Of a stretch of DNA of 64,000 nt, positions 1 to 64,000 are shown piece after piece (position 1 is the first letter of the stretch; every line of letters begins with the position of its first letter). This stretch comes from an archaeon. GTDB lineage: Archaea; Aenigmatarchaeota; Aenigmatarchaeia; QMZP01; JAFGSV01. Below the pieces are notes generated by a model. That model ran no database searches. It had not been told where the DNA came from and was given only the letters and a program-made list of their open reading frames with translations. The DNA lies in assembly GCA_028279705.1 (NCBI GenBank), contig JANQNF010000058.1, forward strand, positions 1-64,000. Direction: 5' to 3'. The position numbers were made by a program, and so were the translations under genes.

Positions 1-99
1 TTCATTTTTAATCCTTCATAAACGGCCTTAAAAAAGAATGTTTAAACATCTCTATTAACAAAAGCTAATTGCCAATTTTTGACATTCGGAACTACTGTA

Positions 100-305
100 G
101 ACCCACACCGTGGTTTCCTATGGACATTTTATTTTTTTGTTGAAAAATAAAAATCACTTATATTATTATATAACAATGTTATAAGGTTTGTTGTTGTTGT
201 TTTTCTTGTTTTCTTTGTCTCCACATGAAACGTTGGGGTGGGCGTCTCTACATGAAACCTGGAGTTCCTTTAACTAAAAAAAGTTCCAGTGGAAACAAAC
301 CTTTT
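100..305. promoter_or_regulatory. Putative replication origin (left ORB cluster plus AT-rich tract) upstream of orc1/cdc6
   Basis: ORB-like elements: gttccagtggaaacaaacc (283-301,+), tctccacatgaaacgttggggtggg (218-242,+), tctctacatgaaacctgg (246-262,+), and on the minus strand ATGTCCATAGGAAACCACGGTGTGGGTC (100-127). An AT-rich tract lies at about 127-215. Directly upstream of cdc6. Confidence 0.75.
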
Positions 306-346
306 TAAACTCCCGTGGGATATAATAATTCCCAACCGGTGTTTTC

Positions 347-1570
347 ATGTCACAGGTATCACTTAATAACATTTTCAATACATACACAAACGGTGTTAGC
401 GTTTTTCGTAATAAATCCTCCCTTTCTTGTGATTTCACACCAGACAACATTCCCCACAGGGGCAGCCAGATAGAAAACATCGCCCATATGCTTGCACCGG
501 TCCTTCGCGGTGAAAAACCGTCAAACGTTTTCATCTACGGAAAAACCGGTACAGGGAAAAGCCTGTGTATAAAGAAAGTTACGGACTCGCTTGAGGAGAG
601 CGCGGAGGAAAATGGAAGGAAGGTCAAGGTAATATATCTCAACTGTAAGATGGGAAAAGTCGCAGACACAGAGTACAGGCTGCTTGCACAGATACTCTCG
701 TTCTTCGGTGAGGACGTTCCATTCACCGGACTTCCAACCAACACGCTTTACAAGAAACTGTACGACAGGCTAGGAAAAACAGGAGGAAACGTCATACTGG
801 TACTCGATGAAATAGACGCCCTTCTCGAGAAAATAGGAGACGAGATACTTTACAATATAACGAGGATAAACCAGGACGTACCAAACATACAGATAACCAT
901 TGTAGGGATATCCAACAAACCCACGTTCATAGATACACTGGACCCTCGCATAAAATCCTCACTTTCCGAGGAAGAGATGGTGTTTCCCCCATATAACGCG
1001 ACCGAGATAAAGGACATTTTGGAGGAACGAGTAAAAACAGCCTTTAACGAAGGTACAGTCGATTACGGTGCAATAACAAAGTGTTCGGCTCTTGCTGCGC
1101 AGGAAAACGGCGATGCACGCAAGGCCCTTGATCTACTGAGGGTCGCTGCAGAGCTTTGTGAAAGGGCTTCGTGCAAGCAGGTCAATGAAACTTTTGTCAA
1201 CAAGGCACAGGAAAAACTGGACAAGGACAGGATAATGGAACTCATAAGGGCACAGCCAAAGCATTCAAAGCTTGTACTTCTTTCTATGTTGAGGCTTTAC
1301 AGGGACGGTAGTGGAGGCGTGCAGACTGGCGACGTTTATACCATGTATGAGAAGATGGCTGCCGAGAACGGGTTAAAGACGCTTACGCAGAGAAGGATTT
1401 CTGATCTCATTTCCGAACTTGACATGATGGGCGTAATCAACGCATCAGTCGTGTCAAAGGGCAGATATGGCAGGACGCGCACGATAAACATACAGCTTAA
1501 CGAGAACATAGTTTCCCTAATGTCAAAAACGTTAGGAAGAGAGTTCCCTGAAGCATTTATTAATTTTTGA
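347..1570 (+). CDS. cdc6: Orc1/Cdc6 replication initiator AAA+ ATPase
   Basis: Walker A GKTGTGKS, Walker B LVLDEIDAL, sensor region GISNKP, C-terminal winged-helix-like region; TATA-like tataataatt 20 bp upstream. Confidence 0.95.
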   Translation: MSQVSLNNIFNTYTNGVSVFRNKSSLSCDFTPDNIPHRGSQIENIAHMLAPVLRGEKPSNVFIYGKTGTGKSLCIKKVTDSLEESAEENGRKVKVIYLNCKMGKVADTEYRLLAQILSFFGEDVPFTGLPTNTLYKKLYDRLGKTGGNVILVLDEIDALLEKIGDEILYNITRINQDVPNIQITIVGISNKPTFIDTLDPRIKSSLSEEEMVFPPYNATEIKDILEERVKTAFNEGTVDYGAITKCSALAAQENGDARKALDLLRVAAELCERASCKQVNETFVNKAQEKLDKDRIMELIRAQPKHSKLVLLSMLRLYRDGSGGVQTGDVYTMYEKMAAENGLKTLTQRRISDLISELDMMGVINASVVSKGRYGRTRTINIQLNENIVSLMSKTLGREFPEAFINF

Positions 1571-1584
1571 GACATTTCTTGTTC

Positions 1585-2487
1585 ATGGAAAAACACACAC
1601 TTGTCAAAGAGTTGCTAAGTAAGGGCATAATGGTCAGCCCCCAGGAACTTGAAAGCATGAAGGACGGCAATATCGTCCCACCGCTTGACAGAAATGTGCA
1701 AAAATCAACACGCGAGAGCAAGGTTCTATGCAAGCTGGACACAACTTTGCAACCGAAGAAGATTACCATAGACGACGCTGTGCGTGAAAACTGCCAGATG
1801 TACGAAAAATTAAAAAAAGTCCTCCTAAGGAAGGTAGAAGCGGTTTCTATCAATAACATCGGAAGAAGCAGCACAAAAAACTGCATACTGGGACTCGTAC
1901 GCGAGATCACCCAGAACGGCTTTGTGCTTGAGGACACCACGGGTAACATCCACGTCAAGACCACAGAAAAGCCAGAACAGGGCGATGTGGTAGCTGTCAG
2001 GGGATGGCTGAGGGAAAGTGTTTTCTTTGCAGAAGAGGTAGTTTATCCAGACATTCCAATGGCAAGGGAAGTCAGTACCATAGACTGCCTGATAACCCTG
2101 TCAGACCGTTCAGACCATCTGCAAAAATCGGACATTTCAATATCACCGGATACGCTCATGGTCGATGGCGACGAGAAAAGACTTCCAAACCCGGCCTGGA
2201 TATCTCTTGAACGTGACGGGAAAAGCGCAGTAATAGTTGTGTACAGCTGCAAGGGCAAGATAGAAAAAGAAACGGCCCTTCACTGGCTGAAAAGAAGATA
2301 CGTCGGACCGAGCAACGGTCCGGTACCTGACAACGCCCGCGTTCTTGAGAAAGTCCCAGATATTCTATGGATAGTGAGCGAAAACGAGCAGTGGACGTTC
2401 AATTACAAAGGAGTTACTGTAATTTCCTTTGGCAGGGGCAAAAGCGCACTTGTTGACATGAAAACGAGAAAAGTTGAGATAATGTAG
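1585..2487 (+). CDS. Shortened DNA polymerase D small subunit (DP1)-like protein: OB-fold plus degenerate phosphoesterase C-terminus
   Basis: OB-like CILGLVREITQNGFVLEDTTGNIHV...DVVAVRGW, then DP1-like tail NPAWISLERDG...LKRRYVGPSNGPVPDNARVLEKVPDILWIV...YKGVTVISFG; no GDxxD, GNHD or GHxH metal motifs; next to cdc6. Confidence 0.65.
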   Translation: MEKHTLVKELLSKGIMVSPQELESMKDGNIVPPLDRNVQKSTRESKVLCKLDTTLQPKKITIDDAVRENCQMYEKLKKVLLRKVEAVSINNIGRSSTKNCILGLVREITQNGFVLEDTTGNIHVKTTEKPEQGDVVAVRGWLRESVFFAEEVVYPDIPMAREVSTIDCLITLSDRSDHLQKSDISISPDTLMVDGDEKRLPNPAWISLERDGKSAVIVVYSCKGKIEKETALHWLKRRYVGPSNGPVPDNARVLEKVPDILWIVSENEQWTFNYKGVTVISFGRGKSALVDMKTRKVEIM

Positions 2488-3711
2488 ATGTTCATAGAAA
2501 TACTTCTATTTTTTGCACTTGGTGTACTTTCCGGCATAGCCACGGGAATTGTGCCAGGACTCCACCCAAACAGCGTAATGGTGATTGCATCTGCGACTTC
2601 CATGCTTGGCGGGTATCATCCACTTTGCGCACTTTCATTCATAGTGTCAATGGCAATCACAAATACCATAGTAAACTTCATACCAAGCATATTCGTAGGT
2701 GCACCTGAAGCTGGCACGTGCCTCTCTGTTCTTCCTGGCCACAGGTTCCTTTCAAGGGGTGAAGGTTACGATGCCTTGTTCATGACAGTCACGGGAGGTG
2801 TCGTCGTCATGTCACTTACCATTCTTGCACTCCCGTTTCTCGTGTGGTTCATACCATTCATTTACGGAGTCGTTCACGGCTACATTCACTGGCTTTTGCT
2901 TGCTTCTGTTATCGTTTTGCTTCTTCAGGAGAGTGGTTATGTGAAGGTTCACGCACTACTGTTTTTCTTCATTTCAGGATGTGCGGGGTTCATGTTAATG
3001 TCGTCACTTCCTTCACAACAAGTACTTTTCCCTTCACTCACGGGCCTTTTTGGAATGTCAGTTCTGGTGACGGGCATGGCCCATAGTAGCACCTTTCCTG
3101 AGCAGAAGATGCTGAAGAAGAAAAAACACTCTTTTATGAAAGGGAGCATCACGGGCTGGATAGCCGGTCTTTTCGTTGGTATACTCCCGGGCATAGGATC
3201 TGCCCAGGCGGGCGTACTTGCAAATACTTTACTCAAGGGAAGCGACAGGGATTTCCTTACAGCACTTGGTGGTATAAACACGGCAAATGTCATGTTCACG
3301 TTCATTGCACTTCACACGATTTCAAAGGCACGGTCCGGTGCCTCTGTTTTCATATCGGACATCCTGGGGACCGTCGGCGCGGTAGAGCTATATTTCATAG
3401 CATCAGTTGCCATATTTTCGTGCTTTGTGGCAGCCATTTCTACTCTTTGGATTGGGAGAAGAATCATGCACGTGTTTGCCGGGCTCAATTACCAGAGAGT
3501 CAATATGTCAGTTATTATTATCATGGCTATACTCGTTTTTGCATTTTCCGGCATCGTTGGTATTGTGATAATGTCTATATGTTCACTGATAGGCATATCA
3601 TGCGCCTACATGGGTGTCAAAAGGATGTATCTCATGGGATTTCTCATGCTACCGACGATGTTATATTTTTCCGGTACGTCATCGTTCACGCTCATTATGC
3701 TTGGCTTGTAA
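2488..3711 (+). CDS. TctA/DUF112-family integral membrane protein
   Basis: GVLSGIATGIVPGLHPN and GWIAGLFVGILPGIGSAQAG repeated glycine-rich motifs typical of TctA/DUF112; many TM segments. Confidence 0.8.
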   Translation: MFIEILLFFALGVLSGIATGIVPGLHPNSVMVIASATSMLGGYHPLCALSFIVSMAITNTIVNFIPSIFVGAPEAGTCLSVLPGHRFLSRGEGYDALFMTVTGGVVVMSLTILALPFLVWFIPFIYGVVHGYIHWLLLASVIVLLLQESGYVKVHALLFFFISGCAGFMLMSSLPSQQVLFPSLTGLFGMSVLVTGMAHSSTFPEQKMLKKKKHSFMKGSITGWIAGLFVGILPGIGSAQAGVLANTLLKGSDRDFLTALGGINTANVMFTFIALHTISKARSGASVFISDILGTVGAVELYFIASVAIFSCFVAAISTLWIGRRIMHVFAGLNYQRVNMSVIIIMAILVFAFSGIVGIVIMSICSLIGISCAYMGVKRMYLMGFLMLPTMLYFSGTSSFTLIMLGL

Positions 3712-3762
3712 GCGTTTTCTGCATGTTAACGTTTACTTTTACGAAAGTAACATGACGATGTT

Positions 3763-3887
3763 ACCCCTTCATTTCCACTGGAAACTTCTCTTATATGTCA
3801 AAAAACGGTATCATGGGGCATTATGTGAATAAATGGTGAATATATACCAATCAATCACCAGTGGACCCCCTTATTTCATGTGGAAAT
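3763..3887 (-). promoter_or_regulatory. Right ORB-like cluster (putative origin element)
   Basis: Minus strand GTTTCCAGTGGAAATGAAGGGGT (3763-3785) and ATTTCCACATGAAATAAGGGGGT (3865-3887), both close to the ORB form TTCCAGTGGAAACRAAGGGGT. Confidence 0.75.
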
Positions 3888-3923
3888 TCACGCGGAAGCG
3901 TGCAGGAAGTATGAACATTCACA

Positions 3924-3950
3924 CGGCTCGTGTAAAACCGACACGAACCG
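3924..3950. repeat. Inverted repeat CGGCTCGTGT-AAAACCG-ACACGAACCG
   Basis: 10-bp arms with one mismatch, 7-nt loop, in the convergent gap before the polB stop. Confidence 0.75.
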
Positions 3951-3964
3951 GCCACGTGAAATAA

Positions 3965-6613
3965 TCAGTGCGTTATTACGGTTTCTGCGGGCCCCTTTTC
4001 TGATGAAAAAAGGACAGAACCCCCGCAATCGCACTTCCCGATAAGTGGTGCCATCTTATACGACTTATTACATTTACTGCAAAGAATACCGTTAACTTCG
4101 TTCAAGTTGACGGTCATTTTGGCCTCGTTTTGTTTCCGGTGGTGATTGTTTATTGCTTCTGCAAGGCCTATCTGCTTTCCAAGGCCGAGAAGCTCCTCCT
4201 TGGTAACCCCGATTGCATTGAATATACGTTCCAGCGGAGGAAGGAGCTGGTTATCTATGTAATACCTTGAATCAAGCTGCAGACCCTTTTCCTGGACATA
4301 ACCCGGGTCCTCGGCCCTTTTTGAGAGCAGGTCCATACCCTTGACTATGACATAGCCTATCCTGTCACCAGTACCGGGAATTTCCATTTCTCCCCGCTGT
4401 TTCATTTTCTTTATTACCTCGACATGTGGCTGTACCCCGGCATATGCCTCGGGCTTCTTTGTTATGGTCTTTGTTATCGTGAGCTTATCGATTCCAATCT
4501 TTCCTTCAAGCAGATCTTTTACGACTTCCTTGAAATGGGTCACTGCCTCTTTTACGTTGTTCTTCTTCAGAATTATCTCTATTATGTCCTTCATGGTATC
4601 CCCTGTGAGTTCACACCAGTCACGCCTGACCGTTTCTATGCCTTTCATCACCATGCCTTCTTTCCATTCACCTTCCTTTCCACGTTCCATCGACCATCCC
4701 ATGTACCTTTTTTTCGTCAGGGGGAGGAACCGCTTGAAAATCTTCTCGAATTCAAGTTCCATGACGCCTGGGAGCTTTTCGGTCATCTTCCTTGAAACTT
4801 CCTTTCCTATCTTTTCTGCATCCTCGAGCTTGTCCGAAGGTATCTTTATCATGACAGAATCTGTATCACCATAGACCACCTCGTAGCCGAATTCCTTTTC
4901 CATAGCGTTTACCGTGTCGTGAATGGTCTGCCTTCCGAGAGCAGTGACAGAACTTGCTATGTCTATGCTGTGTATCTTTGCCCGGTGATAGCCGAAATAT
5001 CCATAAAACGCATTAGCCATTACCTTGATTGCGAGCTGTTTCATGTCAAGCGCCTTTTTCAGCTTCTCATCCCCGCTTTTCATCTGCTTTTTGACTTTCG
5101 TCCTCTCTTTCATGAGGTTTTCGAGTATCCTCGGTATTATGCCATGCCTTACCTCTTTTTTCACGAATCGTGAACCGTTTGGAGTGGTAACCGAGTCAAC
5201 GTTCCCGTCACCAAGAACAAGCGTCGTCGGGCAAATATTGAACGTTCTTATGAGTGACGGATACATTGACTTGAAGTCCATCACCAGTACCATTTCATGC
5301 AGACCTTTCTTCGGCTCTATCACAAAACCTCCCTTGAGATCCTTGCTTTCATCATCGTTTCCATTTTCGGACACATTGCCATTGCTGCCCTTGCTTGGAA
5401 TTACGTATCCTTCCTTGTTGAATTCCCTCAGGAAGTAGTTTTCTATCCTCTGTGTTTCGCCCCCTTCCAGAATGTCGTTTACAAGCGATCCTGATATCTT
5501 TGCAAGAGCCACATACTTATCAAGCAGATTCAGCTTCAGAAGAAGCTTCATTGCAAGCCTGCTGTCCTGAAGACAGTAATCTGCGAGCGTCTTGTACTGC
5601 TCCTGGCTGCCGTTCCAGAACTTTCCGATCTCGGACTTCTTAACGTCCTTTTTCTCCTCACCGATGAGCTCCTTTGCCACGAAGTCCAGGCCGTACCTTT
5701 TCAGGTTCCACCCTTTTTTTATCATGCTGAAAGAGTCCGCGATCAATCTACCGGTTATGCTGATCCTGTGCCTTCCTGCGAATAGATCGTCCCTTACACG
5801 TTTATCCTTGCATCTTCCAAAAGCCGGGCGCACCTTCGTTTTCTCCATCCTCTTCAGGATGTATGGGAGATCGTATCCCACTATGTTAAACCCGGACAAT
5901 ACATCCGAGTCGTGTTCCTTTATTACCTCCACGAACTTTTCAAGCATTTCCTTCTCGCTTGAAAACGAATCTATTCCGTCGCCCGGCCTTGTTGACAGTA
6001 ACATGGATTTCATGCCCCTGTATTCCGGTTCAAAGACAAGTGAAATCATGGCAACCGGATCACTTTCAGGATCAGGCATCATACCTTCTGTGGCACCAAC
6101 CGTTTCTATGTCGAATGCAAGATACCTCAGGGGGGCATCCTCGTACTTTTCGATGACATCGAATTTCTTTATCTGTATCATCTTCTGGGCAGATACGCTG
6201 TCAGTTGAGATGTTGCTTCCATCTTTTGCGCTGACCCATTTCATCCCCCCGACATTGGAATCGTTCATCCACCTGTACTTGAAGAGCACGTCAGCTTCGT
6301 ACGTGTCGACACCCATGGATTTTAGCGCTTCCCTGGTTTCCACGGTCTTTCCGGGATCTCTTAGGGTTATCTTGTACACTTCTATTGGCTCCTGGTAGCC
6401 TACGGGAAGCGTTCTTTTTGTTTTTTCTATCTTTACAACGAACGGGTTGCCTTCAAGCTTTCCTTCGATGTCTTCTCCCACAGCGTAGAAGTATGGAAGA
6501 AAACCTTCATAGAAACCGCATACGCTCTTGCCTTCGGCGTCCTTTCCAAACAGCCTCAGTACGGGCTTGTCATTGACCATCTTGTAGTCGACGTCTAGTA
6601 CCTGAAATTCCAT
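3965..6613 (-). CDS. polB: Family B DNA polymerase
   Basis: Exo I FDIETVG, motif A DFKSMYPSLI, motif B ANAFYGYFGY, motif C YGDTDSVM; C-terminal Cys pairs CSKCNKSY...CDCGG. Confidence 0.95.
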   Translation of the reverse strand: MEFQVLDVDYKMVNDKPVLRLFGKDAEGKSVCGFYEGFLPYFYAVGEDIEGKLEGNPFVVKIEKTKRTLPVGYQEPIEVYKITLRDPGKTVETREALKSMGVDTYEADVLFKYRWMNDSNVGGMKWVSAKDGSNISTDSVSAQKMIQIKKFDVIEKYEDAPLRYLAFDIETVGATEGMMPDPESDPVAMISLVFEPEYRGMKSMLLSTRPGDGIDSFSSEKEMLEKFVEVIKEHDSDVLSGFNIVGYDLPYILKRMEKTKVRPAFGRCKDKRVRDDLFAGRHRISITGRLIADSFSMIKKGWNLKRYGLDFVAKELIGEEKKDVKKSEIGKFWNGSQEQYKTLADYCLQDSRLAMKLLLKLNLLDKYVALAKISGSLVNDILEGGETQRIENYFLREFNKEGYVIPSKGSNGNVSENGNDDESKDLKGGFVIEPKKGLHEMVLVMDFKSMYPSLIRTFNICPTTLVLGDGNVDSVTTPNGSRFVKKEVRHGIIPRILENLMKERTKVKKQMKSGDEKLKKALDMKQLAIKVMANAFYGYFGYHRAKIHSIDIASSVTALGRQTIHDTVNAMEKEFGYEVVYGDTDSVMIKIPSDKLEDAEKIGKEVSRKMTEKLPGVMELEFEKIFKRFLPLTKKRYMGWSMERGKEGEWKEGMVMKGIETVRRDWCELTGDTMKDIIEIILKKNNVKEAVTHFKEVVKDLLEGKIGIDKLTITKTITKKPEAYAGVQPHVEVIKKMKQRGEMEIPGTGDRIGYVIVKGMDLLSKRAEDPGYVQEKGLQLDSRYYIDNQLLPPLERIFNAIGVTKEELLGLGKQIGLAEAINNHHRKQNEAKMTVNLNEVNGILCSKCNKSYKMAPLIGKCDCGGSVLFSSEKGPAETVITH

Positions 6614-6738
6614 TGAAACCCACTGGATAAGAAATTGGATGGAACAAATAAATACATAGATGTCCTCTGTCGCATATAATGCAGAATAGATGTTATACGA
6701 AACCTGTTTCTGCCAATAAATTTAAACTGCAAGGACAA

Positions 6739-7071
6739 ATGAATGGTATGAAGATAAATCAGCGGCAGCTTGAAAAGGCCATGAAGAAAATGGGCATGCA
6801 GGCAACTCAGATAGAAGCCGAAGAGGTAGTCATAAAGACTCCTGAAAAGGACATAATCGTAAGCAACCCAAACGTTACACTCATGAATGCAATGGGCCAG
6901 CAATCATTCCAGGTAGTCGGCGACGTTGAAGAGAAGAGCAAGGAAAAATTCATAAGCGACGACGTGAAAATGGTCATGGAAAAAGCGGGCGTTGGCGAAG
7001 ACGAGGCAAGAAGCGCGCTGGAAGCCGAGGGCGACATAGCTTCTGCCATCCTGAAGCTGAAGAAGATATGA
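6739..7071 (+). CDS. Nascent polypeptide-associated complex protein (archaeal NAC)
   Basis: MNGMKINQRQLEKAMKKMGM start, NAC core TPEKDIIVSNPNVTLMNAMGQQSFQVVGD, C-terminal UBA-like GVGEDEARSALEAEGDIASAILKL; start chosen downstream of TATA-like aatttaaa. Confidence 0.9.
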   Translation: MNGMKINQRQLEKAMKKMGMQATQIEAEEVVIKTPEKDIIVSNPNVTLMNAMGQQSFQVVGDVEEKSKEKFISDDVKMVMEKAGVGEDEARSALEAEGDIASAILKLKKI

Positions 7072-7106
7072 TTTTCTAATTTAATAGAAGTTTCTCAATA
7101 ATATTC

Positions 7107-9698
7107 ATGCACGAAGAGTGGGAAAAAAGAAAGATTCCGGCTGCCTACAAGAAGCTTTCGTCAGGAAAGGACGGCATTTCGGACGATGATGCATACAAGC
7201 GGCTTCTAAAGCACGGTAAGAACGAGATAAGGAAGACCCACAAAGTGTCGCCGGTGAAGATATTTCTTTCGCAGTTCACTTCACCACTCATAATAATACT
7301 CATAGCCGCTGCCATGTTATCCTTTGGGGCGGGCTTTCTTCCCGGTTCAGAACCTGAGATCGTGGATTCTGTCCTGATAATGATCATAGTAGTTGCAGTT
7401 GGTGTCTCGGGATTCTTCCAGGACTGGAGAGCAGAAATGGCAATCGAGGCGCTCAAGAAGATGTCCACACCAACGGCTGTCGTTATCAGGAACGGCAAGG
7501 AAATTGAAATATCAACAAGCGACATAGTTCCCGGTGACGTGGTTGTAGTTGGTGCTGGTGATATCATACCCGCAGACGGGAAAATAATACAGTCTTTTGA
7601 CATGGTCCTCGATGAATCGATACTCACGGGTGAATCAAAATCCATACGCAAAGGCAGCGGAAACATCGCATTCATGAACACGAGCCTCATCACTGGAAGG
7701 GGGAAGATACTGGTCTTTGCGACCGGGATGAAGACAATGGTGGGTACCCTTGCCGAGAAGATGGAGAAGATATCTGACACGAAGACACCATTTCAGAAGG
7801 AACTGGACAAGTTCAGCAAGAAGATATTCTGGATGATCGCTTCGATAGCCCTTCTCATGCTCGTGGTAGGCTATTTCAAGTACGGCCTTTACAGCGCCTT
7901 TTTGACTTCGATCTCCCTTGCAGTCGCCGCAATACCCGAGGGACTTCCTGCTGTGGTGACCCTGGCACTTGCGCTCGGTGCAAAGTCCATGGCAGGAAGC
8001 AACGCCCTTGTGAGAAAGCTTCCTGTAGTCGAATCTGTTGGGTCCGTAAACGTTATATGCACTGACAAGACGGGAACGCTTACCAAGAACAAGATGTCCG
8101 TTACCAGGGTATTCTTCAATGACGCTGTATACGACAGGATGGAGATGAACCCCGACGATGTCAGGAAGATGGACAAGCTCATGCTTTGCGGATCGTTATG
8201 TAACGATTCCAAGGCCATGTTCAACGACAAGGGCGAGAAGGTGATGACGGGCGACCAGACAGAGGTATCCATAGCGGAATTTGCAATAAGCAAGAGATTC
8301 GAGTACGAAAATGCACGGGAGACCTACAAGAGGATAGGGGAAATACCTTTCACTTCCAAGAGAAAGATGATGAGCGTGCTTTGCAGCCATGGCGGAAAGA
8401 ACTACGTTTTCTCAAAGGGTGCGCCTGAGGTACTCCTGAAGCGATGCACAAAAGTGCTATATGGCGGCAAGGTGAAGAAGCTGGACAACGAGGAGCGGGA
8501 GAAAATAATGAGGCAGAACAGCGAATTCGCAACACATGCACTCCGCGTCCTGGCTTTCGCCTACAAGGAGACCCGGTCATCCGCTGCGGACGAAAAAATG
8601 GAAAAGGACCTCGTGTTCATAGGACTTGAGGGAATGCTCGATCCTCCAAGGGACGATGTCCGTGAAGCCCTTGATGAATGCAAGACAGCTGGAATACGCG
8701 TCGTCATGGTGACCGGAGACAACATCGAGACGGCCAAGGCCATAGCCAACGAGATAGGACTCGAGAGCAAGACCGCAGTTTCCGGAGACTCCCTTGAGCA
8801 CATGACAGACGAGAGGCTTTCTTCGATGCTTGACGACGGCGTGAACATCTTTGCCAGGGTAAGCCCCTTTGACAAACTTCGCATACTGAAGGTACTGCAG
8901 ATGCACAACAGGGTCATAATGACAGGTGACGGTGTCAATGATGCGCTCGCGCTCAAGAAATCCGATGTCGGCATAGCCATGGGCGGGCGCGGGACAGAGG
9001 TCGCAAAGGAGGCCAGTGACATGATACTCATGGACGACAACTTCGCGACAATAAGAAATTCCGTACGCGAAGGCAGGCGCATATTCGATAATATACGTAA
9101 ATTCGTCAACTACCAGCTGACATGCCATCTGGCAGAAGTCGTTGTCATATTCATGGCGACTCTTTTCTTTGCGCTTGACGAGCCGATACTAATTCCCATC
9201 CAGATACTCTGGATAAACCTGCTCACTGACGGCATGCCCGCGATAGCGCTGGGTCTTGATCCTGCCCTTCCTGGAATAATGCGCAGGCAGCCTAGGAGCA
9301 TGAAAGAGGGTATATTCAATCGCAACACCATGTACAGCATAGTACTCATGGGCGGCATCCTGTCAGCACTCCTTTTCACTGCCTATATATTAATTTCACC
9401 GCTTGGAGTCGAGACTGCCAGAAGCGCCCTTTTCATGGGTTTCGTGCTGTACGAGTTCATCAAGATGGCGGAGATAAGGCACAGCGAGGAGCTGAGTTTC
9501 TTTGACAACAAATTCCTTCTAGTAGCACTCGTATCATCCATAGCCCTCCAGATGGCAGTAGTGTACACTCCCCTCAATGTGTACTTCTCGGTCGTTCCGC
9601 TGGGTGTATATGAATGGCTAGTTCTCATTTCGCTTGCAGTAGTTGGATGGTTCTCCTCGATAGGCATGTCCAGGCTTCTCAACAAATATGTGAAATAA
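7107..9698 (+). CDS. P-type cation-transporting ATPase (Ca2+-type, P2)
   Basis: DKTGTLTKNKMSVT phosphorylation motif, LTGES, MVTGDN, TGDGVNDALALKKSDVGIAMG, 10-TM architecture. Confidence 0.93.
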   Translation: MHEEWEKRKIPAAYKKLSSGKDGISDDDAYKRLLKHGKNEIRKTHKVSPVKIFLSQFTSPLIIILIAAAMLSFGAGFLPGSEPEIVDSVLIMIIVVAVGVSGFFQDWRAEMAIEALKKMSTPTAVVIRNGKEIEISTSDIVPGDVVVVGAGDIIPADGKIIQSFDMVLDESILTGESKSIRKGSGNIAFMNTSLITGRGKILVFATGMKTMVGTLAEKMEKISDTKTPFQKELDKFSKKIFWMIASIALLMLVVGYFKYGLYSAFLTSISLAVAAIPEGLPAVVTLALALGAKSMAGSNALVRKLPVVESVGSVNVICTDKTGTLTKNKMSVTRVFFNDAVYDRMEMNPDDVRKMDKLMLCGSLCNDSKAMFNDKGEKVMTGDQTEVSIAEFAISKRFEYENARETYKRIGEIPFTSKRKMMSVLCSHGGKNYVFSKGAPEVLLKRCTKVLYGGKVKKLDNEEREKIMRQNSEFATHALRVLAFAYKETRSSAADEKMEKDLVFIGLEGMLDPPRDDVREALDECKTAGIRVVMVTGDNIETAKAIANEIGLESKTAVSGDSLEHMTDERLSSMLDDGVNIFARVSPFDKLRILKVLQMHNRVIMTGDGVNDALALKKSDVGIAMGGRGTEVAKEASDMILMDDNFATIRNSVREGRRIFDNIRKFVNYQLTCHLAEVVVIFMATLFFALDEPILIPIQILWINLLTDGMPAIALGLDPALPGIMRRQPRSMKEGIFNRNTMYSIVLMGGILSALLFTAYILISPLGVETARSALFMGFVLYEFIKMAEIRHSEELSFFDNKFLLVALVSSIALQMAVVYTPLNVYFSVVPLGVYEWLVLISLAVVGWFSSIGMSRLLNKYVK

Positions 9699-9722
9699 AA
9701 GCAGCGCGTTCAAAGAATAAAT

Positions 9723-10655
9723 ATGATTGTCACGGACGTGCTTTTCTTTGCAGTAGGCCTTGTAGTCCTCCTAAAGGGAGCTTCACTGTTTACAGAAAAT
9801 GCGTCCAAGATCGCAAAGAGCCTCGGGGTCTCGGAGATAGTCATAGGGCTTACCCTCGTCGCGTTTACGACTTCACTTCCCGAACTCGCAGTAAGCGTGC
9901 TTTCTGTGTTCAGGGAAGTCCCTGGGATAGCGATTGGAAACGTCATAGGATCAAATATAGCCAACGTTGGGTTAGTGCTTGGGCTTGCTGCGATAATCAC
10001 AAAAGGTATACCTGTGCAGAAGTCAGAACTCAAGCAGGGTTATATCATGCTGCTCGTCACGGCTGTTGCGATCATTTTCATTGCAGACGGGCTGAGCCCG
10101 CTAAAGGGCTTCATACTCATCGCAGGCCTGATAGGGTATGTGTATTACCTCTCGAAGGAAAAGTCATTCAGGGAAGGCGTTGTAGAAAAGATAATAGAGA
10201 GGGAAAATTTCACAAAGGGGACAATACTTTGCCTTATAGGTGGTGCCGGGGTCCTTGTCGGCGCTGAGCTGATAGTAAATGCCAGCATGAACATAGCGAC
10301 ACTTTTCAGCATCCCTGAAACTGTCATAGGACTCACGCTGGTTGCAGTGGGGACGTCCCTACCTGAACTTGCAACTTCATTGACTGCTGCTATCAAAAAG
10401 CTTGAGGGAATAGCCCTTGGAAACATAATAGGGAGCAATATATTCAACCTCATGATGGTCATGGGAGCATCTGCTGCCATAGAGGCCATAAAGATAGAGC
10501 AGAGCCTTCTCATCTACAGTGTGCCCATGATGGCACTTCTTTCACTCATGCTCGTGCTGTTCATGAAAGTCGAGAACAGGATAGGGAAGATAGACGGGAT
10601 AGCACTTCTTTCATTATACGTGTTTTTCATTTACATGAAGTTTTTCCTTGTATGA
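9723..10655 (+). CDS. CaCA-family Ca2+/Na+ antiporter
   Basis: Two alpha repeats: GLTLVAFTTSLPELAVSV...IGNVIGSNIANVGL and GLTLVAVGTSLPELATSLTAA...LGNIIGSNIFNLMMV. Confidence 0.93.
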   Translation: MIVTDVLFFAVGLVVLLKGASLFTENASKIAKSLGVSEIVIGLTLVAFTTSLPELAVSVLSVFREVPGIAIGNVIGSNIANVGLVLGLAAIITKGIPVQKSELKQGYIMLLVTAVAIIFIADGLSPLKGFILIAGLIGYVYYLSKEKSFREGVVEKIIERENFTKGTILCLIGGAGVLVGAELIVNASMNIATLFSIPETVIGLTLVAVGTSLPELATSLTAAIKKLEGIALGNIIGSNIFNLMMVMGASAAIEAIKIEQSLLIYSVPMMALLSLMLVLFMKVENRIGKIDGIALLSLYVFFIYMKFFLV

Positions 10656-10702
10656 GTGGCAGACTGGCAAAGATTTAAAACAGGCTTTCAGAATTAGATA
10701 GT

Positions 10703-12922
10703 ATGAAAATCGATAAGATTCTTGAGACGATCGGGCTCAAGGAGATGTCAAGGGCGCAGGTAATAGTCAAATTTACGCTCAAGTACTGGTGGCTATGGTG
10801 CCTTATTGCAATAACCATCTTTTCGTTCTGGTCGAGAATGATACCGGCAAAGTACGGTGAACTTCAGGCACTTGACCCATTTTATGCCTACAGGATGAAT
10901 TTGCACATGCTTGAAAACGACCTCCAGCTACCACTGCATGACAGCATGAGGTACTGGCCTGATGGTATAGGGATAGAAAAGTACGGTCCTCTCGTCTATT
11001 TCTACGTACCGGTCATGTTGTACATATCTCTCAGTTTCATTGGCGTATCGATGACGTATTTACAGTTTGCGATCATGTATCCTGCACTGATGGGCGCGGT
11101 TTCTGTCTTCTTCATATTCTGGCTCGCACGAGAAATTTTCAAGGATGAGAAGGCAGCACTATTTGCGTCACTGTTCCTTGCAACTGTGCCTGGGTATATT
11201 GCACGTACGTCTGCAGGTTTTTTCGACAAGGAAGCGACCGGAGGGGCGTTCTTTCTCATAGCACTCTTCCTTTTTATGCGGTCATACAATCGGGGATCTT
11301 TTAAGATCAGTGCACTGTCTGGTATTTTCATCTTCCTTGCAATGGGATCGTGGGGCGGTGGACAGTTTTTAATCTATACAATAGCAGTCTTTATGATAGT
11401 AAAACTCCTGATAAACAAGTACGAAGATAAGATGGTCTATTCGGCCATCGTACCATTAATTGTGGCAGTTCTCACCCAAAGGTTCTTCCTTGGCATATCC
11501 TCGACATTTGAGCAGGTGATTGCGATACTCACAATTATCCTCATAGTTGCCAGATACGCTGCAGAGAAGTATAAAATCTTAAAGGAGGAACAATTACCAT
11601 ACCTTGTCCCAGCTATCATGATAATAGTCATACTTTCGATACTCATTGGCTCAATGTTCTTTGATTTCATGTGGCATTTGGTAAATCGCGGTTTGGGAAT
11701 GCTATTCATTCAAGACAAGGGTTATATAGGAAGCACGGTCGCTGAGCAGATGCAAGGTACGTGGGCAGATGTCACATCACGGACAAGTGTGAACTATTCA
11801 AAATCAGTGATACCGCTAGTAGCGCCGTTTGACACATTTTTCAGCATATGGTTCCTTTTCATAATGGGTTCGCTTGCTGCCCTATATAACATATATACTG
11901 AAAGAAACTGGGCACTTCTCTTCCCACTATTGTGGCTTTTCATGTCGATACAGACAGTCTTTTACATGGTCAGGCTTGTATTCTTCCTAGGACCGCCCGC
12001 GTCCATAATGGCAGGATACTTCCTTGCGGACATTATCAACCGGCTATCGAGATCAAATTACATGAAAAAGACGGAAGGGCTGAAGAAGATGAATATATTA
12101 TCCATACCTTTGATTATAGCAATTGCAATGATCATAACTTCCAATATCGCAACTGGTTACGTGTTCTGCAATTCGCTTGGACCATCATTCAACCAGTACT
12201 GGAAGGAGTCGATGGACTATCTTGCTAAAGAGACACCGGTCAATTCTTCCATACTTTCATGGTGGGATTTCGGTTACTGGTTCCAGACTAGAGGCGAAAG
12301 GCCGAGTATCGCAGACGGCGGAAATAACAATGGTACAGTCAACTCACAGATAGCAGACTGGTATGTTTCGAACACTGTCAATTGGACTGATTTCAGGTCA
12401 TGGTTCAAAGGCAAGGATGTCAGCTACATACTCATGGACTATACACTGCCTGGTAAGTATGGTGCCATATCAAAAATAGCATCCAGGGGCAGGCAGGTTA
12501 CTGGCATGCTGCAATTCCAGCAGACCAATGTTTACCCGCAGCAGAACAAGACGATAATAGAATATAAAGCCGATCAGTACACGATATGGATGCCCGTTGG
12601 CAGCAACGGAAACATAGCAGGCAATCCCATATTCATGGTGTCACAGGGTGATCAGTATCTCGGAAGGAATTTCATAGAAGACATATGCACGACTAATGGT
12701 ATAGTGAAGATAGTTGCTGCAGAAGGCGCGGATGTCATGCCTGGATGCGTGACAATAACGTCTTATGGACTTTTCTATATACCACCCGAAACAGAGTTTT
12801 CAATATTCACAAACCTCATGTTCATGGACGGATACGGCATACCAGACATCGAAAAAGTATTTGATAATCAGCTGATAAAGATTTACAAGCTTGATATAAA
12901 CGAGACGCCAGTTAACTTATAG
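10703..12922 (+). CDS. aglB: STT3/AglB-type dolichyl-phosphooligosaccharide-protein glycotransferase
   Basis: N-terminal multi-TM GT-C fold, WWDFGYW motif followed by RPSIADGGNNNGT; TATA-like tttaaaac upstream. Confidence 0.92.
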   Translation: MKIDKILETIGLKEMSRAQVIVKFTLKYWWLWCLIAITIFSFWSRMIPAKYGELQALDPFYAYRMNLHMLENDLQLPLHDSMRYWPDGIGIEKYGPLVYFYVPVMLYISLSFIGVSMTYLQFAIMYPALMGAVSVFFIFWLAREIFKDEKAALFASLFLATVPGYIARTSAGFFDKEATGGAFFLIALFLFMRSYNRGSFKISALSGIFIFLAMGSWGGGQFLIYTIAVFMIVKLLINKYEDKMVYSAIVPLIVAVLTQRFFLGISSTFEQVIAILTIILIVARYAAEKYKILKEEQLPYLVPAIMIIVILSILIGSMFFDFMWHLVNRGLGMLFIQDKGYIGSTVAEQMQGTWADVTSRTSVNYSKSVIPLVAPFDTFFSIWFLFIMGSLAALYNIYTERNWALLFPLLWLFMSIQTVFYMVRLVFFLGPPASIMAGYFLADIINRLSRSNYMKKTEGLKKMNILSIPLIIAIAMIITSNIATGYVFCNSLGPSFNQYWKESMDYLAKETPVNSSILSWWDFGYWFQTRGERPSIADGGNNNGTVNSQIADWYVSNTVNWTDFRSWFKGKDVSYILMDYTLPGKYGAISKIASRGRQVTGMLQFQQTNVYPQQNKTIIEYKADQYTIWMPVGSNGNIAGNPIFMVSQGDQYLGRNFIEDICTTNGIVKIVAAEGADVMPGCVTITSYGLFYIPPETEFSIFTNLMFMDGYGIPDIEKVFDNQLIKIYKLDINETPVNL

Positions 12923-13936
12923 ACCCAAATTCCACAACCATAACACGATCATGGATAAGCAGAGCTGGAAAGCGAATGTGGTGTATACAACATCTTTCTC
13001 GTAAACGTTTTCTTTGACCTTCTTCAGTCCCACGATAATGAGATGAGTAAAATCATATATCTTTTCATGCGGCATTTCAAGGCACCCGTTTTTACCGACC
13101 TTTGCGAACGCTTCCACATCCTTCACTTTGTCGATGAACCTGAAACGTATGAACATAAATGCGTCGAAAAAGTATGGTATGAAGAGAAGTATGGCATATT
13201 TTTCCATGTTTCCCAATATAGCTATGCATGCTATGATAGCACCTACCGAATATGTCAGGCTGTCGCCTGGGAAAATTTTCGACGGGAATTTGTTGAACCA
13301 GAAGAATGCTGCAAGCGAAGACATCATTATCAGTGATATCATACTTACCCATCCCGCTCCCGAAATCCATGCAATGAGACCAAGCGTTCCCAGGATAATA
13401 ATTCCCATCCCGGCTTCCAGGCCGTTGTATCCTGCAAGCATGTTGTAACCGTTTATCGCACCGATTATTCCTAGCGGCACTATGAGAAGTGGAAACATGA
13501 AACCGAAGTCAAAGAAGCCTACGAATGGTATGTTCATAATAGCATCACCAGCGTTCACTACCACGAGAGGTATCGCTATTGGGACAGTTGAGAGTATCTT
13601 CGTTGAATGTCTCATACCAACTTTCCATCCCAGGATGTCGTCGATGAAACCGACGAAGCCTGCCATCAGGATGGTCGCAAGCACCGCAAGTATCTCAACC
13701 AGACCGAAGTCGCTGTTGAAGTAGAATGTATACATGAATATGTAAACTAACAATCCGGTCACTGTGCCTGCAATAACCGTCACACCACCGGCTTCCGGAA
13801 CCTCAGGCCTGTCTTGCTTGTTCATGTCTCTGCCGACAAGCTTCATGTTCATGACCTTCTTGGCCCATTTCGGTACCATCAGGAATGTGATGAGAAAGGC
13901 GGCCGCTGCGCAGATGAGTATTACAGGATCTATCAT
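12917..13936 (-). CDS. GT4/MraY-like UDP-sugar:lipid-P sugar-1-P transferase (AglH-like)
   Basis: Multi-TM, MNKQDRPEVPEAGG, GFIDDILGWKVGMRHSTK, NGYNMLAGYNGLEAGMG, FPGDSLTYSVGA. Confidence 0.88.
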   Translation of the reverse strand: MIDPVILICAAAAFLITFLMVPKWAKKVMNMKLVGRDMNKQDRPEVPEAGGVTVIAGTVTGLLVYIFMYTFYFNSDFGLVEILAVLATILMAGFVGFIDDILGWKVGMRHSTKILSTVPIAIPLVVVNAGDAIMNIPFVGFFDFGFMFPLLIVPLGIIGAINGYNMLAGYNGLEAGMGIIILGTLGLIAWISGAGWVSMISLIMMSSLAAFFWFNKFPSKIFPGDSLTYSVGAIIACIAILGNMEKYAILLFIPYFFDAFMFIRFRFIDKVKDVEAFAKVGKNGCLEMPHEKIYDFTHLIIVGLKKVKENVYEKDVVYTTFAFQLCLSMIVLWLWNLGL

Positions 13937-14518
13937 TTAATCACCCAGCTTTTTGTAAATTTCTTCCGAAACAGTCAGTTCTTTCTTGCAATCCTTACAT
14001 TTCAGTAAAACATCACTTCCTTTGTTTATGGCAAGTTCTACATCAGCTCCACAGGAACAGACGAAACCCTTCAATTTTGCCGGATTTCCATAGACCAGTC
14101 CATGGCCAGGAACGTCTTTTGTTACGACTGAACCCGCACCTACCATGGAGTTTTCACCTATGGTTATCCCGCACAATACCGTAGAGTTTGCACCGACTGA
14201 CGCACCGTCCTTCACATTACACTTGGTGATTTCCCAGTTACCGACGGACCTCGGTCTAATATCATTGGTAAATGTCACGTGTGGGCCTATGAATACGTTC
14301 TTCCCTATTCTGACACCCTGGAATATAGAGGCCTTGTTTCCAATTTTGGCATTATCACCGATTTTTACGTCCTTTCCGACGTAAGCGCAATGCCCGACAT
14401 TGCAGTTCTTGCCGAGCGTGGCACCTTCCCTTACATGTGCATAATGCCATATCTTGCACCCTTCTCCGATTATGGAACCTTTTTCCACCGTTGCGGTTTC
14501 GTGCACGAGAACTGCCAT
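13937..14518 (-). CDS. Hexapeptide-repeat acyltransferase (WbpD-like)
   Basis: Left-handed beta-helix repeats (IGEGCKIWHYAHVREGATLGKNCNVGHCAYVGKDVKIGDNAKIGNKASIFQGVRIG); operon partners. Confidence 0.85.
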   Translation of the reverse strand: MAVLVHETATVEKGSIIGEGCKIWHYAHVREGATLGKNCNVGHCAYVGKDVKIGDNAKIGNKASIFQGVRIGKNVFIGPHVTFTNDIRPRSVGNWEITKCNVKDGASVGANSTVLCGITIGENSMVGAGSVVTKDVPGHGLVYGNPAKLKGFVCSCGADVELAINKGSDVLLKCKDCKKELTVSEEIYKKLGD

Positions 14519-15490
14519 TCAAACACTTCCGATAGATTTCATTATACTTTCAGTTATTTTAAGTACTTCGAGCCCGTCGTTCCCGGACACAAGCGGATCC
14601 TTGCCTTTCTTTACAGCATCTATAAAATTCTGCAATTCTAGTCTGAGAGGTTCGCTTTTTTTAACTTTTATTGGCACTTCTCTCGGTTCACCAAACTGCA
14701 GAACGAAATCCCCAAACTTGTCATAGTTCCTTTCATAGACGCTTTCATGAAGTGTCAGGTCTTGGGTTATGTAGTTGAGCTTCGCGTAACCCTTTGTCCC
14801 GGTCACGTTCAGTACCCTTATCTTCACAGGTGTTATCCAGTTTACTTCTATGAGACCATTCGTTCCATTGTACTTTAGGAAAATGTCAGCATAATCTTCC
14901 CTGTCATTGACGATTGCCTTACCTCCTGCAGCGTGTATCTTTTCGGGGTCCTTGCCAAGAAGGTACCTGAAGATGTCTATATCGTGGACAGCCATGTCGA
15001 CGATCACATTAGCATCCTTTATCCTCGGCGGGAAAATACCGACGCGCCTTGCAAGTATGGATGTTATATTACCCAGGCTGCCCTTAACTATCAGTTTTTT
15101 CAGTTCCTGCACAGCCGGGTTGAACCTTTCTATGTGACCGACAGCGAGTTTTACACCCTTCTCTTCTGCAAGTTTCACAAGCTCTTTAGCCTTTTTCACG
15201 TTTTCAGCGAGCGGTTTTTCTATGAGCAGATGTTTACCACTTTCAATCACTTTTTTCCCCACATCATAATGGAGGAAAGTCGGCACGCAAACCGAGACTG
15301 CTTCCAGACCTTCTACACGGAGAAGGTCCTCATAATTCTTGAAATACTCACACTTGTTCTTCTTTGCAACGTCCTTTCCTGCCTTTTCGTTGATGTCAGA
15401 AACGCCTACGAGGTCAACACCATCAATTTCATTGTATACCCTTGCGTGGTTTTTCCCCATCTTTCCAGTTCCTATCACACATACCTTCAT
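14519..15490 (-). CDS. Gfo/Idh/MocA oxidoreductase (WbpB-like)
   Basis: N-terminal Rossmann GTGKMGKNHARVYNEI, EKPLAENVKKAKEL; context next to WbpD/E-like genes. Confidence 0.87.
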   Translation of the reverse strand: MKVCVIGTGKMGKNHARVYNEIDGVDLVGVSDINEKAGKDVAKKNKCEYFKNYEDLLRVEGLEAVSVCVPTFLHYDVGKKVIESGKHLLIEKPLAENVKKAKELVKLAEEKGVKLAVGHIERFNPAVQELKKLIVKGSLGNITSILARRVGIFPPRIKDANVIVDMAVHDIDIFRYLLGKDPEKIHAAGGKAIVNDREDYADIFLKYNGTNGLIEVNWITPVKIRVLNVTGTKGYAKLNYITQDLTLHESVYERNYDKFGDFVLQFGEPREVPIKVKKSEPLRLELQNFIDAVKKGKDPLVSGNDGLEVLKITESIMKSIGSV

Positions 15491-15494
15491 GACA

Positions 15495-16580
15495 TTACCT
15501 GTATTTCTTGATCACTTCCACGATCTTCTCGAGATCGGACCTTGACACGTTCTGATGCACCGGAAGCGACAATACCTGCTTTGCGACAGATTCTGCGATC
15601 GGGCATACGCCCTCCTTGTATCCTAAATCCTGATAAGCCGGTTGCACGTATGATAGTTTAGGGTAGTACACCCTCGCCCCTACGCCATTTGAGTTAAGAT
15701 AACCGACAAAATCGTCCCTGAACGTTCCATTCACCTTCACGGTGTACTGGTGCCATGCATGCTTGACGTTACCGTCAACGTACGGTGTTTCAAGCCAGCT
15801 TATGTTTTCCAGCTCTTCTGTCAAAAACTTCGAGTTTTTTGACCTTCTGGTATTCATTTTACCCAGCTTTTTCAGTTGCTCGACTCCGATTGCTGCCTGT
15901 ATATCCGTCATCCTGTTGTTATAACCCACCATTACATGGTCATAGCTTCCAAGTTGCCCCTGATTTATTGAGACCCTGAACTTTTCTGCAACTGCATCAT
16001 TGTCAGTAAGCATCATTCCGCCCTCACCTGTAACCATATTCTTTGATGCGTAGAAAGAGAATGTCGAGATGTCACCAAAAGTTCCAGCTTTCTTGCCATC
16101 ATATTCGGCACCGTGCGCCTGTGCGGCATCCTCTATGAGCATAACGTCATGGTCGCTGCATATTTTCTTTATTTCCTTCATATTGCATGGCTGGCCGTAA
16201 AGATGGACAATGACTACGGCCTTCGTTTTTTCAGTAATCTTTGATTCAATATTGACCGGGTCAATATTGAATGTTTTCTCACCAATATCAGCAAAAACCG
16301 GTTTTGCCCTGTTGAATAATATGGAGTTTGAGGTTGCTATGAACGTGAACGGCGTTGTTATGACTTCATCATCCTTTTTTATCCCGATTGACTCTAGTCC
16401 AAATTGAAGCGCTGATGTGCCGGACGAGCACGCAACACCATGGCTCGTGCCGATGTATGACGAGAACTTTTCCTCGAACTCAGCAACCTTCTTTCCCTGT
16501 ACGACCCTTCCTGATTTGAGCACTTCCACGACTGCGCCTATTTCTTCCTGCCCGATGTCGGGGCTAGCTATTGGAATCAT
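15495..16580 (-). CDS. DegT/DnrJ/EryC1/StrS PLP aminotransferase (WbpE-like)
   Basis: VEDAAQAHGAEYDGKKAGTFGDISTFSFYASKNMVTGEGGMM with PLP lysine; RMTDIQAAIG. Confidence 0.92.
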   Translation of the reverse strand: MIPIASPDIGQEEIGAVVEVLKSGRVVQGKKVAEFEEKFSSYIGTSHGVACSSGTSALQFGLESIGIKKDDEVITTPFTFIATSNSILFNRAKPVFADIGEKTFNIDPVNIESKITEKTKAVVIVHLYGQPCNMKEIKKICSDHDVMLIEDAAQAHGAEYDGKKAGTFGDISTFSFYASKNMVTGEGGMMLTDNDAVAEKFRVSINQGQLGSYDHVMVGYNNRMTDIQAAIGVEQLKKLGKMNTRRSKNSKFLTEELENISWLETPYVDGNVKHAWHQYTVKVNGTFRDDFVGYLNSNGVGARVYYPKLSYVQPAYQDLGYKEGVCPIAESVAKQVLSLPVHQNVSRSDLEKIVEVIKKYR

Positions 16581-16741
16581 ACGAATCTTTCCACTTTATC
16601 AATTAAAAGAGTTGGGGAGTGTTTAAAAATACATTCTCCCAAATTCGACCCATTTCATGGGATGACTATCGTCGAACTTCCTTGTTAACATTTAAAAAGC
16701 ATTGCAGCACGATTAATTAAAATCGTACTTGTGGGGATTAT

Positions 16742-17779
16742 ATGAAAGCAGGCATAGTCGGTTATGGCGCGTATCTGCCCATGCTCAGGATAAAGGCCGG
16801 CAGCATAGCAAACATATGGAGCCCCGATCCTGAAATTGAGAAAAAGCTCAGTTCAGAGAAGACCGTACCGAACATGGACGAGGATTGCGCGACAATGGCA
16901 GTTGAGGCAAGCAGGCGCGCCCTAAAGAGGGCTTGCATTAATCCCGCAGACATCGGCGCTGTCTATGTCGGCTCCGAATCACATCCTTATGTAGTGAAGA
17001 GTACATCATCGATCGTCGGGGAGGCAGTGGGTGCAACTCCCAACATGATGGCAGCTGACCTCGAATTCGCATGTAAGGCAGGCACTTCTGCACTCCAGAT
17101 AGTCATAAGCCATGTCTTATCCGGGAGGATAGAATACGGCCTTGCTGGAGGATCGGACACTGCGCAGGGTAGGCCTGGCGATGCGCTTGAATACACTGCT
17201 GCAGCAGGTTCTGCGATGTTTGTTGTTGGAAAAAAGAATGTGATCGCGAACGTTGACGAGACATTTTCATACGTTACCGACACTCCCGATTTCTGGAGAA
17301 GGGAGGCAGAAGAGTTTCCAAGGCACGGTGGCAGGTTCACAGGAGAGCCGGCATACTTCAAGCACATACTGGGTGCCACAAAAGGTATACTGGAAAAGAC
17401 AGGCACGACTGTCAAGGATTATGATTACTTTGTCTTCCACCAGCCCAATGCAAAATTCCCGCTGACAGCAGCAAAGATGCTTGGCATTCCGGAAGAGAAG
17501 GTTTCAACTGGTTTGCTCTTCCCGAAAATAGGCAATACTTATTCGGCAGCTTCGATACTTGGTTTATGCGCGGTTCTTGACACCGCAACCCCCGGAAGCA
17601 GGGTACTAGTCACTTCCTTTGGATCAGGTGCTGGGTCAGACTCGATTACTTTCACGGTCACTGACAACATAGATGAAGTGAGGCAGAAGGCAGCCACTGT
17701 GAGCAAAATACTTGAAAACAAGGAATATGTCGAATATGCACAGTATGCCAGGTACAAGGAGAAAATAAAGGGTGTTTGA
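16742..17779 (+). CDS. Hydroxymethylglutaryl-CoA synthase
   Basis: [17 protein letters not shown]..., catalytic Cys region [31 protein letters not shown]; start of HMGS-thiolase-DUF35 operon. Confidence 0.93.
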
Positions 17780-17781
17780 TC

Positions 17782-18951
17782 ATGAACAGGGATGTTGCAA
17801 TAGTCGGCGTCGGGATGACTAAATTCGGCGAGCACTGGAAGAAAGGACTAAAGGAACTCATAACAGAGGCCGGCGTGAAGGCGGTTGAGGATGCAGGCAT
17901 TTCAGGAAAGGACATACAGCTCATAGTCGGTGGTAGCATGTCTTCTGGCATGTTCGTAGGCCAGGAGCACACCGGAGCACTGTTTACTGATTATCTGGGA
18001 CTCAGTCCCGTGCCAGCGATAAGGACAGAAGCCGCGTGCGCTTCGTCTTCTGTCGCACTGACTACGGGAACGATGGCCGTTCAGTCCGGCAGGTACGATT
18101 GTGTAGTTGTCGGCGGGGTTGAGAAGATGACTGATGTTTACGGAAACCTTGCAACGACTGCGCTTGCTGGTGCAATGGACAGGGACAACGAGGCACACTT
18201 CGGGCTTACATTCCCGGGAGTCTATGCGCTCATGGCACAGAGGCACATGCACCAGTATGGTACCACGAGAGAGCAGATAGCCATGGTTGCTGTCAAGAAC
18301 CACGAGAATGCGATGCACAATCCCAATGCCCAGTTCCACCGGAAGATATGTGTCGAATCTGTTTTGAAGTCTGCACTTGTTTCGGATCCGCTCAGGCTGC
18401 TTGACTGCTCACCGATAGCAGACGGCGCTGCGGCACTTATACTGGTTCCTGCAGAGCATGCCAAGAAGTACACGGACACACCAATATACATAAGGGCATC
18501 TTCTCAGGCTTCTGATACACTGAGTCTTTACATGAGGCCTGACATAACTACGGTTGGCGCCACGATAAGCGCCGTTCAGAATGCTTACAAGCAGTCGGGA
18601 CTGAAGCCTGAAGACATTCATTTTGCCGAGGTGCATGACTGTTTCACCATAAACGAGATAATAGCAAGCGAGGACCTTGGTTTCTGCAAGAAGGGTGAAG
18701 GCGGAAGGCTTGTGCAGAGCGGCGAAACCGCAATCGGTGGAAAAATCCCGATCAATCCGTCCGGTGGACTCAAGGCCAAAGGTCACCCTGTCGGTGCCAC
18801 GGGCGCTGCACAGGCTGTAGAGATAGTAGAACAACTTAGAGGAGAAGCTGGTGGAAGGCAGGTGAAGGGCGCAGAAAACGGTCTTGCCCACAACGTAGGC
18901 GGCTCCGGCTCAACCGTGGTTGTCCACATGCTGTCGAGGAACAGGAAGTGA
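17782..18951 (+). CDS. Thiolase / acetyl-CoA acetyltransferase
   Basis: [43 protein letters not shown]. Confidence 0.93.
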
Positions 18952-18956
18952 TTATC

Positions 18957-19364
18957 ATGACGACTGAAAAAGCCGTTGCACATCATTGGAGGAAGTTTAA
19001 GGAACGGTACGGTCTGGTAGGTTCCAAGTGTGATAGCTGCAATTCGTATTTCTTTCCAACAAGTACGATATGCCCAAAGTGCAGGAGAAAGGGGAATGTC
19101 AAGGAGCATTCATTTTCAGGAAAGGGCAAAGTATTCTCCCACACGACCATAAGGGTTGCACCCGAAGGGTTCGAAGCGTATGCACCCTACGTGATAGCGA
19201 TAATAGAACTTGACGAGGGCGCAAAGGTGGTTTCCCAGGTAGTCGACTGCAAACCCGAAGACGTGAAGATAGGCATGCCCGTTGAGGTGTGCTTCAGAAA
19301 GATCAGGGAGGAGGGCAAGTCCGGTCTCGTTCTTTACGGTTTCAAGTTCAAGCCAGTTCTGTAG
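18957..19364 (+). CDS. DUF35 OB-fold/zinc-ribbon protein of the HMGS-thiolase complex
   Basis: CDSCNSYFFPTSTICPKC rubredoxin-like Zn ribbon plus OB fold FSGKGKVFSHTTI; operon context. Confidence 0.9.
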   Translation: MTTEKAVAHHWRKFKERYGLVGSKCDSCNSYFFPTSTICPKCRRKGNVKEHSFSGKGKVFSHTTIRVAPEGFEAYAPYVIAIIELDEGAKVVSQVVDCKPEDVKIGMPVEVCFRKIREEGKSGLVLYGFKFKPVL

Positions 19365-19404
19365 AGAAGCGAAGTTTTATTAAGAACAGGCCTCTTTCTT
19401 ATAC

Positions 19405-20337
19405 ATGGATAACTTATCCATATTTTCACTGCAAGAAGATTTCTCAATATATTTCCAGCCTGAGCTGCTTAACGTAGTGGAAGAGTCTTCATTGGATGAT
19501 AGGGAGGAGGAAGACGAGACTTCAAGGAAAGTGTACGACGAAGCAGACGTGGACTTGAGGGAATCCTACAACGTCAGGTTCAACCAGGAACTCAACGGCT
19601 TCTACACTGACGACGAAGGAAACATCAGGGACGAGAATAGCATTAAATATGACGATCTCCAGCCGGATGCTTTTGAAAATGCCGAAAAGACGATGCTGCT
19701 TGCAGATAATATCATCATCGACCCGCTTGAGCACAGCAACGTAAATTACACAGATGCTGACATCAACACTTACCTGGAACAGATGGGCATCCACGATGCC
19801 ACTGCCAAATACAAAGACAGCGTTCTTACAATGGATTATGGCGGTGGAGGCTCGATAGGGGGGCAGGCTACATACCAGAGGATAGTATTTGAGGCCGATG
19901 CCGATGGTGAAAGTGTATACGAACTGACAATGAGAAAACTCGGTGAAGCAGGGATTGAATTTTCCACAGTTTACGATTCTGGCCTGGGCACAATGCTTTT
20001 CGATTCCATAAACGGGAAGGGTGAGGATGTCGAAAAAGACGATGCTGGTTATCTTCACCATTCCATTTCATCCGGGGACGGGGGGAATTTCAACGAGTTC
20101 TACGTGGATGGTGCAATAGGATCTGATGCGGTGGACAAGCAACTTCTTGACAAGGGCGCTGTTATAGAATGGAGATATGCAGAAGAGACAGACGGGTCTT
20201 GTGGTGGCTGCCCGGATTTCGACACAGTAAGGACGCTGGTCGAATACGGTTCTGCCCTTCAGGGGGCACCGACTATGAATTCACCACCAGGTTTCCAGGT
20301 AACACCATTCCAGCAGGACAGTTTCATGTACATGTGA
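19405..20337 (+). CDS. Acidic hypothetical protein with a DUF4430-like domain
   Basis: Segment GTMLFDSINGKGED...NFNEFYVDGAIGSDAVDKQLLDKGAVIEWRYAEE resembles the DUF4430 signature; very D/E-rich, no N-terminal signal visible. Confidence 0.6.
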   Translation: MDNLSIFSLQEDFSIYFQPELLNVVEESSLDDREEEDETSRKVYDEADVDLRESYNVRFNQELNGFYTDDEGNIRDENSIKYDDLQPDAFENAEKTMLLADNIIIDPLEHSNVNYTDADINTYLEQMGIHDATAKYKDSVLTMDYGGGGSIGGQATYQRIVFEADADGESVYELTMRKLGEAGIEFSTVYDSGLGTMLFDSINGKGEDVEKDDAGYLHHSISSGDGGNFNEFYVDGAIGSDAVDKQLLDKGAVIEWRYAEETDGSCGGCPDFDTVRTLVEYGSALQGAPTMNSPPGFQVTPFQQDSFMYM

Positions 20338-20354
20338 ATGAACGGGTTCATTCA
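20335..20354. repeat. Perfect inverted repeat TGAATGAA-CGGG-TTCATTCA embedding both convergent stop codons
   Basis: 8-bp perfect arms, 4-nt loop; TGA stop of the + gene (20335-20337) and TGA of the - gene (20350-20348) both lie inside. Confidence 0.85.
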
Positions 20355-20920
20355 AATAGCGTCAGCGCGGCTGCTACAGCGCCTTTTTCAGCGCCTGCCT
20401 TGCTCTCTGCGCTTGACAGAATTATGACATCACCGTCGCCTGGTTCCATGCGATCTTTCACTTTACCCAGATATCCAAGCGAATGGTCCTCAAGACCCGG
20501 AACCACGATCTCACCCTTCCTTATTATCGTCGTCATGATACTTGAGTCGAATTTCACACCAGCATCCCTTTGCTTTATACCATTTTTTACGTGCCCTGCA
20601 GCTTTCTTTATTCTTAGCACGGTCGTGGGTTTCTTTGAAAATTCTGGCATTTCCATTTCACTCATTTCCATTTCAAACGAAAACACATCATTGCACTTCT
20701 TTGTGGGCATGACACCCAGGGTATCCTGGACGATGAGACCTTTTGCTTTCAGGAAGCTCATCATGGTCTTCACGGTTGCTTCGCCGAGGTGAAGCTTTTT
20801 CATAAGTGCCGTTCGGCCTGCCGGCTTCCCCCGCGTCAAGAGTATGAGCCTCACGACATCGGTAATGTCATAACCTGACCTGCGGTCAATCTTAAGGTCT
20901 TTCCAGCATGAAGAAGTCAT
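20348..20920 (-). CDS. Winged-HTH regulator with DUF4443-like C-terminal domain
   Basis: N-terminal wHTH (ITDVVRLILLTRGKPAGRTALMKKLHLGEATVKTMMSFLKAKGLI), C-terminal GIKQRDAGVKFDSSIMTTIIRKGEIVVPG. Confidence 0.6.
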   Translation of the reverse strand: MTSSCWKDLKIDRRSGYDITDVVRLILLTRGKPAGRTALMKKLHLGEATVKTMMSFLKAKGLIVQDTLGVMPTKKCNDVFSFEMEMSEMEMPEFSKKPTTVLRIKKAAGHVKNGIKQRDAGVKFDSSIMTTIIRKGEIVVPGLEDHSLGYLGKVKDRMEPGDGDVIILSSAESKAGAEKGAVAAALTLFE

Positions 20921-21990
20921 AGTAAAAAACCACCCATTTTCATGATACTTGAAACAGGGAAATCGAAGTCTATATCATCACCCTTATGCTTCATGCTTTC
21001 TATCCTGTCCATGATCGAACCGAGTGCTTTCAGTTCAAGGTCCTTGTAAAACTCCCTCATCATAATACCTGCCCTTATATCCTCGTAGAGCTTCTCTTTC
21101 CACAGTGATTCGTATTCATAAAACCCATCAAATTTACCCTTTTCACTGGCTTTGCAGATCGTTTCTGCCGCGCATTTTGCAGCAATCATGCCATAAGTTA
21201 TGCCACCGCCTGACCATGGCTTTGTCTGGCATGCGGCATCACCGACGAGAATCGTTCTGTCAGCATACGTCTTTGCAATCCCTACAGGTACAGGACTTGC
21301 ACTTCTTCCTGAAATAACTTTGTCGTCCAGGCTGAAGAATTTTTTCAGTACCGGAAAGCTCAGTGCATGTCCTATGCAACCGAATTCCGTCTGGTCACCT
21401 CTTGGAATCTTCCAGAAGAAACCGTCTTTTACAAGACTCTTGTCAAACCACATTTCAACATTATCCGAATTATCCGAAACGTCGGTATATGCTATGATAC
21501 CGTTTAAAACTTCATTTGGTTTTGATCCAAGCGACCTTGAGACCACTGATCGCGCACCGTCACAGCCTGCAAGCATTTTTGATTCAAAGACGTGCCTTGC
21601 GGTCTTTACAGATGCACAGTCGCGGGAAAACGAGACTGACAGAGCCTTTTCACCATATCTAATTTCAGCACCTTTTGACAGCGCATAGTCAGCCAATCTT
21701 TTGTCTAGTGCGTCCCGGTCGAGCACGTAAGCTGCGGTCCCACTTTTCCTGAATTCGAATTCCTTTCCCATGAAGTGTATTATGGCCCCCTTCACCATAT
21801 GTTCAACCAGGCCACTTTTTTTCACAGCTTGTGGGAGCATTTCCATAAGCCTTGGCGACACGAGGCCCGAGCAGGACTTTTTTCCAGCTTCGCTGTCCTC
21901 TTCGAGGACGGTCACGCCAATCTTTTTGGCACATAGTGACGCAAGGTACGAACCTACTGGTCCTGCGCCGACAATCGTGAGATCGTGCAT
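20917..21990 (-). CDS. Geranylgeranyl reductase-family FAD-dependent oxidoreductase
   Basis: MHDLTIVGAGPVGSYLASLCAKK FAD motif, CSGLVSPRL, VGDAACQTKPWSGGGITYGM; start at 21990 preferred over 22038. Confidence 0.88.
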   Translation of the reverse strand: MHDLTIVGAGPVGSYLASLCAKKIGVTVLEEDSEAGKKSCSGLVSPRLMEMLPQAVKKSGLVEHMVKGAIIHFMGKEFEFRKSGTAAYVLDRDALDKRLADYALSKGAEIRYGEKALSVSFSRDCASVKTARHVFESKMLAGCDGARSVVSRSLGSKPNEVLNGIIAYTDVSDNSDNVEMWFDKSLVKDGFFWKIPRGDQTEFGCIGHALSFPVLKKFFSLDDKVISGRSASPVPVGIAKTYADRTILVGDAACQTKPWSGGGITYGMIAAKCAAETICKASEKGKFDGFYEYESLWKEKLYEDIRAGIMMREFYKDLELKALGSIMDRIESMKHKGDDIDFDFPVSSIMKMGGFLL

Positions 21991-22040
21991 ACACTTAATA
22001 AAAACAGTAGCATTAAAATATACAAAACTAAAACTCATGA

Positions 22041-22937
22041 TTGGTGATTACGACGTCAAATGATTACAAGATCAATGTGAAGGGGATAGAATTCGACTAC
22101 AGGGTACTCATGGTAGTACCCCTATTGATGCTGCTGATCTCGGTCGGGTTCATGGTAAACAAATACTCGCAGACCGGGGAGTGGTTCGAGCGGAGCATAG
22201 AACTGAGAGGCGGCACGCTTCTTAACATACAGACAGACGGTGAGGTCTCGGTCCCTTTGATAGAGGACATACTGTCAGACGAGTTCGGTTCGATATCCGT
22301 TAGGAGTTTCAGGGGATTTGGTACCCACGGCGCATCCATACAGATGGACGCAAGCGTCGATTATGAAGAAGTCATAGAAAGGCTGGAAGATGGAGGAGTC
22401 GGCGTGCAGGACTTTTCGCTGGAGAACGTTGGTTCTTCGCTGAGTTCGGTTTTCTGGTCACAGGCTCAGACTGGCATAATAATAGCATTCATCATGATGG
22501 GCATAATAGCATTCATCGTCTTTAGGACTTTCATACCGTCCATTGCTATAATAATGTCTGCTGCCTCTGACATAATAATAACGCTTGCAGTCATGCAGGT
22601 CTTTGGTATAGAGTTTTCGCTTGCATCACTTGGTGCGCTTCTCATGCTCATAGGTTATTCCGTGGACACGGACATAATGCTTACAAGCAGGCTCCTGAGG
22701 GATACAGAACACGGCATAAGCATGAAGGACAAGATAATGCGTGCTCTTAAAACAGGACTTACCATGTCATTTACAAGCATTGGTGCCATGGCGGCCTTGC
22801 TTATCATACCGCTTCCTGCAGTCCTGGTCGAGATAGCGTCTGTGATAATGATAGGACTCTCAATAGACATCATAAACACGTGGTTCTTCAACTCTGTCAT
22901 ACTCAGGTGGTATTGTGAATCGAGGGGTGTTTCCTGA
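22041..22937 (+). CDS. secF: Protein-export membrane protein SecF (TTG/GTG start uncertain)
   Basis: ELRGGTLLNI, LASLGALLMLIGYSVDTDIMLTSRLLRD; overlaps secD by 1 nt. Confidence 0.92.
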   Translation: MVITTSNDYKINVKGIEFDYRVLMVVPLLMLLISVGFMVNKYSQTGEWFERSIELRGGTLLNIQTDGEVSVPLIEDILSDEFGSISVRSFRGFGTHGASIQMDASVDYEEVIERLEDGGVGVQDFSLENVGSSLSSVFWSQAQTGIIIAFIMMGIIAFIVFRTFIPSIAIIMSAASDIIITLAVMQVFGIEFSLASLGALLMLIGYSVDTDIMLTSRLLRDTEHGISMKDKIMRALKTGLTMSFTSIGAMAALLIIPLPAVLVEIASVIMIGLSIDIINTWFFNSVILRWYCESRGVS

Positions 22938-24745
22938 TGCTTAAGTACTGGAGGATATGGCTGCTTCTCATCGTGGTAATGGGATCCTTATTTGCCATAG
23001 GGTTCAGTGACAGGAGGTACGGCGTCGAGGTCGTTTACGTCACAAAGGATTCGCCGGCTTTTGGTAAGCTTGAGCAGGGCATGATAATATCGAGCATAAA
23101 CGGCGTTCAGGTGCGCGACATTGACGGCTGGAATGAAATGGCAGGTAGTGTGACAGGGGACGTCATAGTGATTGCAGACAATAGCGAGTATGATTTTTTC
23201 GTCAATGAGACGCTTGGAATAGAAGCCCAGCCAGTCGAGCGGCTTAATCTGGATTTCGGCCTCGATTTGCGCGGCGGTACAAGGATAATACTAAAGCCCA
23301 CCGTAAATGCGACGAGGCAGATGATAGACCAGGTCATAGGCACTCTTCAGACAAGGATAAACATCTACGGCCTAAAGGAGATAAAGTTCTTCCCTGTGGA
23401 GTCCCCGGATGGATGGTATGTGCAGATAGAGGCAACAGGCCTTAGTTCGGACGTCGTGGATGACCTTCTCGCTTCCAAGGGGTTGTTTGTTGCCAAGATA
23501 TCAAAGCCTGTTGAACTCCGGGAAGGCAGCGGGACCATAAAGCTTCTTGAAAACAGCTACGGGATAGAAGTACTCAACAATACCGTGATTGTAGACGGCA
23601 AGACAGTCCCCGATAACGGATCGTTTATCCTTGAAGGTATAAAATTCGATCTTGGGAACAGGACGAGCGGCCAGATAGTTCTCATGGGCACTGTCTATGA
23701 AGGCCCTGACATAGAACTCATATACACTGACCCGCAGCATTCAGGGCTCGTACCGCTTGGAAACTTCTACAGGTTCTACTTCACGGTCCTTGTCTCAGCA
23801 GACGGTGCCGAGAGGTTTGCCAAAGTAACATCGGGAATTCCAAGCCAGCTTGATCTGGACAGCGGTGATTATTACCTCAAGGACTGCAGCATTTATCTTT
23901 ATCTCGACGACGACCTTCAGTCGACCCTTCGCATAGCCTCTTCTCTTGGCGGGCAGGCATATTCGACCCCTCAAATTGAAGGCGGCAGGGAAAAAAGAGA
24001 AGATGCGCTGGAGGAAAAACTGAGGCTTCAGACAATACTTCGTTCAGGATCGCTTCCCGTGAGCATGGAAACATCATCAATATCCATAATATCACCAACA
24101 CTTGGTGCAAATTTCATAGAGTCTGCACTTCTTGCAGGACTTGCCGCTGGCGCGGCGGTCATTTTGATAATATTCATACGTTACAGGAGTCTCAGGGTAG
24201 GCATACCACTCGTCCTTACGGGACTTTCAGAAGCCGTGATAATACTTGGAATATCCGCATCAGGGACATATGACAGCGGCGTCTGGGGAGGCGTGCTCCT
24301 TGCAAATCTCTTCATAATAAGCCTTGCCTGGTGGAAACTCAGGGAATCAGACGCCTCGGCATGGGCAGGCGCCATACTCATACCAATGCTTGGTCTAATG
24401 AGCTGGAACATAGACCTTCCTGCAATAGGTGGCATCATAGCTGCAATAGGCGTCGGCGTGGACCAGATGGTGGTCATAGCAGACGAGACGCTTGGCGGTA
24501 AACGTGTAATGAGGAAGATATATACGCTCAAGGAAAAGATAGGAAAGGCATTCTTCATAATTTTCACTGCAGCAGCAACCACGACCGCTGCACTGCTTCC
24601 GCTGCTCTTCGTTGCGGCAGGAGTGTTCATCAGGGGATTTGTGATAACGACGATAGTAGGTATACTGGTAGGCATACTCGTATCAAGGCCAGCTTACGCA
24701 AAGATAGTAGAATTCAGTGCAGACAAGATACGAAGAGAAGACTGA
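22937..24745 (+). CDS. secD: Protein-export membrane protein SecD with N-terminal PDZ-like segment
   Basis: DFGLDLRGGTRIIL, C-terminal six-TM region with GIIAAIGVGVDQMVVIADE; PDZ-like VTKDSPAFGKLEQGMIISSINGVQV. Confidence 0.92.
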   Translation: MLKYWRIWLLLIVVMGSLFAIGFSDRRYGVEVVYVTKDSPAFGKLEQGMIISSINGVQVRDIDGWNEMAGSVTGDVIVIADNSEYDFFVNETLGIEAQPVERLNLDFGLDLRGGTRIILKPTVNATRQMIDQVIGTLQTRINIYGLKEIKFFPVESPDGWYVQIEATGLSSDVVDDLLASKGLFVAKISKPVELREGSGTIKLLENSYGIEVLNNTVIVDGKTVPDNGSFILEGIKFDLGNRTSGQIVLMGTVYEGPDIELIYTDPQHSGLVPLGNFYRFYFTVLVSADGAERFAKVTSGIPSQLDLDSGDYYLKDCSIYLYLDDDLQSTLRIASSLGGQAYSTPQIEGGREKREDALEEKLRLQTILRSGSLPVSMETSSISIISPTLGANFIESALLAGLAAGAAVILIIFIRYRSLRVGIPLVLTGLSEAVIILGISASGTYDSGVWGGVLLANLFIISLAWWKLRESDASAWAGAILIPMLGLMSWNIDLPAIGGIIAAIGVGVDQMVVIADETLGGKRVMRKIYTLKEKIGKAFFIIFTAAATTTAALLPLLFVAAGVFIRGFVITTIVGILVGILVSRPAYAKIVEFSADKIRRED

Positions 24746-25315
24746 TCAACCGATCGTCCATGCACCGCTTTTTACGCGGCTGACGTTACCCGACAGCTCT
24801 ACGACATCGCTTATCCTGATGTCACCGTAGAAATCGTATATTTCAAGCTTGTCGTTCGTTGCGGAAATGTTTGTCTTGTCACTGCTCACGACGAAGTTCA
24901 TGTCATCGAGAACGAGGCTTGTTATTCTGACGTCGGTTATCAGGACGTCCCTGAGATTCAGGTCAAGCTCGAAATCAGATTCAGCGTATGATAGACTTGT
25001 AGTGTTTCTTGCCAGATTTACCCCAAGCATGCCCTTGAAATTCTTTATGGATGAGCTGTTTGCAGTGATGTTTACGGGACTTGACATTTCAAGTTCGATA
25101 CTTCTTGCCTGCAGTTTTATCACAACTTCGGTCGTGGTCTTTTCGGGTGTTGTGAAAAGAGAACCAAATGGTGCACCGTCCATCCAGTCACCGAGGCTTC
25201 CAGTAGAATTTAAGAACATGTCCTTTACGCCACTGTTGCTCACCAGTGCAGAAGACGTGACTATCAATATGGCAAACAGTGCGGCAAGAATTTTCCACTC
25301 GAACAGCCCTTTCAT
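24746..25315 (-). CDS. Membrane-anchored, sequon-rich hypothetical protein
   Basis: N-terminal hydrophobic segment ILAALFAILIVTSSALV; six N-X-S/T sequons (NST, NIT, NSS, NTT, NIS, NVS). Confidence 0.7.
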   Translation of the reverse strand: MKGLFEWKILAALFAILIVTSSALVSNSGVKDMFLNSTGSLGDWMDGAPFGSLFTTPEKTTTEVVIKLQARSIELEMSSPVNITANSSSIKNFKGMLGVNLARNTTSLSYAESDFELDLNLRDVLITDVRITSLVLDDMNFVVSSDKTNISATNDKLEIYDFYGDIRISDVVELSGNVSRVKSGAWTIG

Positions 25316-25410
25316 ACGGAGACCCCAATTAACTTTTGCATGTTGACATTTAAGCTTTTATTGATCTTTTATATAATCTGGTACAATAATAATCCCATGG
25401 AGTGATTCCT

Positions 25411-26580
25411 ATGTATCTGAACCAGCTTATAGGTCAAGGCGGCGACATGGTATCATGGTTAGTGTGGATAATATTCTTCATGGTATTCTTCATGTTCTAC
25501 CCAAGGATAATGCTGTCGCAGATAATGTGGAAACTCGAGGGTAGTGCAAAGAAGCTCGAGCAGCTTTCCCTGCAGTCAAAAAGAATGATTTACAAGGAGA
25601 TAAGCAAGAAACCGAGCAAGCATGTCAAGGACAGCGTCGACAGGTTCTTTGAATTCTTCATGATACAGCCCGTGAACCTGGACCCCTACGGCGTTGTCAA
25701 GAAGTTCGACCACCTCATAAAGAACGAGAGGGAGCGCTTTGAGTATTTCACAGACGAGGTCGCTCCCAACGCCAATGCAGAGAAGAAGGCCAACATACAG
25801 ATGGGAATGGCAGGCGGCATAGAACTTCACATGCTTTCCAAGATAGTGAGGCATTACATAGAGATGATAAAGAAGACAAAGTCCTACCAGATAGCCATGA
25901 TAATACAGATGCAGCTCCCGCTGATAGAGAAGATAGCAAAGGCCCTGTACTCGGGAACGCGCACACTTTCCAGGGGGGAGCCCATAGGTGACGGCATTGG
26001 TCCATGGGTTGTTGCAAAGCTCAATGACGGCAAGATGAAGGAGATAGAGGAAGGCGTCATCATGTCTGAAAAGAAAATGGACGGAAAGCACGTGATACTC
26101 ATGAAGGCCAAAGGTCCTGGTGGGAGGATAGGCTATCCGGGCAAGGCTGTCGACAAGGTTGTGAAGAAGAACAAGATAGCGCGCGTGATAACAATAGACG
26201 CTGCTGCGAAGCTTGAAGGAGAGAAGACGGGCTCGGTCGCCGAGGGCGTCGGCATCGCCATGGGAGGCCCGGGCGTTGAAAGAAGCTACATTGAGGACTC
26301 TGTCGTCAAAAACAAGATACATATGGACAGCATAGTTGTCAAGATGTCTGCCGAGGAGGCCATCCAGCCTCTTAGGATGTCCATGATAAAGTCTTACCAC
26401 AACGTGCTTGGTGCCATCGACAGGAGCCTTTCAAGAACAAAGAAAGGCGCGAAAGTCATAATAGTAGGCGTGGGCAACACTTCAGGCGTTGGAAACGACA
26501 AAAAGGCTGCGGAAGACACTGTCAAGTTCGTCCAGAAATACGAAAGAAAGCTTAAACTCAAGAAAAAGAAGAAGGACTGA
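25411..26580 (+). CDS. DUF1512 family archaeal protein
   Basis: N-terminal TM then conserved IEKIAKALYSGTRTLSRGEPIGDGIGPWVVAKL, AKGPGGRIGYPGKAV; GGAGTG ribosome-binding-like site before the ATG at 25411. Confidence 0.8.
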   Translation: MYLNQLIGQGGDMVSWLVWIIFFMVFFMFYPRIMLSQIMWKLEGSAKKLEQLSLQSKRMIYKEISKKPSKHVKDSVDRFFEFFMIQPVNLDPYGVVKKFDHLIKNERERFEYFTDEVAPNANAEKKANIQMGMAGGIELHMLSKIVRHYIEMIKKTKSYQIAMIIQMQLPLIEKIAKALYSGTRTLSRGEPIGDGIGPWVVAKLNDGKMKEIEEGVIMSEKKMDGKHVILMKAKGPGGRIGYPGKAVDKVVKKNKIARVITIDAAAKLEGEKTGSVAEGVGIAMGGPGVERSYIEDSVVKNKIHMDSIVVKMSAEEAIQPLRMSMIKSYHNVLGAIDRSLSRTKKGAKVIIVGVGNTSGVGNDKKAAEDTVKFVQKYERKLKLKKKKKD

Positions 26581-28789
26581 AATCGAACGGCTGGAAAGGC
26601 TCATTTTGCTCATTCTCAACGGTGTTTTCAGTTGTTTGTGTCTCAGGTTGCTCAGGTGGCATATCTGCACTGTTTTCAGACTGCCTGACAGCATTTCTGA
26701 CCATCTCAACCGACTCGGGCTCCACGCAGATCACGTCGAATCCATTGCTTACGAAAATGTTAATATTTTCCTCTGTCGCGTATTCCGGACTGACAGATGC
26801 AGATACTGGTATGCCACGTTCCCTGCACTTTTCCCCGACGTCTGCAATCAGTTTCAATACCGATGGATGCACGTTACTGCCAGGCTCCTTTAGTCCCATG
26901 GTCAGCTGTGAAAGTGATGCAATGTCCAGGCAGACTGCACTGAGGTCATCTCTTAGCAGAGATTCGAAGGAAAGCGCCATTGCCGGGGTCTTTATGTTAA
27001 CGCCGAGCCTTGAACCAAACGGTGCGCGGCGCATTGCATTTTCTATGTCTTCTGGACCCCTTACTGCGGGAACCATGAGTATAGTTTCCACTTCACCACC
27101 TACCGAAATCCTGTTAAGCATTTCAAGAGTCTGCTGGAAATCCTGTTCACCGGTGTATGCGCCCCAGACGATGCCAGGCTTCGACTGGGGACCATCCAAC
27201 ATCGACGGATCAGACTGTATCTGGTAGACAACATAACCTTCAGCGCCTTCTACCCTTCCTATCATGTCAGGACCTACTTTTGCAAATATCCTAGTGGCAC
27301 TATTGTCATGTTGCATGCCTCCTGTATTTTCGTCTGGCAGCGGCTGCTGTGACAACTGGTCCTCTTTTGGATGCAGCGGGAACGGCATTTCATGTTCCGC
27401 GGGCTGCAATTGCGGTGTACCACCGTTATATGCATTTTCTGCCTGCGGCAACGATTCGCTACCGTGAGGCCTCTCCTGTACGGATATGACTTTACCATGC
27501 TGTGCTGACATCACCACTTTTTCACCTTCACCGAGCACTGACGTGGCATTCTGCGTCCCTGACATTACAGGAACCTGAAGCTCCCTTGCAAGTATACCGA
27601 AATTGCAAAGCCTCCCGCCCTCGTCCGTCAGGAAGCCCCCTGCCCCTGAAGCCATGATGAGATCCCTGCAGTCGGATGACGCAGACAGCGCTACGTCTTC
27701 GATGCCGAACTGGGAACTCGATGAGCCGATGATTTTGACAGTTCCGGTTACATTCCCCTTTGATACAAACCTTCCAGTGACCACGACTTCACCGGTCGTG
27801 CTCATTTCATCTGCTTGGGATATCTCGTAATTGCCGGGCTTGACATCCAGCACCGATATCTTGTTCCTGCCTATACACCAGTCGATTATTTGCTGACCGT
27901 TTCCTGCAGCAGATATTCTTTCAGATATCTCGGAAATCTTTTTCAGATCGGTTTCAGAGAGCACCTGCACGTCCATTTTGCTTCCGGGAACATGGTCCCT
28001 TTCTGTCAATCCTGTCATTTCGTTTCTTGAGTACATCCACAGCTTCTTTGATATGTTTTTTTCCATGAGCGCACCGTTTGCATCCAGCAGGTACTCGTCA
28101 GGCGTCACTATACCGGAACTGACCGCATTGCCAATTCCCCACGAACCTTCAACGAGGGTCTTGTTTCCCCCAAAATTCGTAAGAACGATACCACTTTTTT
28201 CAGATTCTGCCATTTTCTGGACCAGAATGGACAGGTTCGTGTTTTCAATACCCTTCTTTTCCCCGTAAATCAGTGCGTGTGGGTAAAAAAGCGATGCCCA
28301 GCACAGCTTTATGCACCTGAATAATTCGTCCTTCCCGCTGACGTTCATGAAACTATCAATCAGGCCAGCAAAGCTGTCTGAAGCACCCCTGCCAACAGAA
28401 CCCCGTATTGCAACTAGTTCGTGGTCCCTTCCTGCCTTTATGAGACTGAATGCCTCACCGGCCATTTTCACGTCTTCAGAGACTGAAAGATTCCCGTAAG
28501 CAGACATTATCTCGTTTCTCAGGTCTGCTGGCAGTACGGAATTGACGAAAATATCCCTTACATTCTCTTCAATTTCCCTCAAGCCGGACGGGCTCCTGTC
28601 AGCAATTTCGTCCAGTTTTGGCAGTCTGCTTCTTATCTGGTTACTGCTCATGAAAAGTTCCAGCGCCCTTGTGTTTATCACAAAACCATCCGGTACTGGC
28701 AACTTGTCCTTTCTGAGCCTGCACAGGCCAGATGCCTTGGAGCCAAATTCACCGTCATTCTCGGCGTTATCTAACTTAATGATGTACAA
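26558..28789 (-). CDS. PEP-synthase/PPDK-family homologue lacking catalytic residues (probable pseudoenzyme)
   Basis: PPDK N-domain (PVPDGFVINT, VAIRGSVGRGASDSFAGLIDSFMNV, VEGSWGIGNAVSSGIVTPDEY), His-domain remnant GGRLCNFGILARELQVPVMSG, degenerate TIM barrel. Confidence 0.88.
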   Translation of the reverse strand: MYIIKLDNAENDGEFGSKASGLCRLRKDKLPVPDGFVINTRALELFMSSNQIRSRLPKLDEIADRSPSGLREIEENVRDIFVNSVLPADLRNEIMSAYGNLSVSEDVKMAGEAFSLIKAGRDHELVAIRGSVGRGASDSFAGLIDSFMNVSGKDELFRCIKLCWASLFYPHALIYGEKKGIENTNLSILVQKMAESEKSGIVLTNFGGNKTLVEGSWGIGNAVSSGIVTPDEYLLDANGALMEKNISKKLWMYSRNEMTGLTERDHVPGSKMDVQVLSETDLKKISEISERISAAGNGQQIIDWCIGRNKISVLDVKPGNYEISQADEMSTTGEVVVTGRFVSKGNVTGTVKIIGSSSSQFGIEDVALSASSDCRDLIMASGAGGFLTDEGGRLCNFGILARELQVPVMSGTQNATSVLGEGEKVVMSAQHGKVISVQERPHGSESLPQAENAYNGGTPQLQPAEHEMPFPLHPKEDQLSQQPLPDENTGGMQHDNSATRIFAKVGPDMIGRVEGAEGYVVYQIQSDPSMLDGPQSKPGIVWGAYTGEQDFQQTLEMLNRISVGGEVETILMVPAVRGPEDIENAMRRAPFGSRLGVNIKTPAMALSFESLLRDDLSAVCLDIASLSQLTMGLKEPGSNVHPSVLKLIADVGEKCRERGIPVSASVSPEYATEENINIFVSNGFDVICVEPESVEMVRNAVRQSENSADMPPEQPETQTTENTVENEQNEPFQPFDFSPSSFS

Positions 28790-28832
28790 ACAAACACCTG
28801 TTGATTATTGACAGAAATGTTTTATAATCTTT

Positions 28833-28851
28833 AGAATGCCGGGTGCATTCT
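28833..28851. repeat. Inverted repeat AGAATGC-CGGGT-GCATTCT
   Basis: 7-bp perfect arms in the gap between the L10e stop and the PEPS-like start, next to TATA-like ttataa on the minus strand. Confidence 0.75.
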
Positions 28852-28856
28852 GAGAT

Positions 28857-29372
28857 TCAATTGAAGACAATCGTGCAGGGTATGGGGATCTTCGAAGAGG
28901 CAATTTTCAGCGCCTTCTTGGCTACATCTTCCTTGCCCGGAGAAACGTGAACTTCTATTATTTTCTGACCCTTCTTTACTCGTGCTGCCGATGAAGTCGG
29001 CCTGCCGAAAGAAAGCCTCATGCCGGTCTGGTACCTGTCTGCGCCTGCACCTGTCGCTATCGGGTTGTCCCTCAATACGTGGTGTGGGAAGACGAGTATC
29101 TTCATGAAATACATGCCTGCTCCCAGTGTACCCTCAAGTACCTTGTTTGTCGATATTCTTGCAGACTCAAGCGCATTATGCCTTATCTGGACCGCATCCT
29201 TTGTGACAAGATGAGCCTTCACGCTGTACTCAGCTTTGGCCTTTCCTGACTCAAATGACCTTATCTTCGGGTAAGGAACGCCTTTCACGTAGGATTTCCT
29301 TGGCTTGTGCTTGGAAACCCTAGTATTGGGTCTTTTCAGCCGGCTGTAACACTTTCCTGGTCTCAATGCCAT
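28857..29372 (-). CDS. rpl10e: Large ribosomal subunit protein L10e (uL16)
   Basis: MALRPGKCYSRLKRPNTR..., ADRYQTGMRLSFGRPTSSAARVKKGQ. Confidence 0.95.
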   Translation of the reverse strand: MALRPGKCYSRLKRPNTRVSKHKPRKSYVKGVPYPKIRSFESGKAKAEYSVKAHLVTKDAVQIRHNALESARISTNKVLEGTLGAGMYFMKILVFPHHVLRDNPIATGAGADRYQTGMRLSFGRPTSSAARVKKGQKIIEVHVSPGKEDVAKKALKIASSKIPIPCTIVFN

Positions 29373-29489
29373 CTTAACACCATCGCCTCTGTATAAACGT
29401 AACTATTTATAGCAGGCTTTTAAATACTTTAACCATTAATCAAGTAAAATGGACAAATTTGTCACCAAAGAATAGGAAATGTGATTAGA

Positions 29490-30233
29490 ATGAAGGCAAT
29501 TGTGCTTGCAGGGGGGTTTGCAAAGAGGCTGTGGCCGCTTACAATGGACACACCCAAGCCACTGCTTCCGGTAGCAGGAAAGCCCATGATAGAGTACATA
29601 CTGGAAAAGATCTCCTGCATAGACGAAATCGAGAAAATATTCATTTCCACAAACAGCAAATTCGAAAGCCACTTCAACGAATGGGCAAGCAACTTCAGCA
29701 ACGGTAAGAAAATAGAGGTATTCGCTGACAAGAGCACTGAAGAGGAAAACAAGCTTGGCGCAATAGGCGCGCTTTCCCATCTCCTGGCGGAAAATGACAT
29801 AGATGATGATCTGCTCGTAGTGGCCGGAGACAACCTTTTCGAATTCGACATGAAAGACTTCCTTTCTGAGCATGATGGCAGCCCCATCGTAGCGCTTTAT
29901 GATATGGTGCACGAGGATGCAGTCAGGCACAAGTACGGCGTGGTAATGCTTGATGACAGCGGTTCCATAAAACACTTCCAGGAAAAACCAGAAAATCCCA
30001 TGTCCACTCTAATAAGCACGGGCTGTTATTTCTTCCCAAAGCGTGTCGTGAACATGGTACATGACTACATCGGGCAGGGAAACAACCCGGATGCTCCCGG
30101 TTTCTTCATTTCATGGCTTTCGCAGCAGGTCGGTGTCAAGGGATTTGTTTTCGGACAGGACAAAAGATGGTTCGACATAGGATCGATAGAAAGCTACAAC
30201 AGGGCAAACGAGATATATTCAAGTAAAGACTAA
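29490..30233 (+). CDS. Sugar-1-phosphate nucleotidyltransferase
   Basis: MKAIVLAGGFAKRLWPLTMDTPKPLLPVAGKPMIEYIL signature; VAGDNLFEFD. Confidence 0.9.
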   Translation: MKAIVLAGGFAKRLWPLTMDTPKPLLPVAGKPMIEYILEKISCIDEIEKIFISTNSKFESHFNEWASNFSNGKKIEVFADKSTEEENKLGAIGALSHLLAENDIDDDLLVVAGDNLFEFDMKDFLSEHDGSPIVALYDMVHEDAVRHKYGVVMLDDSGSIKHFQEKPENPMSTLISTGCYFFPKRVVNMVHDYIGQGNNPDAPGFFISWLSQQVGVKGFVFGQDKRWFDIGSIESYNRANEIYSSKD

Positions 30234-30568
30234 TTCCGGTCTCCGTACTTTTCGAAGACGCATACAAATTTGAGATCAGACTTTCCTGTGTTGAAAACCT
30301 TGTGGAATACACCGCCCTTTATTATGACGATGTCACCCTTTTTCACAGGGAACTCGTTTTCGTCCAGCTTCATTTTTCCCTCCCCTTCTGCGAAATTGTA
30401 CACCTCTTCTGCTCCTTCATGGGTGTGTCCGCTTGTCTCCTTTCCGGGATGAAGGATTGTCAGCGATACGTTCAGGTGCCCGAGTTCCGATACGTCTATT
30501 ACCGTGTAGACATCGTTTTGTTTTACTACCTTTCCCGCTTTCCCGAATTCGCTGATGTGAAATTTCAT
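30230..30568 (-). CDS. Small cupin-domain protein
   Basis: GHTHEGAEEVYNFAEGEGKMKLDENEFPVKKGDIVIIKGGVFHKVFN; ORF track start at 30919 is over-extended. Confidence 0.85.
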   Translation of the reverse strand: MKFHISEFGKAGKVVKQNDVYTVIDVSELGHLNVSLTILHPGKETSGHTHEGAEEVYNFAEGEGKMKLDENEFPVKKGDIVIIKGGVFHKVFNTGKSDLKFVCVFEKYGDRN

Positions 30569-30608
30569 GTGCCTCAAATATTTATTTCGCCGTGTGGTTA
30601 TTAAGCTT

Positions 30609-31532
30609 ATGACAATTGAAGGAAAGAAAATCCTGGTCACAGGAGGCGCAGGTTTCATAGGTTCCTGGATAGCGGAGACGCTTGCTTCAAAGAACAGTGT
30701 GAAGGTGGCAGACAGCCTGAAGACCGGCAATAAGGATAACCTTAAAAAAATATTACCTAAAGTCGAATTCACTGAAACCGACATCAGGAAGCGAGAAAAG
30801 CTTTCCGGTCTTATACAGGGAGCAGAAATAGTGTTCCACCAGGGTGCAAACGTCCAGATACAGGCTTCGGTCGATGATCCGCAGATGGACGCGGACATAA
30901 ACATAGGAGGCACCCTCAACGTTCTTGATGCGTGCAGGAAGCATGATGTAGAAAGGGTGGTTTTTGCCTCATCTTCTGCGATTTATGGCAACCCTTCGAA
31001 TATCCCGGTCACAGAAAGTGCGAAACCATCCCCGCTTTCACCTTACGCTCTATCAAAGCTTGCAGGCGAAAGTTACATGAAACTCTACAGTGATCTTTAC
31101 GGGCTGAAGACGATTTCTCTTAGGTATTTCAACGTTTATGGCCCAAGACAGAACGCCGATAGTCCATATTCGGGCGTCATTTCCATTTTCACAAAGAACG
31201 TGAGGGAGGGAAAACCCCTTACGGTGTTTGGCGATGGCGAGCAGACGAGGGATTTTGTGAACGTAAAGGACGTCGTGAAGGCAAACATGCTCGCAGCAGA
31301 ATCCAAACCAGCCGTAGGCAAGGCTTTCAACATAGGGACGGGAAAATCGATCTCACTAAACGACATGATTTCCATTCTCGAAAAGAAGACCGGGAAGAAA
31401 CTTGTGGTCAAATACAAAGAGAAGCGAAAGGGCGACGTCATGCACTCCTGTCCAGACATATCACTTGCAAGGAAGATACTCGGTTTCGTGCCAAGTGTAG
31501 CGTTTGAAGACGGACTGTCAGAACTACTGTAG
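30609..31532 (+). CDS. NAD-dependent epimerase/dehydratase (extended SDR)
   Basis: [44 protein letters not shown]. Confidence 0.9.
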   Translation: MTIEGKKILVTGGAGFIGSWIAETLASKNSVKVADSLKTGNKDNLKKILPKVEFTETDIRKREKLSGLIQGAEIVFHQGANVQIQASVDDPQMDADINIGGTLNVLDACRKHDVERVVFASSSAIYGNPSNIPVTESAKPSPLSPYALSKLAGESYMKLYSDLYGLKTISLRYFNVYGPRQNADSPYSGVISIFTKNVREGKPLTVFGDGEQTRDFVNVKDVVKANMLAAESKPAVGKAFNIGTGKSISLNDMISILEKKTGKKLVVKYKEKRKGDVMHSCPDISLARKILGFVPSVAFEDGLSELL

Positions 31533-31540
31533 TAGCGGCA

Positions 31541-32362
31541 TCAAGACTTTTCAATGTACATTGCAATATCGACAGATTCTACAGAATGGGTGAGCGAACC
31601 CATTGATATGAAATCAACGCCAAGTGATGATATCCATTCTATATCCTTTTTCTGGATACCCCCGGAAACCTCTATTATTGCTTTTCCCTTTATGATTTCC
31701 ACCGCCTTTTTCATATCTTCATGGGACATGTTGTCAAGCATTATCACGTCAGCGCCGCATTCGACTGCTTCATTTACTTCATCCAGTGTTCGCGCTTCAA
31801 CTTCCACTTTCTTACCGGATGCCTTCGCGCTCGTTACGGAATTTTTCAGGCCAGCGAGTTTTATGTGGTTGTCTTTTATCAGTATCTCGTCGAAGAGTCC
31901 TCTTCGGTGATTATGGCCCCCTCCGCACTTTACAGCATACTTCTCGATCACCCTGAGACCTGGCGTGGTCTTCCTCGTGTCGAGTATCCTAGTCTTCTCT
32001 CCAATCACCTTTTTTGTGCAGCTTTTGGTTTTTGTTGCAATCCCGCACATCCTTTGCAGGAAGTTAAGTGCGACCCTTTCTCCTGTCAGTATAGCTCTCG
32101 CATCACCACATATTTCCACGAGAACGTCTCCTTCCTTTGCACTTTCACCATCATTCAACTTTTTCGCATACTCGACCCTGTCGTCCAGAATAGAAAAAAC
32201 AGTCCCTGCGATGTCAAGACCGCATACTACACAGTCTTCCTTGGCGATTATGGTCGCTTTGACTTCTACACCTTCAGGTATAGTCAGTTCCGTTGTTATG
32301 TCCCCGGTTCCTATATCCTCGATAAGTGCATTCTCAATGATTTCCTTAATTTCCTCTTCCAT
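31541..32362 (-). CDS. nadC: Nicotinate-nucleotide pyrophosphorylase
   Basis: EDIGTGDITTEL, ERVALNFLQRMCGIAT, LDTRKTTPGLRVIEKYAVKCGGGHNHRRGLFDEILIKDNHI. Confidence 0.95.
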   Translation of the reverse strand: MEEEIKEIIENALIEDIGTGDITTELTIPEGVEVKATIIAKEDCVVCGLDIAGTVFSILDDRVEYAKKLNDGESAKEGDVLVEICGDARAILTGERVALNFLQRMCGIATKTKSCTKKVIGEKTRILDTRKTTPGLRVIEKYAVKCGGGHNHRRGLFDEILIKDNHIKLAGLKNSVTSAKASGKKVEVEARTLDEVNEAVECGADVIMLDNMSHEDMKKAVEIIKGKAIIEVSGGIQKKDIEWISSLGVDFISMGSLTHSVESVDIAMYIEKS

Positions 32363-32364
32363 AA

Positions 32365-33099
32365 TCAGGGATTGAATATTTCCGGCAGGTTTCTTTTGTG
32401 TTCGGTGCTTTCTATCATTTCCCGGACCTTCCTGACCTTTTCCGGATCAATTCCTTGCGTTTGGTCATTCTCTAATGCGTGAAGTATCTCGTCGAGCTCA
32501 TCGTACGTTATGCCCATCTCTTCTTCATCTGTCTGGCCTGACCATAGACCTGCAGAAGGCGCCTTGTTAATTATTTCATCCGGTACTCCCAGGACCCTTC
32601 CAAGCTCCCTTACTTCACCCTTGTAAAGGGATGCTATCGGTAGCAGGTCAACACCGCCATCACCGTATTTTGTGAAGTATCCTACCATCAGCTCGTCCTT
32701 GTTGTCGGTTCCAAGGACGATGTAATTGTGAAGGTTGGCGAAGTAGTACAGCGCTGTCATCCTCAACCTGGGCTTGATGTTTGCCGGTGCAAGCCCTTCT
32801 GCCTTCGGAAGACCCCTTTTCAGCGCATCGAACGTGTCACCGATGTCTACGTATTCAGTCCTTATCGAAAATTTTTCTGCAAGTATCTTTGCATGATCCT
32901 CGTCTTCAGGCTTTGAATGGCACGGCATTATCACTCCAAGCACGTTGTCGCCGAGTGCCTCCTTTGCCAGCGCAGCGACGACTGATGAATCTATGCCACC
33001 GCTAAGGCCTATTATGGCACCTTTGGCGCCTGCTTCCTCGATTTTCTTCTTTATCCACGCTGCTATCTGATCCTTGACAGCATTCATATCTTTATCCAT
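32365..33099 (-). CDS. nadE: NAD+ synthase (ammonia-type)
   Basis: IIGLSGGIDSSVVAALAKEALG, NIKPRLRMTALYYFAN, GTDNKDELMVGYFTKYGDGGVDLLPI. Confidence 0.95.
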   Translation of the reverse strand: MDKDMNAVKDQIAAWIKKKIEEAGAKGAIIGLSGGIDSSVVAALAKEALGDNVLGVIMPCHSKPEDEDHAKILAEKFSIRTEYVDIGDTFDALKRGLPKAEGLAPANIKPRLRMTALYYFANLHNYIVLGTDNKDELMVGYFTKYGDGGVDLLPIASLYKGEVRELGRVLGVPDEIINKAPSAGLWSGQTDEEEMGITYDELDEILHALENDQTQGIDPEKVRKVREMIESTEHKRNLPEIFNP

Positions 33100-34418
33100 C
33101 CTGCATCGCCTGCTATGTGGTATTTTATGCTCTTCCTCGAGAAGTCTATATCCTTCCATATCGACGTGTTATCTATTATGAGCTTGCATTTTTTCAGAGA
33201 ATCTATTATGGAGTCGTGCGTAGTGAACTTGTAGTGCTGGTGATCAGCAACTATCAGGATCGTGTCGAATTCACCGAGGCCGCTTGGGAATTCAAAAGAA
33301 TCTGCACCAGTTGCCCTTTTGATCTCCTCTTCTATGTAGTAGGGGTCATTGACTTTCACGTTTATTCCAAGCTCAGTGAGCTTCTTTGCAATCTTTATTG
33401 TCGGTGACAGTATGTCAACTTTTATGTCACCCTTGTATGCAAGTCCCAGTATACCAACGTTTCTTGCACCTCTTTTCTTCAGGCTCTCAGCCACGAGTTC
33501 CGGCTGCTTCCTGTCAGAGTCGATGGTTTCTTTTAATATTGTTGCCTTTTCCGGATGCTTTGCGCCGAGAAGCACGTACTGGCTTGATAGCGGTATGCAG
33601 TAGCCCCCCGTTCCAAAGCTTGGATGATAAGTACCGATATTCCATTTAGTCCCAACGAGCCTGAGCACTTCAGTCATGTTCACATCTGGGTATGCAAGCG
33701 ACAGTTGGTTTGCAAGCGTTATCTGCATGTGCCTGTAAGCGTTTTCGATGCTTTTTACCATCTCGGCGTGCTTGTGGTCAGGTGCCGGAACAAGATTATC
33801 ACATACGACTGAAAGAGCTTCTTTCATGAGCTTCGTAGTTTCGGGTGTCGTGCCTCCATAAACCCTTGGGAGCTTCTTGAGGCTCTTCTCAGGTGACACG
33901 AACCAGTCCCTTCTTGGGGCAACGCCGTAAAGCAGGTCTTTTCCCACCTCAATTCCGGCTTCCTTGAGCAGCGGGAGAACGACATCGTCGCTCCTGCCGG
34001 GTGTGAGTGTCGATTCGACTATGACTATTGGCGGGTGAGAGTGTTTGACACCTTTTAGTTTCGTTATTTTCTTTATTACATCCACGAGTATGTCATCGTA
34101 AGGTTCACCGCCCTTTTCTGTCGGTATGCAGACGAAGTGAACTGCTATTTCGGGGTCCAGCATGTCTTCCCAATTCGAGGTTGCGCGAAGCATCCCCCTT
34201 TCGACAAGAAACCTTATTTCAAAACCGAGCCAGTATTCAAGATTTTCTATCGGTATTTCACCACGATTGATCGCGTCTACTTTCTCCTGGACGACGTCAA
34301 GCCCGATCGTTTTTATGCCATTGAATGCCATGTTTGCTATCGTTGTGAAACCTATAAATCCGGTTCCCCAGACGCCGACTTTTTTCTTGCCGCTCAGAAG
34401 CTGGCTCCTAAGATCCAT
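33084..34418 (-). CDS. UDP-sugar 6-dehydrogenase-type nucleotide-sugar dehydrogenase (WbpA/WecC-like)
   Basis: GVWGTGFIGFTTIANMAFNG Rossmann motif, catalytic Cys GTGGYCIPL, GLAYKGDIKVDILSPT. Confidence 0.87.
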   Translation of the reverse strand: MDLRSQLLSGKKKVGVWGTGFIGFTTIANMAFNGIKTIGLDVVQEKVDAINRGEIPIENLEYWLGFEIRFLVERGMLRATSNWEDMLDPEIAVHFVCIPTEKGGEPYDDILVDVIKKITKLKGVKHSHPPIVIVESTLTPGRSDDVVLPLLKEAGIEVGKDLLYGVAPRRDWFVSPEKSLKKLPRVYGGTTPETTKLMKEALSVVCDNLVPAPDHKHAEMVKSIENAYRHMQITLANQLSLAYPDVNMTEVLRLVGTKWNIGTYHPSFGTGGYCIPLSSQYVLLGAKHPEKATILKETIDSDRKQPELVAESLKKRGARNVGILGLAYKGDIKVDILSPTIKIAKKLTELGINVKVNDPYYIEEEIKRATGADSFEFPSGLGEFDTILIVADHQHYKFTTHDSIIDSLKKCKLIIDNTSIWKDIDFSRKSIKYHIAGDAGWIKI

Positions 34419-34474
34419 ATAAAACACCTTAGAAAGCATATGACACCGTCAATTTAAATAACTATTTATTACTC

Positions 34475-34494
34475 AGTAATACTTTAGTATTACT
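34475..34494. promoter_or_regulatory. Perfect palindrome AGTAATACT-TT-AGTATTACT, candidate operator
   Basis: 9-bp perfect arms, 2-nt spacer, immediately upstream (minus strand) of TATA-like TTATTTAAAT preceding the nucleotide-sugar dehydrogenase. Confidence 0.65.
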
Positions 34495-35323
34495 TATTCC
34501 TTCTAAGGAAATTCTTAGTTGCCCTGACGTCTTTCATGTTGTCCACGTTCATATAGAAACCTGGTACTATGCATCCATACAACTTATTCTCCGATACAAG
34601 CTTTGGGAAAACGTCTGTCTGGAGTACCCATTTCGTATTACCTTTTGGTATATATTCAAAAATGCAGGGATCATACATTCCGATGAATGCGGCTGTCAGG
34701 AAAGTTTTCGGGTTTTTCGGCCTTTCTTCATAGCCTATTATCTGATTACCTATCATTTCAACCATACCCAGGTTCATCTTGCTACCCCTGTTTGATTGTA
34801 CCGCCAGTGTCGTTACATTCCTTCCGTTAACGTGGGACCTCGCCAGATAATCCAGATCGAAGTCGAAAAAATTATCTACCGGGAGCACAAGGAAGGAAGA
34901 TTTCAGTGACGACTCGGCCAGCTGTAGGGTTTTTGCATTTCCCATGGTTTTCCCCTCTTCCGTGTAATCTATCTTGACACCGTTTTTCGCACCGTTTCCA
35001 AGAAGCTTGAAACATTCCCCAATAAGTTCACTTTTCCCTATTATATGGATATTTCGAAACCCTGATTTTTTCAGGTTACCTATATTGTGCTCTATGAGGG
35101 ATTTCCCCCTTATCTCTATCAATGGTTTGAGCTGGCCATCTATAATTAGCCTATCCACATCGCCCCCGCCAAGAAAAACAGCGGTCTTGTTGGTTTCGAG
35201 GTATTGCGACATGATGGACTCTATTGCCTCGGACCTGGATCTTACATTGTTCCCGTCAATCATGGAATCTATCCTGCCGAGAACGTCTGGTGATATCGTC
35301 ATGGAGATGCGCTTCTTGTTCAT
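34490..35323 (-). CDS. Ribbon-helix-helix (CopG/MetJ-Arc-like) domain fused to sugar nucleotidyltransferase-like domain
   Basis: N-terminal KKRISMTISPDVLGRIDSMIDGNNVRSRSEAIESIMSQYL (RHH), then AVFLGGGDVDRLIIDGQLKPLIEIRGKSLIEHNIGNL and LVLPVDNFFDFDL nucleotidyltransferase fold. Confidence 0.82.
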   Translation of the reverse strand: MNKKRISMTISPDVLGRIDSMIDGNNVRSRSEAIESIMSQYLETNKTAVFLGGGDVDRLIIDGQLKPLIEIRGKSLIEHNIGNLKKSGFRNIHIIGKSELIGECFKLLGNGAKNGVKIDYTEEGKTMGNAKTLQLAESSLKSSFLVLPVDNFFDFDLDYLARSHVNGRNVTTLAVQSNRGSKMNLGMVEMIGNQIIGYEERPKNPKTFLTAAFIGMYDPCIFEYIPKGNTKWVLQTDVFPKLVSENKLYGCIVPGFYMNVDNMKDVRATKNFLRRNK

Positions 35324-35414
35324 GGGATAATATTGAATTCGTGCCTAAAAAGCATGCATTAGTAGGGGCAGATTACGGAGAAACTATATAAATTAATACC
35401 CGGAACATAATGCT

Positions 35415-36707
35415 ATGAAAATCTCAATAATAGGATCAGGATACGTTGGCCTTGTTACGGGAACTTGTTTTGCCGAATTGGGTAACAGCGTAACACTTGT
35501 CGATGTAGTCAAGGACAAAATAGACAAGATAAACAGCGGCATAGCTCACATTTACGAGGAAAAAATTGACAGTATGCTTAAGAATAATGTTGGCCACGGA
35601 AGACTCAAGGCTACGACACACCTTGAAAAAGCGGTACTTGACACGCACATTACCTTCATAGCGGTAGGAACACCGTCCAGAAAAGACGGCTCAATAGACC
35701 TCGTTTACATAAAGAGCGTGTCAGAGGAGATAGGAAAGGCTCTCAGAAAGAAGGACGAATACCACACGGTCGTCGTCAAGTCAACAGTAGTTCCCGGCAC
35801 CACTGAAGACGTAGTGCTTCCATTACTTGAGAAACATTCCGGTAAGAAGGCCGGGAAGGATTTTGGCGTTGCAATGAACCCGGAATTTCTGAGGGAAGGG
35901 AAGGCAGTCAATGATTTCATGAACCCTGACAGAATCGTGATAGGATCGATAGACGAAAAATCTCATGGAAGGGTGGAAGCACTTTACAGGGAATTCAAAT
36001 GCAATGTGCTTAAAACCAACCCCAGGACGGCAGAGATGATAAAGTACGCGAGCAATGCTTTCCTCGCAACAAAAATATCTTTCATAAATGAGATTGGAAA
36101 TCTCTGCAAGAAGCTTGACATAAATTCCTACGAAGTTGCCGACGGCATGGGCTTCGATGACAGGATCGAGAGGAAATTCCTAAACTCCGGTACCGGATAC
36201 GGGGGCAGCTGCTTTCCAAAGGATGTCAAGGCGATAATAGCCAAGGGAAAGGAGAAGGGACTGAAGATGGAACTTCTTGACGCTGCCGAGAATGTAAACA
36301 GGGACCAGCCACTTAGAATCACAGACATGCTCAGGGAAAAAATGCCTGTAATTAGAGGAAAGACGGTGGCTGTTCTTGGACTGGCTTTCAAGCCGGGTAC
36401 GGATGATATAAGGGAGTCCCCATCTCTTGTCGTGGTTTCGGAGCTACTCGAGTCCGGCGCTAATGTCCGTGCATATGACCCACAGGCATCGGAAAACTTC
36501 AGCAAAGAGTTTCCTGACGCTGAATACATGTCAAGCGCCGAAGCTGCAATAGAAGGCGCGGATGCGTGTCTCCTGCTTACGGAATGGGACGAATTCCGGA
36601 ACCTTACAGACGACGATTTCAAGAAAATGAGCAGACCTATTGTCATCGAAGGAAGAACTATTTTAAACCCAAAAAATGTCAGTAAAATTGTAGGAGTGTG
36701 TTGGTAG
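35415..36707 (+). CDS. UDP-glucose 6-dehydrogenase
   Basis: MKISIIGSGYVGLVTGTCFAELGNSV, GTGYGGSCFPKDVKA, GLAFKPGTDDIRESPS. Confidence 0.93.
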   Translation: MKISIIGSGYVGLVTGTCFAELGNSVTLVDVVKDKIDKINSGIAHIYEEKIDSMLKNNVGHGRLKATTHLEKAVLDTHITFIAVGTPSRKDGSIDLVYIKSVSEEIGKALRKKDEYHTVVVKSTVVPGTTEDVVLPLLEKHSGKKAGKDFGVAMNPEFLREGKAVNDFMNPDRIVIGSIDEKSHGRVEALYREFKCNVLKTNPRTAEMIKYASNAFLATKISFINEIGNLCKKLDINSYEVADGMGFDDRIERKFLNSGTGYGGSCFPKDVKAIIAKGKEKGLKMELLDAAENVNRDQPLRITDMLREKMPVIRGKTVAVLGLAFKPGTDDIRESPSLVVVSELLESGANVRAYDPQASENFSKEFPDAEYMSSAEAAIEGADACLLLTEWDEFRNLTDDDFKKMSRPIVIEGRTILNPKNVSKIVGVCW

Positions 36708-36710
36708 ATT

Positions 36711-37550
36711 ATGGCGCGCAAAGATAGAATAGTGGGACTAATACCAGCAGCTGGTGGCGGAACGAGGCTTTACCCTTTCTCAAGAGCTGTACCGAAAGAG
36801 ATGTACCCTATACTCGGAAAGGCTGTGATAGAACACTCTGTCGAGAACCTAAAAGCCGGCAATATAAACAAGATTTTCATGGTAGTCGGTTACCAGAAGG
36901 GTGCCCTTATGGATTACATAGGTGACGGCTCATTCTTCGGCGTTAACGTATCATATGTGTACCAGATGAAGAGGAAAGGCCTCGGTCATGCAATTTACCA
37001 AGGAAAGAACTGGATAGATACCACATTCGTCACATTACTTGGAGATTCGTTCATAGAGCCTAAAAATGAGATAAAGGAACTCATAAACGTTCACAAGAAA
37101 CACAAGCCACTTGCAACGTTGCTCCTATTCGATGTTAAAGACCCCAGAGGCTACGGTATTGCTAAGTTGAAGAATAATTCAAAAGTAGGTGAGATAGAGA
37201 AGATCAAAGAAAAGCCAACTATCAAAGAAGCAGTGGAATATAAAATCAATGGCGGGTATTATGCTGCCTGCGGCGCATACGTTTTCGAACCAAAAATATT
37301 CGAGTACCTGAAAAAGACCAGACCGGGCATAAGGGGAGAAATACAGATAACTGATGCATTAGACCTTGCCATCCAGAACGGGGAAAAGATATTCGGTGTT
37401 GTTCTTAAGGGAAAATATCTTGATATCGGAAAATGGAACACGATACTTAATACCGAGAAGGAACTGATGAAATTTCTCGACATGGAGCTTCATGTAAAAG
37501 AAAGAGAGAAGATGATGAAAAGAATAAAGAGCCATGAAGAAGGAGAATGA
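36711..37550 (+). CDS. UTP-glucose-1-phosphate uridylyltransferase (GalU-like)
   Basis: [47 protein letters not shown]. Confidence 0.9.
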
Positions 37551-37554
37551 TTTT

Positions 37555-38493
37555 ATGAAAACATGCCTCATAACGGGCGGTGCAGGCTTCATTGGATCAC
37601 ACCTCTGTGACAGACTTCTTTCTGACGGGTTCAAAGTAATATGCATGGACAATCTCATCACAGGCAAAGCGGAAAATATAAGTCACCTCATCGATAATAA
37701 GAACTTCAGCTACATTGAGCACGATGTCACGAATCATATTGATTTGAACGAAAAACTCGATTATATCCTCCATTTCGCATCCATAGCGAGTCCCAAGGAT
37801 TACGTGGAATATCCGATAAAAACACTAAAAGTCGGGACACTTGGTACGCATAATGTGCTTGGTCTTGCCAAAGCCGAGGGAGTGAAATTCATGTTTGCGT
37901 CCACTTCAGAAGTTTATGGTGACCCCGAGATTAATCCACAGAAAGAGAACTACTGGGGAAACGTCAATCCAGTGGGAACACGGTCTTGTTACGATGAATC
38001 CAAGAGGTGCGGTGAAGCGCTGACTATGGCATATAATAGGCAGCATGGTATCGATACAAAGATTGTGAGGATATTCAATACATATGGTCCCAGAATGAGG
38101 TCAAGGGATGGTAGAGCTGTACCAGAATTCATAACACAGGCGCTTGCAAACAAGCCTATCACGATTTTTGGGGACGGCAGGCAGACCAGAAGTTTCTGTT
38201 ACATAACGGACCTTGTAGAAGGCGTACTGAAGCTCATGAAAAGGGAATATCATATGCCCATTAACATAGGCAATCCCACGGAAATGTCCATACTTGAACT
38301 CGCGAATGTGATTTTAGACATTACTGACTCAAAATCCAAGATAGTGTACAAGGACCTACCTGAAGATGATCCGAAAGTAAGACGCCCGGACATTAAACTT
38401 GCAAAGAAAGAACTTGACTGGGAACCTACTGTCGATCTTCGTGATGGTCTGACGGAAACTATAAAATATTTCAGTCGAAAAGAAGTGCAGTGA
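37555..38493 (+). CDS. UDP-glucuronate decarboxylase (UDP-xylose synthase)-like
   Basis: [95 protein letters not shown] closely follow the UXS pattern. Confidence 0.85.
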
Positions 38494-38500
38494 GGTGTTT

Positions 38501-39949
38501 ATGCAGGATTTGGTACTTATTTTCCCTTCTCTGACTCTTGACGAAAAATATGCGTCGGGTAAATTCAAGGGAGAAAAAAACGAGGAACTACCGCCACTTG
38601 GCCTTGCAGGTCTTGCGGCATACGTTAGAGAAAGAGGGTTTTCTGTAGGGCTCATTGAACCAATATCCATGGATATGAACCTTGATGATATCATAGAATA
38701 TGTAGAAAAGAATGACCCTAAGGTTTTAGGATTTTCTGTACTGACTGCAGTTTTCCACAAGGCCGTGGAGATTGCCAAAGTTCTCAAAAAGAGGTTTCCT
38801 GAAAAGATATTCATAATAGGTGGGCATCATGCAACTATACAACCCGATAAGATAGCGAAAAATCACAAGGTTTTTGACGTTCTGGTGTACGGTGAAGCGG
38901 AGATAACACTCTCGGAGCTATTAGAGCACTTCAGAAGATACGATTTCAGAAGAGAGTCACTGAATGACTTTACGAAACTGAGAAGGATTGATGGTATATT
39001 GTTTAGGGAGAGAAACCGTATAGTAAAGACGTCACCAAGAGACCTTATAGAAAACATGGACGATTTGCCTCTACCTGCAAGAGACCTTCTGCCAGTGAAG
39101 AGGTATTTACCTCCACCGCTTCAGTACAAAAAGCTTCCCGTGGTTCAGATGATGGTGAGCAGAGGATGTCCATTCCATTGCACATATTGCTCCACTCACG
39201 AGGTTTTTGGTTACAAACCCAGATTCAGAAGTCCGGCGAAGGTCATAGAAGAGATAAAGGAAGTGATAGAGAAATACGGCGCGAAGGAAATCACTTTTTG
39301 GGACGATAATTTCACACTCAACAAGGAATGGGTCATGGACGTATGCAGTAGAATGATAAAGGAGAATTTCAACATAGGTTGGACATGTTTTGGAAGAGTG
39401 AACACAGTTGACCGTGAAATGCTACAGATAATGAAAGAATCTGGGTGCTGGGAAATTTTCTATGGAATCGAATCCGGAAATCAGGACATACTGAACATAA
39501 TAAAGAAAGGGATAACCCTTGAACAGGTGAAGAAGGTAGTCAAGCTGACCCAGGATGTTGGGATAGAGGTGCGGGGACTGTTCATGCTAGGGCTTCCTGG
39601 CGAGACACCAGAAAAGGCTAAAAAAACCATACGTTTTGCGATTGATCTGGACCTCGATTACGCACAGTTCTCCATTACCACCCCGCATGAGGGTACCGAA
39701 CTGGCGTCTCAGGCCAAGATTTACGGTGACCTAAATCGCGATCTGACCAAATATACACAGATGAACGCGGTTTTTCTCCCGAAAGGGTACAGTAGCCGAA
39801 AAGAACTCCTTAACATGCAGAAAAAAGCTGTCAGGAAGTTCTATTTCAGGCCCAGGTATGTTCTCAAGATGCTCATGAAGCTGAAAACTATGGAGGATGT
39901 ACGGAGATACATTTACGGTCTCAGACTCGCGATTGCTTTTTCCAGATAA
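38501..39949 (+). CDS. B12-binding-domain radical SAM protein (paralogue 1)
   Basis: N-terminal B12-binding-like domain, VSRGCPFHCTYCSTH CxxxCxxC, FGRVNTVDREMLQIMKESGCWEIFYGIESGNQ. Confidence 0.9.
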   Translation: MQDLVLIFPSLTLDEKYASGKFKGEKNEELPPLGLAGLAAYVRERGFSVGLIEPISMDMNLDDIIEYVEKNDPKVLGFSVLTAVFHKAVEIAKVLKKRFPEKIFIIGGHHATIQPDKIAKNHKVFDVLVYGEAEITLSELLEHFRRYDFRRESLNDFTKLRRIDGILFRERNRIVKTSPRDLIENMDDLPLPARDLLPVKRYLPPPLQYKKLPVVQMMVSRGCPFHCTYCSTHEVFGYKPRFRSPAKVIEEIKEVIEKYGAKEITFWDDNFTLNKEWVMDVCSRMIKENFNIGWTCFGRVNTVDREMLQIMKESGCWEIFYGIESGNQDILNIIKKGITLEQVKKVVKLTQDVGIEVRGLFMLGLPGETPEKAKKTIRFAIDLDLDYAQFSITTPHEGTELASQAKIYGDLNRDLTKYTQMNAVFLPKGYSSRKELLNMQKKAVRKFYFRPRYVLKMLMKLKTMEDVRRYIYGLRLAIAFSR

Positions 39950-39960
39950 CAGGTGAATAC

Positions 39961-40911
39961 ATGAAACTGACGAAATTATTACCATTCATTGGATTTATCA
40001 TATTTTTCTACTTGATTTTCAACCTCGATGTGGAAGTTGTCTTCAGCTTACTCTCCACGATAAGAGTGGAGTATGTGATATTGTCACTTGCAATTACAAT
40101 CCCCTCGATTTTTTTGAAGGGATTGAAATGGAAAACTGTGATAAGGTCTTACGAGACTGACTATAACTTATTCAGTGCGTCCAAAGCCTGGATAATAGGA
40201 TTCTTCATGGGGACAATAACTCCTGGTAGAGTGGGGGACCTGACAAGAGCATTCTATCTCAAGAGAGATGTGGGCATAACCGCTGGGAAATCACTTACTA
40301 CAGTATTCATAGACAGAATAGTTGACATATTCGTCATATTCTCGGTGGGTTTACTGTCAGCCTTTATCGTGGCCTCAACCCTTTTCGGTTCTTTCAACCC
40401 ACTTTTCGTGATAATAACATTTTTTGCAATCTTCGTTGTCATGGTCATAATTATGACGAACAAGAAAATGATGAGATTCCTTTTAAAACCACTTTCAAAA
40501 AAGCTGATACCTGAAAAATACAAGAAAAACACAAAGGTGATATTTAATGATTTCTATCGCGGGATAAGCGAGATGGATAAGCGCAAGATTCTGACATCTT
40601 TCACACTCGCGTTAATTTTATGGATGGTGACGACGTTTCAGTACTACCTTCTTTCACTCGCGCTTGGTATTGACATTTCTTTCGTATTCTTCCTTACCAT
40701 AGTTCCAATAGTGACAATTTTTGATATGTTACCGGTCTCATTCTCAGGAATCGGGACACGTGACGCTGCGCTCATTTTCTTCTTCTCTTTCATACTATTA
40801 CCTGCAGAACCTGCCATATCTTTATCACTACTTGTATTCACTTTCAATTATTTGATACCTGCGATAACTGGTTTTGTCTTTTGGGTATCGGACCCGATAA
40901 AAGTGTATTAA
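39961..40911 (+). CDS. AglD/UPF0104 (LPG synthase TM-like) membrane protein (copy 1)
   Basis: Multi-TM, TPGRVGDLTRAFYLKRDVGITAGKSLTTVFIDRIVD, PVSFSGIGTRDAAL. Confidence 0.85.
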   Translation: MKLTKLLPFIGFIIFFYLIFNLDVEVVFSLLSTIRVEYVILSLAITIPSIFLKGLKWKTVIRSYETDYNLFSASKAWIIGFFMGTITPGRVGDLTRAFYLKRDVGITAGKSLTTVFIDRIVDIFVIFSVGLLSAFIVASTLFGSFNPLFVIITFFAIFVVMVIIMTNKKMMRFLLKPLSKKLIPEKYKKNTKVIFNDFYRGISEMDKRKILTSFTLALILWMVTTFQYYLLSLALGIDISFVFFLTIVPIVTIFDMLPVSFSGIGTRDAALIFFFSFILLPAEPAISLSLLVFTFNYLIPAITGFVFWVSDPIKVY

Positions 40912-41522
40912 GAGCTTTCCTTTACCTTGAATATTCCTGAGAAAACGCCTTCACTCGAATAAATTGACGAAAGATTCAGATCTTCGACAAACTCATACCC
41001 TTTGTCCTCGAAAGCCTTTATCCACCAATCCCGTGTGTGACACTGTATGTGAGTCTTGTCATTTCTGCTTACGTCGAGGACATAAGGTTCCCCTTCATTC
41101 TTACAAACAGGTACACGGATCACGATGCTCTTCCTCAGATTCTTCTTTGCCAGATCGAGAATGAATCCTATTTCGTATTCTGGCATGTGTTCCAAGACAT
41201 CGAAAAGGAAGACGAAATCCTTTTCCTGTGAAAGAAGATTCCTATTGTAGTATTCTATCTCTTTTTCAAGTGAGAACATTTTTTTGCCCTCTTCTATTGC
41301 CCAATGGCTGATGTCAGTGCCCTTCACTTTATTAAAACCGCGTTCCTTGAACTCGAAAACAAGGCCACCGCAGCCACAGCCGAAATCTAATATGACATCG
41401 TCTTTGTTTATCTTAAGAAACTTGATGAGGTCCTTTGCGAGGTTATCAAACTTCTTGGTCAGATAGTTCTGATAATTGCTGATTTTACTGTCCACGAAAT
41501 AATCCTTTTCGAATGAAGCCAT
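40908..41522 (-). CDS. Class I SAM-dependent methyltransferase
   Basis: VILDFGCGCGGLVFEFKERGF, FVFLFDVLEHMPE. Confidence 0.85.
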   Translation of the reverse strand: MASFEKDYFVDSKISNYQNYLTKKFDNLAKDLIKFLKINKDDVILDFGCGCGGLVFEFKERGFNKVKGTDISHWAIEEGKKMFSLEKEIEYYNRNLLSQEKDFVFLFDVLEHMPEYEIGFILDLAKKNLRKSIVIRVPVCKNEGEPYVLDVSRNDKTHIQCHTRDWWIKAFEDKGYEFVEDLNLSSIYSSEGVFSGIFKVKESS

Positions 41523-41622
41523 TAAACCACCACACAAAATATACCAAAATACTACGTATAAGGTAAAATTACTTTTTATAACTTATCCTTTAATACTTGA
41601 ATATTTTTTGGGTGACTGTAAG

Positions 41623-43035
41623 ATGAGAGTTGTTCTGATAAGTGCACCGTATATGGATATTTACGGTCCAATAAAGACAGCTGCCGGTATTTATTTTCCC
41701 CTCGGCCTCGGTTACATAGCATCTGTTCTAAGGGATGGTGGTCACGATGTCACGTTTGTTGACCCCGAAGCGCACGGGCAAACTTACAGTGACCTTGAGA
41801 GGATACTCACGGAAATAGAACCTGGATTGGTAGGAATCGGGTGCTCTACGCCAAACTTTGCCGTAGCCTTGAAAATAGCCGGGATTGCAAGGAAGTGTAC
41901 AAAAGCGAAGATATGTGTAGGGGGAGTTCATGTTTCTGCGCTTCCGAAAGAAACACTTCGAGATAATGATATTTTAGATTTTGTAGTAATGGGTGAGGGT
42001 GAATATACACTACTGGAACTGGCAGGCGGCGTTTCTCCCTCAAAGATTAAAGGAATTGCACGAAGAGTTGGGAAAAAAGTAGTTATCAATCCTCCAAGGC
42101 CCTTCATTGAAGATGTTGATAGTATACCTTTTCCTGCCAGGGACCTCGCAGACATGGACAAGTACAGGCCTGCAGCATATGTTGGAATGGGAAAAAAAAG
42201 TGCAACTATGATCACAAGTAGGGGATGTCCGTCAAGATGCACTTTTTGTGCATCTCATCTTACACTGGGAAATAGATTCAGACCACGGTCACCTGAAAAC
42301 GTAGTTGATGAAATTGAGCATCTTGTTAACGATTACGGAATCGAGCACATAATATTTGAGGACGACACTTTTACTGTTGATGTTGAGAGGGCTAAAAAGA
42401 TATGCAATTTGATGATTGAACGGAAAATCGATATAAACTGGTATTGCTTCTCAAGGGTGAATGTAATCTCACGTGACCTACTAAGCGTTATGAAAAGGTC
42501 GGGATGTTATTCAATTGGCTATGGTGTAGAATCTGGAAACCCTGAAATACTGAAGACCATAAAGAAGGGCATCACTCTGAATCAGGTAAGGAAGGCATTT
42601 GATCTCACAAAGAAGTTCAACATAAGGGTACTTGGGTTTTTCATGTTCGGGCTCCCTGGTGACACTCCAGAAACGATAAGGCAGACACTGGATTTTGCCA
42701 AGGAAGTAAATCCTCACATGGCATTTTTCAATCTCATGGTTCCATACCCCGGTACTGAAGTGTTCATAAATAGGGAAAAATATGGATTTGAGATATGCAG
42801 GGATTATGGATCTTTTGTCTCCATTGGTACACACGCGGTCGTAACAAGGCCAGGACTTTCCAATACAGACCTCCAAAGACATGTATACAAAGCTAACATT
42901 GAATATTATCTCAGACTGTCTGCACTGCTGCGTCTTCTGAAAACCATTAGAGGGTTTTCCCAGATAGAGGTGTACGTGAAGGGCGGAATTGGTCTCCTGA
43001 AGCAATCTTTTGCGTGGAGAAGAAACAGTGGATAA
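41623..43035 (+). CDS. B12-binding-domain radical SAM protein (paralogue 2)
   Basis: TSRGCPSRCTFCASH, FSRVNVISRDLLSVMKRSGCYSIGYGVESGNPEILKTIKKGIT. Confidence 0.9.
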   Translation: MRVVLISAPYMDIYGPIKTAAGIYFPLGLGYIASVLRDGGHDVTFVDPEAHGQTYSDLERILTEIEPGLVGIGCSTPNFAVALKIAGIARKCTKAKICVGGVHVSALPKETLRDNDILDFVVMGEGEYTLLELAGGVSPSKIKGIARRVGKKVVINPPRPFIEDVDSIPFPARDLADMDKYRPAAYVGMGKKSATMITSRGCPSRCTFCASHLTLGNRFRPRSPENVVDEIEHLVNDYGIEHIIFEDDTFTVDVERAKKICNLMIERKIDINWYCFSRVNVISRDLLSVMKRSGCYSIGYGVESGNPEILKTIKKGITLNQVRKAFDLTKKFNIRVLGFFMFGLPGDTPETIRQTLDFAKEVNPHMAFFNLMVPYPGTEVFINREKYGFEICRDYGSFVSIGTHAVVTRPGLSNTDLQRHVYKANIEYYLRLSALLRLLKTIRGFSQIEVYVKGGIGLLKQSFAWRRNSG

Positions 43036-43037
43036 AA

Positions 43038-43982
43038 CTAGATGAAATCGCGATGTTCCACATTTTTCATCACTTCCTCAAGGAGTTCGTTATGCTCCCT
43101 GAAGAAACACTCTCCGCAATGATCTGTGGTGAAAGGTTTAGGATTTTTCCATATCTTCTTTATCTCAGAAATCTTGCCCATTATGAACTTCTTGTTGAAT
43201 TTGAGATTTATCAGGGGATTGGCTGAGCAGTGGTAAATGTACCCATCAGAATTTACAAATGGCTTGATGTAACCCATCCAGCATCTCTTAGGTGGTGCAT
43301 AATCCTTTTCCTGGAAGAAGAAACCTGGAAACTTCTTTATCAGTGGCCGTATCTTCTCTCTATACTCCTTTATGTATTTAACTTTTCTGCAATCTGGTAC
43401 GATTCTAACATAAGTTGCTTTGTACTCTTCCTTGTATCTTTTTATCTTCTCCAGAACACTCACGCTACTTTTCTCATTCCACACATAACTGAAACCAAGT
43501 ACGACATTTTCAGGGACGTCCAAACCTATATCTTCAAGATAATCAAGAGAATTGAGGCTGATTCTGAGCCACGTGAGACATTTAAGTGACTTCTGTGTTA
43601 CTTTCTTGTTTAATACTGCACCGTTACTTATCATACCGACTTTAAGTCCCTTTTCTTTGCAGTGCTGGATGAGCTCGTTTATATAACCGCACATAGTTGG
43701 GTCACCACCGCCGGTTATCTCCACTGTTTTTGCTCCCAGATCCACGAAATCATCCACCACCTTAAATGACTGCTCCTTTGTCAGTTCCCTCATTGGCCTT
43801 TTTTTTACACTACAAAAAACGCAGTCCAAATTACACCTGTCTGTGGGTGCGAGCTGTATGGAGACCGGTCTCCATTTTCCATCTTGGATCTCCTTTAACC
43901 TGTCAAGATTGTGTAGAAGTTTGGTTGTTGTACTGGTAAACTTTTTTTCCAAATCAGAACGTTCAACACTCATATTGTGCAC
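43038..43982 (-). CDS. Radical SAM protein with SPASM/Twitch-like C-terminal cysteines
   Basis: APTDRCNLDCVFCSVKKRPM, then CWMGYIKPFVNSDGYIYHCSANP...CGECFF. Confidence 0.88.
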   Translation of the reverse strand: MHNMSVERSDLEKKFTSTTTKLLHNLDRLKEIQDGKWRPVSIQLAPTDRCNLDCVFCSVKKRPMRELTKEQSFKVVDDFVDLGAKTVEITGGGDPTMCGYINELIQHCKEKGLKVGMISNGAVLNKKVTQKSLKCLTWLRISLNSLDYLEDIGLDVPENVVLGFSYVWNEKSSVSVLEKIKRYKEEYKATYVRIVPDCRKVKYIKEYREKIRPLIKKFPGFFFQEKDYAPPKRCWMGYIKPFVNSDGYIYHCSANPLINLKFNKKFIMGKISEIKKIWKNPKPFTTDHCGECFFREHNELLEEVMKNVEHRDFI

Positions 43983-43986
43983 TCAC

Positions 43987-44661
43987 CTAAAATCCGAATA
44001 ATCTCCATCTTATCATACTCATACCGATTTTAAAGCCATCGGTAACGTCAATTACACTGGTTCCGTGCCCGGCGCCATATATAGTTTTGACAGTGACTTC
44101 CTTATATTTGAGCTTTTTGGACGCTATCCTCATGGCCATTTCTGAGCATACCGAATACCTATCCGTGTCCCATTTCATCTTTCTGTAAGCTTCTGGTGTA
44201 AATGCCTTGAAGCCCGACTGTGTGTCTACAATATATGATCCAAAAAATAGCTTTGACATCATTGCCAATCCCCAGTTACCGATTTTTTTTATCTTTGGCA
44301 TGTTTTCGTCATGGGGCCTTGAACCTATTGCCACATCAAGATCATATTTTACAAGGGAGTCCGTAAGATTTTTTATGTCTGCAGGGTTGTGCTGACCATC
44401 AGAATCAATCGTGACTATAATGTCAGCACCACGCTTTATGGCTTCTTCTGAGCCCCTTCTGAGCGTGAAACCGAGACCTTTGTTCACCTTGTTGTCAATT
44501 ATTAGGGCACCAGATTTTTTGGCCACTTCAAGGCTGTTGTCAACGCAGCCGTCAATAACTGCTACAACCTCATCCACATATTTTGCCACTTCCTTCACGA
44601 CTCTTCCAACGTTCTTCTCTTCGTTATACGTTGGTATGACAGCGATAATTTTCTTTTTCAT
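43987..44661 (-). CDS. Family 2 glycosyltransferase
   Basis: IAVIPTYNEEKNVGRVVKEV, DIIVTIDSDGQHNPADI, SQLF-type GT2 C-terminus. Confidence 0.9.
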   Translation of the reverse strand: MKKKIIAVIPTYNEEKNVGRVVKEVAKYVDEVVAVIDGCVDNSLEVAKKSGALIIDNKVNKGLGFTLRRGSEEAIKRGADIIVTIDSDGQHNPADIKNLTDSLVKYDLDVAIGSRPHDENMPKIKKIGNWGLAMMSKLFFGSYIVDTQSGFKAFTPEAYRKMKWDTDRYSVCSEMAMRIASKKLKYKEVTVKTIYGAGHGTSVIDVTDGFKIGMSMIRWRLFGF

Positions 44662-44754
44662 GTAAAATCACGGATAAATGTATTATTCTTCTAATAAAGA
44701 CATTTATATCATGCAAGAGTAAAAAGATTTACTTGGTAATAGGGAAGTGGAAAA

Positions 44755-45789
44755 ATGAAGATACTTGTGACTGGGGGTGCAGGACTTGTAGGTTCAGAAT
44801 GTTGCAGATTATTTTCTTCGGAAGGCTACGAAGTCATATCCGTAGACAACTACATGCGGGGTAAGATATTTGGAACGGACGGGAATACTTCTTCTACCAT
44901 GAAAGCTCTCACAGACGAACTTGACATAGAACATCACGACATTGATATAAGAGACGAGAAGATGGGGGAACTTGTAAAGAATGTGGACGCGATAATCCAT
45001 ACTGCTGCTCAACCATCCCATCCAAGATCCATAGAGATACCTGTTGAGGATTTCCAGATAAATGCGCATGGAACTCTGATGCTTCTTGAGAATGTGAGGA
45101 AGTATAACAAGGACGCCACGTTTGTATTCTGCTCCACCAACAAGGTATACGGTGAGATGCCAAACAGGTTCTCTTACAAGAAGGTCGGGAAGCGCTTTGA
45201 ACCAGAGGATAGAAAACTCCATGACGGGTTTGATGAAAGCCTCAGTATAGATCAGAACATGCACACACCTTTTGGAGTTTCCAAGACTGCTGCCGATCTC
45301 TACACCCAGGAATATGCATACCTTTACGGTCTGAAGACCGGCGTATTTAGGATGGGCTGTATAACTGGGGGTGCGGCAAAGGCCGTTGAGATGCATAACT
45401 GGGAACCGTTTTTCGTGAAGAAAGCACTCACCGGGGATCTGCTCACGATTTTTGGTTACGGTGGTTGTCAGGTAAGGGACGTCATACATGCAGCTGACCT
45501 GGCAAAACTTTTTCTAGAATTCATTAAAAATCCGAGGCCTGGTGAGGTTTACAATATAGGTGGTGCCAGGCAGAATTCAATTTCGCTTCTGGAATCGTTT
45601 GACCTCATAGAGAAGATAACCGGAAAGAAGATGAACTATAAGATGGGCCCGGAAAGAGAGGCAGACCACCAGTGGTGGATAAGTAACATAGGTAAAGCGA
45701 GAAAGCATTACAAGAACTGGGACATACGTATAAATCTTGAAGATATATTCAGGGAAATACACAAAGCTCTGATCAAAGAGTCAGTTTGA
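44755..45789 (+). CDS. NAD-dependent epimerase, CDP-paratose/tyvelose 2-epimerase-like
   Basis: ILVTGGAGLVGSECCRLF, AAQPSHPRSIEIPVEDFQINAHGTLMLLENVR, CSTNKVYGEMPNR, RMGCITGGAAKAVEMHNW. Confidence 0.8.
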   Translation: MKILVTGGAGLVGSECCRLFSSEGYEVISVDNYMRGKIFGTDGNTSSTMKALTDELDIEHHDIDIRDEKMGELVKNVDAIIHTAAQPSHPRSIEIPVEDFQINAHGTLMLLENVRKYNKDATFVFCSTNKVYGEMPNRFSYKKVGKRFEPEDRKLHDGFDESLSIDQNMHTPFGVSKTAADLYTQEYAYLYGLKTGVFRMGCITGGAAKAVEMHNWEPFFVKKALTGDLLTIFGYGGCQVRDVIHAADLAKLFLEFIKNPRPGEVYNIGGARQNSISLLESFDLIEKITGKKMNYKMGPEREADHQWWISNIGKARKHYKNWDIRINLEDIFREIHKALIKESV

Positions 45790-47389
45790 TTTTTGCTTCC
45801 TCTTTCTGAAAATCGAAGTATCGTGATATGTCTTCATCGACTTTATATACCTTTATAGGTCTTATGTGATCGGTTCTCATGCCAGCTATTCTTGCATCTG
45901 TTTCTCTCATATGATCAACATTTTCAAAGACTGCTACAGGCGAGAAATCGTTCTCAAACCTTTCGAAATCAAAGAAAGAAAGTCTTTCACTATCCTTTCC
46001 AAGGGAGTCCACTATCACGTATGTGACCTCAGACGTCCTGTCTGTTTCATCATGTTCCCACCAGTTGCCAGTGTCGAGTTCGTGGTAAAAAAGAAGCTGA
46101 GACCACCCAGTATAGAATATGAGATCATCCCCAACAACGTTCTGGCTTATGTATCTTCCTACATTCTTGTACCCGTCATGGTATGACGTGATAGAGTCCA
46201 ATGATATTAACATGCAACTTACTACAGTTAACGCGAGTACTAACAATATAAGATCCCGTCTTTTCAAAGACTGAACACCTTTTGATGCAATGATGATGAA
46301 TGGGGGCATCGCAGCGAGTATGAACCTTGAACCCTTGATGACCATTATCAACGACAGGAACACAAAAAAGAATATGAACCAGAAATAAAGAAAAGAATCT
46401 TCCTTGCACGGATTTTTGACGTAATTGTAAGTATACAAAAGGAACAGCAAGACCAATAAAGGCGAAGTCCAGACCAAAATAACGTCTATGTAATAAATGG
46501 GGTTTGCTGTATTGTGAGCATTTCCGACCACATCGGAAAGAAACATGAAATAGCTATAGTATTCAATTAATCCGAGTTGTATAACTTCAGCAGAATTTGA
46601 AATCATCCATTCGATGTTTACATCTTTCAGCGAGAAGTAACTATTCCCCCCCGAACTTGCATAAACTCCAATACCTATTCCGTATATCCATGGAATATGC
46701 ATCAATGCCATGATTACTGCAACTATAATGATTCCCTTTAAGTCGAAAAGGAAATCTTTCCACTTGAACCTATTTTTTATTGACATTGAGATGTAGTAGA
46801 GTATACCGAAGGTTGCGGGTACGAAAAAAACGAACACGCCGATATATTTGGTCAGGAAGGTGATCCCTGCCAGAAATCCGTAGATTACGTAATAGAGCAT
46901 TTTCCTTTCTCTGAATGCAATGAAGAACGAAAATAAGCTGACAGTCATGAAGAATGTTAGAACACCGTCAACGACAAGATGCCTCGAATTGATTATGAAA
47001 AAAGCACTTACTGCAGTGAAGAAAGATGCAATAGTGCCGGTCTTTTCATCGTATAGATACCTGCCAAAAAGGAACATAGAAATTACAAGCAACACCCCGT
47101 ACATCGCGGTCGCCCCGATTGCTACGTAGTCGAGAACACCGAACAGCATGAAGGCTATTGCAATCGATATTGGATAAACCGGCGGTTCCCAGTACATCGG
47201 CCTTCCAAATTCACCTATCATCCATGTTGACATTCGAATGAAATTGCCTGCATCGCCATGCGACAATCCGAGCGATTCTATTGACCAGAATCTAGTACAG
47301 ACCGAAAGAAATACTATAAGCAAAAACGAAATCAGTGCCCAGTTCCTTTTCATTTTCTTACTGAGGCACTTCTTATTCATATTTTTCAC
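45773..47389 (-). CDS. GT39/ArnT-like membrane glycosyltransferase
   Basis: DAGNFIRMSTWMIGEFGRPMYWEPPVYPISIAIAFMLFG, many TM helices, GT-C architecture. Confidence 0.82.
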   Translation of the reverse strand: MKNMNKKCLSKKMKRNWALISFLLIVFLSVCTRFWSIESLGLSHGDAGNFIRMSTWMIGEFGRPMYWEPPVYPISIAIAFMLFGVLDYVAIGATAMYGVLLVISMFLFGRYLYDEKTGTIASFFTAVSAFFIINSRHLVVDGVLTFFMTVSLFSFFIAFRERKMLYYVIYGFLAGITFLTKYIGVFVFFVPATFGILYYISMSIKNRFKWKDFLFDLKGIIIVAVIMALMHIPWIYGIGIGVYASSGGNSYFSLKDVNIEWMISNSAEVIQLGLIEYYSYFMFLSDVVGNAHNTANPIYYIDVILVWTSPLLVLLFLLYTYNYVKNPCKEDSFLYFWFIFFFVFLSLIMVIKGSRFILAAMPPFIIIASKGVQSLKRRDLILLVLALTVVSCMLISLDSITSYHDGYKNVGRYISQNVVGDDLIFYTGWSQLLFYHELDTGNWWEHDETDRTSEVTYVIVDSLGKDSERLSFFDFERFENDFSPVAVFENVDHMRETDARIAGMRTDHIRPIKVYKVDEDISRYFDFQKEEAKIKLTL

Positions 47390-47465
47390 ATACTATAACA
47401 TCTCTACCTATCTTTTTATAGTTTATAATATTAACTTTAATTGGAAATTCATTCGGGTTTTCATT

Positions 47466-48350
47466 ATGAAGCTTGTAATAACAATTCCTGCGTACAACGA
47501 GGCAGATACGATCGGAAAAGTCGTAGACGACGTAAAGAAGGTTTTCAGTAAAAGACGCGAGAAGTTTAGTATACTAGTCGTTGATGACGGCTCGACTGAT
47601 AAAACCTCGGAAATTGCCAGGGCAGCTGGTGCGAAGGTGATAAAACATCCCCACAATTATGGACTTGCCGAAACATTTCGCACGGAGATGAAAGAGGCTC
47701 TCAAGATCAAGCCCGATGTCATAGTTCATACGGATGCTGATGGTCAGTATTTGGCTGAAGAGATACCAAAGCTACTTGGACCTATAGAGAAAAAGGAAGC
47801 AGATTTGGTTTTGGGATCAAGGTTCATGGGAAAAATAGAGGAGATGCCTTTCATCAAAAGGTGGGGAAATGTGGCATTCTCCAAGGTCATATCAAGGGTC
47901 ACTAACGTGAAAATAACGGACGGGCAGACAGGTTTCAGGGCATTTACCTCTGAAGTTGCAGATAAAGTGAATGTCATATCGACCCACACGTACACACAGG
48001 AGATGATAATCAAAGCAGTGAAAGAGAAATTCCGTGTAAAGGAAGTGCCAATAACTTTTGCAAAAAGGAGGTCTGGAAAAAGTAAACTGATATCGAATCC
48101 CCTTGGTTATGCCATTCGTGCATGGATAAACATATTCAGGTTATACAGAGATTTCGAACCTTTGAAATTCTTTGGAAAGTTGGCTGCAGCATTCATCGTT
48201 CCTGGTGTACTGATAGGACTTTACCTGGTGTACCTCTTTTTGATACAGGGCTATATCGGGCATATACCCAGCACGATACTTTCAATGCTTCTGATCGTCA
48301 CGGGCTTGCAGATACTGATATTGGGCTTCATTGCTGATATGGAGAAATGA
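47466..48350 (+). CDS. Polyprenyl-phosphate family 2 glycosyltransferase with C-terminal TM
   Basis: MKLVITIPAYNEADTIGKVVDDV, VVDDGSTDKTSEIAR, VHTDADGQY; two C-terminal TM segments. ORF-track start at 47238 is over-extended. Confidence 0.9.
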   Translation: MKLVITIPAYNEADTIGKVVDDVKKVFSKRREKFSILVVDDGSTDKTSEIARAAGAKVIKHPHNYGLAETFRTEMKEALKIKPDVIVHTDADGQYLAEEIPKLLGPIEKKEADLVLGSRFMGKIEEMPFIKRWGNVAFSKVISRVTNVKITDGQTGFRAFTSEVADKVNVISTHTYTQEMIIKAVKEKFRVKEVPITFAKRRSGKSKLISNPLGYAIRAWINIFRLYRDFEPLKFFGKLAAAFIVPGVLIGLYLVYLFLIQGYIGHIPSTILSMLLIVTGLQILILGFIADMEK

Positions 48351-48351
48351 A

Positions 48352-49479
48352 TCAACCGACTGCTTTTTTTACACCGTCGATTATATGATCAAGCTCGCTT
48401 TTCCGGAGCTGAGGATACATGGGAAGGGTAACTATACTCTCTGAAACCTTCTCCGTAACGGGTAAGTCACCCTTCTTCCACCCAAGTGACTGATAGAATG
48501 GCTGGATATGCACCGGTGGATCGAAATGCACGTTGGCACCTATCCCGTCTTTCCTCAATTTCGATATGAAATTGGTCCTGCTGATTTTTCTGGTGTCCAA
48601 CTTTATCGTGTACATCTGATAGACATGCTTGGCTTTGTCTATCTCAACTGGCGTTTCTATTGCTTCGATATCTCCTAGATATTTATTGAGATAGCTGGCA
48701 TGCTCCCTTCTCAGATCGTTCATCTTGTCGAGCTTCTTAAGTTGAACGATTCCTATCGCTGACAGTACGTCGCACATCCTGAAATTATATCCTGCTTCAA
48801 TCGATGCCCTGAGCCATGGTCGCTCCTTCTTCTCCCTTTCATATGTGCTGCTTGACATGCCATGGGCCTTAAGCACATTGATCTTTCCGGCAATTTCGTC
48901 ATCATCTGTTGTTATCATCCCACCTTCGCCTGTGGTCATGTTCTTTGTGGGGAAGAATGAGTAGCATCCGATGCCGAATGTGCCCACCTTCTTTCCGCCG
49001 TATTCGCCGCCTATTGTCTCTGCTGAGTCTTCGATGACAGCCAAGTCATGCCTTCTGGCTATCTCCATGATCTCATCCATATTACATGACTGGCCTGCAA
49101 AATGGACAGGCATTATCCCGACGGTTTTGTCTGTGATCAACTCTTCTATTTTACCGGGGTCGATGTTACATGTTTCATAGTCTATCTCACCGAAGACCAC
49201 TTTGCACCCAGCGTTTATTATTGAATTCGCAGAAGCAGAGAAAGTGAAGCTTGGAACTATTATTTCACCCTCCAAACCGAGCGCCTCTATAGTCAGCTGA
49301 AGAGCGGAAGTGCAGGAGTTCATACTGCTCGCATACTTCACTCCCATGTATTTGGCGAACTCACTTTCAAACTCCTTGGTTTTTGGCCCGTGAGCCAGCC
49401 ATCCAGACTCGAGAACATCCGTGACTAATGAGATCTCCTCTTCGTCAATATTGGGGATGCATAAAGGTATGTTCATCAT
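48352..49479 (-). CDS. DegT/DnrJ/EryC1/StrS aminotransferase (perosamine-synthase-like)
   Basis: IEDSAETIGGEYGGKKVGTFGIGCYSFFPTKNMTTGEGGMI, NFRMCDVLSAIGIVQL. Confidence 0.9.
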   Translation of the reverse strand: MMNIPLCIPNIDEEEISLVTDVLESGWLAHGPKTKEFESEFAKYMGVKYASSMNSCTSALQLTIEALGLEGEIIVPSFTFSASANSIINAGCKVVFGEIDYETCNIDPGKIEELITDKTVGIMPVHFAGQSCNMDEIMEIARRHDLAVIEDSAETIGGEYGGKKVGTFGIGCYSFFPTKNMTTGEGGMITTDDDEIAGKINVLKAHGMSSSTYEREKKERPWLRASIEAGYNFRMCDVLSAIGIVQLKKLDKMNDLRREHASYLNKYLGDIEAIETPVEIDKAKHVYQMYTIKLDTRKISRTNFISKLRKDGIGANVHFDPPVHIQPFYQSLGWKKGDLPVTEKVSESIVTLPMYPQLRKSELDHIIDGVKKAVG

Positions 49480-50456
49480 CCATCACTCAGTCCATTCTTT
49501 ATTTTCAGATTGAATGCAGGAGCGTAAACATCCAGCACCCACCTAATGTACTCATTGATTCCGGTTTCTATGTTGTACTTAGGTTTGTATCCGAGCTTCT
49601 TTTTGGCCTTGCTAATATCCAGGTCACCTCTTTTCGTATCAATCGACCTGGCACCGACTTCTTTTATCACAGTCCCTGGTACGAATTTCTTCACGACCTC
49701 TGCAAGTTCCTTTATACTGTAAACACCCTCGCCGCAGATGTTGAAGACCTCGCCGTCGGATTCCTTGAGCTTGGAAGCGAGGACTATACCTTCAGCAACA
49801 TCCTTGACGTAAGAGAAGTTCCTCCTCTGGACACCGCCACCATGAAGCTCGAGTGGTACGCCTTGGATGGCATTCTCAATGAAGTTCTTGGCAACCCTCT
49901 TCTCGAGGTCACCCGGACCGTATACTGACGATGTTCTAAGAATCGAGACGGGCAAGTCATACGTTCTGTAGTAGCTTATTGTTATCCTGTCGGCAGCCAA
50001 CTTTGTTGCACCGTATATGTCTTTCGGTTCCAGCGGATGTTTCTCATCCGCTGGCGTGTACTGGAAGTTCCCGTAGCTGGATGATGTCGAGACGTATATG
50101 AACTTGCTAAGGTCGAACTGCCTTGCGGCTTCAAGCAGATTGAATGTGCCGACAGTGTTGACCTTGAATGTAAGTGAAGGATTCTTCACTGCAGTGGGAA
50201 TGAACGTAATTGCCGCGGTGTGGATTATCTTTTCGTTCTTGTACTTCTTCAAGGTTTTTACAATGGAGTCGAAATCGGTTATGTCGCCGTTGACCAGTGC
50301 AACTTTATCCTGTATGTCGGAAAGTCTTAGCTTTTTCAGAATATCCATTTTACCCTGACTGAAGTTGTCAAACACTACTACATTTTCGCCATTCTCTACA
50401 AGCTTTCTACAGACATGTGAACCGATAAAACCGGCACCGCCAGTTACTAGTACCAT
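49476..50456 (-). CDS. NAD-dependent epimerase (UDP-glucose 4-epimerase-like)
   Basis: [52 protein letters not shown]. Confidence 0.88.
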   Translation of the reverse strand: MVLVTGGAGFIGSHVCRKLVENGENVVVFDNFSQGKMDILKKLRLSDIQDKVALVNGDITDFDSIVKTLKKYKNEKIIHTAAITFIPTAVKNPSLTFKVNTVGTFNLLEAARQFDLSKFIYVSTSSSYGNFQYTPADEKHPLEPKDIYGATKLAADRITISYYRTYDLPVSILRTSSVYGPGDLEKRVAKNFIENAIQGVPLELHGGGVQRRNFSYVKDVAEGIVLASKLKESDGEVFNICGEGVYSIKELAEVVKKFVPGTVIKEVGARSIDTKRGDLDISKAKKKLGYKPKYNIETGINEYIRWVLDVYAPAFNLKIKNGLSDG

Positions 50457-50621
50457 CCATTTCACCGAGTATATAATAAACAACCGGTTTAATTTAAAAG
50501 CGTATGCCAAGTTTATTTCCCATTGAGTCCTTAATTGGAATAATATGTGGGATGAAGTTGGGATAATATATTAAAACAGATACATGTTTCTTTAAAACAC
50601 CTTTCGGTCTTAGTGGTTAAT

Positions 50622-51827
50622 ATGAGAATCTGCATAATAACACACGAATTCCCACCTAACGTGAGCACGGGATCAGGCAGGTATGCCACTAATCTTGTGA
50701 AAGAGCTCATCAAGAGAGGTCATGATGTGGTAGTCGTCTGCCCAAAATTCGGTAACGAGAAAGGATACGAGAAGAGAGAGAGGCTTAAGATTTACAGACT
50801 CAGACTTCAGAGTTCAAAAACGCTATCGAGGATAACTCCTAACATACTGGATCAGAGAGTGCTTTTTAATGTAAAGTTGAAGGGATTTTTTAGCATCTTT
50901 CCAATAGGTGATTATGACATACTTCACATGGTCGATGAACACGTCAGTTTCTTTCTCGATGATGAAATCAAAAAGAAGGTATCTACCATCATATCCGTAA
51001 ATCAGTATTATGCGCTTGAGTCTTCGTGGAACATATTGAAATTCCCATATTTCTGCAGTGACTTGTTGTTGAGATATCTGGCATGGAACATAATCAAGAT
51101 ATTCGACAAGAAATCGTTGAAAAAGGCCGATGCCATAATTCCGGATACCAGATATGCGGGCGAATCCGTTCACAAGTATGCGGGCGTTTCTAAGGAAAGA
51201 ATTTTCCCGATTTACAAAGGGGTCGATGTTGATAAATTCATCAGACCCGTCAGTGATAAGAAGTACGGCACTCACAAACTCCTCTACATCGGAAGCAACA
51301 TGGAAAGGAAGGGCGTCGATTACATCATAAGGGCGATGCCGCATATAGTCGATGAATATCCTGACGCAGAGCTGACTATAATAGGAAAGGCATCATCACT
51401 CTTCAGACGAAAAATTCACAAGCTGATAAAAGAGCACAATCTTCAAGGACATGTCAAGTGCATACCTCATTGCCCTGCTGACAAGATACCCGACCATTTC
51501 GCAGAAGCGAACGTCTTCGTTCTCGCCCCGATAATCGAGGATCTGGCTCAGGTCCTTCTTGAGGCTATGTCCACGAGGACCCCAGTCGTGTGCACGGATG
51601 TCGGCGCAAATCCCGAAGGAATCGTTGACGGTGTCACCGGCTTCCTCGTGCCTCCGAAGGATTCTCACGCGATAGCCGATGCCGTGAAGAGAGTATTCTC
51701 TGATCCAAACCTTGCCAGAAGACTCGGAAACAACGGCCTGGAGAGGGTCCGGACAGTTTTCAATGCACCCAGGATGTTCAGAGAGACAATGGGCGTCTAT
51801 GATGATATTGTGAAGGGGAGGAAATAG
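50622..51827 (+). CDS. GT4-family glycosyltransferase
   Basis: MRICIITHEFPPNVSTGSGRYATNLVKEL, KLLYIGSNMERKGVDYIIRAM, LAPIIEDLAQVLLEAMSTRTPVVCTDVGANPEGIVDG. Confidence 0.9.
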   Translation: MRICIITHEFPPNVSTGSGRYATNLVKELIKRGHDVVVVCPKFGNEKGYEKRERLKIYRLRLQSSKTLSRITPNILDQRVLFNVKLKGFFSIFPIGDYDILHMVDEHVSFFLDDEIKKKVSTIISVNQYYALESSWNILKFPYFCSDLLLRYLAWNIIKIFDKKSLKKADAIIPDTRYAGESVHKYAGVSKERIFPIYKGVDVDKFIRPVSDKKYGTHKLLYIGSNMERKGVDYIIRAMPHIVDEYPDAELTIIGKASSLFRRKIHKLIKEHNLQGHVKCIPHCPADKIPDHFAEANVFVLAPIIEDLAQVLLEAMSTRTPVVCTDVGANPEGIVDGVTGFLVPPKDSHAIADAVKRVFSDPNLARRLGNNGLERVRTVFNAPRMFRETMGVYDDIVKGRK

Positions 51828-51829
51828 TC

Positions 51830-52537
51830 ATGGCCAATAAAAACCCGAGGATATTGTATATAGGGAAGAACCACGTCGTGAAGAGCATCAAGGTTTTCAA
51901 AAGACTTGCAGAGGAATTCGAAGTGGTGGGTGTGGTCACGATACCCGCAAAGATGTCAGCCAAGGCCAGGAACAAGGTTTTAGGATGGGGCTCTGTAGAA
52001 GACATCGCAAAAAGGAACAACATACCTGTCATCAAAACAAGAAAGATAGATGACGGGACGAAAGATTTCGTACGGTCTAAGAAGCCCGACATTATCATTT
52101 CAAATTCGAACCCTCTTTTCGTTCCGGACGATGTGATAAAGATGTCGAATATCGCTGCAATCGGCTGTCATCCGTCATTATTGCCGAGAAATAGAGGAAA
52201 GCACGGTGTAATGGGTCATCTAAAAGCAGGGGATGATAAAGCCGGTTGTACAGTATTTCATCTAACGAAAGAGGTGGACGAGGGGGATATTGTTAGACAG
52301 ATAGACGTTCCGATCTATTGGTGGGATAATACACTTACAGTTACTAGAAGGATGAATAGAAAAATTCCATCCATGGTCGTAAATGCGGTTAAGGACCTTA
52401 GCTCGGGCAAGAAATCCGCCAGACAGGACCATTCAAAGGCTACCTACAGCAACGAAAGAGTCGGGATAATCAAACTTTATATTTTCAGGCTTAAAAATTT
52501 CATAAGGAGAAACCGACATGAGAAGCATGCCTCGTAG
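51830..52537 (+). CDS. Formyltransferase-family protein (sugar/Met-tRNA formyltransferase fold)
   Basis: IGCHPSLLPRNRGKHGVMGHLKAGDDKAGCTVFHLTKEVDEGDIVRQ. Confidence 0.82.
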   Translation: MANKNPRILYIGKNHVVKSIKVFKRLAEEFEVVGVVTIPAKMSAKARNKVLGWGSVEDIAKRNNIPVIKTRKIDDGTKDFVRSKKPDIIISNSNPLFVPDDVIKMSNIAAIGCHPSLLPRNRGKHGVMGHLKAGDDKAGCTVFHLTKEVDEGDIVRQIDVPIYWWDNTLTVTRRMNRKIPSMVVNAVKDLSSGKKSARQDHSKATYSNERVGIIKLYIFRLKNFIRRNRHEKHAS

Positions 52538-53087
52538 GATGACAGACCGTGTAATCAGACCATTCATCAGAGACAGTGACCTCGGGGATGTTCTTGAGGT
52601 GGGAGTGCAAAACGAGCCTTACAAATATTCATTTAACACCAGGAAAACTATAGATATCGATCCGAAGTTCTCTCCTGATGTAGTAGGTGACATCCAGAAC
52701 ACCAAGCTGAGAAAGGAACAGTTTGACACTATAATAGCAATCGAGCTTCTCGAGCATGTGCGCAGTCCGAAATCCGCTGCGGATGAGATGCATCGGTTGC
52801 TAAAGCGTAAAGGCAGAGCGATCCTATCGACAAGATTCACGAATAGGTATCATCCTATTCCCAAAGACTACTACAGATTCACAAGAGACAGTATCAGGGA
52901 TATCTTCTCATCATTCGATGACGTTAGGATCATCCCGACAGGAACGGCGTTCCATTCCGCTGTGCAGGCTCTGTTGTCCACGAAAATGAAGTACATCGTT
53001 TATCCACTTTCTGTTTTGCTGAGTTACTGGATGAAGAAGGACTTCAATTTTCCCTTGGGCTACGTCATAATCGCAAAGAAGAGGTAA
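52518..53087 (+). CDS. Class I SAM methyltransferase-like protein
   Basis: VLEVGVQNEPYKYSFNTRKTIDIDPKFSPDVVGDI, FDTIIAIELLEHVRSPKSAADEMHRLLKRKG, YHPIPKDYYRFT. Confidence 0.78.
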   Translation: MRSMPRRMTDRVIRPFIRDSDLGDVLEVGVQNEPYKYSFNTRKTIDIDPKFSPDVVGDIQNTKLRKEQFDTIIAIELLEHVRSPKSAADEMHRLLKRKGRAILSTRFTNRYHPIPKDYYRFTRDSIRDIFSSFDDVRIIPTGTAFHSAVQALLSTKMKYIVYPLSVLLSYWMKKDFNFPLGYVIIAKKR

Positions 53088-53115
53088 TCGATATTATCGA
53101 TACTAAGGTGTAATA

Positions 53116-54384
53116 ATGGATAGTAAAATGAGATTCAAGTTCAGACTGATTCCCAACAACAGACCGCAGATGACTCCCGGCACTATTCTGAATATTGCCA
53201 AGCATGCCGTGAAGGCAGACTCAGAAGAAGAGATTGAAGGTTTCGAGGAGGAGTTCGCGAAGTATATCGGTACCAAGCACGCGATCACATTCTCATCCGG
53301 GAGGTTTGCACTTTATCTGCTGTACAAGTATTTCGGATGCAGAGGAAGGAAGATCGTAATGCCAGCATATACGTGCATACCTGTACCTGATTCCGTCAGG
53401 TGGGCGGGTTCGGAACCTTCCTTTCTTGACATAGACTTAAACACATACAACCCCATTTTCTCTGATAAAATCCGGAAGCAGAAGAACATCGGAGCTGTTC
53501 TGTTAAGTTATCTCTATGGGCTTGTAGGAGACTTGGACGAATTTCTGGAATATGCCGAGAAACATGACGTCCCTGTCATAGAAGATGCTGCAATAGCCGT
53601 CGGAGCGAAATACAAGAAAAGGAAGGTCGGCTCTCTCGGAGATGCCGCAATGTTCTCCCTGCAGAGCTCCAAGATAATGACTGGATGGAATGGAGGAGTT
53701 ATCACCACGAATGACGATAAGCTGGCGGAATATCTAACCGGAATCAGATCCAAACAGAAAATAATTTCTAGAGGCAGGGTTCTTTTCAACCTTTCATTTA
53801 CTTATCTTAAATATCTGCTTTTTTCACCTCACACATACGGATTTACGTTCTTTCCGTTCCGAAGCTACCTTTTCAAAAAGGGAATCATTGGAGAGGCAGT
53901 CACCGGTGAGAGTCCAAAGGACATATCTCAATGGCTCAATTCGAGGTTCAGCAGCATGCAGGCGTCTGTCGCGAGATCACAGCTCAGGAACATTGAGACG
54001 ATCCTCGAAAAGAGGAGAGGAAACGCGAGGAAGCTAAACAGTAAATTGAAATCTGTCGAGGGAGTATCATGCCCTCAGGATACGAAGAATTCTGTTCACT
54101 CCTACGGAAGATACCCTGTGAGGATAGCGGGCGTAAGAAAGTTCGATCTTGCATCACTTTTTTTGAAAAATGGAATAGAGATAGCAGAAAACTACCCATA
54201 TGTCTGCAGCTCGACAAAGCACATGAAGCGTTACGGATTCAAGGACTCTTCTTACCCCAATTCCGTCAAGGCCGCAAAGGAAACCTTTCTGCTACCTTTC
54301 TATTCCAGCATGAATAAATCCGATATTTTGAAAATCGTAGATGCTGTCAGAGATATCACTGAGGATAAGAAATCATTTAGTTGA
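53116..54384 (+). CDS. DegT/DnrJ/EryC1/StrS aminotransferase
   Basis: HAITFSSGRFALYLLYKYFG, VIEDAAIAVGAKYKKRKVGSLGDAAMFSLQSSKIMTGWNGGVI. Confidence 0.88.
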   Translation: MDSKMRFKFRLIPNNRPQMTPGTILNIAKHAVKADSEEEIEGFEEEFAKYIGTKHAITFSSGRFALYLLYKYFGCRGRKIVMPAYTCIPVPDSVRWAGSEPSFLDIDLNTYNPIFSDKIRKQKNIGAVLLSYLYGLVGDLDEFLEYAEKHDVPVIEDAAIAVGAKYKKRKVGSLGDAAMFSLQSSKIMTGWNGGVITTNDDKLAEYLTGIRSKQKIISRGRVLFNLSFTYLKYLLFSPHTYGFTFFPFRSYLFKKGIIGEAVTGESPKDISQWLNSRFSSMQASVARSQLRNIETILEKRRGNARKLNSKLKSVEGVSCPQDTKNSVHSYGRYPVRIAGVRKFDLASLFLKNGIEIAENYPYVCSSTKHMKRYGFKDSSYPNSVKAAKETFLLPFYSSMNKSDILKIVDAVRDITEDKKSFS

Positions 54385-55302
54385 TCCCCTTCTTTTTCCC
54401 ATGTAAATGAATGACAGCGAACCGAATACTATCACTGGAGTCATTGTCATAAACCTGTATATGAGTGTGATTTGCGTACCCAGAATTGCGTTCACTCCGA
54501 ATATGCCCAGTACACCTATCATAGTGAGATCTCTGGAAACAAACCCACCGGGAAGTCCGGACAACCTGCCAATTATCAGTGATGTCCAGTAAACCAGGAA
54601 CGCCACTCTGAAATCCAAATGAACAGAGAAGAAGAGGCCGGAGAACTGTATTATGAGCGGTGATATGAGCAGCAGGAGCAGGGTCGGTAAGGTGATGTGA
54701 AGCAGAATCTTCCAATCTTTTACGTATTCCGCGGATTTATCCATTGCTCGCTTGAGTTCTTTTTTACCCAGCTTACGCGTCTTGAGACGCTTTAGTAATC
54801 TTTTTGGGATTACGCGTCTCATTTTCCAGATGACAGTAAAAACATTATTCGGGGATCTTAGCAGTATGAACAGAAGTGCACAGAAAGATGTAATCAGCAG
54901 GATCTCGACTTGTAAGCTGTTGATCGTCATCGCCTCACCAATCAGAATAAGCAGCAATGGCAGTGACATGATCTGCCACCCGAATTCGTATATATTCTCG
55001 ATGGTTGTTGCAAGGACGGATTTCTTCAGTGGAACCTTCTCGATTATTTTCGTGGTCACGGTTCTGGTGGCAATGGCCCCGACCCGGAAGGGTGCTATAT
55101 ATGATGCAAGCTGAGCAACGAATATGATGAATACTGAACTTCTTATGGGCAATTTTTCATCGACCTTGCTTAGGATTATTGAGTATCTGATTGCCATCAG
55201 GATCACACTAAGAATTGATGCCGTCATGCCAGCCAAAACAAACAACAACGGCCCTGATGCAAGCACGTTAGATTCAATGATGCCCTGAAGCTCGTTAATC
55301 AT
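54373..55302 (-). CDS. AglD/UPF0104-like membrane protein (copy 2)
   Basis: ASYIAPFRVGAIATRTVTTKIIEKVPLKKSVLATTIENIYEFGWQ, SGLPGGFVSRDLTMIG; multi-TM. Confidence 0.8.
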   Translation of the reverse strand: MINELQGIIESNVLASGPLLFVLAGMTASILSVILMAIRYSIILSKVDEKLPIRSSVFIIFVAQLASYIAPFRVGAIATRTVTTKIIEKVPLKKSVLATTIENIYEFGWQIMSLPLLLILIGEAMTINSLQVEILLITSFCALLFILLRSPNNVFTVIWKMRRVIPKRLLKRLKTRKLGKKELKRAMDKSAEYVKDWKILLHITLPTLLLLLISPLIIQFSGLFFSVHLDFRVAFLVYWTSLIIGRLSGLPGGFVSRDLTMIGVLGIFGVNAILGTQITLIYRFMTMTPVIVFGSLSFIYMGKRRGSTK

Positions 55303-55333
55303 ATTTATTATTAACTTACTGTGATTTATTGTT

Positions 55334-56767
55334 ATGGAAATTATTCTGATTAACCCCCCGTGGCCTGGAAAGGGTATAGGAACACGTTCGCAGAATAGGA
55401 TAATAAAGCAGCGAGCAGACATGTTCATACAGTATCCTATAATGATGGGCTACACATGTTCCGTTCTGAAGAGAAGCGGTCACAATGTTATTTACATCGA
55501 TTCTGTCGTAGACCAACTCACCTACGAAGAAACGGACGAAAGGATACGAATCTTCGGACCAGACGTAATAATTATGGAAAGTGTCACACCATCCTTCACT
55601 TATGATATGAAGTACATCGACAAAATGAAGAAGATGACAGGAGCGCAGATAATAATAACTGGCCCGCACGTGTCCTTCTTCGGCGTGCATTCCCTCAAGG
55701 AATGCAGAAGCATTGACGTCTCGATAAAGGGGGAGTACGACACGAAGATTGATGACGTTGTGAAAGCTCTCGGAAAGCCGTCAAAGTTGAGGAAGATAAA
55801 TGGTATAACATTTAGGAACGGTAATAGGATAGAGGACACGGGACCGATCTCATTCTCAGATGACTTGGACGCATTGCCCTTTCCAGACAGGGAGTCCATA
55901 CCTTTCCACAAGTACGGAGAGTCGTGGTATAACAAGAAACCATTCATAAACGTTTTAACGAGTCGGGGCTGCCCTTATGGTTGCTCGTTCTGTATTTCCG
56001 CCAACATAATGGAGGGTCTTAAATGGAGGACGAGGAGCATGAAGAATGTTATAGACGAACTGAAGTACGTGGTCGAGAAGTACGGCGTCAAGGAGATTAA
56101 CATTGACGATCCGACATTCACAGTTGACAGGAAACGCGTACTTGAATTCTGCAGACAACTGAGAAAGAACAACATCAATATACTCTGGACGTGCAACGGA
56201 CGGGTGGACAACATCGATGACGAAATACTCAGAGAGATGAAGAATACAGGCTGTAAGATGATCAGGTATGGCGTGGAATCCGGTGTTCAAAGCGTGCTCG
56301 ACAAGATGGGCAAGAAGCTCACCCTTGAGCAGATAAAGAAAGGATTCAGGATGACCAAGAAACACGGCATACTTGCTCTCGGTGGTTTCATGTTCGGTTT
56401 CCCTTATGACAGCAAAGAGACAGTTGAGAGGACAATAGAGTTTGCAAAGGAGATAAAGCCTGATCTGATTCAGGCATCGATAGTTATGCCATATCCAGGA
56501 ACAAGACTCTACAGCGAGTCAAAGAAAGAGGGAAAGCTTTTGGCCAATAACTGGAAGGAGTTCGACATGACGTGCGGTACAGTGGTCAAGACAATTGACA
56601 TGCAGAGGGAGGATCTTGACGGTATACTTAACAGGATGTACAAGGAGTTCTATTTCAGACCGGGTTTCGTCCTTCAGACGCTGTTCAACATACAGAGATT
56701 CTCGGATATTACCAGGCTTCTCAGGACATTCAAGACGCTCGTCAGGACACAGAAATTCTACAAGTGA
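55334..56767 (+). CDS. B12-binding-domain radical SAM protein (paralogue 3)
   Basis: TSRGCPYGCSFCISA, CNGRVDNIDDEILREMKNTGCKMIRYGVESGVQSVLDKMGKKLT; same C-terminal YKEFYFRPGFVLQTL motif as paralogue 1. Confidence 0.9.
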   Translation: MEIILINPPWPGKGIGTRSQNRIIKQRADMFIQYPIMMGYTCSVLKRSGHNVIYIDSVVDQLTYEETDERIRIFGPDVIIMESVTPSFTYDMKYIDKMKKMTGAQIIITGPHVSFFGVHSLKECRSIDVSIKGEYDTKIDDVVKALGKPSKLRKINGITFRNGNRIEDTGPISFSDDLDALPFPDRESIPFHKYGESWYNKKPFINVLTSRGCPYGCSFCISANIMEGLKWRTRSMKNVIDELKYVVEKYGVKEINIDDPTFTVDRKRVLEFCRQLRKNNINILWTCNGRVDNIDDEILREMKNTGCKMIRYGVESGVQSVLDKMGKKLTLEQIKKGFRMTKKHGILALGGFMFGFPYDSKETVERTIEFAKEIKPDLIQASIVMPYPGTRLYSESKKEGKLLANNWKEFDMTCGTVVKTIDMQREDLDGILNRMYKEFYFRPGFVLQTLFNIQRFSDITRLLRTFKTLVRTQKFYK

Positions 56768-56772
56768 TTCTC

Positions 56773-57489
56773 ATGGAAAAAACCAATAAACCAGAGATGT
56801 TTCAGGAGATGCAGGAATACTCACCGCGTTTCCACTGCAGGTTCAGGAACATGATGAAACTGGCCAGAAAGGAACTTGATAAAGGGAAAGATGTGGATAT
56901 CCTTGACGCGGGTTGCGGCACTGGAACACTCATGCTTCATCTTCAGAGAATGGGATATGAAATTGACGGGTTCGACATTGACAAAGAAAATGTGGCTGTC
57001 GCTAGGAAGCGTGTCAATGGAAGGGTTGAAGTCGGAAACGTTCTGGATTACACGACACGGAAGAAGTATGATCTGATCTTCTGTGGTGAGGTTCTGGAGC
57101 ATGTCGAAAACGATCTCAGAGCAATGAAAAACATAAAGAAGATGCTAAATAACAGAGGGATGTTTGTGATCAGCGTTCCCAATGATCCTAACCAATGGGG
57201 AACGGACGATGAGAGGGGAGGACACGTCAGAAGATACACCGTCAGAGAGCTTGAGAAGAAACTAAAATCTGCCGGCTTCACGGACTTCAAAACGAGATAC
57301 ATAGGATGGCCTTTGGTTAAAAGATTTCTTTACGGGAAATCTTACAGGAGAAGGAAGTATCAAATCCAGAAAAATCCCACTGCGCTGAAGAAATTTATGC
57401 TGAGATTATTCTGTTATGTCGAGCACATTGACGACATCTTTAACACAGAGAAGGCGGATAAGTTGGTCATGAGCTGCAGGGTCAAATGA
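56773..57489 (+). CDS. Class I SAM-dependent methyltransferase
   Basis: DILDAGCGTGTLMLHLQRMGYEIDGFDIDKENVAVARKRV, LIFCGEVLEHVEND. Confidence 0.9.
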   Translation: MEKTNKPEMFQEMQEYSPRFHCRFRNMMKLARKELDKGKDVDILDAGCGTGTLMLHLQRMGYEIDGFDIDKENVAVARKRVNGRVEVGNVLDYTTRKKYDLIFCGEVLEHVENDLRAMKNIKKMLNNRGMFVISVPNDPNQWGTDDERGGHVRRYTVRELEKKLKSAGFTDFKTRYIGWPLVKRFLYGKSYRRRKYQIQKNPTALKKFMLRLFCYVEHIDDIFNTEKADKLVMSCRVK

Positions 57490-57525
57490 AACCCACTTTT
57501 AAAAGTGAATGTTGATAGATTTCTC

Positions 57526-59868
57526 ATGAAACCGAAAATCTCTGTAATCATACCAGCATACAACTCTGAGAAAACGATTGAAAAAACACTATCCTCCGTT
57601 AGATCGCAGAATTTCCCTGGGATTGAGATTCTCGTTGTTGATGACAGATCAACTGACATGACGGTCAATATAGCAAAGAAACATGCAGACAGGGTGTTAG
57701 TGAACAGGCAGAACCGTGGCCCTGCATTCACGCGCAATCGGGGGATAAGGGAAGCCAAGTCGGAATTGATTGTATTCATAGACTCGGACGCTTATGCAGA
57801 CAAAGGATGGCTAAAGGCCATGTACACTGAACTCATGAACGGGAACGCGGACATCATAATGGGCAACGTCAGGATATCGAAATCCAATATGATCGGAGAT
57901 TCCATATCAGCGCTGGGTTTTCCAGGAGGGGGGTCCATAGGGTTCGAAAAGATGTGGAGAGTTGATAAGGATGGGTTCACGGATCACATAACCTCCTGCA
58001 ACATGGGTGCACGGAAGAGTGTTTTCCAGAAACATGGCTTCTTCGATGAGTCATTTCCTCTTGCGGGAGGGGAGGACAGTGAGTTCTCTTTCAGACTTAC
58101 CAGAAGCGGTGCAAAGATCAGGTTCTGCGGGGACGCTGTGGTTTATCATGAACCCCGGGCAAGCATCGGTTCATTCGTCAAGTGGCAGATAAAGAGGGGC
58201 GAAAGTAACATCCATTTCAAGAGAAAGGTAGGAAATGTGAACAACTTTATTGGACTCAGAATATGGTCAAGCATGAACATAATAAAGACATTCTGGAAGG
58301 ACCCCAAGTTCCCGCTCATAATGTCATTCCTGATGCTGAGTTTCCTGCTACAGGGGCTGGGAGGCGCATCTGAAACATTAAGAAGAATCAACTTCAGAAG
58401 CAAAGACATAATTCTCGTTTCCACCATGATAACTTTCATAATGTACCTCATACTGTTTCCTTACAACAGTATGTTCCCAGATGAATCATCGAACCTGCTG
58501 CTTGGAAGAAGCATGCTGGACGGTATTTACAGGCACGATTTTCTCTCAAGGACACCTTTCCTACCGTCACTCGCAACGGTCATGTACGCTTCCGGATTCG
58601 ATAGCGCCCATATAAGGTTCATTTTACCGCTATTATTCACAATTCTGTCGGTGATATCGGTCTATCTATTGGCGGAACTGGTCTCTGGTAGGAAGGTTGC
58701 TTTACTGTCCGTAGTACTTCTACTCTCGCTTCCTGTATTCTGGAGATGGGCAGTAAGGTTCCTTACAGACATACCGCTTCTGTCATTCACAGCGTTCTCA
58801 TTCTATGCATACTACCTCATACTGAAGGACGGATCATCCCCCAGAAGATGGATGATTCTGGGAACCATCTGCGCTCTCGGAACAGTAACGAAGATTTCAT
58901 TCCTTATACTTCCAGTGGTGATAGTTCTTCACCTACTGTCAAGGAATCGTGGCCTCATTCCCACCAAGGAATTCGTATCTGGTGTCTTGACATTCCTGGT
59001 ATTGGTATCCATATTTATGATTCCTCCCATCTTGATGGGGTCTCAGAGTGGGCTTCTCGGGACTCTTGAGGGAAGGGTCACCGGGGAGGAAGAGTTCACA
59101 CTTCTGAGGGTCATCAACAACAGGAGCATATTCTTCCTGGACAAGTACGCACTGTTCCCGGTCGGACTTTTCGCACTTTTCGCAATACCAAGATTCTGGA
59201 AAAATGACAAGCTGCTGATAATTTTCTCATTGCTTGTTGTAGCTGCTTACTTCCTTTTATGGGGAATACGTCCAAGATACTTCTCACCTGTATTTCCTCT
59301 GCTTACAATGCTAGCAGCTGGAGGATTCTACTGGCTCAGGGACAGACTGCCGAGGATCGCGTTGCTATTGTTTGCAGTGCTTCTGTTCTTATCATTCACC
59401 AATTCGATCCAGTTCACAGCCATGGATCACAGAGCTCTTTACGGGGTTGACGATCTAGGGAGTTCCCTGAACGGCATTAACGGAATTGTCGCCAGTGACT
59501 ATCTTCCGTTCTATGTTAACATAACTAATCCGGTGATCAGTGAAACGCTTCCAGGAGAAACCGTTGCCGATATGAATATGATGTTCTACTCGGATGATTC
59601 ATTAACAAGAATCAAAGACGCCGATGCCGATGTGGTTATACTATCACTTTATGGTGACTATGTGCGTTCCGGCAGGACAGAGACTTTTCCGATATTCTAC
59701 GGGCCGTTCACAATACCCATCGATAGGGTATATTCAAACGGAAGGATACCACCGGAGTACAGTTTCGAATCGGATCTCTTCAAACAGTTTGAAGAAGACA
59801 ATTTCGAACTTGAGCAGGAGGTCATGGTCGACGGAAGAGTTACATTTTTAATTTATAGAAGGATATGA
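57526..59868 (+). CDS. Bifunctional-architecture glycosyltransferase: N-terminal GT2 plus C-terminal GT39/ArnT-like membrane domain
   Basis: MKPKISVIIPAYNSEKTIEKTLSSVRSQNFPGIEILVVDDRSTD GT2 motif; from about residue 260 onward multi-TM with FPDESSNLLLGRSMLDGIYRHDFLSRTPFLPSLATVMY. Confidence 0.85.
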   Translation: MKPKISVIIPAYNSEKTIEKTLSSVRSQNFPGIEILVVDDRSTDMTVNIAKKHADRVLVNRQNRGPAFTRNRGIREAKSELIVFIDSDAYADKGWLKAMYTELMNGNADIIMGNVRISKSNMIGDSISALGFPGGGSIGFEKMWRVDKDGFTDHITSCNMGARKSVFQKHGFFDESFPLAGGEDSEFSFRLTRSGAKIRFCGDAVVYHEPRASIGSFVKWQIKRGESNIHFKRKVGNVNNFIGLRIWSSMNIIKTFWKDPKFPLIMSFLMLSFLLQGLGGASETLRRINFRSKDIILVSTMITFIMYLILFPYNSMFPDESSNLLLGRSMLDGIYRHDFLSRTPFLPSLATVMYASGFDSAHIRFILPLLFTILSVISVYLLAELVSGRKVALLSVVLLLSLPVFWRWAVRFLTDIPLLSFTAFSFYAYYLILKDGSSPRRWMILGTICALGTVTKISFLILPVVIVLHLLSRNRGLIPTKEFVSGVLTFLVLVSIFMIPPILMGSQSGLLGTLEGRVTGEEEFTLLRVINNRSIFFLDKYALFPVGLFALFAIPRFWKNDKLLIIFSLLVVAAYFLLWGIRPRYFSPVFPLLTMLAAGGFYWLRDRLPRIALLLFAVLLFLSFTNSIQFTAMDHRALYGVDDLGSSLNGINGIVASDYLPFYVNITNPVISETLPGETVADMNMMFYSDDSLTRIKDADADVVILSLYGDYVRSGRTETFPIFYGPFTIPIDRVYSNGRIPPEYSFESDLFKQFEEDNFELEQEVMVDGRVTFLIYRRI

Positions 59869-59893
59869 AATTCATACAAAGGTCTGATGTTTT

Positions 59894-60916
59894 ATGGATG
59901 TTGAAAAACTGTTAAGCGGGAATAAAAGTGGTCCGGCGTTTGTACTGGCAGAGATAGCTTGTGCTCATGAGGGCTCGGTCGCCATAATGAAAAAAATGAT
60001 AGAGGCCGCAAAAAATGCTGATGTGGACGCTGTCAAGATCCAGATATTCATGGCCGATCAGCTTGTGACTCATGATCACCCACAGTCAGGACTTTACAGG
60101 AAGCTCGAACTTACAAGAGAAGAATGGTCTGAGGTATTCGGTTTTGCAAAGAGTATGAAGATGCAGGTCCTGGCCGACGTTTTCGATAATGAGAGCCTGA
60201 ACATCGCAGAAGAGAACGGCGTCATCTCATACAAGGTTCATTCCACCATTATCTCGGATGCAGGTCTACTGAGGGACATTTCAAGGACAAGCAAGCCGAT
60301 ACTTCTTTCGACAGGAGGCTCGACTCAAGAGGAGGTCGAGGACGCTCTTGCGATCATCAGAAAAGAGGGAAACGATAATGTTATCATGATCTGCGGCTAT
60401 CAGGGATTCCCCACGAAGATAGAGGAGTCGCACCTTAACATGATACCCGCACTTCATGAGAAATTCGGCCTGCCGGTTGGCTATGCAGATCATTGCGATG
60501 CAGAGGATTCGATGGCAGTGATACTTCCCATGGTCGCGGTGTCAATGGGTGCCTGCCTTATCGAAAAGCACATCACGCTTGACAGGTCGCAGAAGGGAAT
60601 CGATTATTACTCTTCTCTGAATCCTGATGAGTTGAAGACTTTCACAGCCAAAGTAAGAGAGGTCGAGATGGCCTTCGGTAAAGGAGAGTTTCAGAAGTTC
60701 TCGAAAGAAGAGGAAGAATACAGGAAAGGAATGAAAAAGTACATCGTGGCTGGCAGGTCCATAAGCAAAGGAAAGACTATTGAAGAGAATGACATCGCCT
60801 TCAAGAGGACAACCTCGCCGGGACTACAATCCAACTTAACTGCTAGAGTTATCGGTAAAAAGGCAACGGAGGATATCGAAAAAGACGTTGTCATTAAAGA
60901 GTCTATGGTGAATTGA
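59894..60916 (+). CDS. NeuB-family (sialic/nonulosonic acid synthase-like) protein, copy 1
   Basis: AEIACAHEGSVAIMKKMIEAAKNADVDAVKIQIF, GACLIEKHITLDRSQKGIDYYSSL, C-terminal SAF-like domain. Confidence 0.87.
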   Translation: MDVEKLLSGNKSGPAFVLAEIACAHEGSVAIMKKMIEAAKNADVDAVKIQIFMADQLVTHDHPQSGLYRKLELTREEWSEVFGFAKSMKMQVLADVFDNESLNIAEENGVISYKVHSTIISDAGLLRDISRTSKPILLSTGGSTQEEVEDALAIIRKEGNDNVIMICGYQGFPTKIEESHLNMIPALHEKFGLPVGYADHCDAEDSMAVILPMVAVSMGACLIEKHITLDRSQKGIDYYSSLNPDELKTFTAKVREVEMAFGKGEFQKFSKEEEEYRKGMKKYIVAGRSISKGKTIEENDIAFKRTTSPGLQSNLTARVIGKKATEDIEKDVVIKESMVN

Positions 60917-61696
60917 ATGAGAGTCGCTGGTCTGATCGGTGTAAGGATGAAGTCTACAAGGCTTCACGAGAAGGCTCTCGCAGACATTGAGGGGAAGACA
61001 CTCATATCACATCTTCTTGAGCGCGTCAGGACGGCAAAGCAGCTGGATTCCGTCATTATCTGCACCTCCACAAACAAGGACGATTCCATTCTGGAGGAGA
61101 TCGCCAGGAAGGAAGGCGTCAAATGCTTCAAGGGCGACGAGGAAGATGTGATCGGCAGACTCATAGGAGCCGCCGAAGAGGACGGCGCAGATATGATAGT
61201 CAGAATGACCGGAGACAATCCATTGACAGACCCGGAATACATAGACAGGACGGTCGAACATGCTAAAGAGACAGGGGCCGAGTACACCTACGTCGAGGGT
61301 CTTCCTATAGGCACCTACGTCGAGGCCATAACACTTGAAGCCATGAAAAAAGCCCACGACCTCATAACCAACATGGAGGGAAGTGAATATCTCACCATAT
61401 ACTTCAGATCAACGGACCTGTTCAATACTGAGAAGATCATCGCAGGAAACGATGTGAACCGTCCTGGTTACAGACTAACCGTCGACACCCCTGATGATCT
61501 CGAGCTTGTCAGGAAGATTTACCGGAGATTCTACAGGGGTAGGGGAGTGTTCACTCTCAAAGAAGCCGTCAAGTTCCTTGACGACAATCCGGAACTGGCC
61601 AAGGGGAACTCCGGCATTAAACAGATATGGCCGGAAGTGAAGATTCGTGAAGTCGATGGAAAGAAGAAGGTGGATATAATATTCCAAAAGGGCTAG
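60917..61696 (+). CDS. SpsF/CMP-sugar cytidylyltransferase-like nucleotidyltransferase
   Basis: GLIGVRMKSTRLHEKALADIEGKTLISHLLERVR, CFKGDEEDVIGRL, MTGDNPLTDPEYID. Confidence 0.85.
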   Translation: MRVAGLIGVRMKSTRLHEKALADIEGKTLISHLLERVRTAKQLDSVIICTSTNKDDSILEEIARKEGVKCFKGDEEDVIGRLIGAAEEDGADMIVRMTGDNPLTDPEYIDRTVEHAKETGAEYTYVEGLPIGTYVEAITLEAMKKAHDLITNMEGSEYLTIYFRSTDLFNTEKIIAGNDVNRPGYRLTVDTPDDLELVRKIYRRFYRGRGVFTLKEAVKFLDDNPELAKGNSGIKQIWPEVKIREVDGKKKVDIIFQKG

Positions 61697-62358
61697 CCGA
61701 CGAATTTTTCTATGTCACTGAATTCCCTGGCATTGAAATCCGATCCGATTCCCTCTTCATCTGCATTGAATAAGACGGTTTTCAATCCGGCGGCTTTCGC
61801 GCCTTCTATCTCTTCCCTGTCATGCCCTACGAACAGGGCATCTTGTGCTTCGACACCTGCATTATTAAGAACACGATCGTACGCTTCCTTATCGGGCTTG
61901 ACTACGCCAATGTCTCTCGACGTCACTATCAGGTCGAAGATTCCGCCGAGACCCAAGGGTTTCATGATCCGGTCCTCTAGCTCGTTTTCGTGTAATTCGG
62001 AATCGGAGAGTATAGCCGTCTTGATACCCATTTCCTTCAGATGTATGAGAGTCTCTTTTACTCCCGGGAATGCTTGCCTATTCTTTTCGACGATCTTCCT
62101 GTACTCATCACTCTTCCCTTTTATCTTCCTGTACTCATCCTTTGTGAAACCGAGTGAGAGCATGAATTTCCTGAAGGCGTCATCATAACCCGTCTTCCCC
62201 CTATAGACGTCGATAAGGAATCTTTCCCAGAGATAACTCATTGTCTTCAGGTCGCCCCTGTAGCCGAGCTCAGAGATGTACCTATGGATGTTTCTTCTCC
62301 AGAGGGTGACGTCGTAGATCACACCTCCCATGTCAAAAATAACGATTTTTACCGCCAT
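61693..62358 (-). CDS. HAD-superfamily hydrolase
   Basis: VIFDMGGVIYDV motif I, TAILSDSELHE motif II, KPDKEAYDRVL, VGHDREEIEGAKAAGLKTV. Confidence 0.9.
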   Translation of the reverse strand: MAVKIVIFDMGGVIYDVTLWRRNIHRYISELGYRGDLKTMSYLWERFLIDVYRGKTGYDDAFRKFMLSLGFTKDEYRKIKGKSDEYRKIVEKNRQAFPGVKETLIHLKEMGIKTAILSDSELHENELEDRIMKPLGLGGIFDLIVTSRDIGVVKPDKEAYDRVLNNAGVEAQDALFVGHDREEIEGAKAAGLKTVLFNADEEGIGSDFNAREFSDIEKFVG

Positions 62359-63488
62359 AATAGCTTATTCCATTCGAATTTCGATACAGCATCCGAGATT
62401 TCCCCGTCTGTCGGAAATTTGAAATCAATGTCCCCTTCCCTTAATATCTTGTCTGTTTGTATATCTTCTTTCGGAACCCCTTTTACAATGAATGGTGCAA
62501 GCCTTGGCGAAAGTCCGCCACCCATGGTTTTTACGCATAACATCTCGGGCTTGATCTCCTCGCCCTTGTTCAGGGGAACTTTTGTGCAGAGGCTTTTTCC
62601 TATCCTTTGCTTGACAGATGACTCGCTCTTCAGGATATTCTTTTCCATGTTGGCTACATTGAGGGTGCACCTTCTCCCTTTAACGGATTTTTCCGTGTTT
62701 CTTATATCCCTTGCAACTCTCATGAGCCCGAGAGGTTCGAGCGAACCGGGATGATCCGTACCTTTCATTATTCTGGAAAGCGTGATGTGCTTTTCGATTG
62801 CGCATGCACCGAAAGCCACGGCGATTGTAGGCATAAGAATGCCGATTGTATGACCTGAATATCCGATGAGTGTCTTGTAACGGTTCCTAAAGAAAGGAAT
62901 ATAACCGAAGTCTATATCATCATAGTTTGAAGGGTATGCAGAAACACAGTAGTTGATTATGAGTTTGTCGTTGTACTTCTTTACTAGTTTCACAGCGTCG
63001 TCTATCTCACGGAGGGTACTCATTCCTGTTGAAATTATGACAGGTTTTCCCTTCTTGGCTACATATTCGAGAAGGGGCATGTTTATGAGATCCCTAGACG
63101 CTATCTTGAAAAGCGGCGCACCTAGATCATCGAGAAGGTCTGCACTGTCCTCATCACATACACTGGCATGGAATATCAGACCCTTCTTCTTGCAGTACTT
63201 GGAGAGTTCCTCATAATCCTCTTCACTGAGCTCAAGGTTTCGCCTGTGTTCCCCATAAGTATTTCCGAAAGAGTTCGGTCCGATGTATGGAGCGTCGTTA
63301 AGCTCTTTTGGAAGTGTCAGATTCAGACTCCTTTTACAGAACTTAACTGCATCCACTTTATGCTCATGTGCAAGGTTGATCAGCTTCTTGGCTATATCCA
63401 TGTCACCATTGTGGTTCTGACCTATCTCGGCCGTCACCAGCGCCGGATGACCGTCACCAATCAACCTGTTACCGATTTTTATTTCCAT
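62349..63488 (-). CDS. NeuB/SpsE-family nonulosonic acid synthase-like protein, copy 2, with SAF domain
   Basis: VTAEIGQNHNGDMDIAKKLINLAHEHKVDAVKF, IISTGMSTLREIDDAV, GYSGHTIGI, ACAIEKHITLSRIMKGTDHPGSLEP. Confidence 0.92.
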   Translation of the reverse strand: MEIKIGNRLIGDGHPALVTAEIGQNHNGDMDIAKKLINLAHEHKVDAVKFCKRSLNLTLPKELNDAPYIGPNSFGNTYGEHRRNLELSEEDYEELSKYCKKKGLIFHASVCDEDSADLLDDLGAPLFKIASRDLINMPLLEYVAKKGKPVIISTGMSTLREIDDAVKLVKKYNDKLIINYCVSAYPSNYDDIDFGYIPFFRNRYKTLIGYSGHTIGILMPTIAVAFGACAIEKHITLSRIMKGTDHPGSLEPLGLMRVARDIRNTEKSVKGRRCTLNVANMEKNILKSESSVKQRIGKSLCTKVPLNKGEEIKPEMLCVKTMGGGLSPRLAPFIVKGVPKEDIQTDKILREGDIDFKFPTDGEISDAVSKFEWNKLLWR

Positions 63489-63599
63489 GGGAACACTTGA
63501 AGAGTATTTGAATGATACCTTTTTATAATTTTTCCTAAATCTTACCCAGTCTAAACCCATTGTGTGCTTAAAAAAACCATCTTTTATGTTAATTCTGTG

Positions 63600-63639
63600 T
63601 CAGAATGTGACATTTCTGGCTGTCATCAGAATGTGGCAT
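63600..63639. repeat. Direct repeat pair TCAGAATGTGACAT / TCAGAATGTGGCAT
   Basis: 14-mers at 63600-63613 and 63626-63639, one mismatch, 26-bp period, in the gap upstream of neuB copy 2. Confidence 0.8.
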
Positions 63640-63750
63640 ACACTGGAGATTCACAACATTTTTTGGGTAAAAAAGACAATTATGATATTCATTTGATTCA
63701 TTGAATACTGTCCATGGAAATCTTGAAATGAATGACACCGCGCCATACAG

Positions 63751-64000
63751 TCACCTTGCCAGCTTTCTGATAAGTGGTATTCTGAATCCGAGCTTCTTCT
63801 CCAGCAGTCGTATTACTTCGACATCCTCCTCGTCAAAAGACCTTAGCATGACGAGTATTATTCCATATAGAACGAGGTAGGAAAAAATTATAATCGCGAG
63901 CGTGATTATTTCTGACTTGTCATTGAAGATACCTGTTGCAGTGTATAAAATAAACATTGCCGATGCACCTGCTAAAAATATCTTGACCAGCCTGCGTGTC
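63751..64000 (-). CDS. C-terminal fragment of a polysaccharide flippase-like (Wzx/MATE-type) membrane protein, truncated by the window edge
   Basis: Frame stays open to the window edge: TRRLVKIFLAGASAMFILYTATGIFNDKSEIITLAIIIFSYLVLYGIILVMLRSFDEEDVEVIRLL. Confidence 0.65.
   Translation of the reverse strand, partial: TRRLVKIFLAGASAMFILYTATGIFNDKSEIITLAIIIFSYLVLYGIILVMLRSFDEEDVEVIRLLEKKLGFRIPLIRKLAR

Follow-up and report, generated by a model that had tools for sequence, protein, structure and literature searches.

A conserved palindrome at the midpoint of a probable cdc6-linked replication origin in Aenigmatarchaeota, and a candidate regulator that may bind it

As is established for origins of this type elsewhere, Orc1/Cdc6 bound to inverted ORBs brings about loading of MCM. 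The Orc1/Cdc6-linked oriC, exemplified by oriC1 of Sulfolobus, Pyrococcus and the haloarchaea, lies next to orc1/cdc6, has inverted ORBs with G-strings around an AT tract and, downstream of the gene, another group of ORBs (PMC4010727). The locus described here resembles these origins in all of these respects. Unlike them, however, it has a palindrome, TATAACANTGTTATA, in the very middle of the AT tract. In Sulfolobus, MCM is directed to the DUE by Orc1-1 bound at ORB2 and ORB3, and a motif called ucm, located midway between these two ORBs, is needed for firing and is bound by the protein UBP, which contacts the N-terminal domains of MCM (PMC12141716). The 2025 paper on ucm and UBP closes with the question of whether analogous proteins act at the origins of more divergent archaea (PMC12141716).

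The analyzed window of 64 kb corresponds to a contig (C45), beginning at contig base 1, of a 1.9-Mb genome in 88 contigs (G000; other G numbers denote genomes compared with it). The closest named relatives of this genome are Candidatus Aenigmatarchaeota MAGs, and the compared genomes are mostly incomplete MAGs. With its 1.9 Mb, it is roughly double the size of the relatives in its genus (0.7-0.9 Mb). The window carries an orc1/cdc6 initiator gene (347-1570, plus strand; Pfam Cdc6_C and Cdc6_lid; NCBIfam TIGR02928 above the cut-off). Directly after it, at 1585-2487 on the plus strand, is a gene for a truncated relative of the PolD small subunit that corresponds to the N-terminal part of DP1 (NCBIfam NF003118, E 3e-14, residues 6-162 only and below the cut-off). 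The phosphoesterase domain is not recognizable in this DP1-like gene, which is syntenic in G001 and G002.

No other 89-bp stretch of the window is as rich in AT as the tract at 127-215 upstream of cdc6 (83% AT), which is probably the duplex-unwinding element. Strict copies of the ORB core, TCCANNNGAAA, occur at 114-124 on the minus strand and at 220-230 and 285-295 on the plus strand, and are thus inverted around this tract. The first belongs to ORB L1, TGTCCATAGGAAACCACGGTGTGGGTC (100-127, minus strand), which is kept in G003, G001 and nearly all relatives that have the central dyad. The second belongs to ORB L2, TCTCCACATGAAACGTTGGGGTGGG (218-242, plus strand), which includes a G-string and is aligned and kept in G001, G003 and G004. 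ORB L3, TCTCTACATGAAACCTGG (245-262, plus strand), has a core at 247-257 with one mismatch and lacks a G-string; a similar element in the same place is found only in G004. ORB L4, TTCCAGTGGAAAC (283-297, plus strand), contains the third strict core and abuts the cdc6 core promoter, whose BRE/TATA sequence, AAACCTTTTTAAA (297-309, plus strand), is kept in all five aligned genomes. In G001, G003 and G004, this ORB persists at the same distance from the TATA box; in G002 it is degenerate. An earlier note on this DNA had reported these four ORB-like elements, and they are real, with the coordinates and orientations that it gave.

The earlier note had also observed that two copies share a variant core, which is correct (TCYACATGAAAC), and had taken this core to indicate a lineage-specific ORB. 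Variants of the central dinucleotide (CA, TA, GT and others) are, however, ordinary ORB variation, and the lineage-specific feature is instead the central palindrome, which the note overlooked. A further proposed ORB, CTCCCGTGGGA (310-320), has no GAAA, and the four closest relatives do not conserve it. The idea that the initiator might autoregulate cdc6 through this last element therefore fails for 310-320, but autoregulation by Orc1 is plausible through ORB L4, given its position near the TATA box. Since the conserved TATA/BRE lies directly 3′ of the ORB at 285-295, the latter would be the possible autoregulatory ORB.

According to pattern searches, on which all genome-wide motif counts in this work are based, the sequence TCCANNNGAAAY occurs 65 times in the 1.9-Mb genome, i.e., about once per 29 kb, and its reversed control occurs 25 times. 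Three strict cores within 184 bp, as seen upstream of cdc6, are expected about 0.001 times per genome. In the window, six of the ten strict cores fall into two clusters: the left cluster just described and a right-hand pair at 3757-3887. No further cluster of three strict cores was found in this genome besides the right cluster. The genome-wide check of ORB density that the earlier note had proposed thus comes out in favor of an origin: strict cores are rare and are clustered at cdc6.

The right-hand pair sits between a TctA-like gene and polB. ORB R1, GTTTCCAGTGGAAATGAAGGGGTAACATC (3757-3785, core 3772-3782, minus strand), and ORB R2, ATTTCCACATGAAATAAGGGGGTCCACTG (3859-3887, core 3874-3884, minus strand), are 102 bp apart and have full G-strings. 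R1 is found in the same place in G001 and G002, and both genomes keep R2 at a spacing of 100-102 bp. The pair belongs to the same conserved origin region as the left cluster, a point that the earlier note missed. In G002, the left ORB cluster and the dyad are lost and the right ORBs are kept; other genes lie upstream of its cdc6, and the proximal ORB has decayed, although the core promoter is still present. Judging from this loss, and from the absence of the exact composite of ORB and dyad in many families of the class, the dyad is not universally needed. As the right pair is the sole ORB cluster remaining near cdc6 in G002, the origin may have shifted or shrunk in that genome.

Inverted ORBs around an AT tract upstream of cdc6 are conserved in about 30 relatives, which range from the same genus to the class. 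In the genus and family of the analyzed genome, the conserved blocks are ORB L1, the dyad, ORB L2 and the ORB directly 5′ of the TATA box. The region thus lies beside orc1/cdc6, its inverted ORBs flank an AT-rich unwinding element, and these ORBs are clustered above the genome background and conserved in relatives. Given that the relatives keep this layout, the proposal of a cdc6-linked, ORB-containing and AT-rich origin is well supported, and this is very likely the cdc6-linked oriC of the chromosome. The active origin could instead lie elsewhere, with the locus being merely an autoregulated cdc6 promoter. In line with this idea, GC skew, another check proposed in the earlier note, gives no clear origin signal along the two single-contig relatives that we sampled (G034 and G002), and G002 retains cdc6 without the left ORBs; AT, third-position and GGGT skews along the same two genomes gave no clear signal either. 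However, an ORB pair and AT tract of fixed geometry recur across the order, and the analyzed genome has no other cluster of three strict cores besides the right one, which together make an origin elsewhere quite improbable. A second cdc6 gene (on contig C44) was considered as the site of another origin, but no ORB cluster is present there.

The main point of the locus is a palindrome that the earlier note missed. The dyad, TATAACAATGTTATA (169-183), is a 15-bp palindrome inside the AT tract and a putative operator of a cysteine-containing HTH regulator. Its center is 57 bp from that of ORB L1 and 49 bp from that of ORB L2. The dyad at oriC is the only copy with at most one mismatch in this genome, G001 and G003. 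Counts of the dyad and the regulator were made over 61 related genomes. The sequence TATAACANTGTTATA occurs in 44 of these 61, and a scrambled palindrome of the same composition in none, so we rejected the possibility that the dyad is a chance AT-rich palindrome.

Between inverted ORBs, TATAACANTGTTATA recurs across the order, and some scattered families of the class have it there too. A composite consisting of an ORB followed by the dyad at a distance of 30-52 bp was found in 36 of 158 genomes of the class (a search of the phylum covered the same 158) and its reversed control in none. These 36 genomes comprise 22 of the 41 in the order to which the analyzed genome belongs and 14 that belong to other, scattered families; the exact composite is absent from many families. 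In 22 of the 36, ORBs face the dyad from both sides. Across 23 origins, in which the ORBs are 89-115 bp apart, the position of the dyad, as a fraction of the inter-ORB distance, is 0.504 ± 0.046; as with ucm, a conserved motif thus occupies the middle between inverted ORBs. In loci L005-L011, which are from outside the class and are labeled Nanoarchaeota, Parvarchaeota, Woesearchaeota or unclassified archaeon, no match with at most three mismatches was found upstream of cdc6. What is new here, judged from the sequences, is the conserved 15-bp dyad at the midpoint of the origin AT tract. We found nothing in the open-access literature on this motif or on Aenigmatarchaeota origins.

Comparison of sequences suggests that a small regulator docks at the dyad. 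An HTH regulator of 100-125 residues that contains cysteines recurs beside the dyad and is present in 54 of the 61 genomes; the analyzed genome has a single copy (C80:86359-86661). In 22 of 28 cases, the regulator's own promoter carries, within 100 bp, a copy of the dyad that has two mismatches or fewer, compared with 0.36% of shuffles. We had spotted the regulator through one copy adjoining a dyad and then ran the promoter test on orthologues; this initial case does not count as independent. The promoter dyad is weak in the genus of the analyzed genome, with two or three mismatches. The exact dyad is missing in six of the seven genomes that lack the regulator (Fisher p = 0.0013, ignoring shared ancestry). 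Three sampled genomes of one family (f8; G043, G050 and G056) lack both the regulator and the exact dyad. In G020 (81% complete), the dyad is present and no regulator was found; G001 (91% complete) has a one-mismatch dyad and likewise no regulator was found. Separate proteins that are XRE-like regulators of about 240 residues are encoded near the origin in G001, of the same genus (L003:3294-4025), and in G055, of another family of the class (L067:670-1395).

In an alignment of 28 regulators, cysteine is invariant in one column and at least 90% conserved in another, while the regulators of G015, G032 and G035, among others, are missing some of these cysteines. The structure is predicted to be all-helical (pLDDT 85). 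In Pfam and NCBIfam searches, only HTH_3 scored above the cut-off, and no Rrf2, SufR, Fur or ParB domain was found. Searches of the PDB by sequence and by fold gave nothing significant, the best fold match having an E-value of 0.28. The regulator may resemble COG2522 or the N-terminal HTH of ThiR; our search of the open-access literature turned up no paper for COG2522.

Dyads also occur away from the origin. With origins included, 61 of the 67 distinct dyad sites that we examined are outside long ORFs. Genes downstream of other dyads in relatives encode SufS/IscS cysteine desulfurases, IscU/NifU, SufC, peroxiredoxins and a DUF1858 protein. Many non-origin dyads precede genes with no evident link to Fe-S. 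In G006 and G023 (L095, L096, L098 and L118), a common longer sequence, close to TATAACACTGTTATAcccgcacactgcg, follows several of the intergenic dyads, which suggests a dispersed repeat and not an operator. The largest number of dyad sites, 23, was observed in G015 (L088, L116 and L159), one of them upstream of CTP synthase. The regulator of G015 lacks the N-terminal cysteine and part of the CxxC, and its regulon may have been rewired.

These other sites bear on what the dyad does at the origin. The origin could be an ordinary ORB-type origin whose dyad is a plain operator for cdc6 or for the divergent gene, with no role in initiation. The same 15-mer is indeed an apparent promoter operator elsewhere, and the dyad is upstream of cdc6. 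However, it lies anywhere from 80 to 335 bp upstream of cdc6 starts in relatives, its distance is fixed to the ORBs and not to the gene or the TATA box, and it persists whichever gene is upstream; a plain operator is accordingly unlikely. Alternatively, the second Cdc6 paralog (encoded on C44 in the analyzed genome) might bind the dyad as a second initiator site, since the CANTG at the center of the dyad resembles the ORB center and several Orc1 proteins are in use in Sulfolobus (PMC12141716). This reading is very improbable in view of the genomes with a single cdc6 match that nonetheless keep the origin dyad (e.g., G042 and G049), the lack of an ORB cluster at the paralog gene itself and the presence of the dyad in the regulator's promoter. 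A 15-bp palindrome at an origin could also be a parS-like site for partition or a nucleoid protein, and the regulator's HTH gives weak, non-significant matches to ParB/Noc. There is usually one copy at the origin, though, with other copies at promoters, no ParB domain was found and the best fold match is that with E 0.28, so a parS-like site is very improbable.

We favor, with moderate confidence, the interpretation that the ORBs in 100-300 and 3757-3887 form an Orc1/Cdc6-type origin whose midpoint dyad binds the cysteine-containing HTH regulator, probably between MCM hexamers. The sequence, conservation and geometry of the dyad, and the operator sequence shared with the regulator's promoter, are observed; regulator binding, autoregulation, dimerization, contact with MCM and sensing we infer. 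Orc1/Cdc6 would bind the inverted ORBs L1 and L2 and direct the loading of MCM onto the intervening AT-rich tract. The regulator (about 100-125 residues, with conserved cysteines) would bind TATAACANTGTTATA at the midpoint of the tract and, in relatives, would control its own gene by way of this dyad. Most likely, it would act as a dimer between two facing MCM hexamers, as proposed for Sulfolobus UBP on ucm, where it might assist or gate MCM activation. The regulator may also report the redox or Fe-S state to initiation. It is possible, and we suggest this only tentatively, that a redox- or Fe-S-responsive regulator at the exact center of the origin gates initiation by the Fe-S/redox state of the cell, as a lineage-specific and independently evolved counterpart of UBP.

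The comparison with ucm and UBP is the closest. In both systems, a short motif in the DUE is conserved halfway between two inverted ORBs, and the binding protein, which is a candidate in our case, also has sites elsewhere in the genome. On the other hand, ucm has 11 bp versus the 15-bp palindrome here, and UBP is a basic, saddle-shaped protein of 111 residues with beta strands (PMC12141716) versus our all-helical HTH candidate. These descriptions set the two proteins apart, and the candidate does not appear to be UBP or a homologue of it. We infer that the regulator binds the center of oriC, as a positional analogue of the ucm/UBP system. The palindromic operators at Fe-S assembly and peroxide genes, the apparent autoregulation and the conserved cysteines are reminiscent of IscR, SufR and PerR/Fur, but the candidate has only an HTH_3-type HTH and no Rrf2, SufR or Fur domain. 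IHF and Fis at E. coli oriC are likewise sequence-specific regulators or nucleoid proteins with a defined origin site plus others, although these proteins are unrelated to the candidate regulator.

A DPANN lineage now offers an exact site, a geometry and a candidate protein, which makes the question of analogous origin proteins directly testable. The arrangement of an ORB, about 50 bp, the dyad, about 50 bp and an ORB also provides an origin signature for annotation of these genomes, in which GC skew is uninformative where sampled. If the candidate is right, archaeal origins have recruited sequence-specific regulators between two helicases more than once, and replication in these organisms is possibly linked to Fe-S metabolism.
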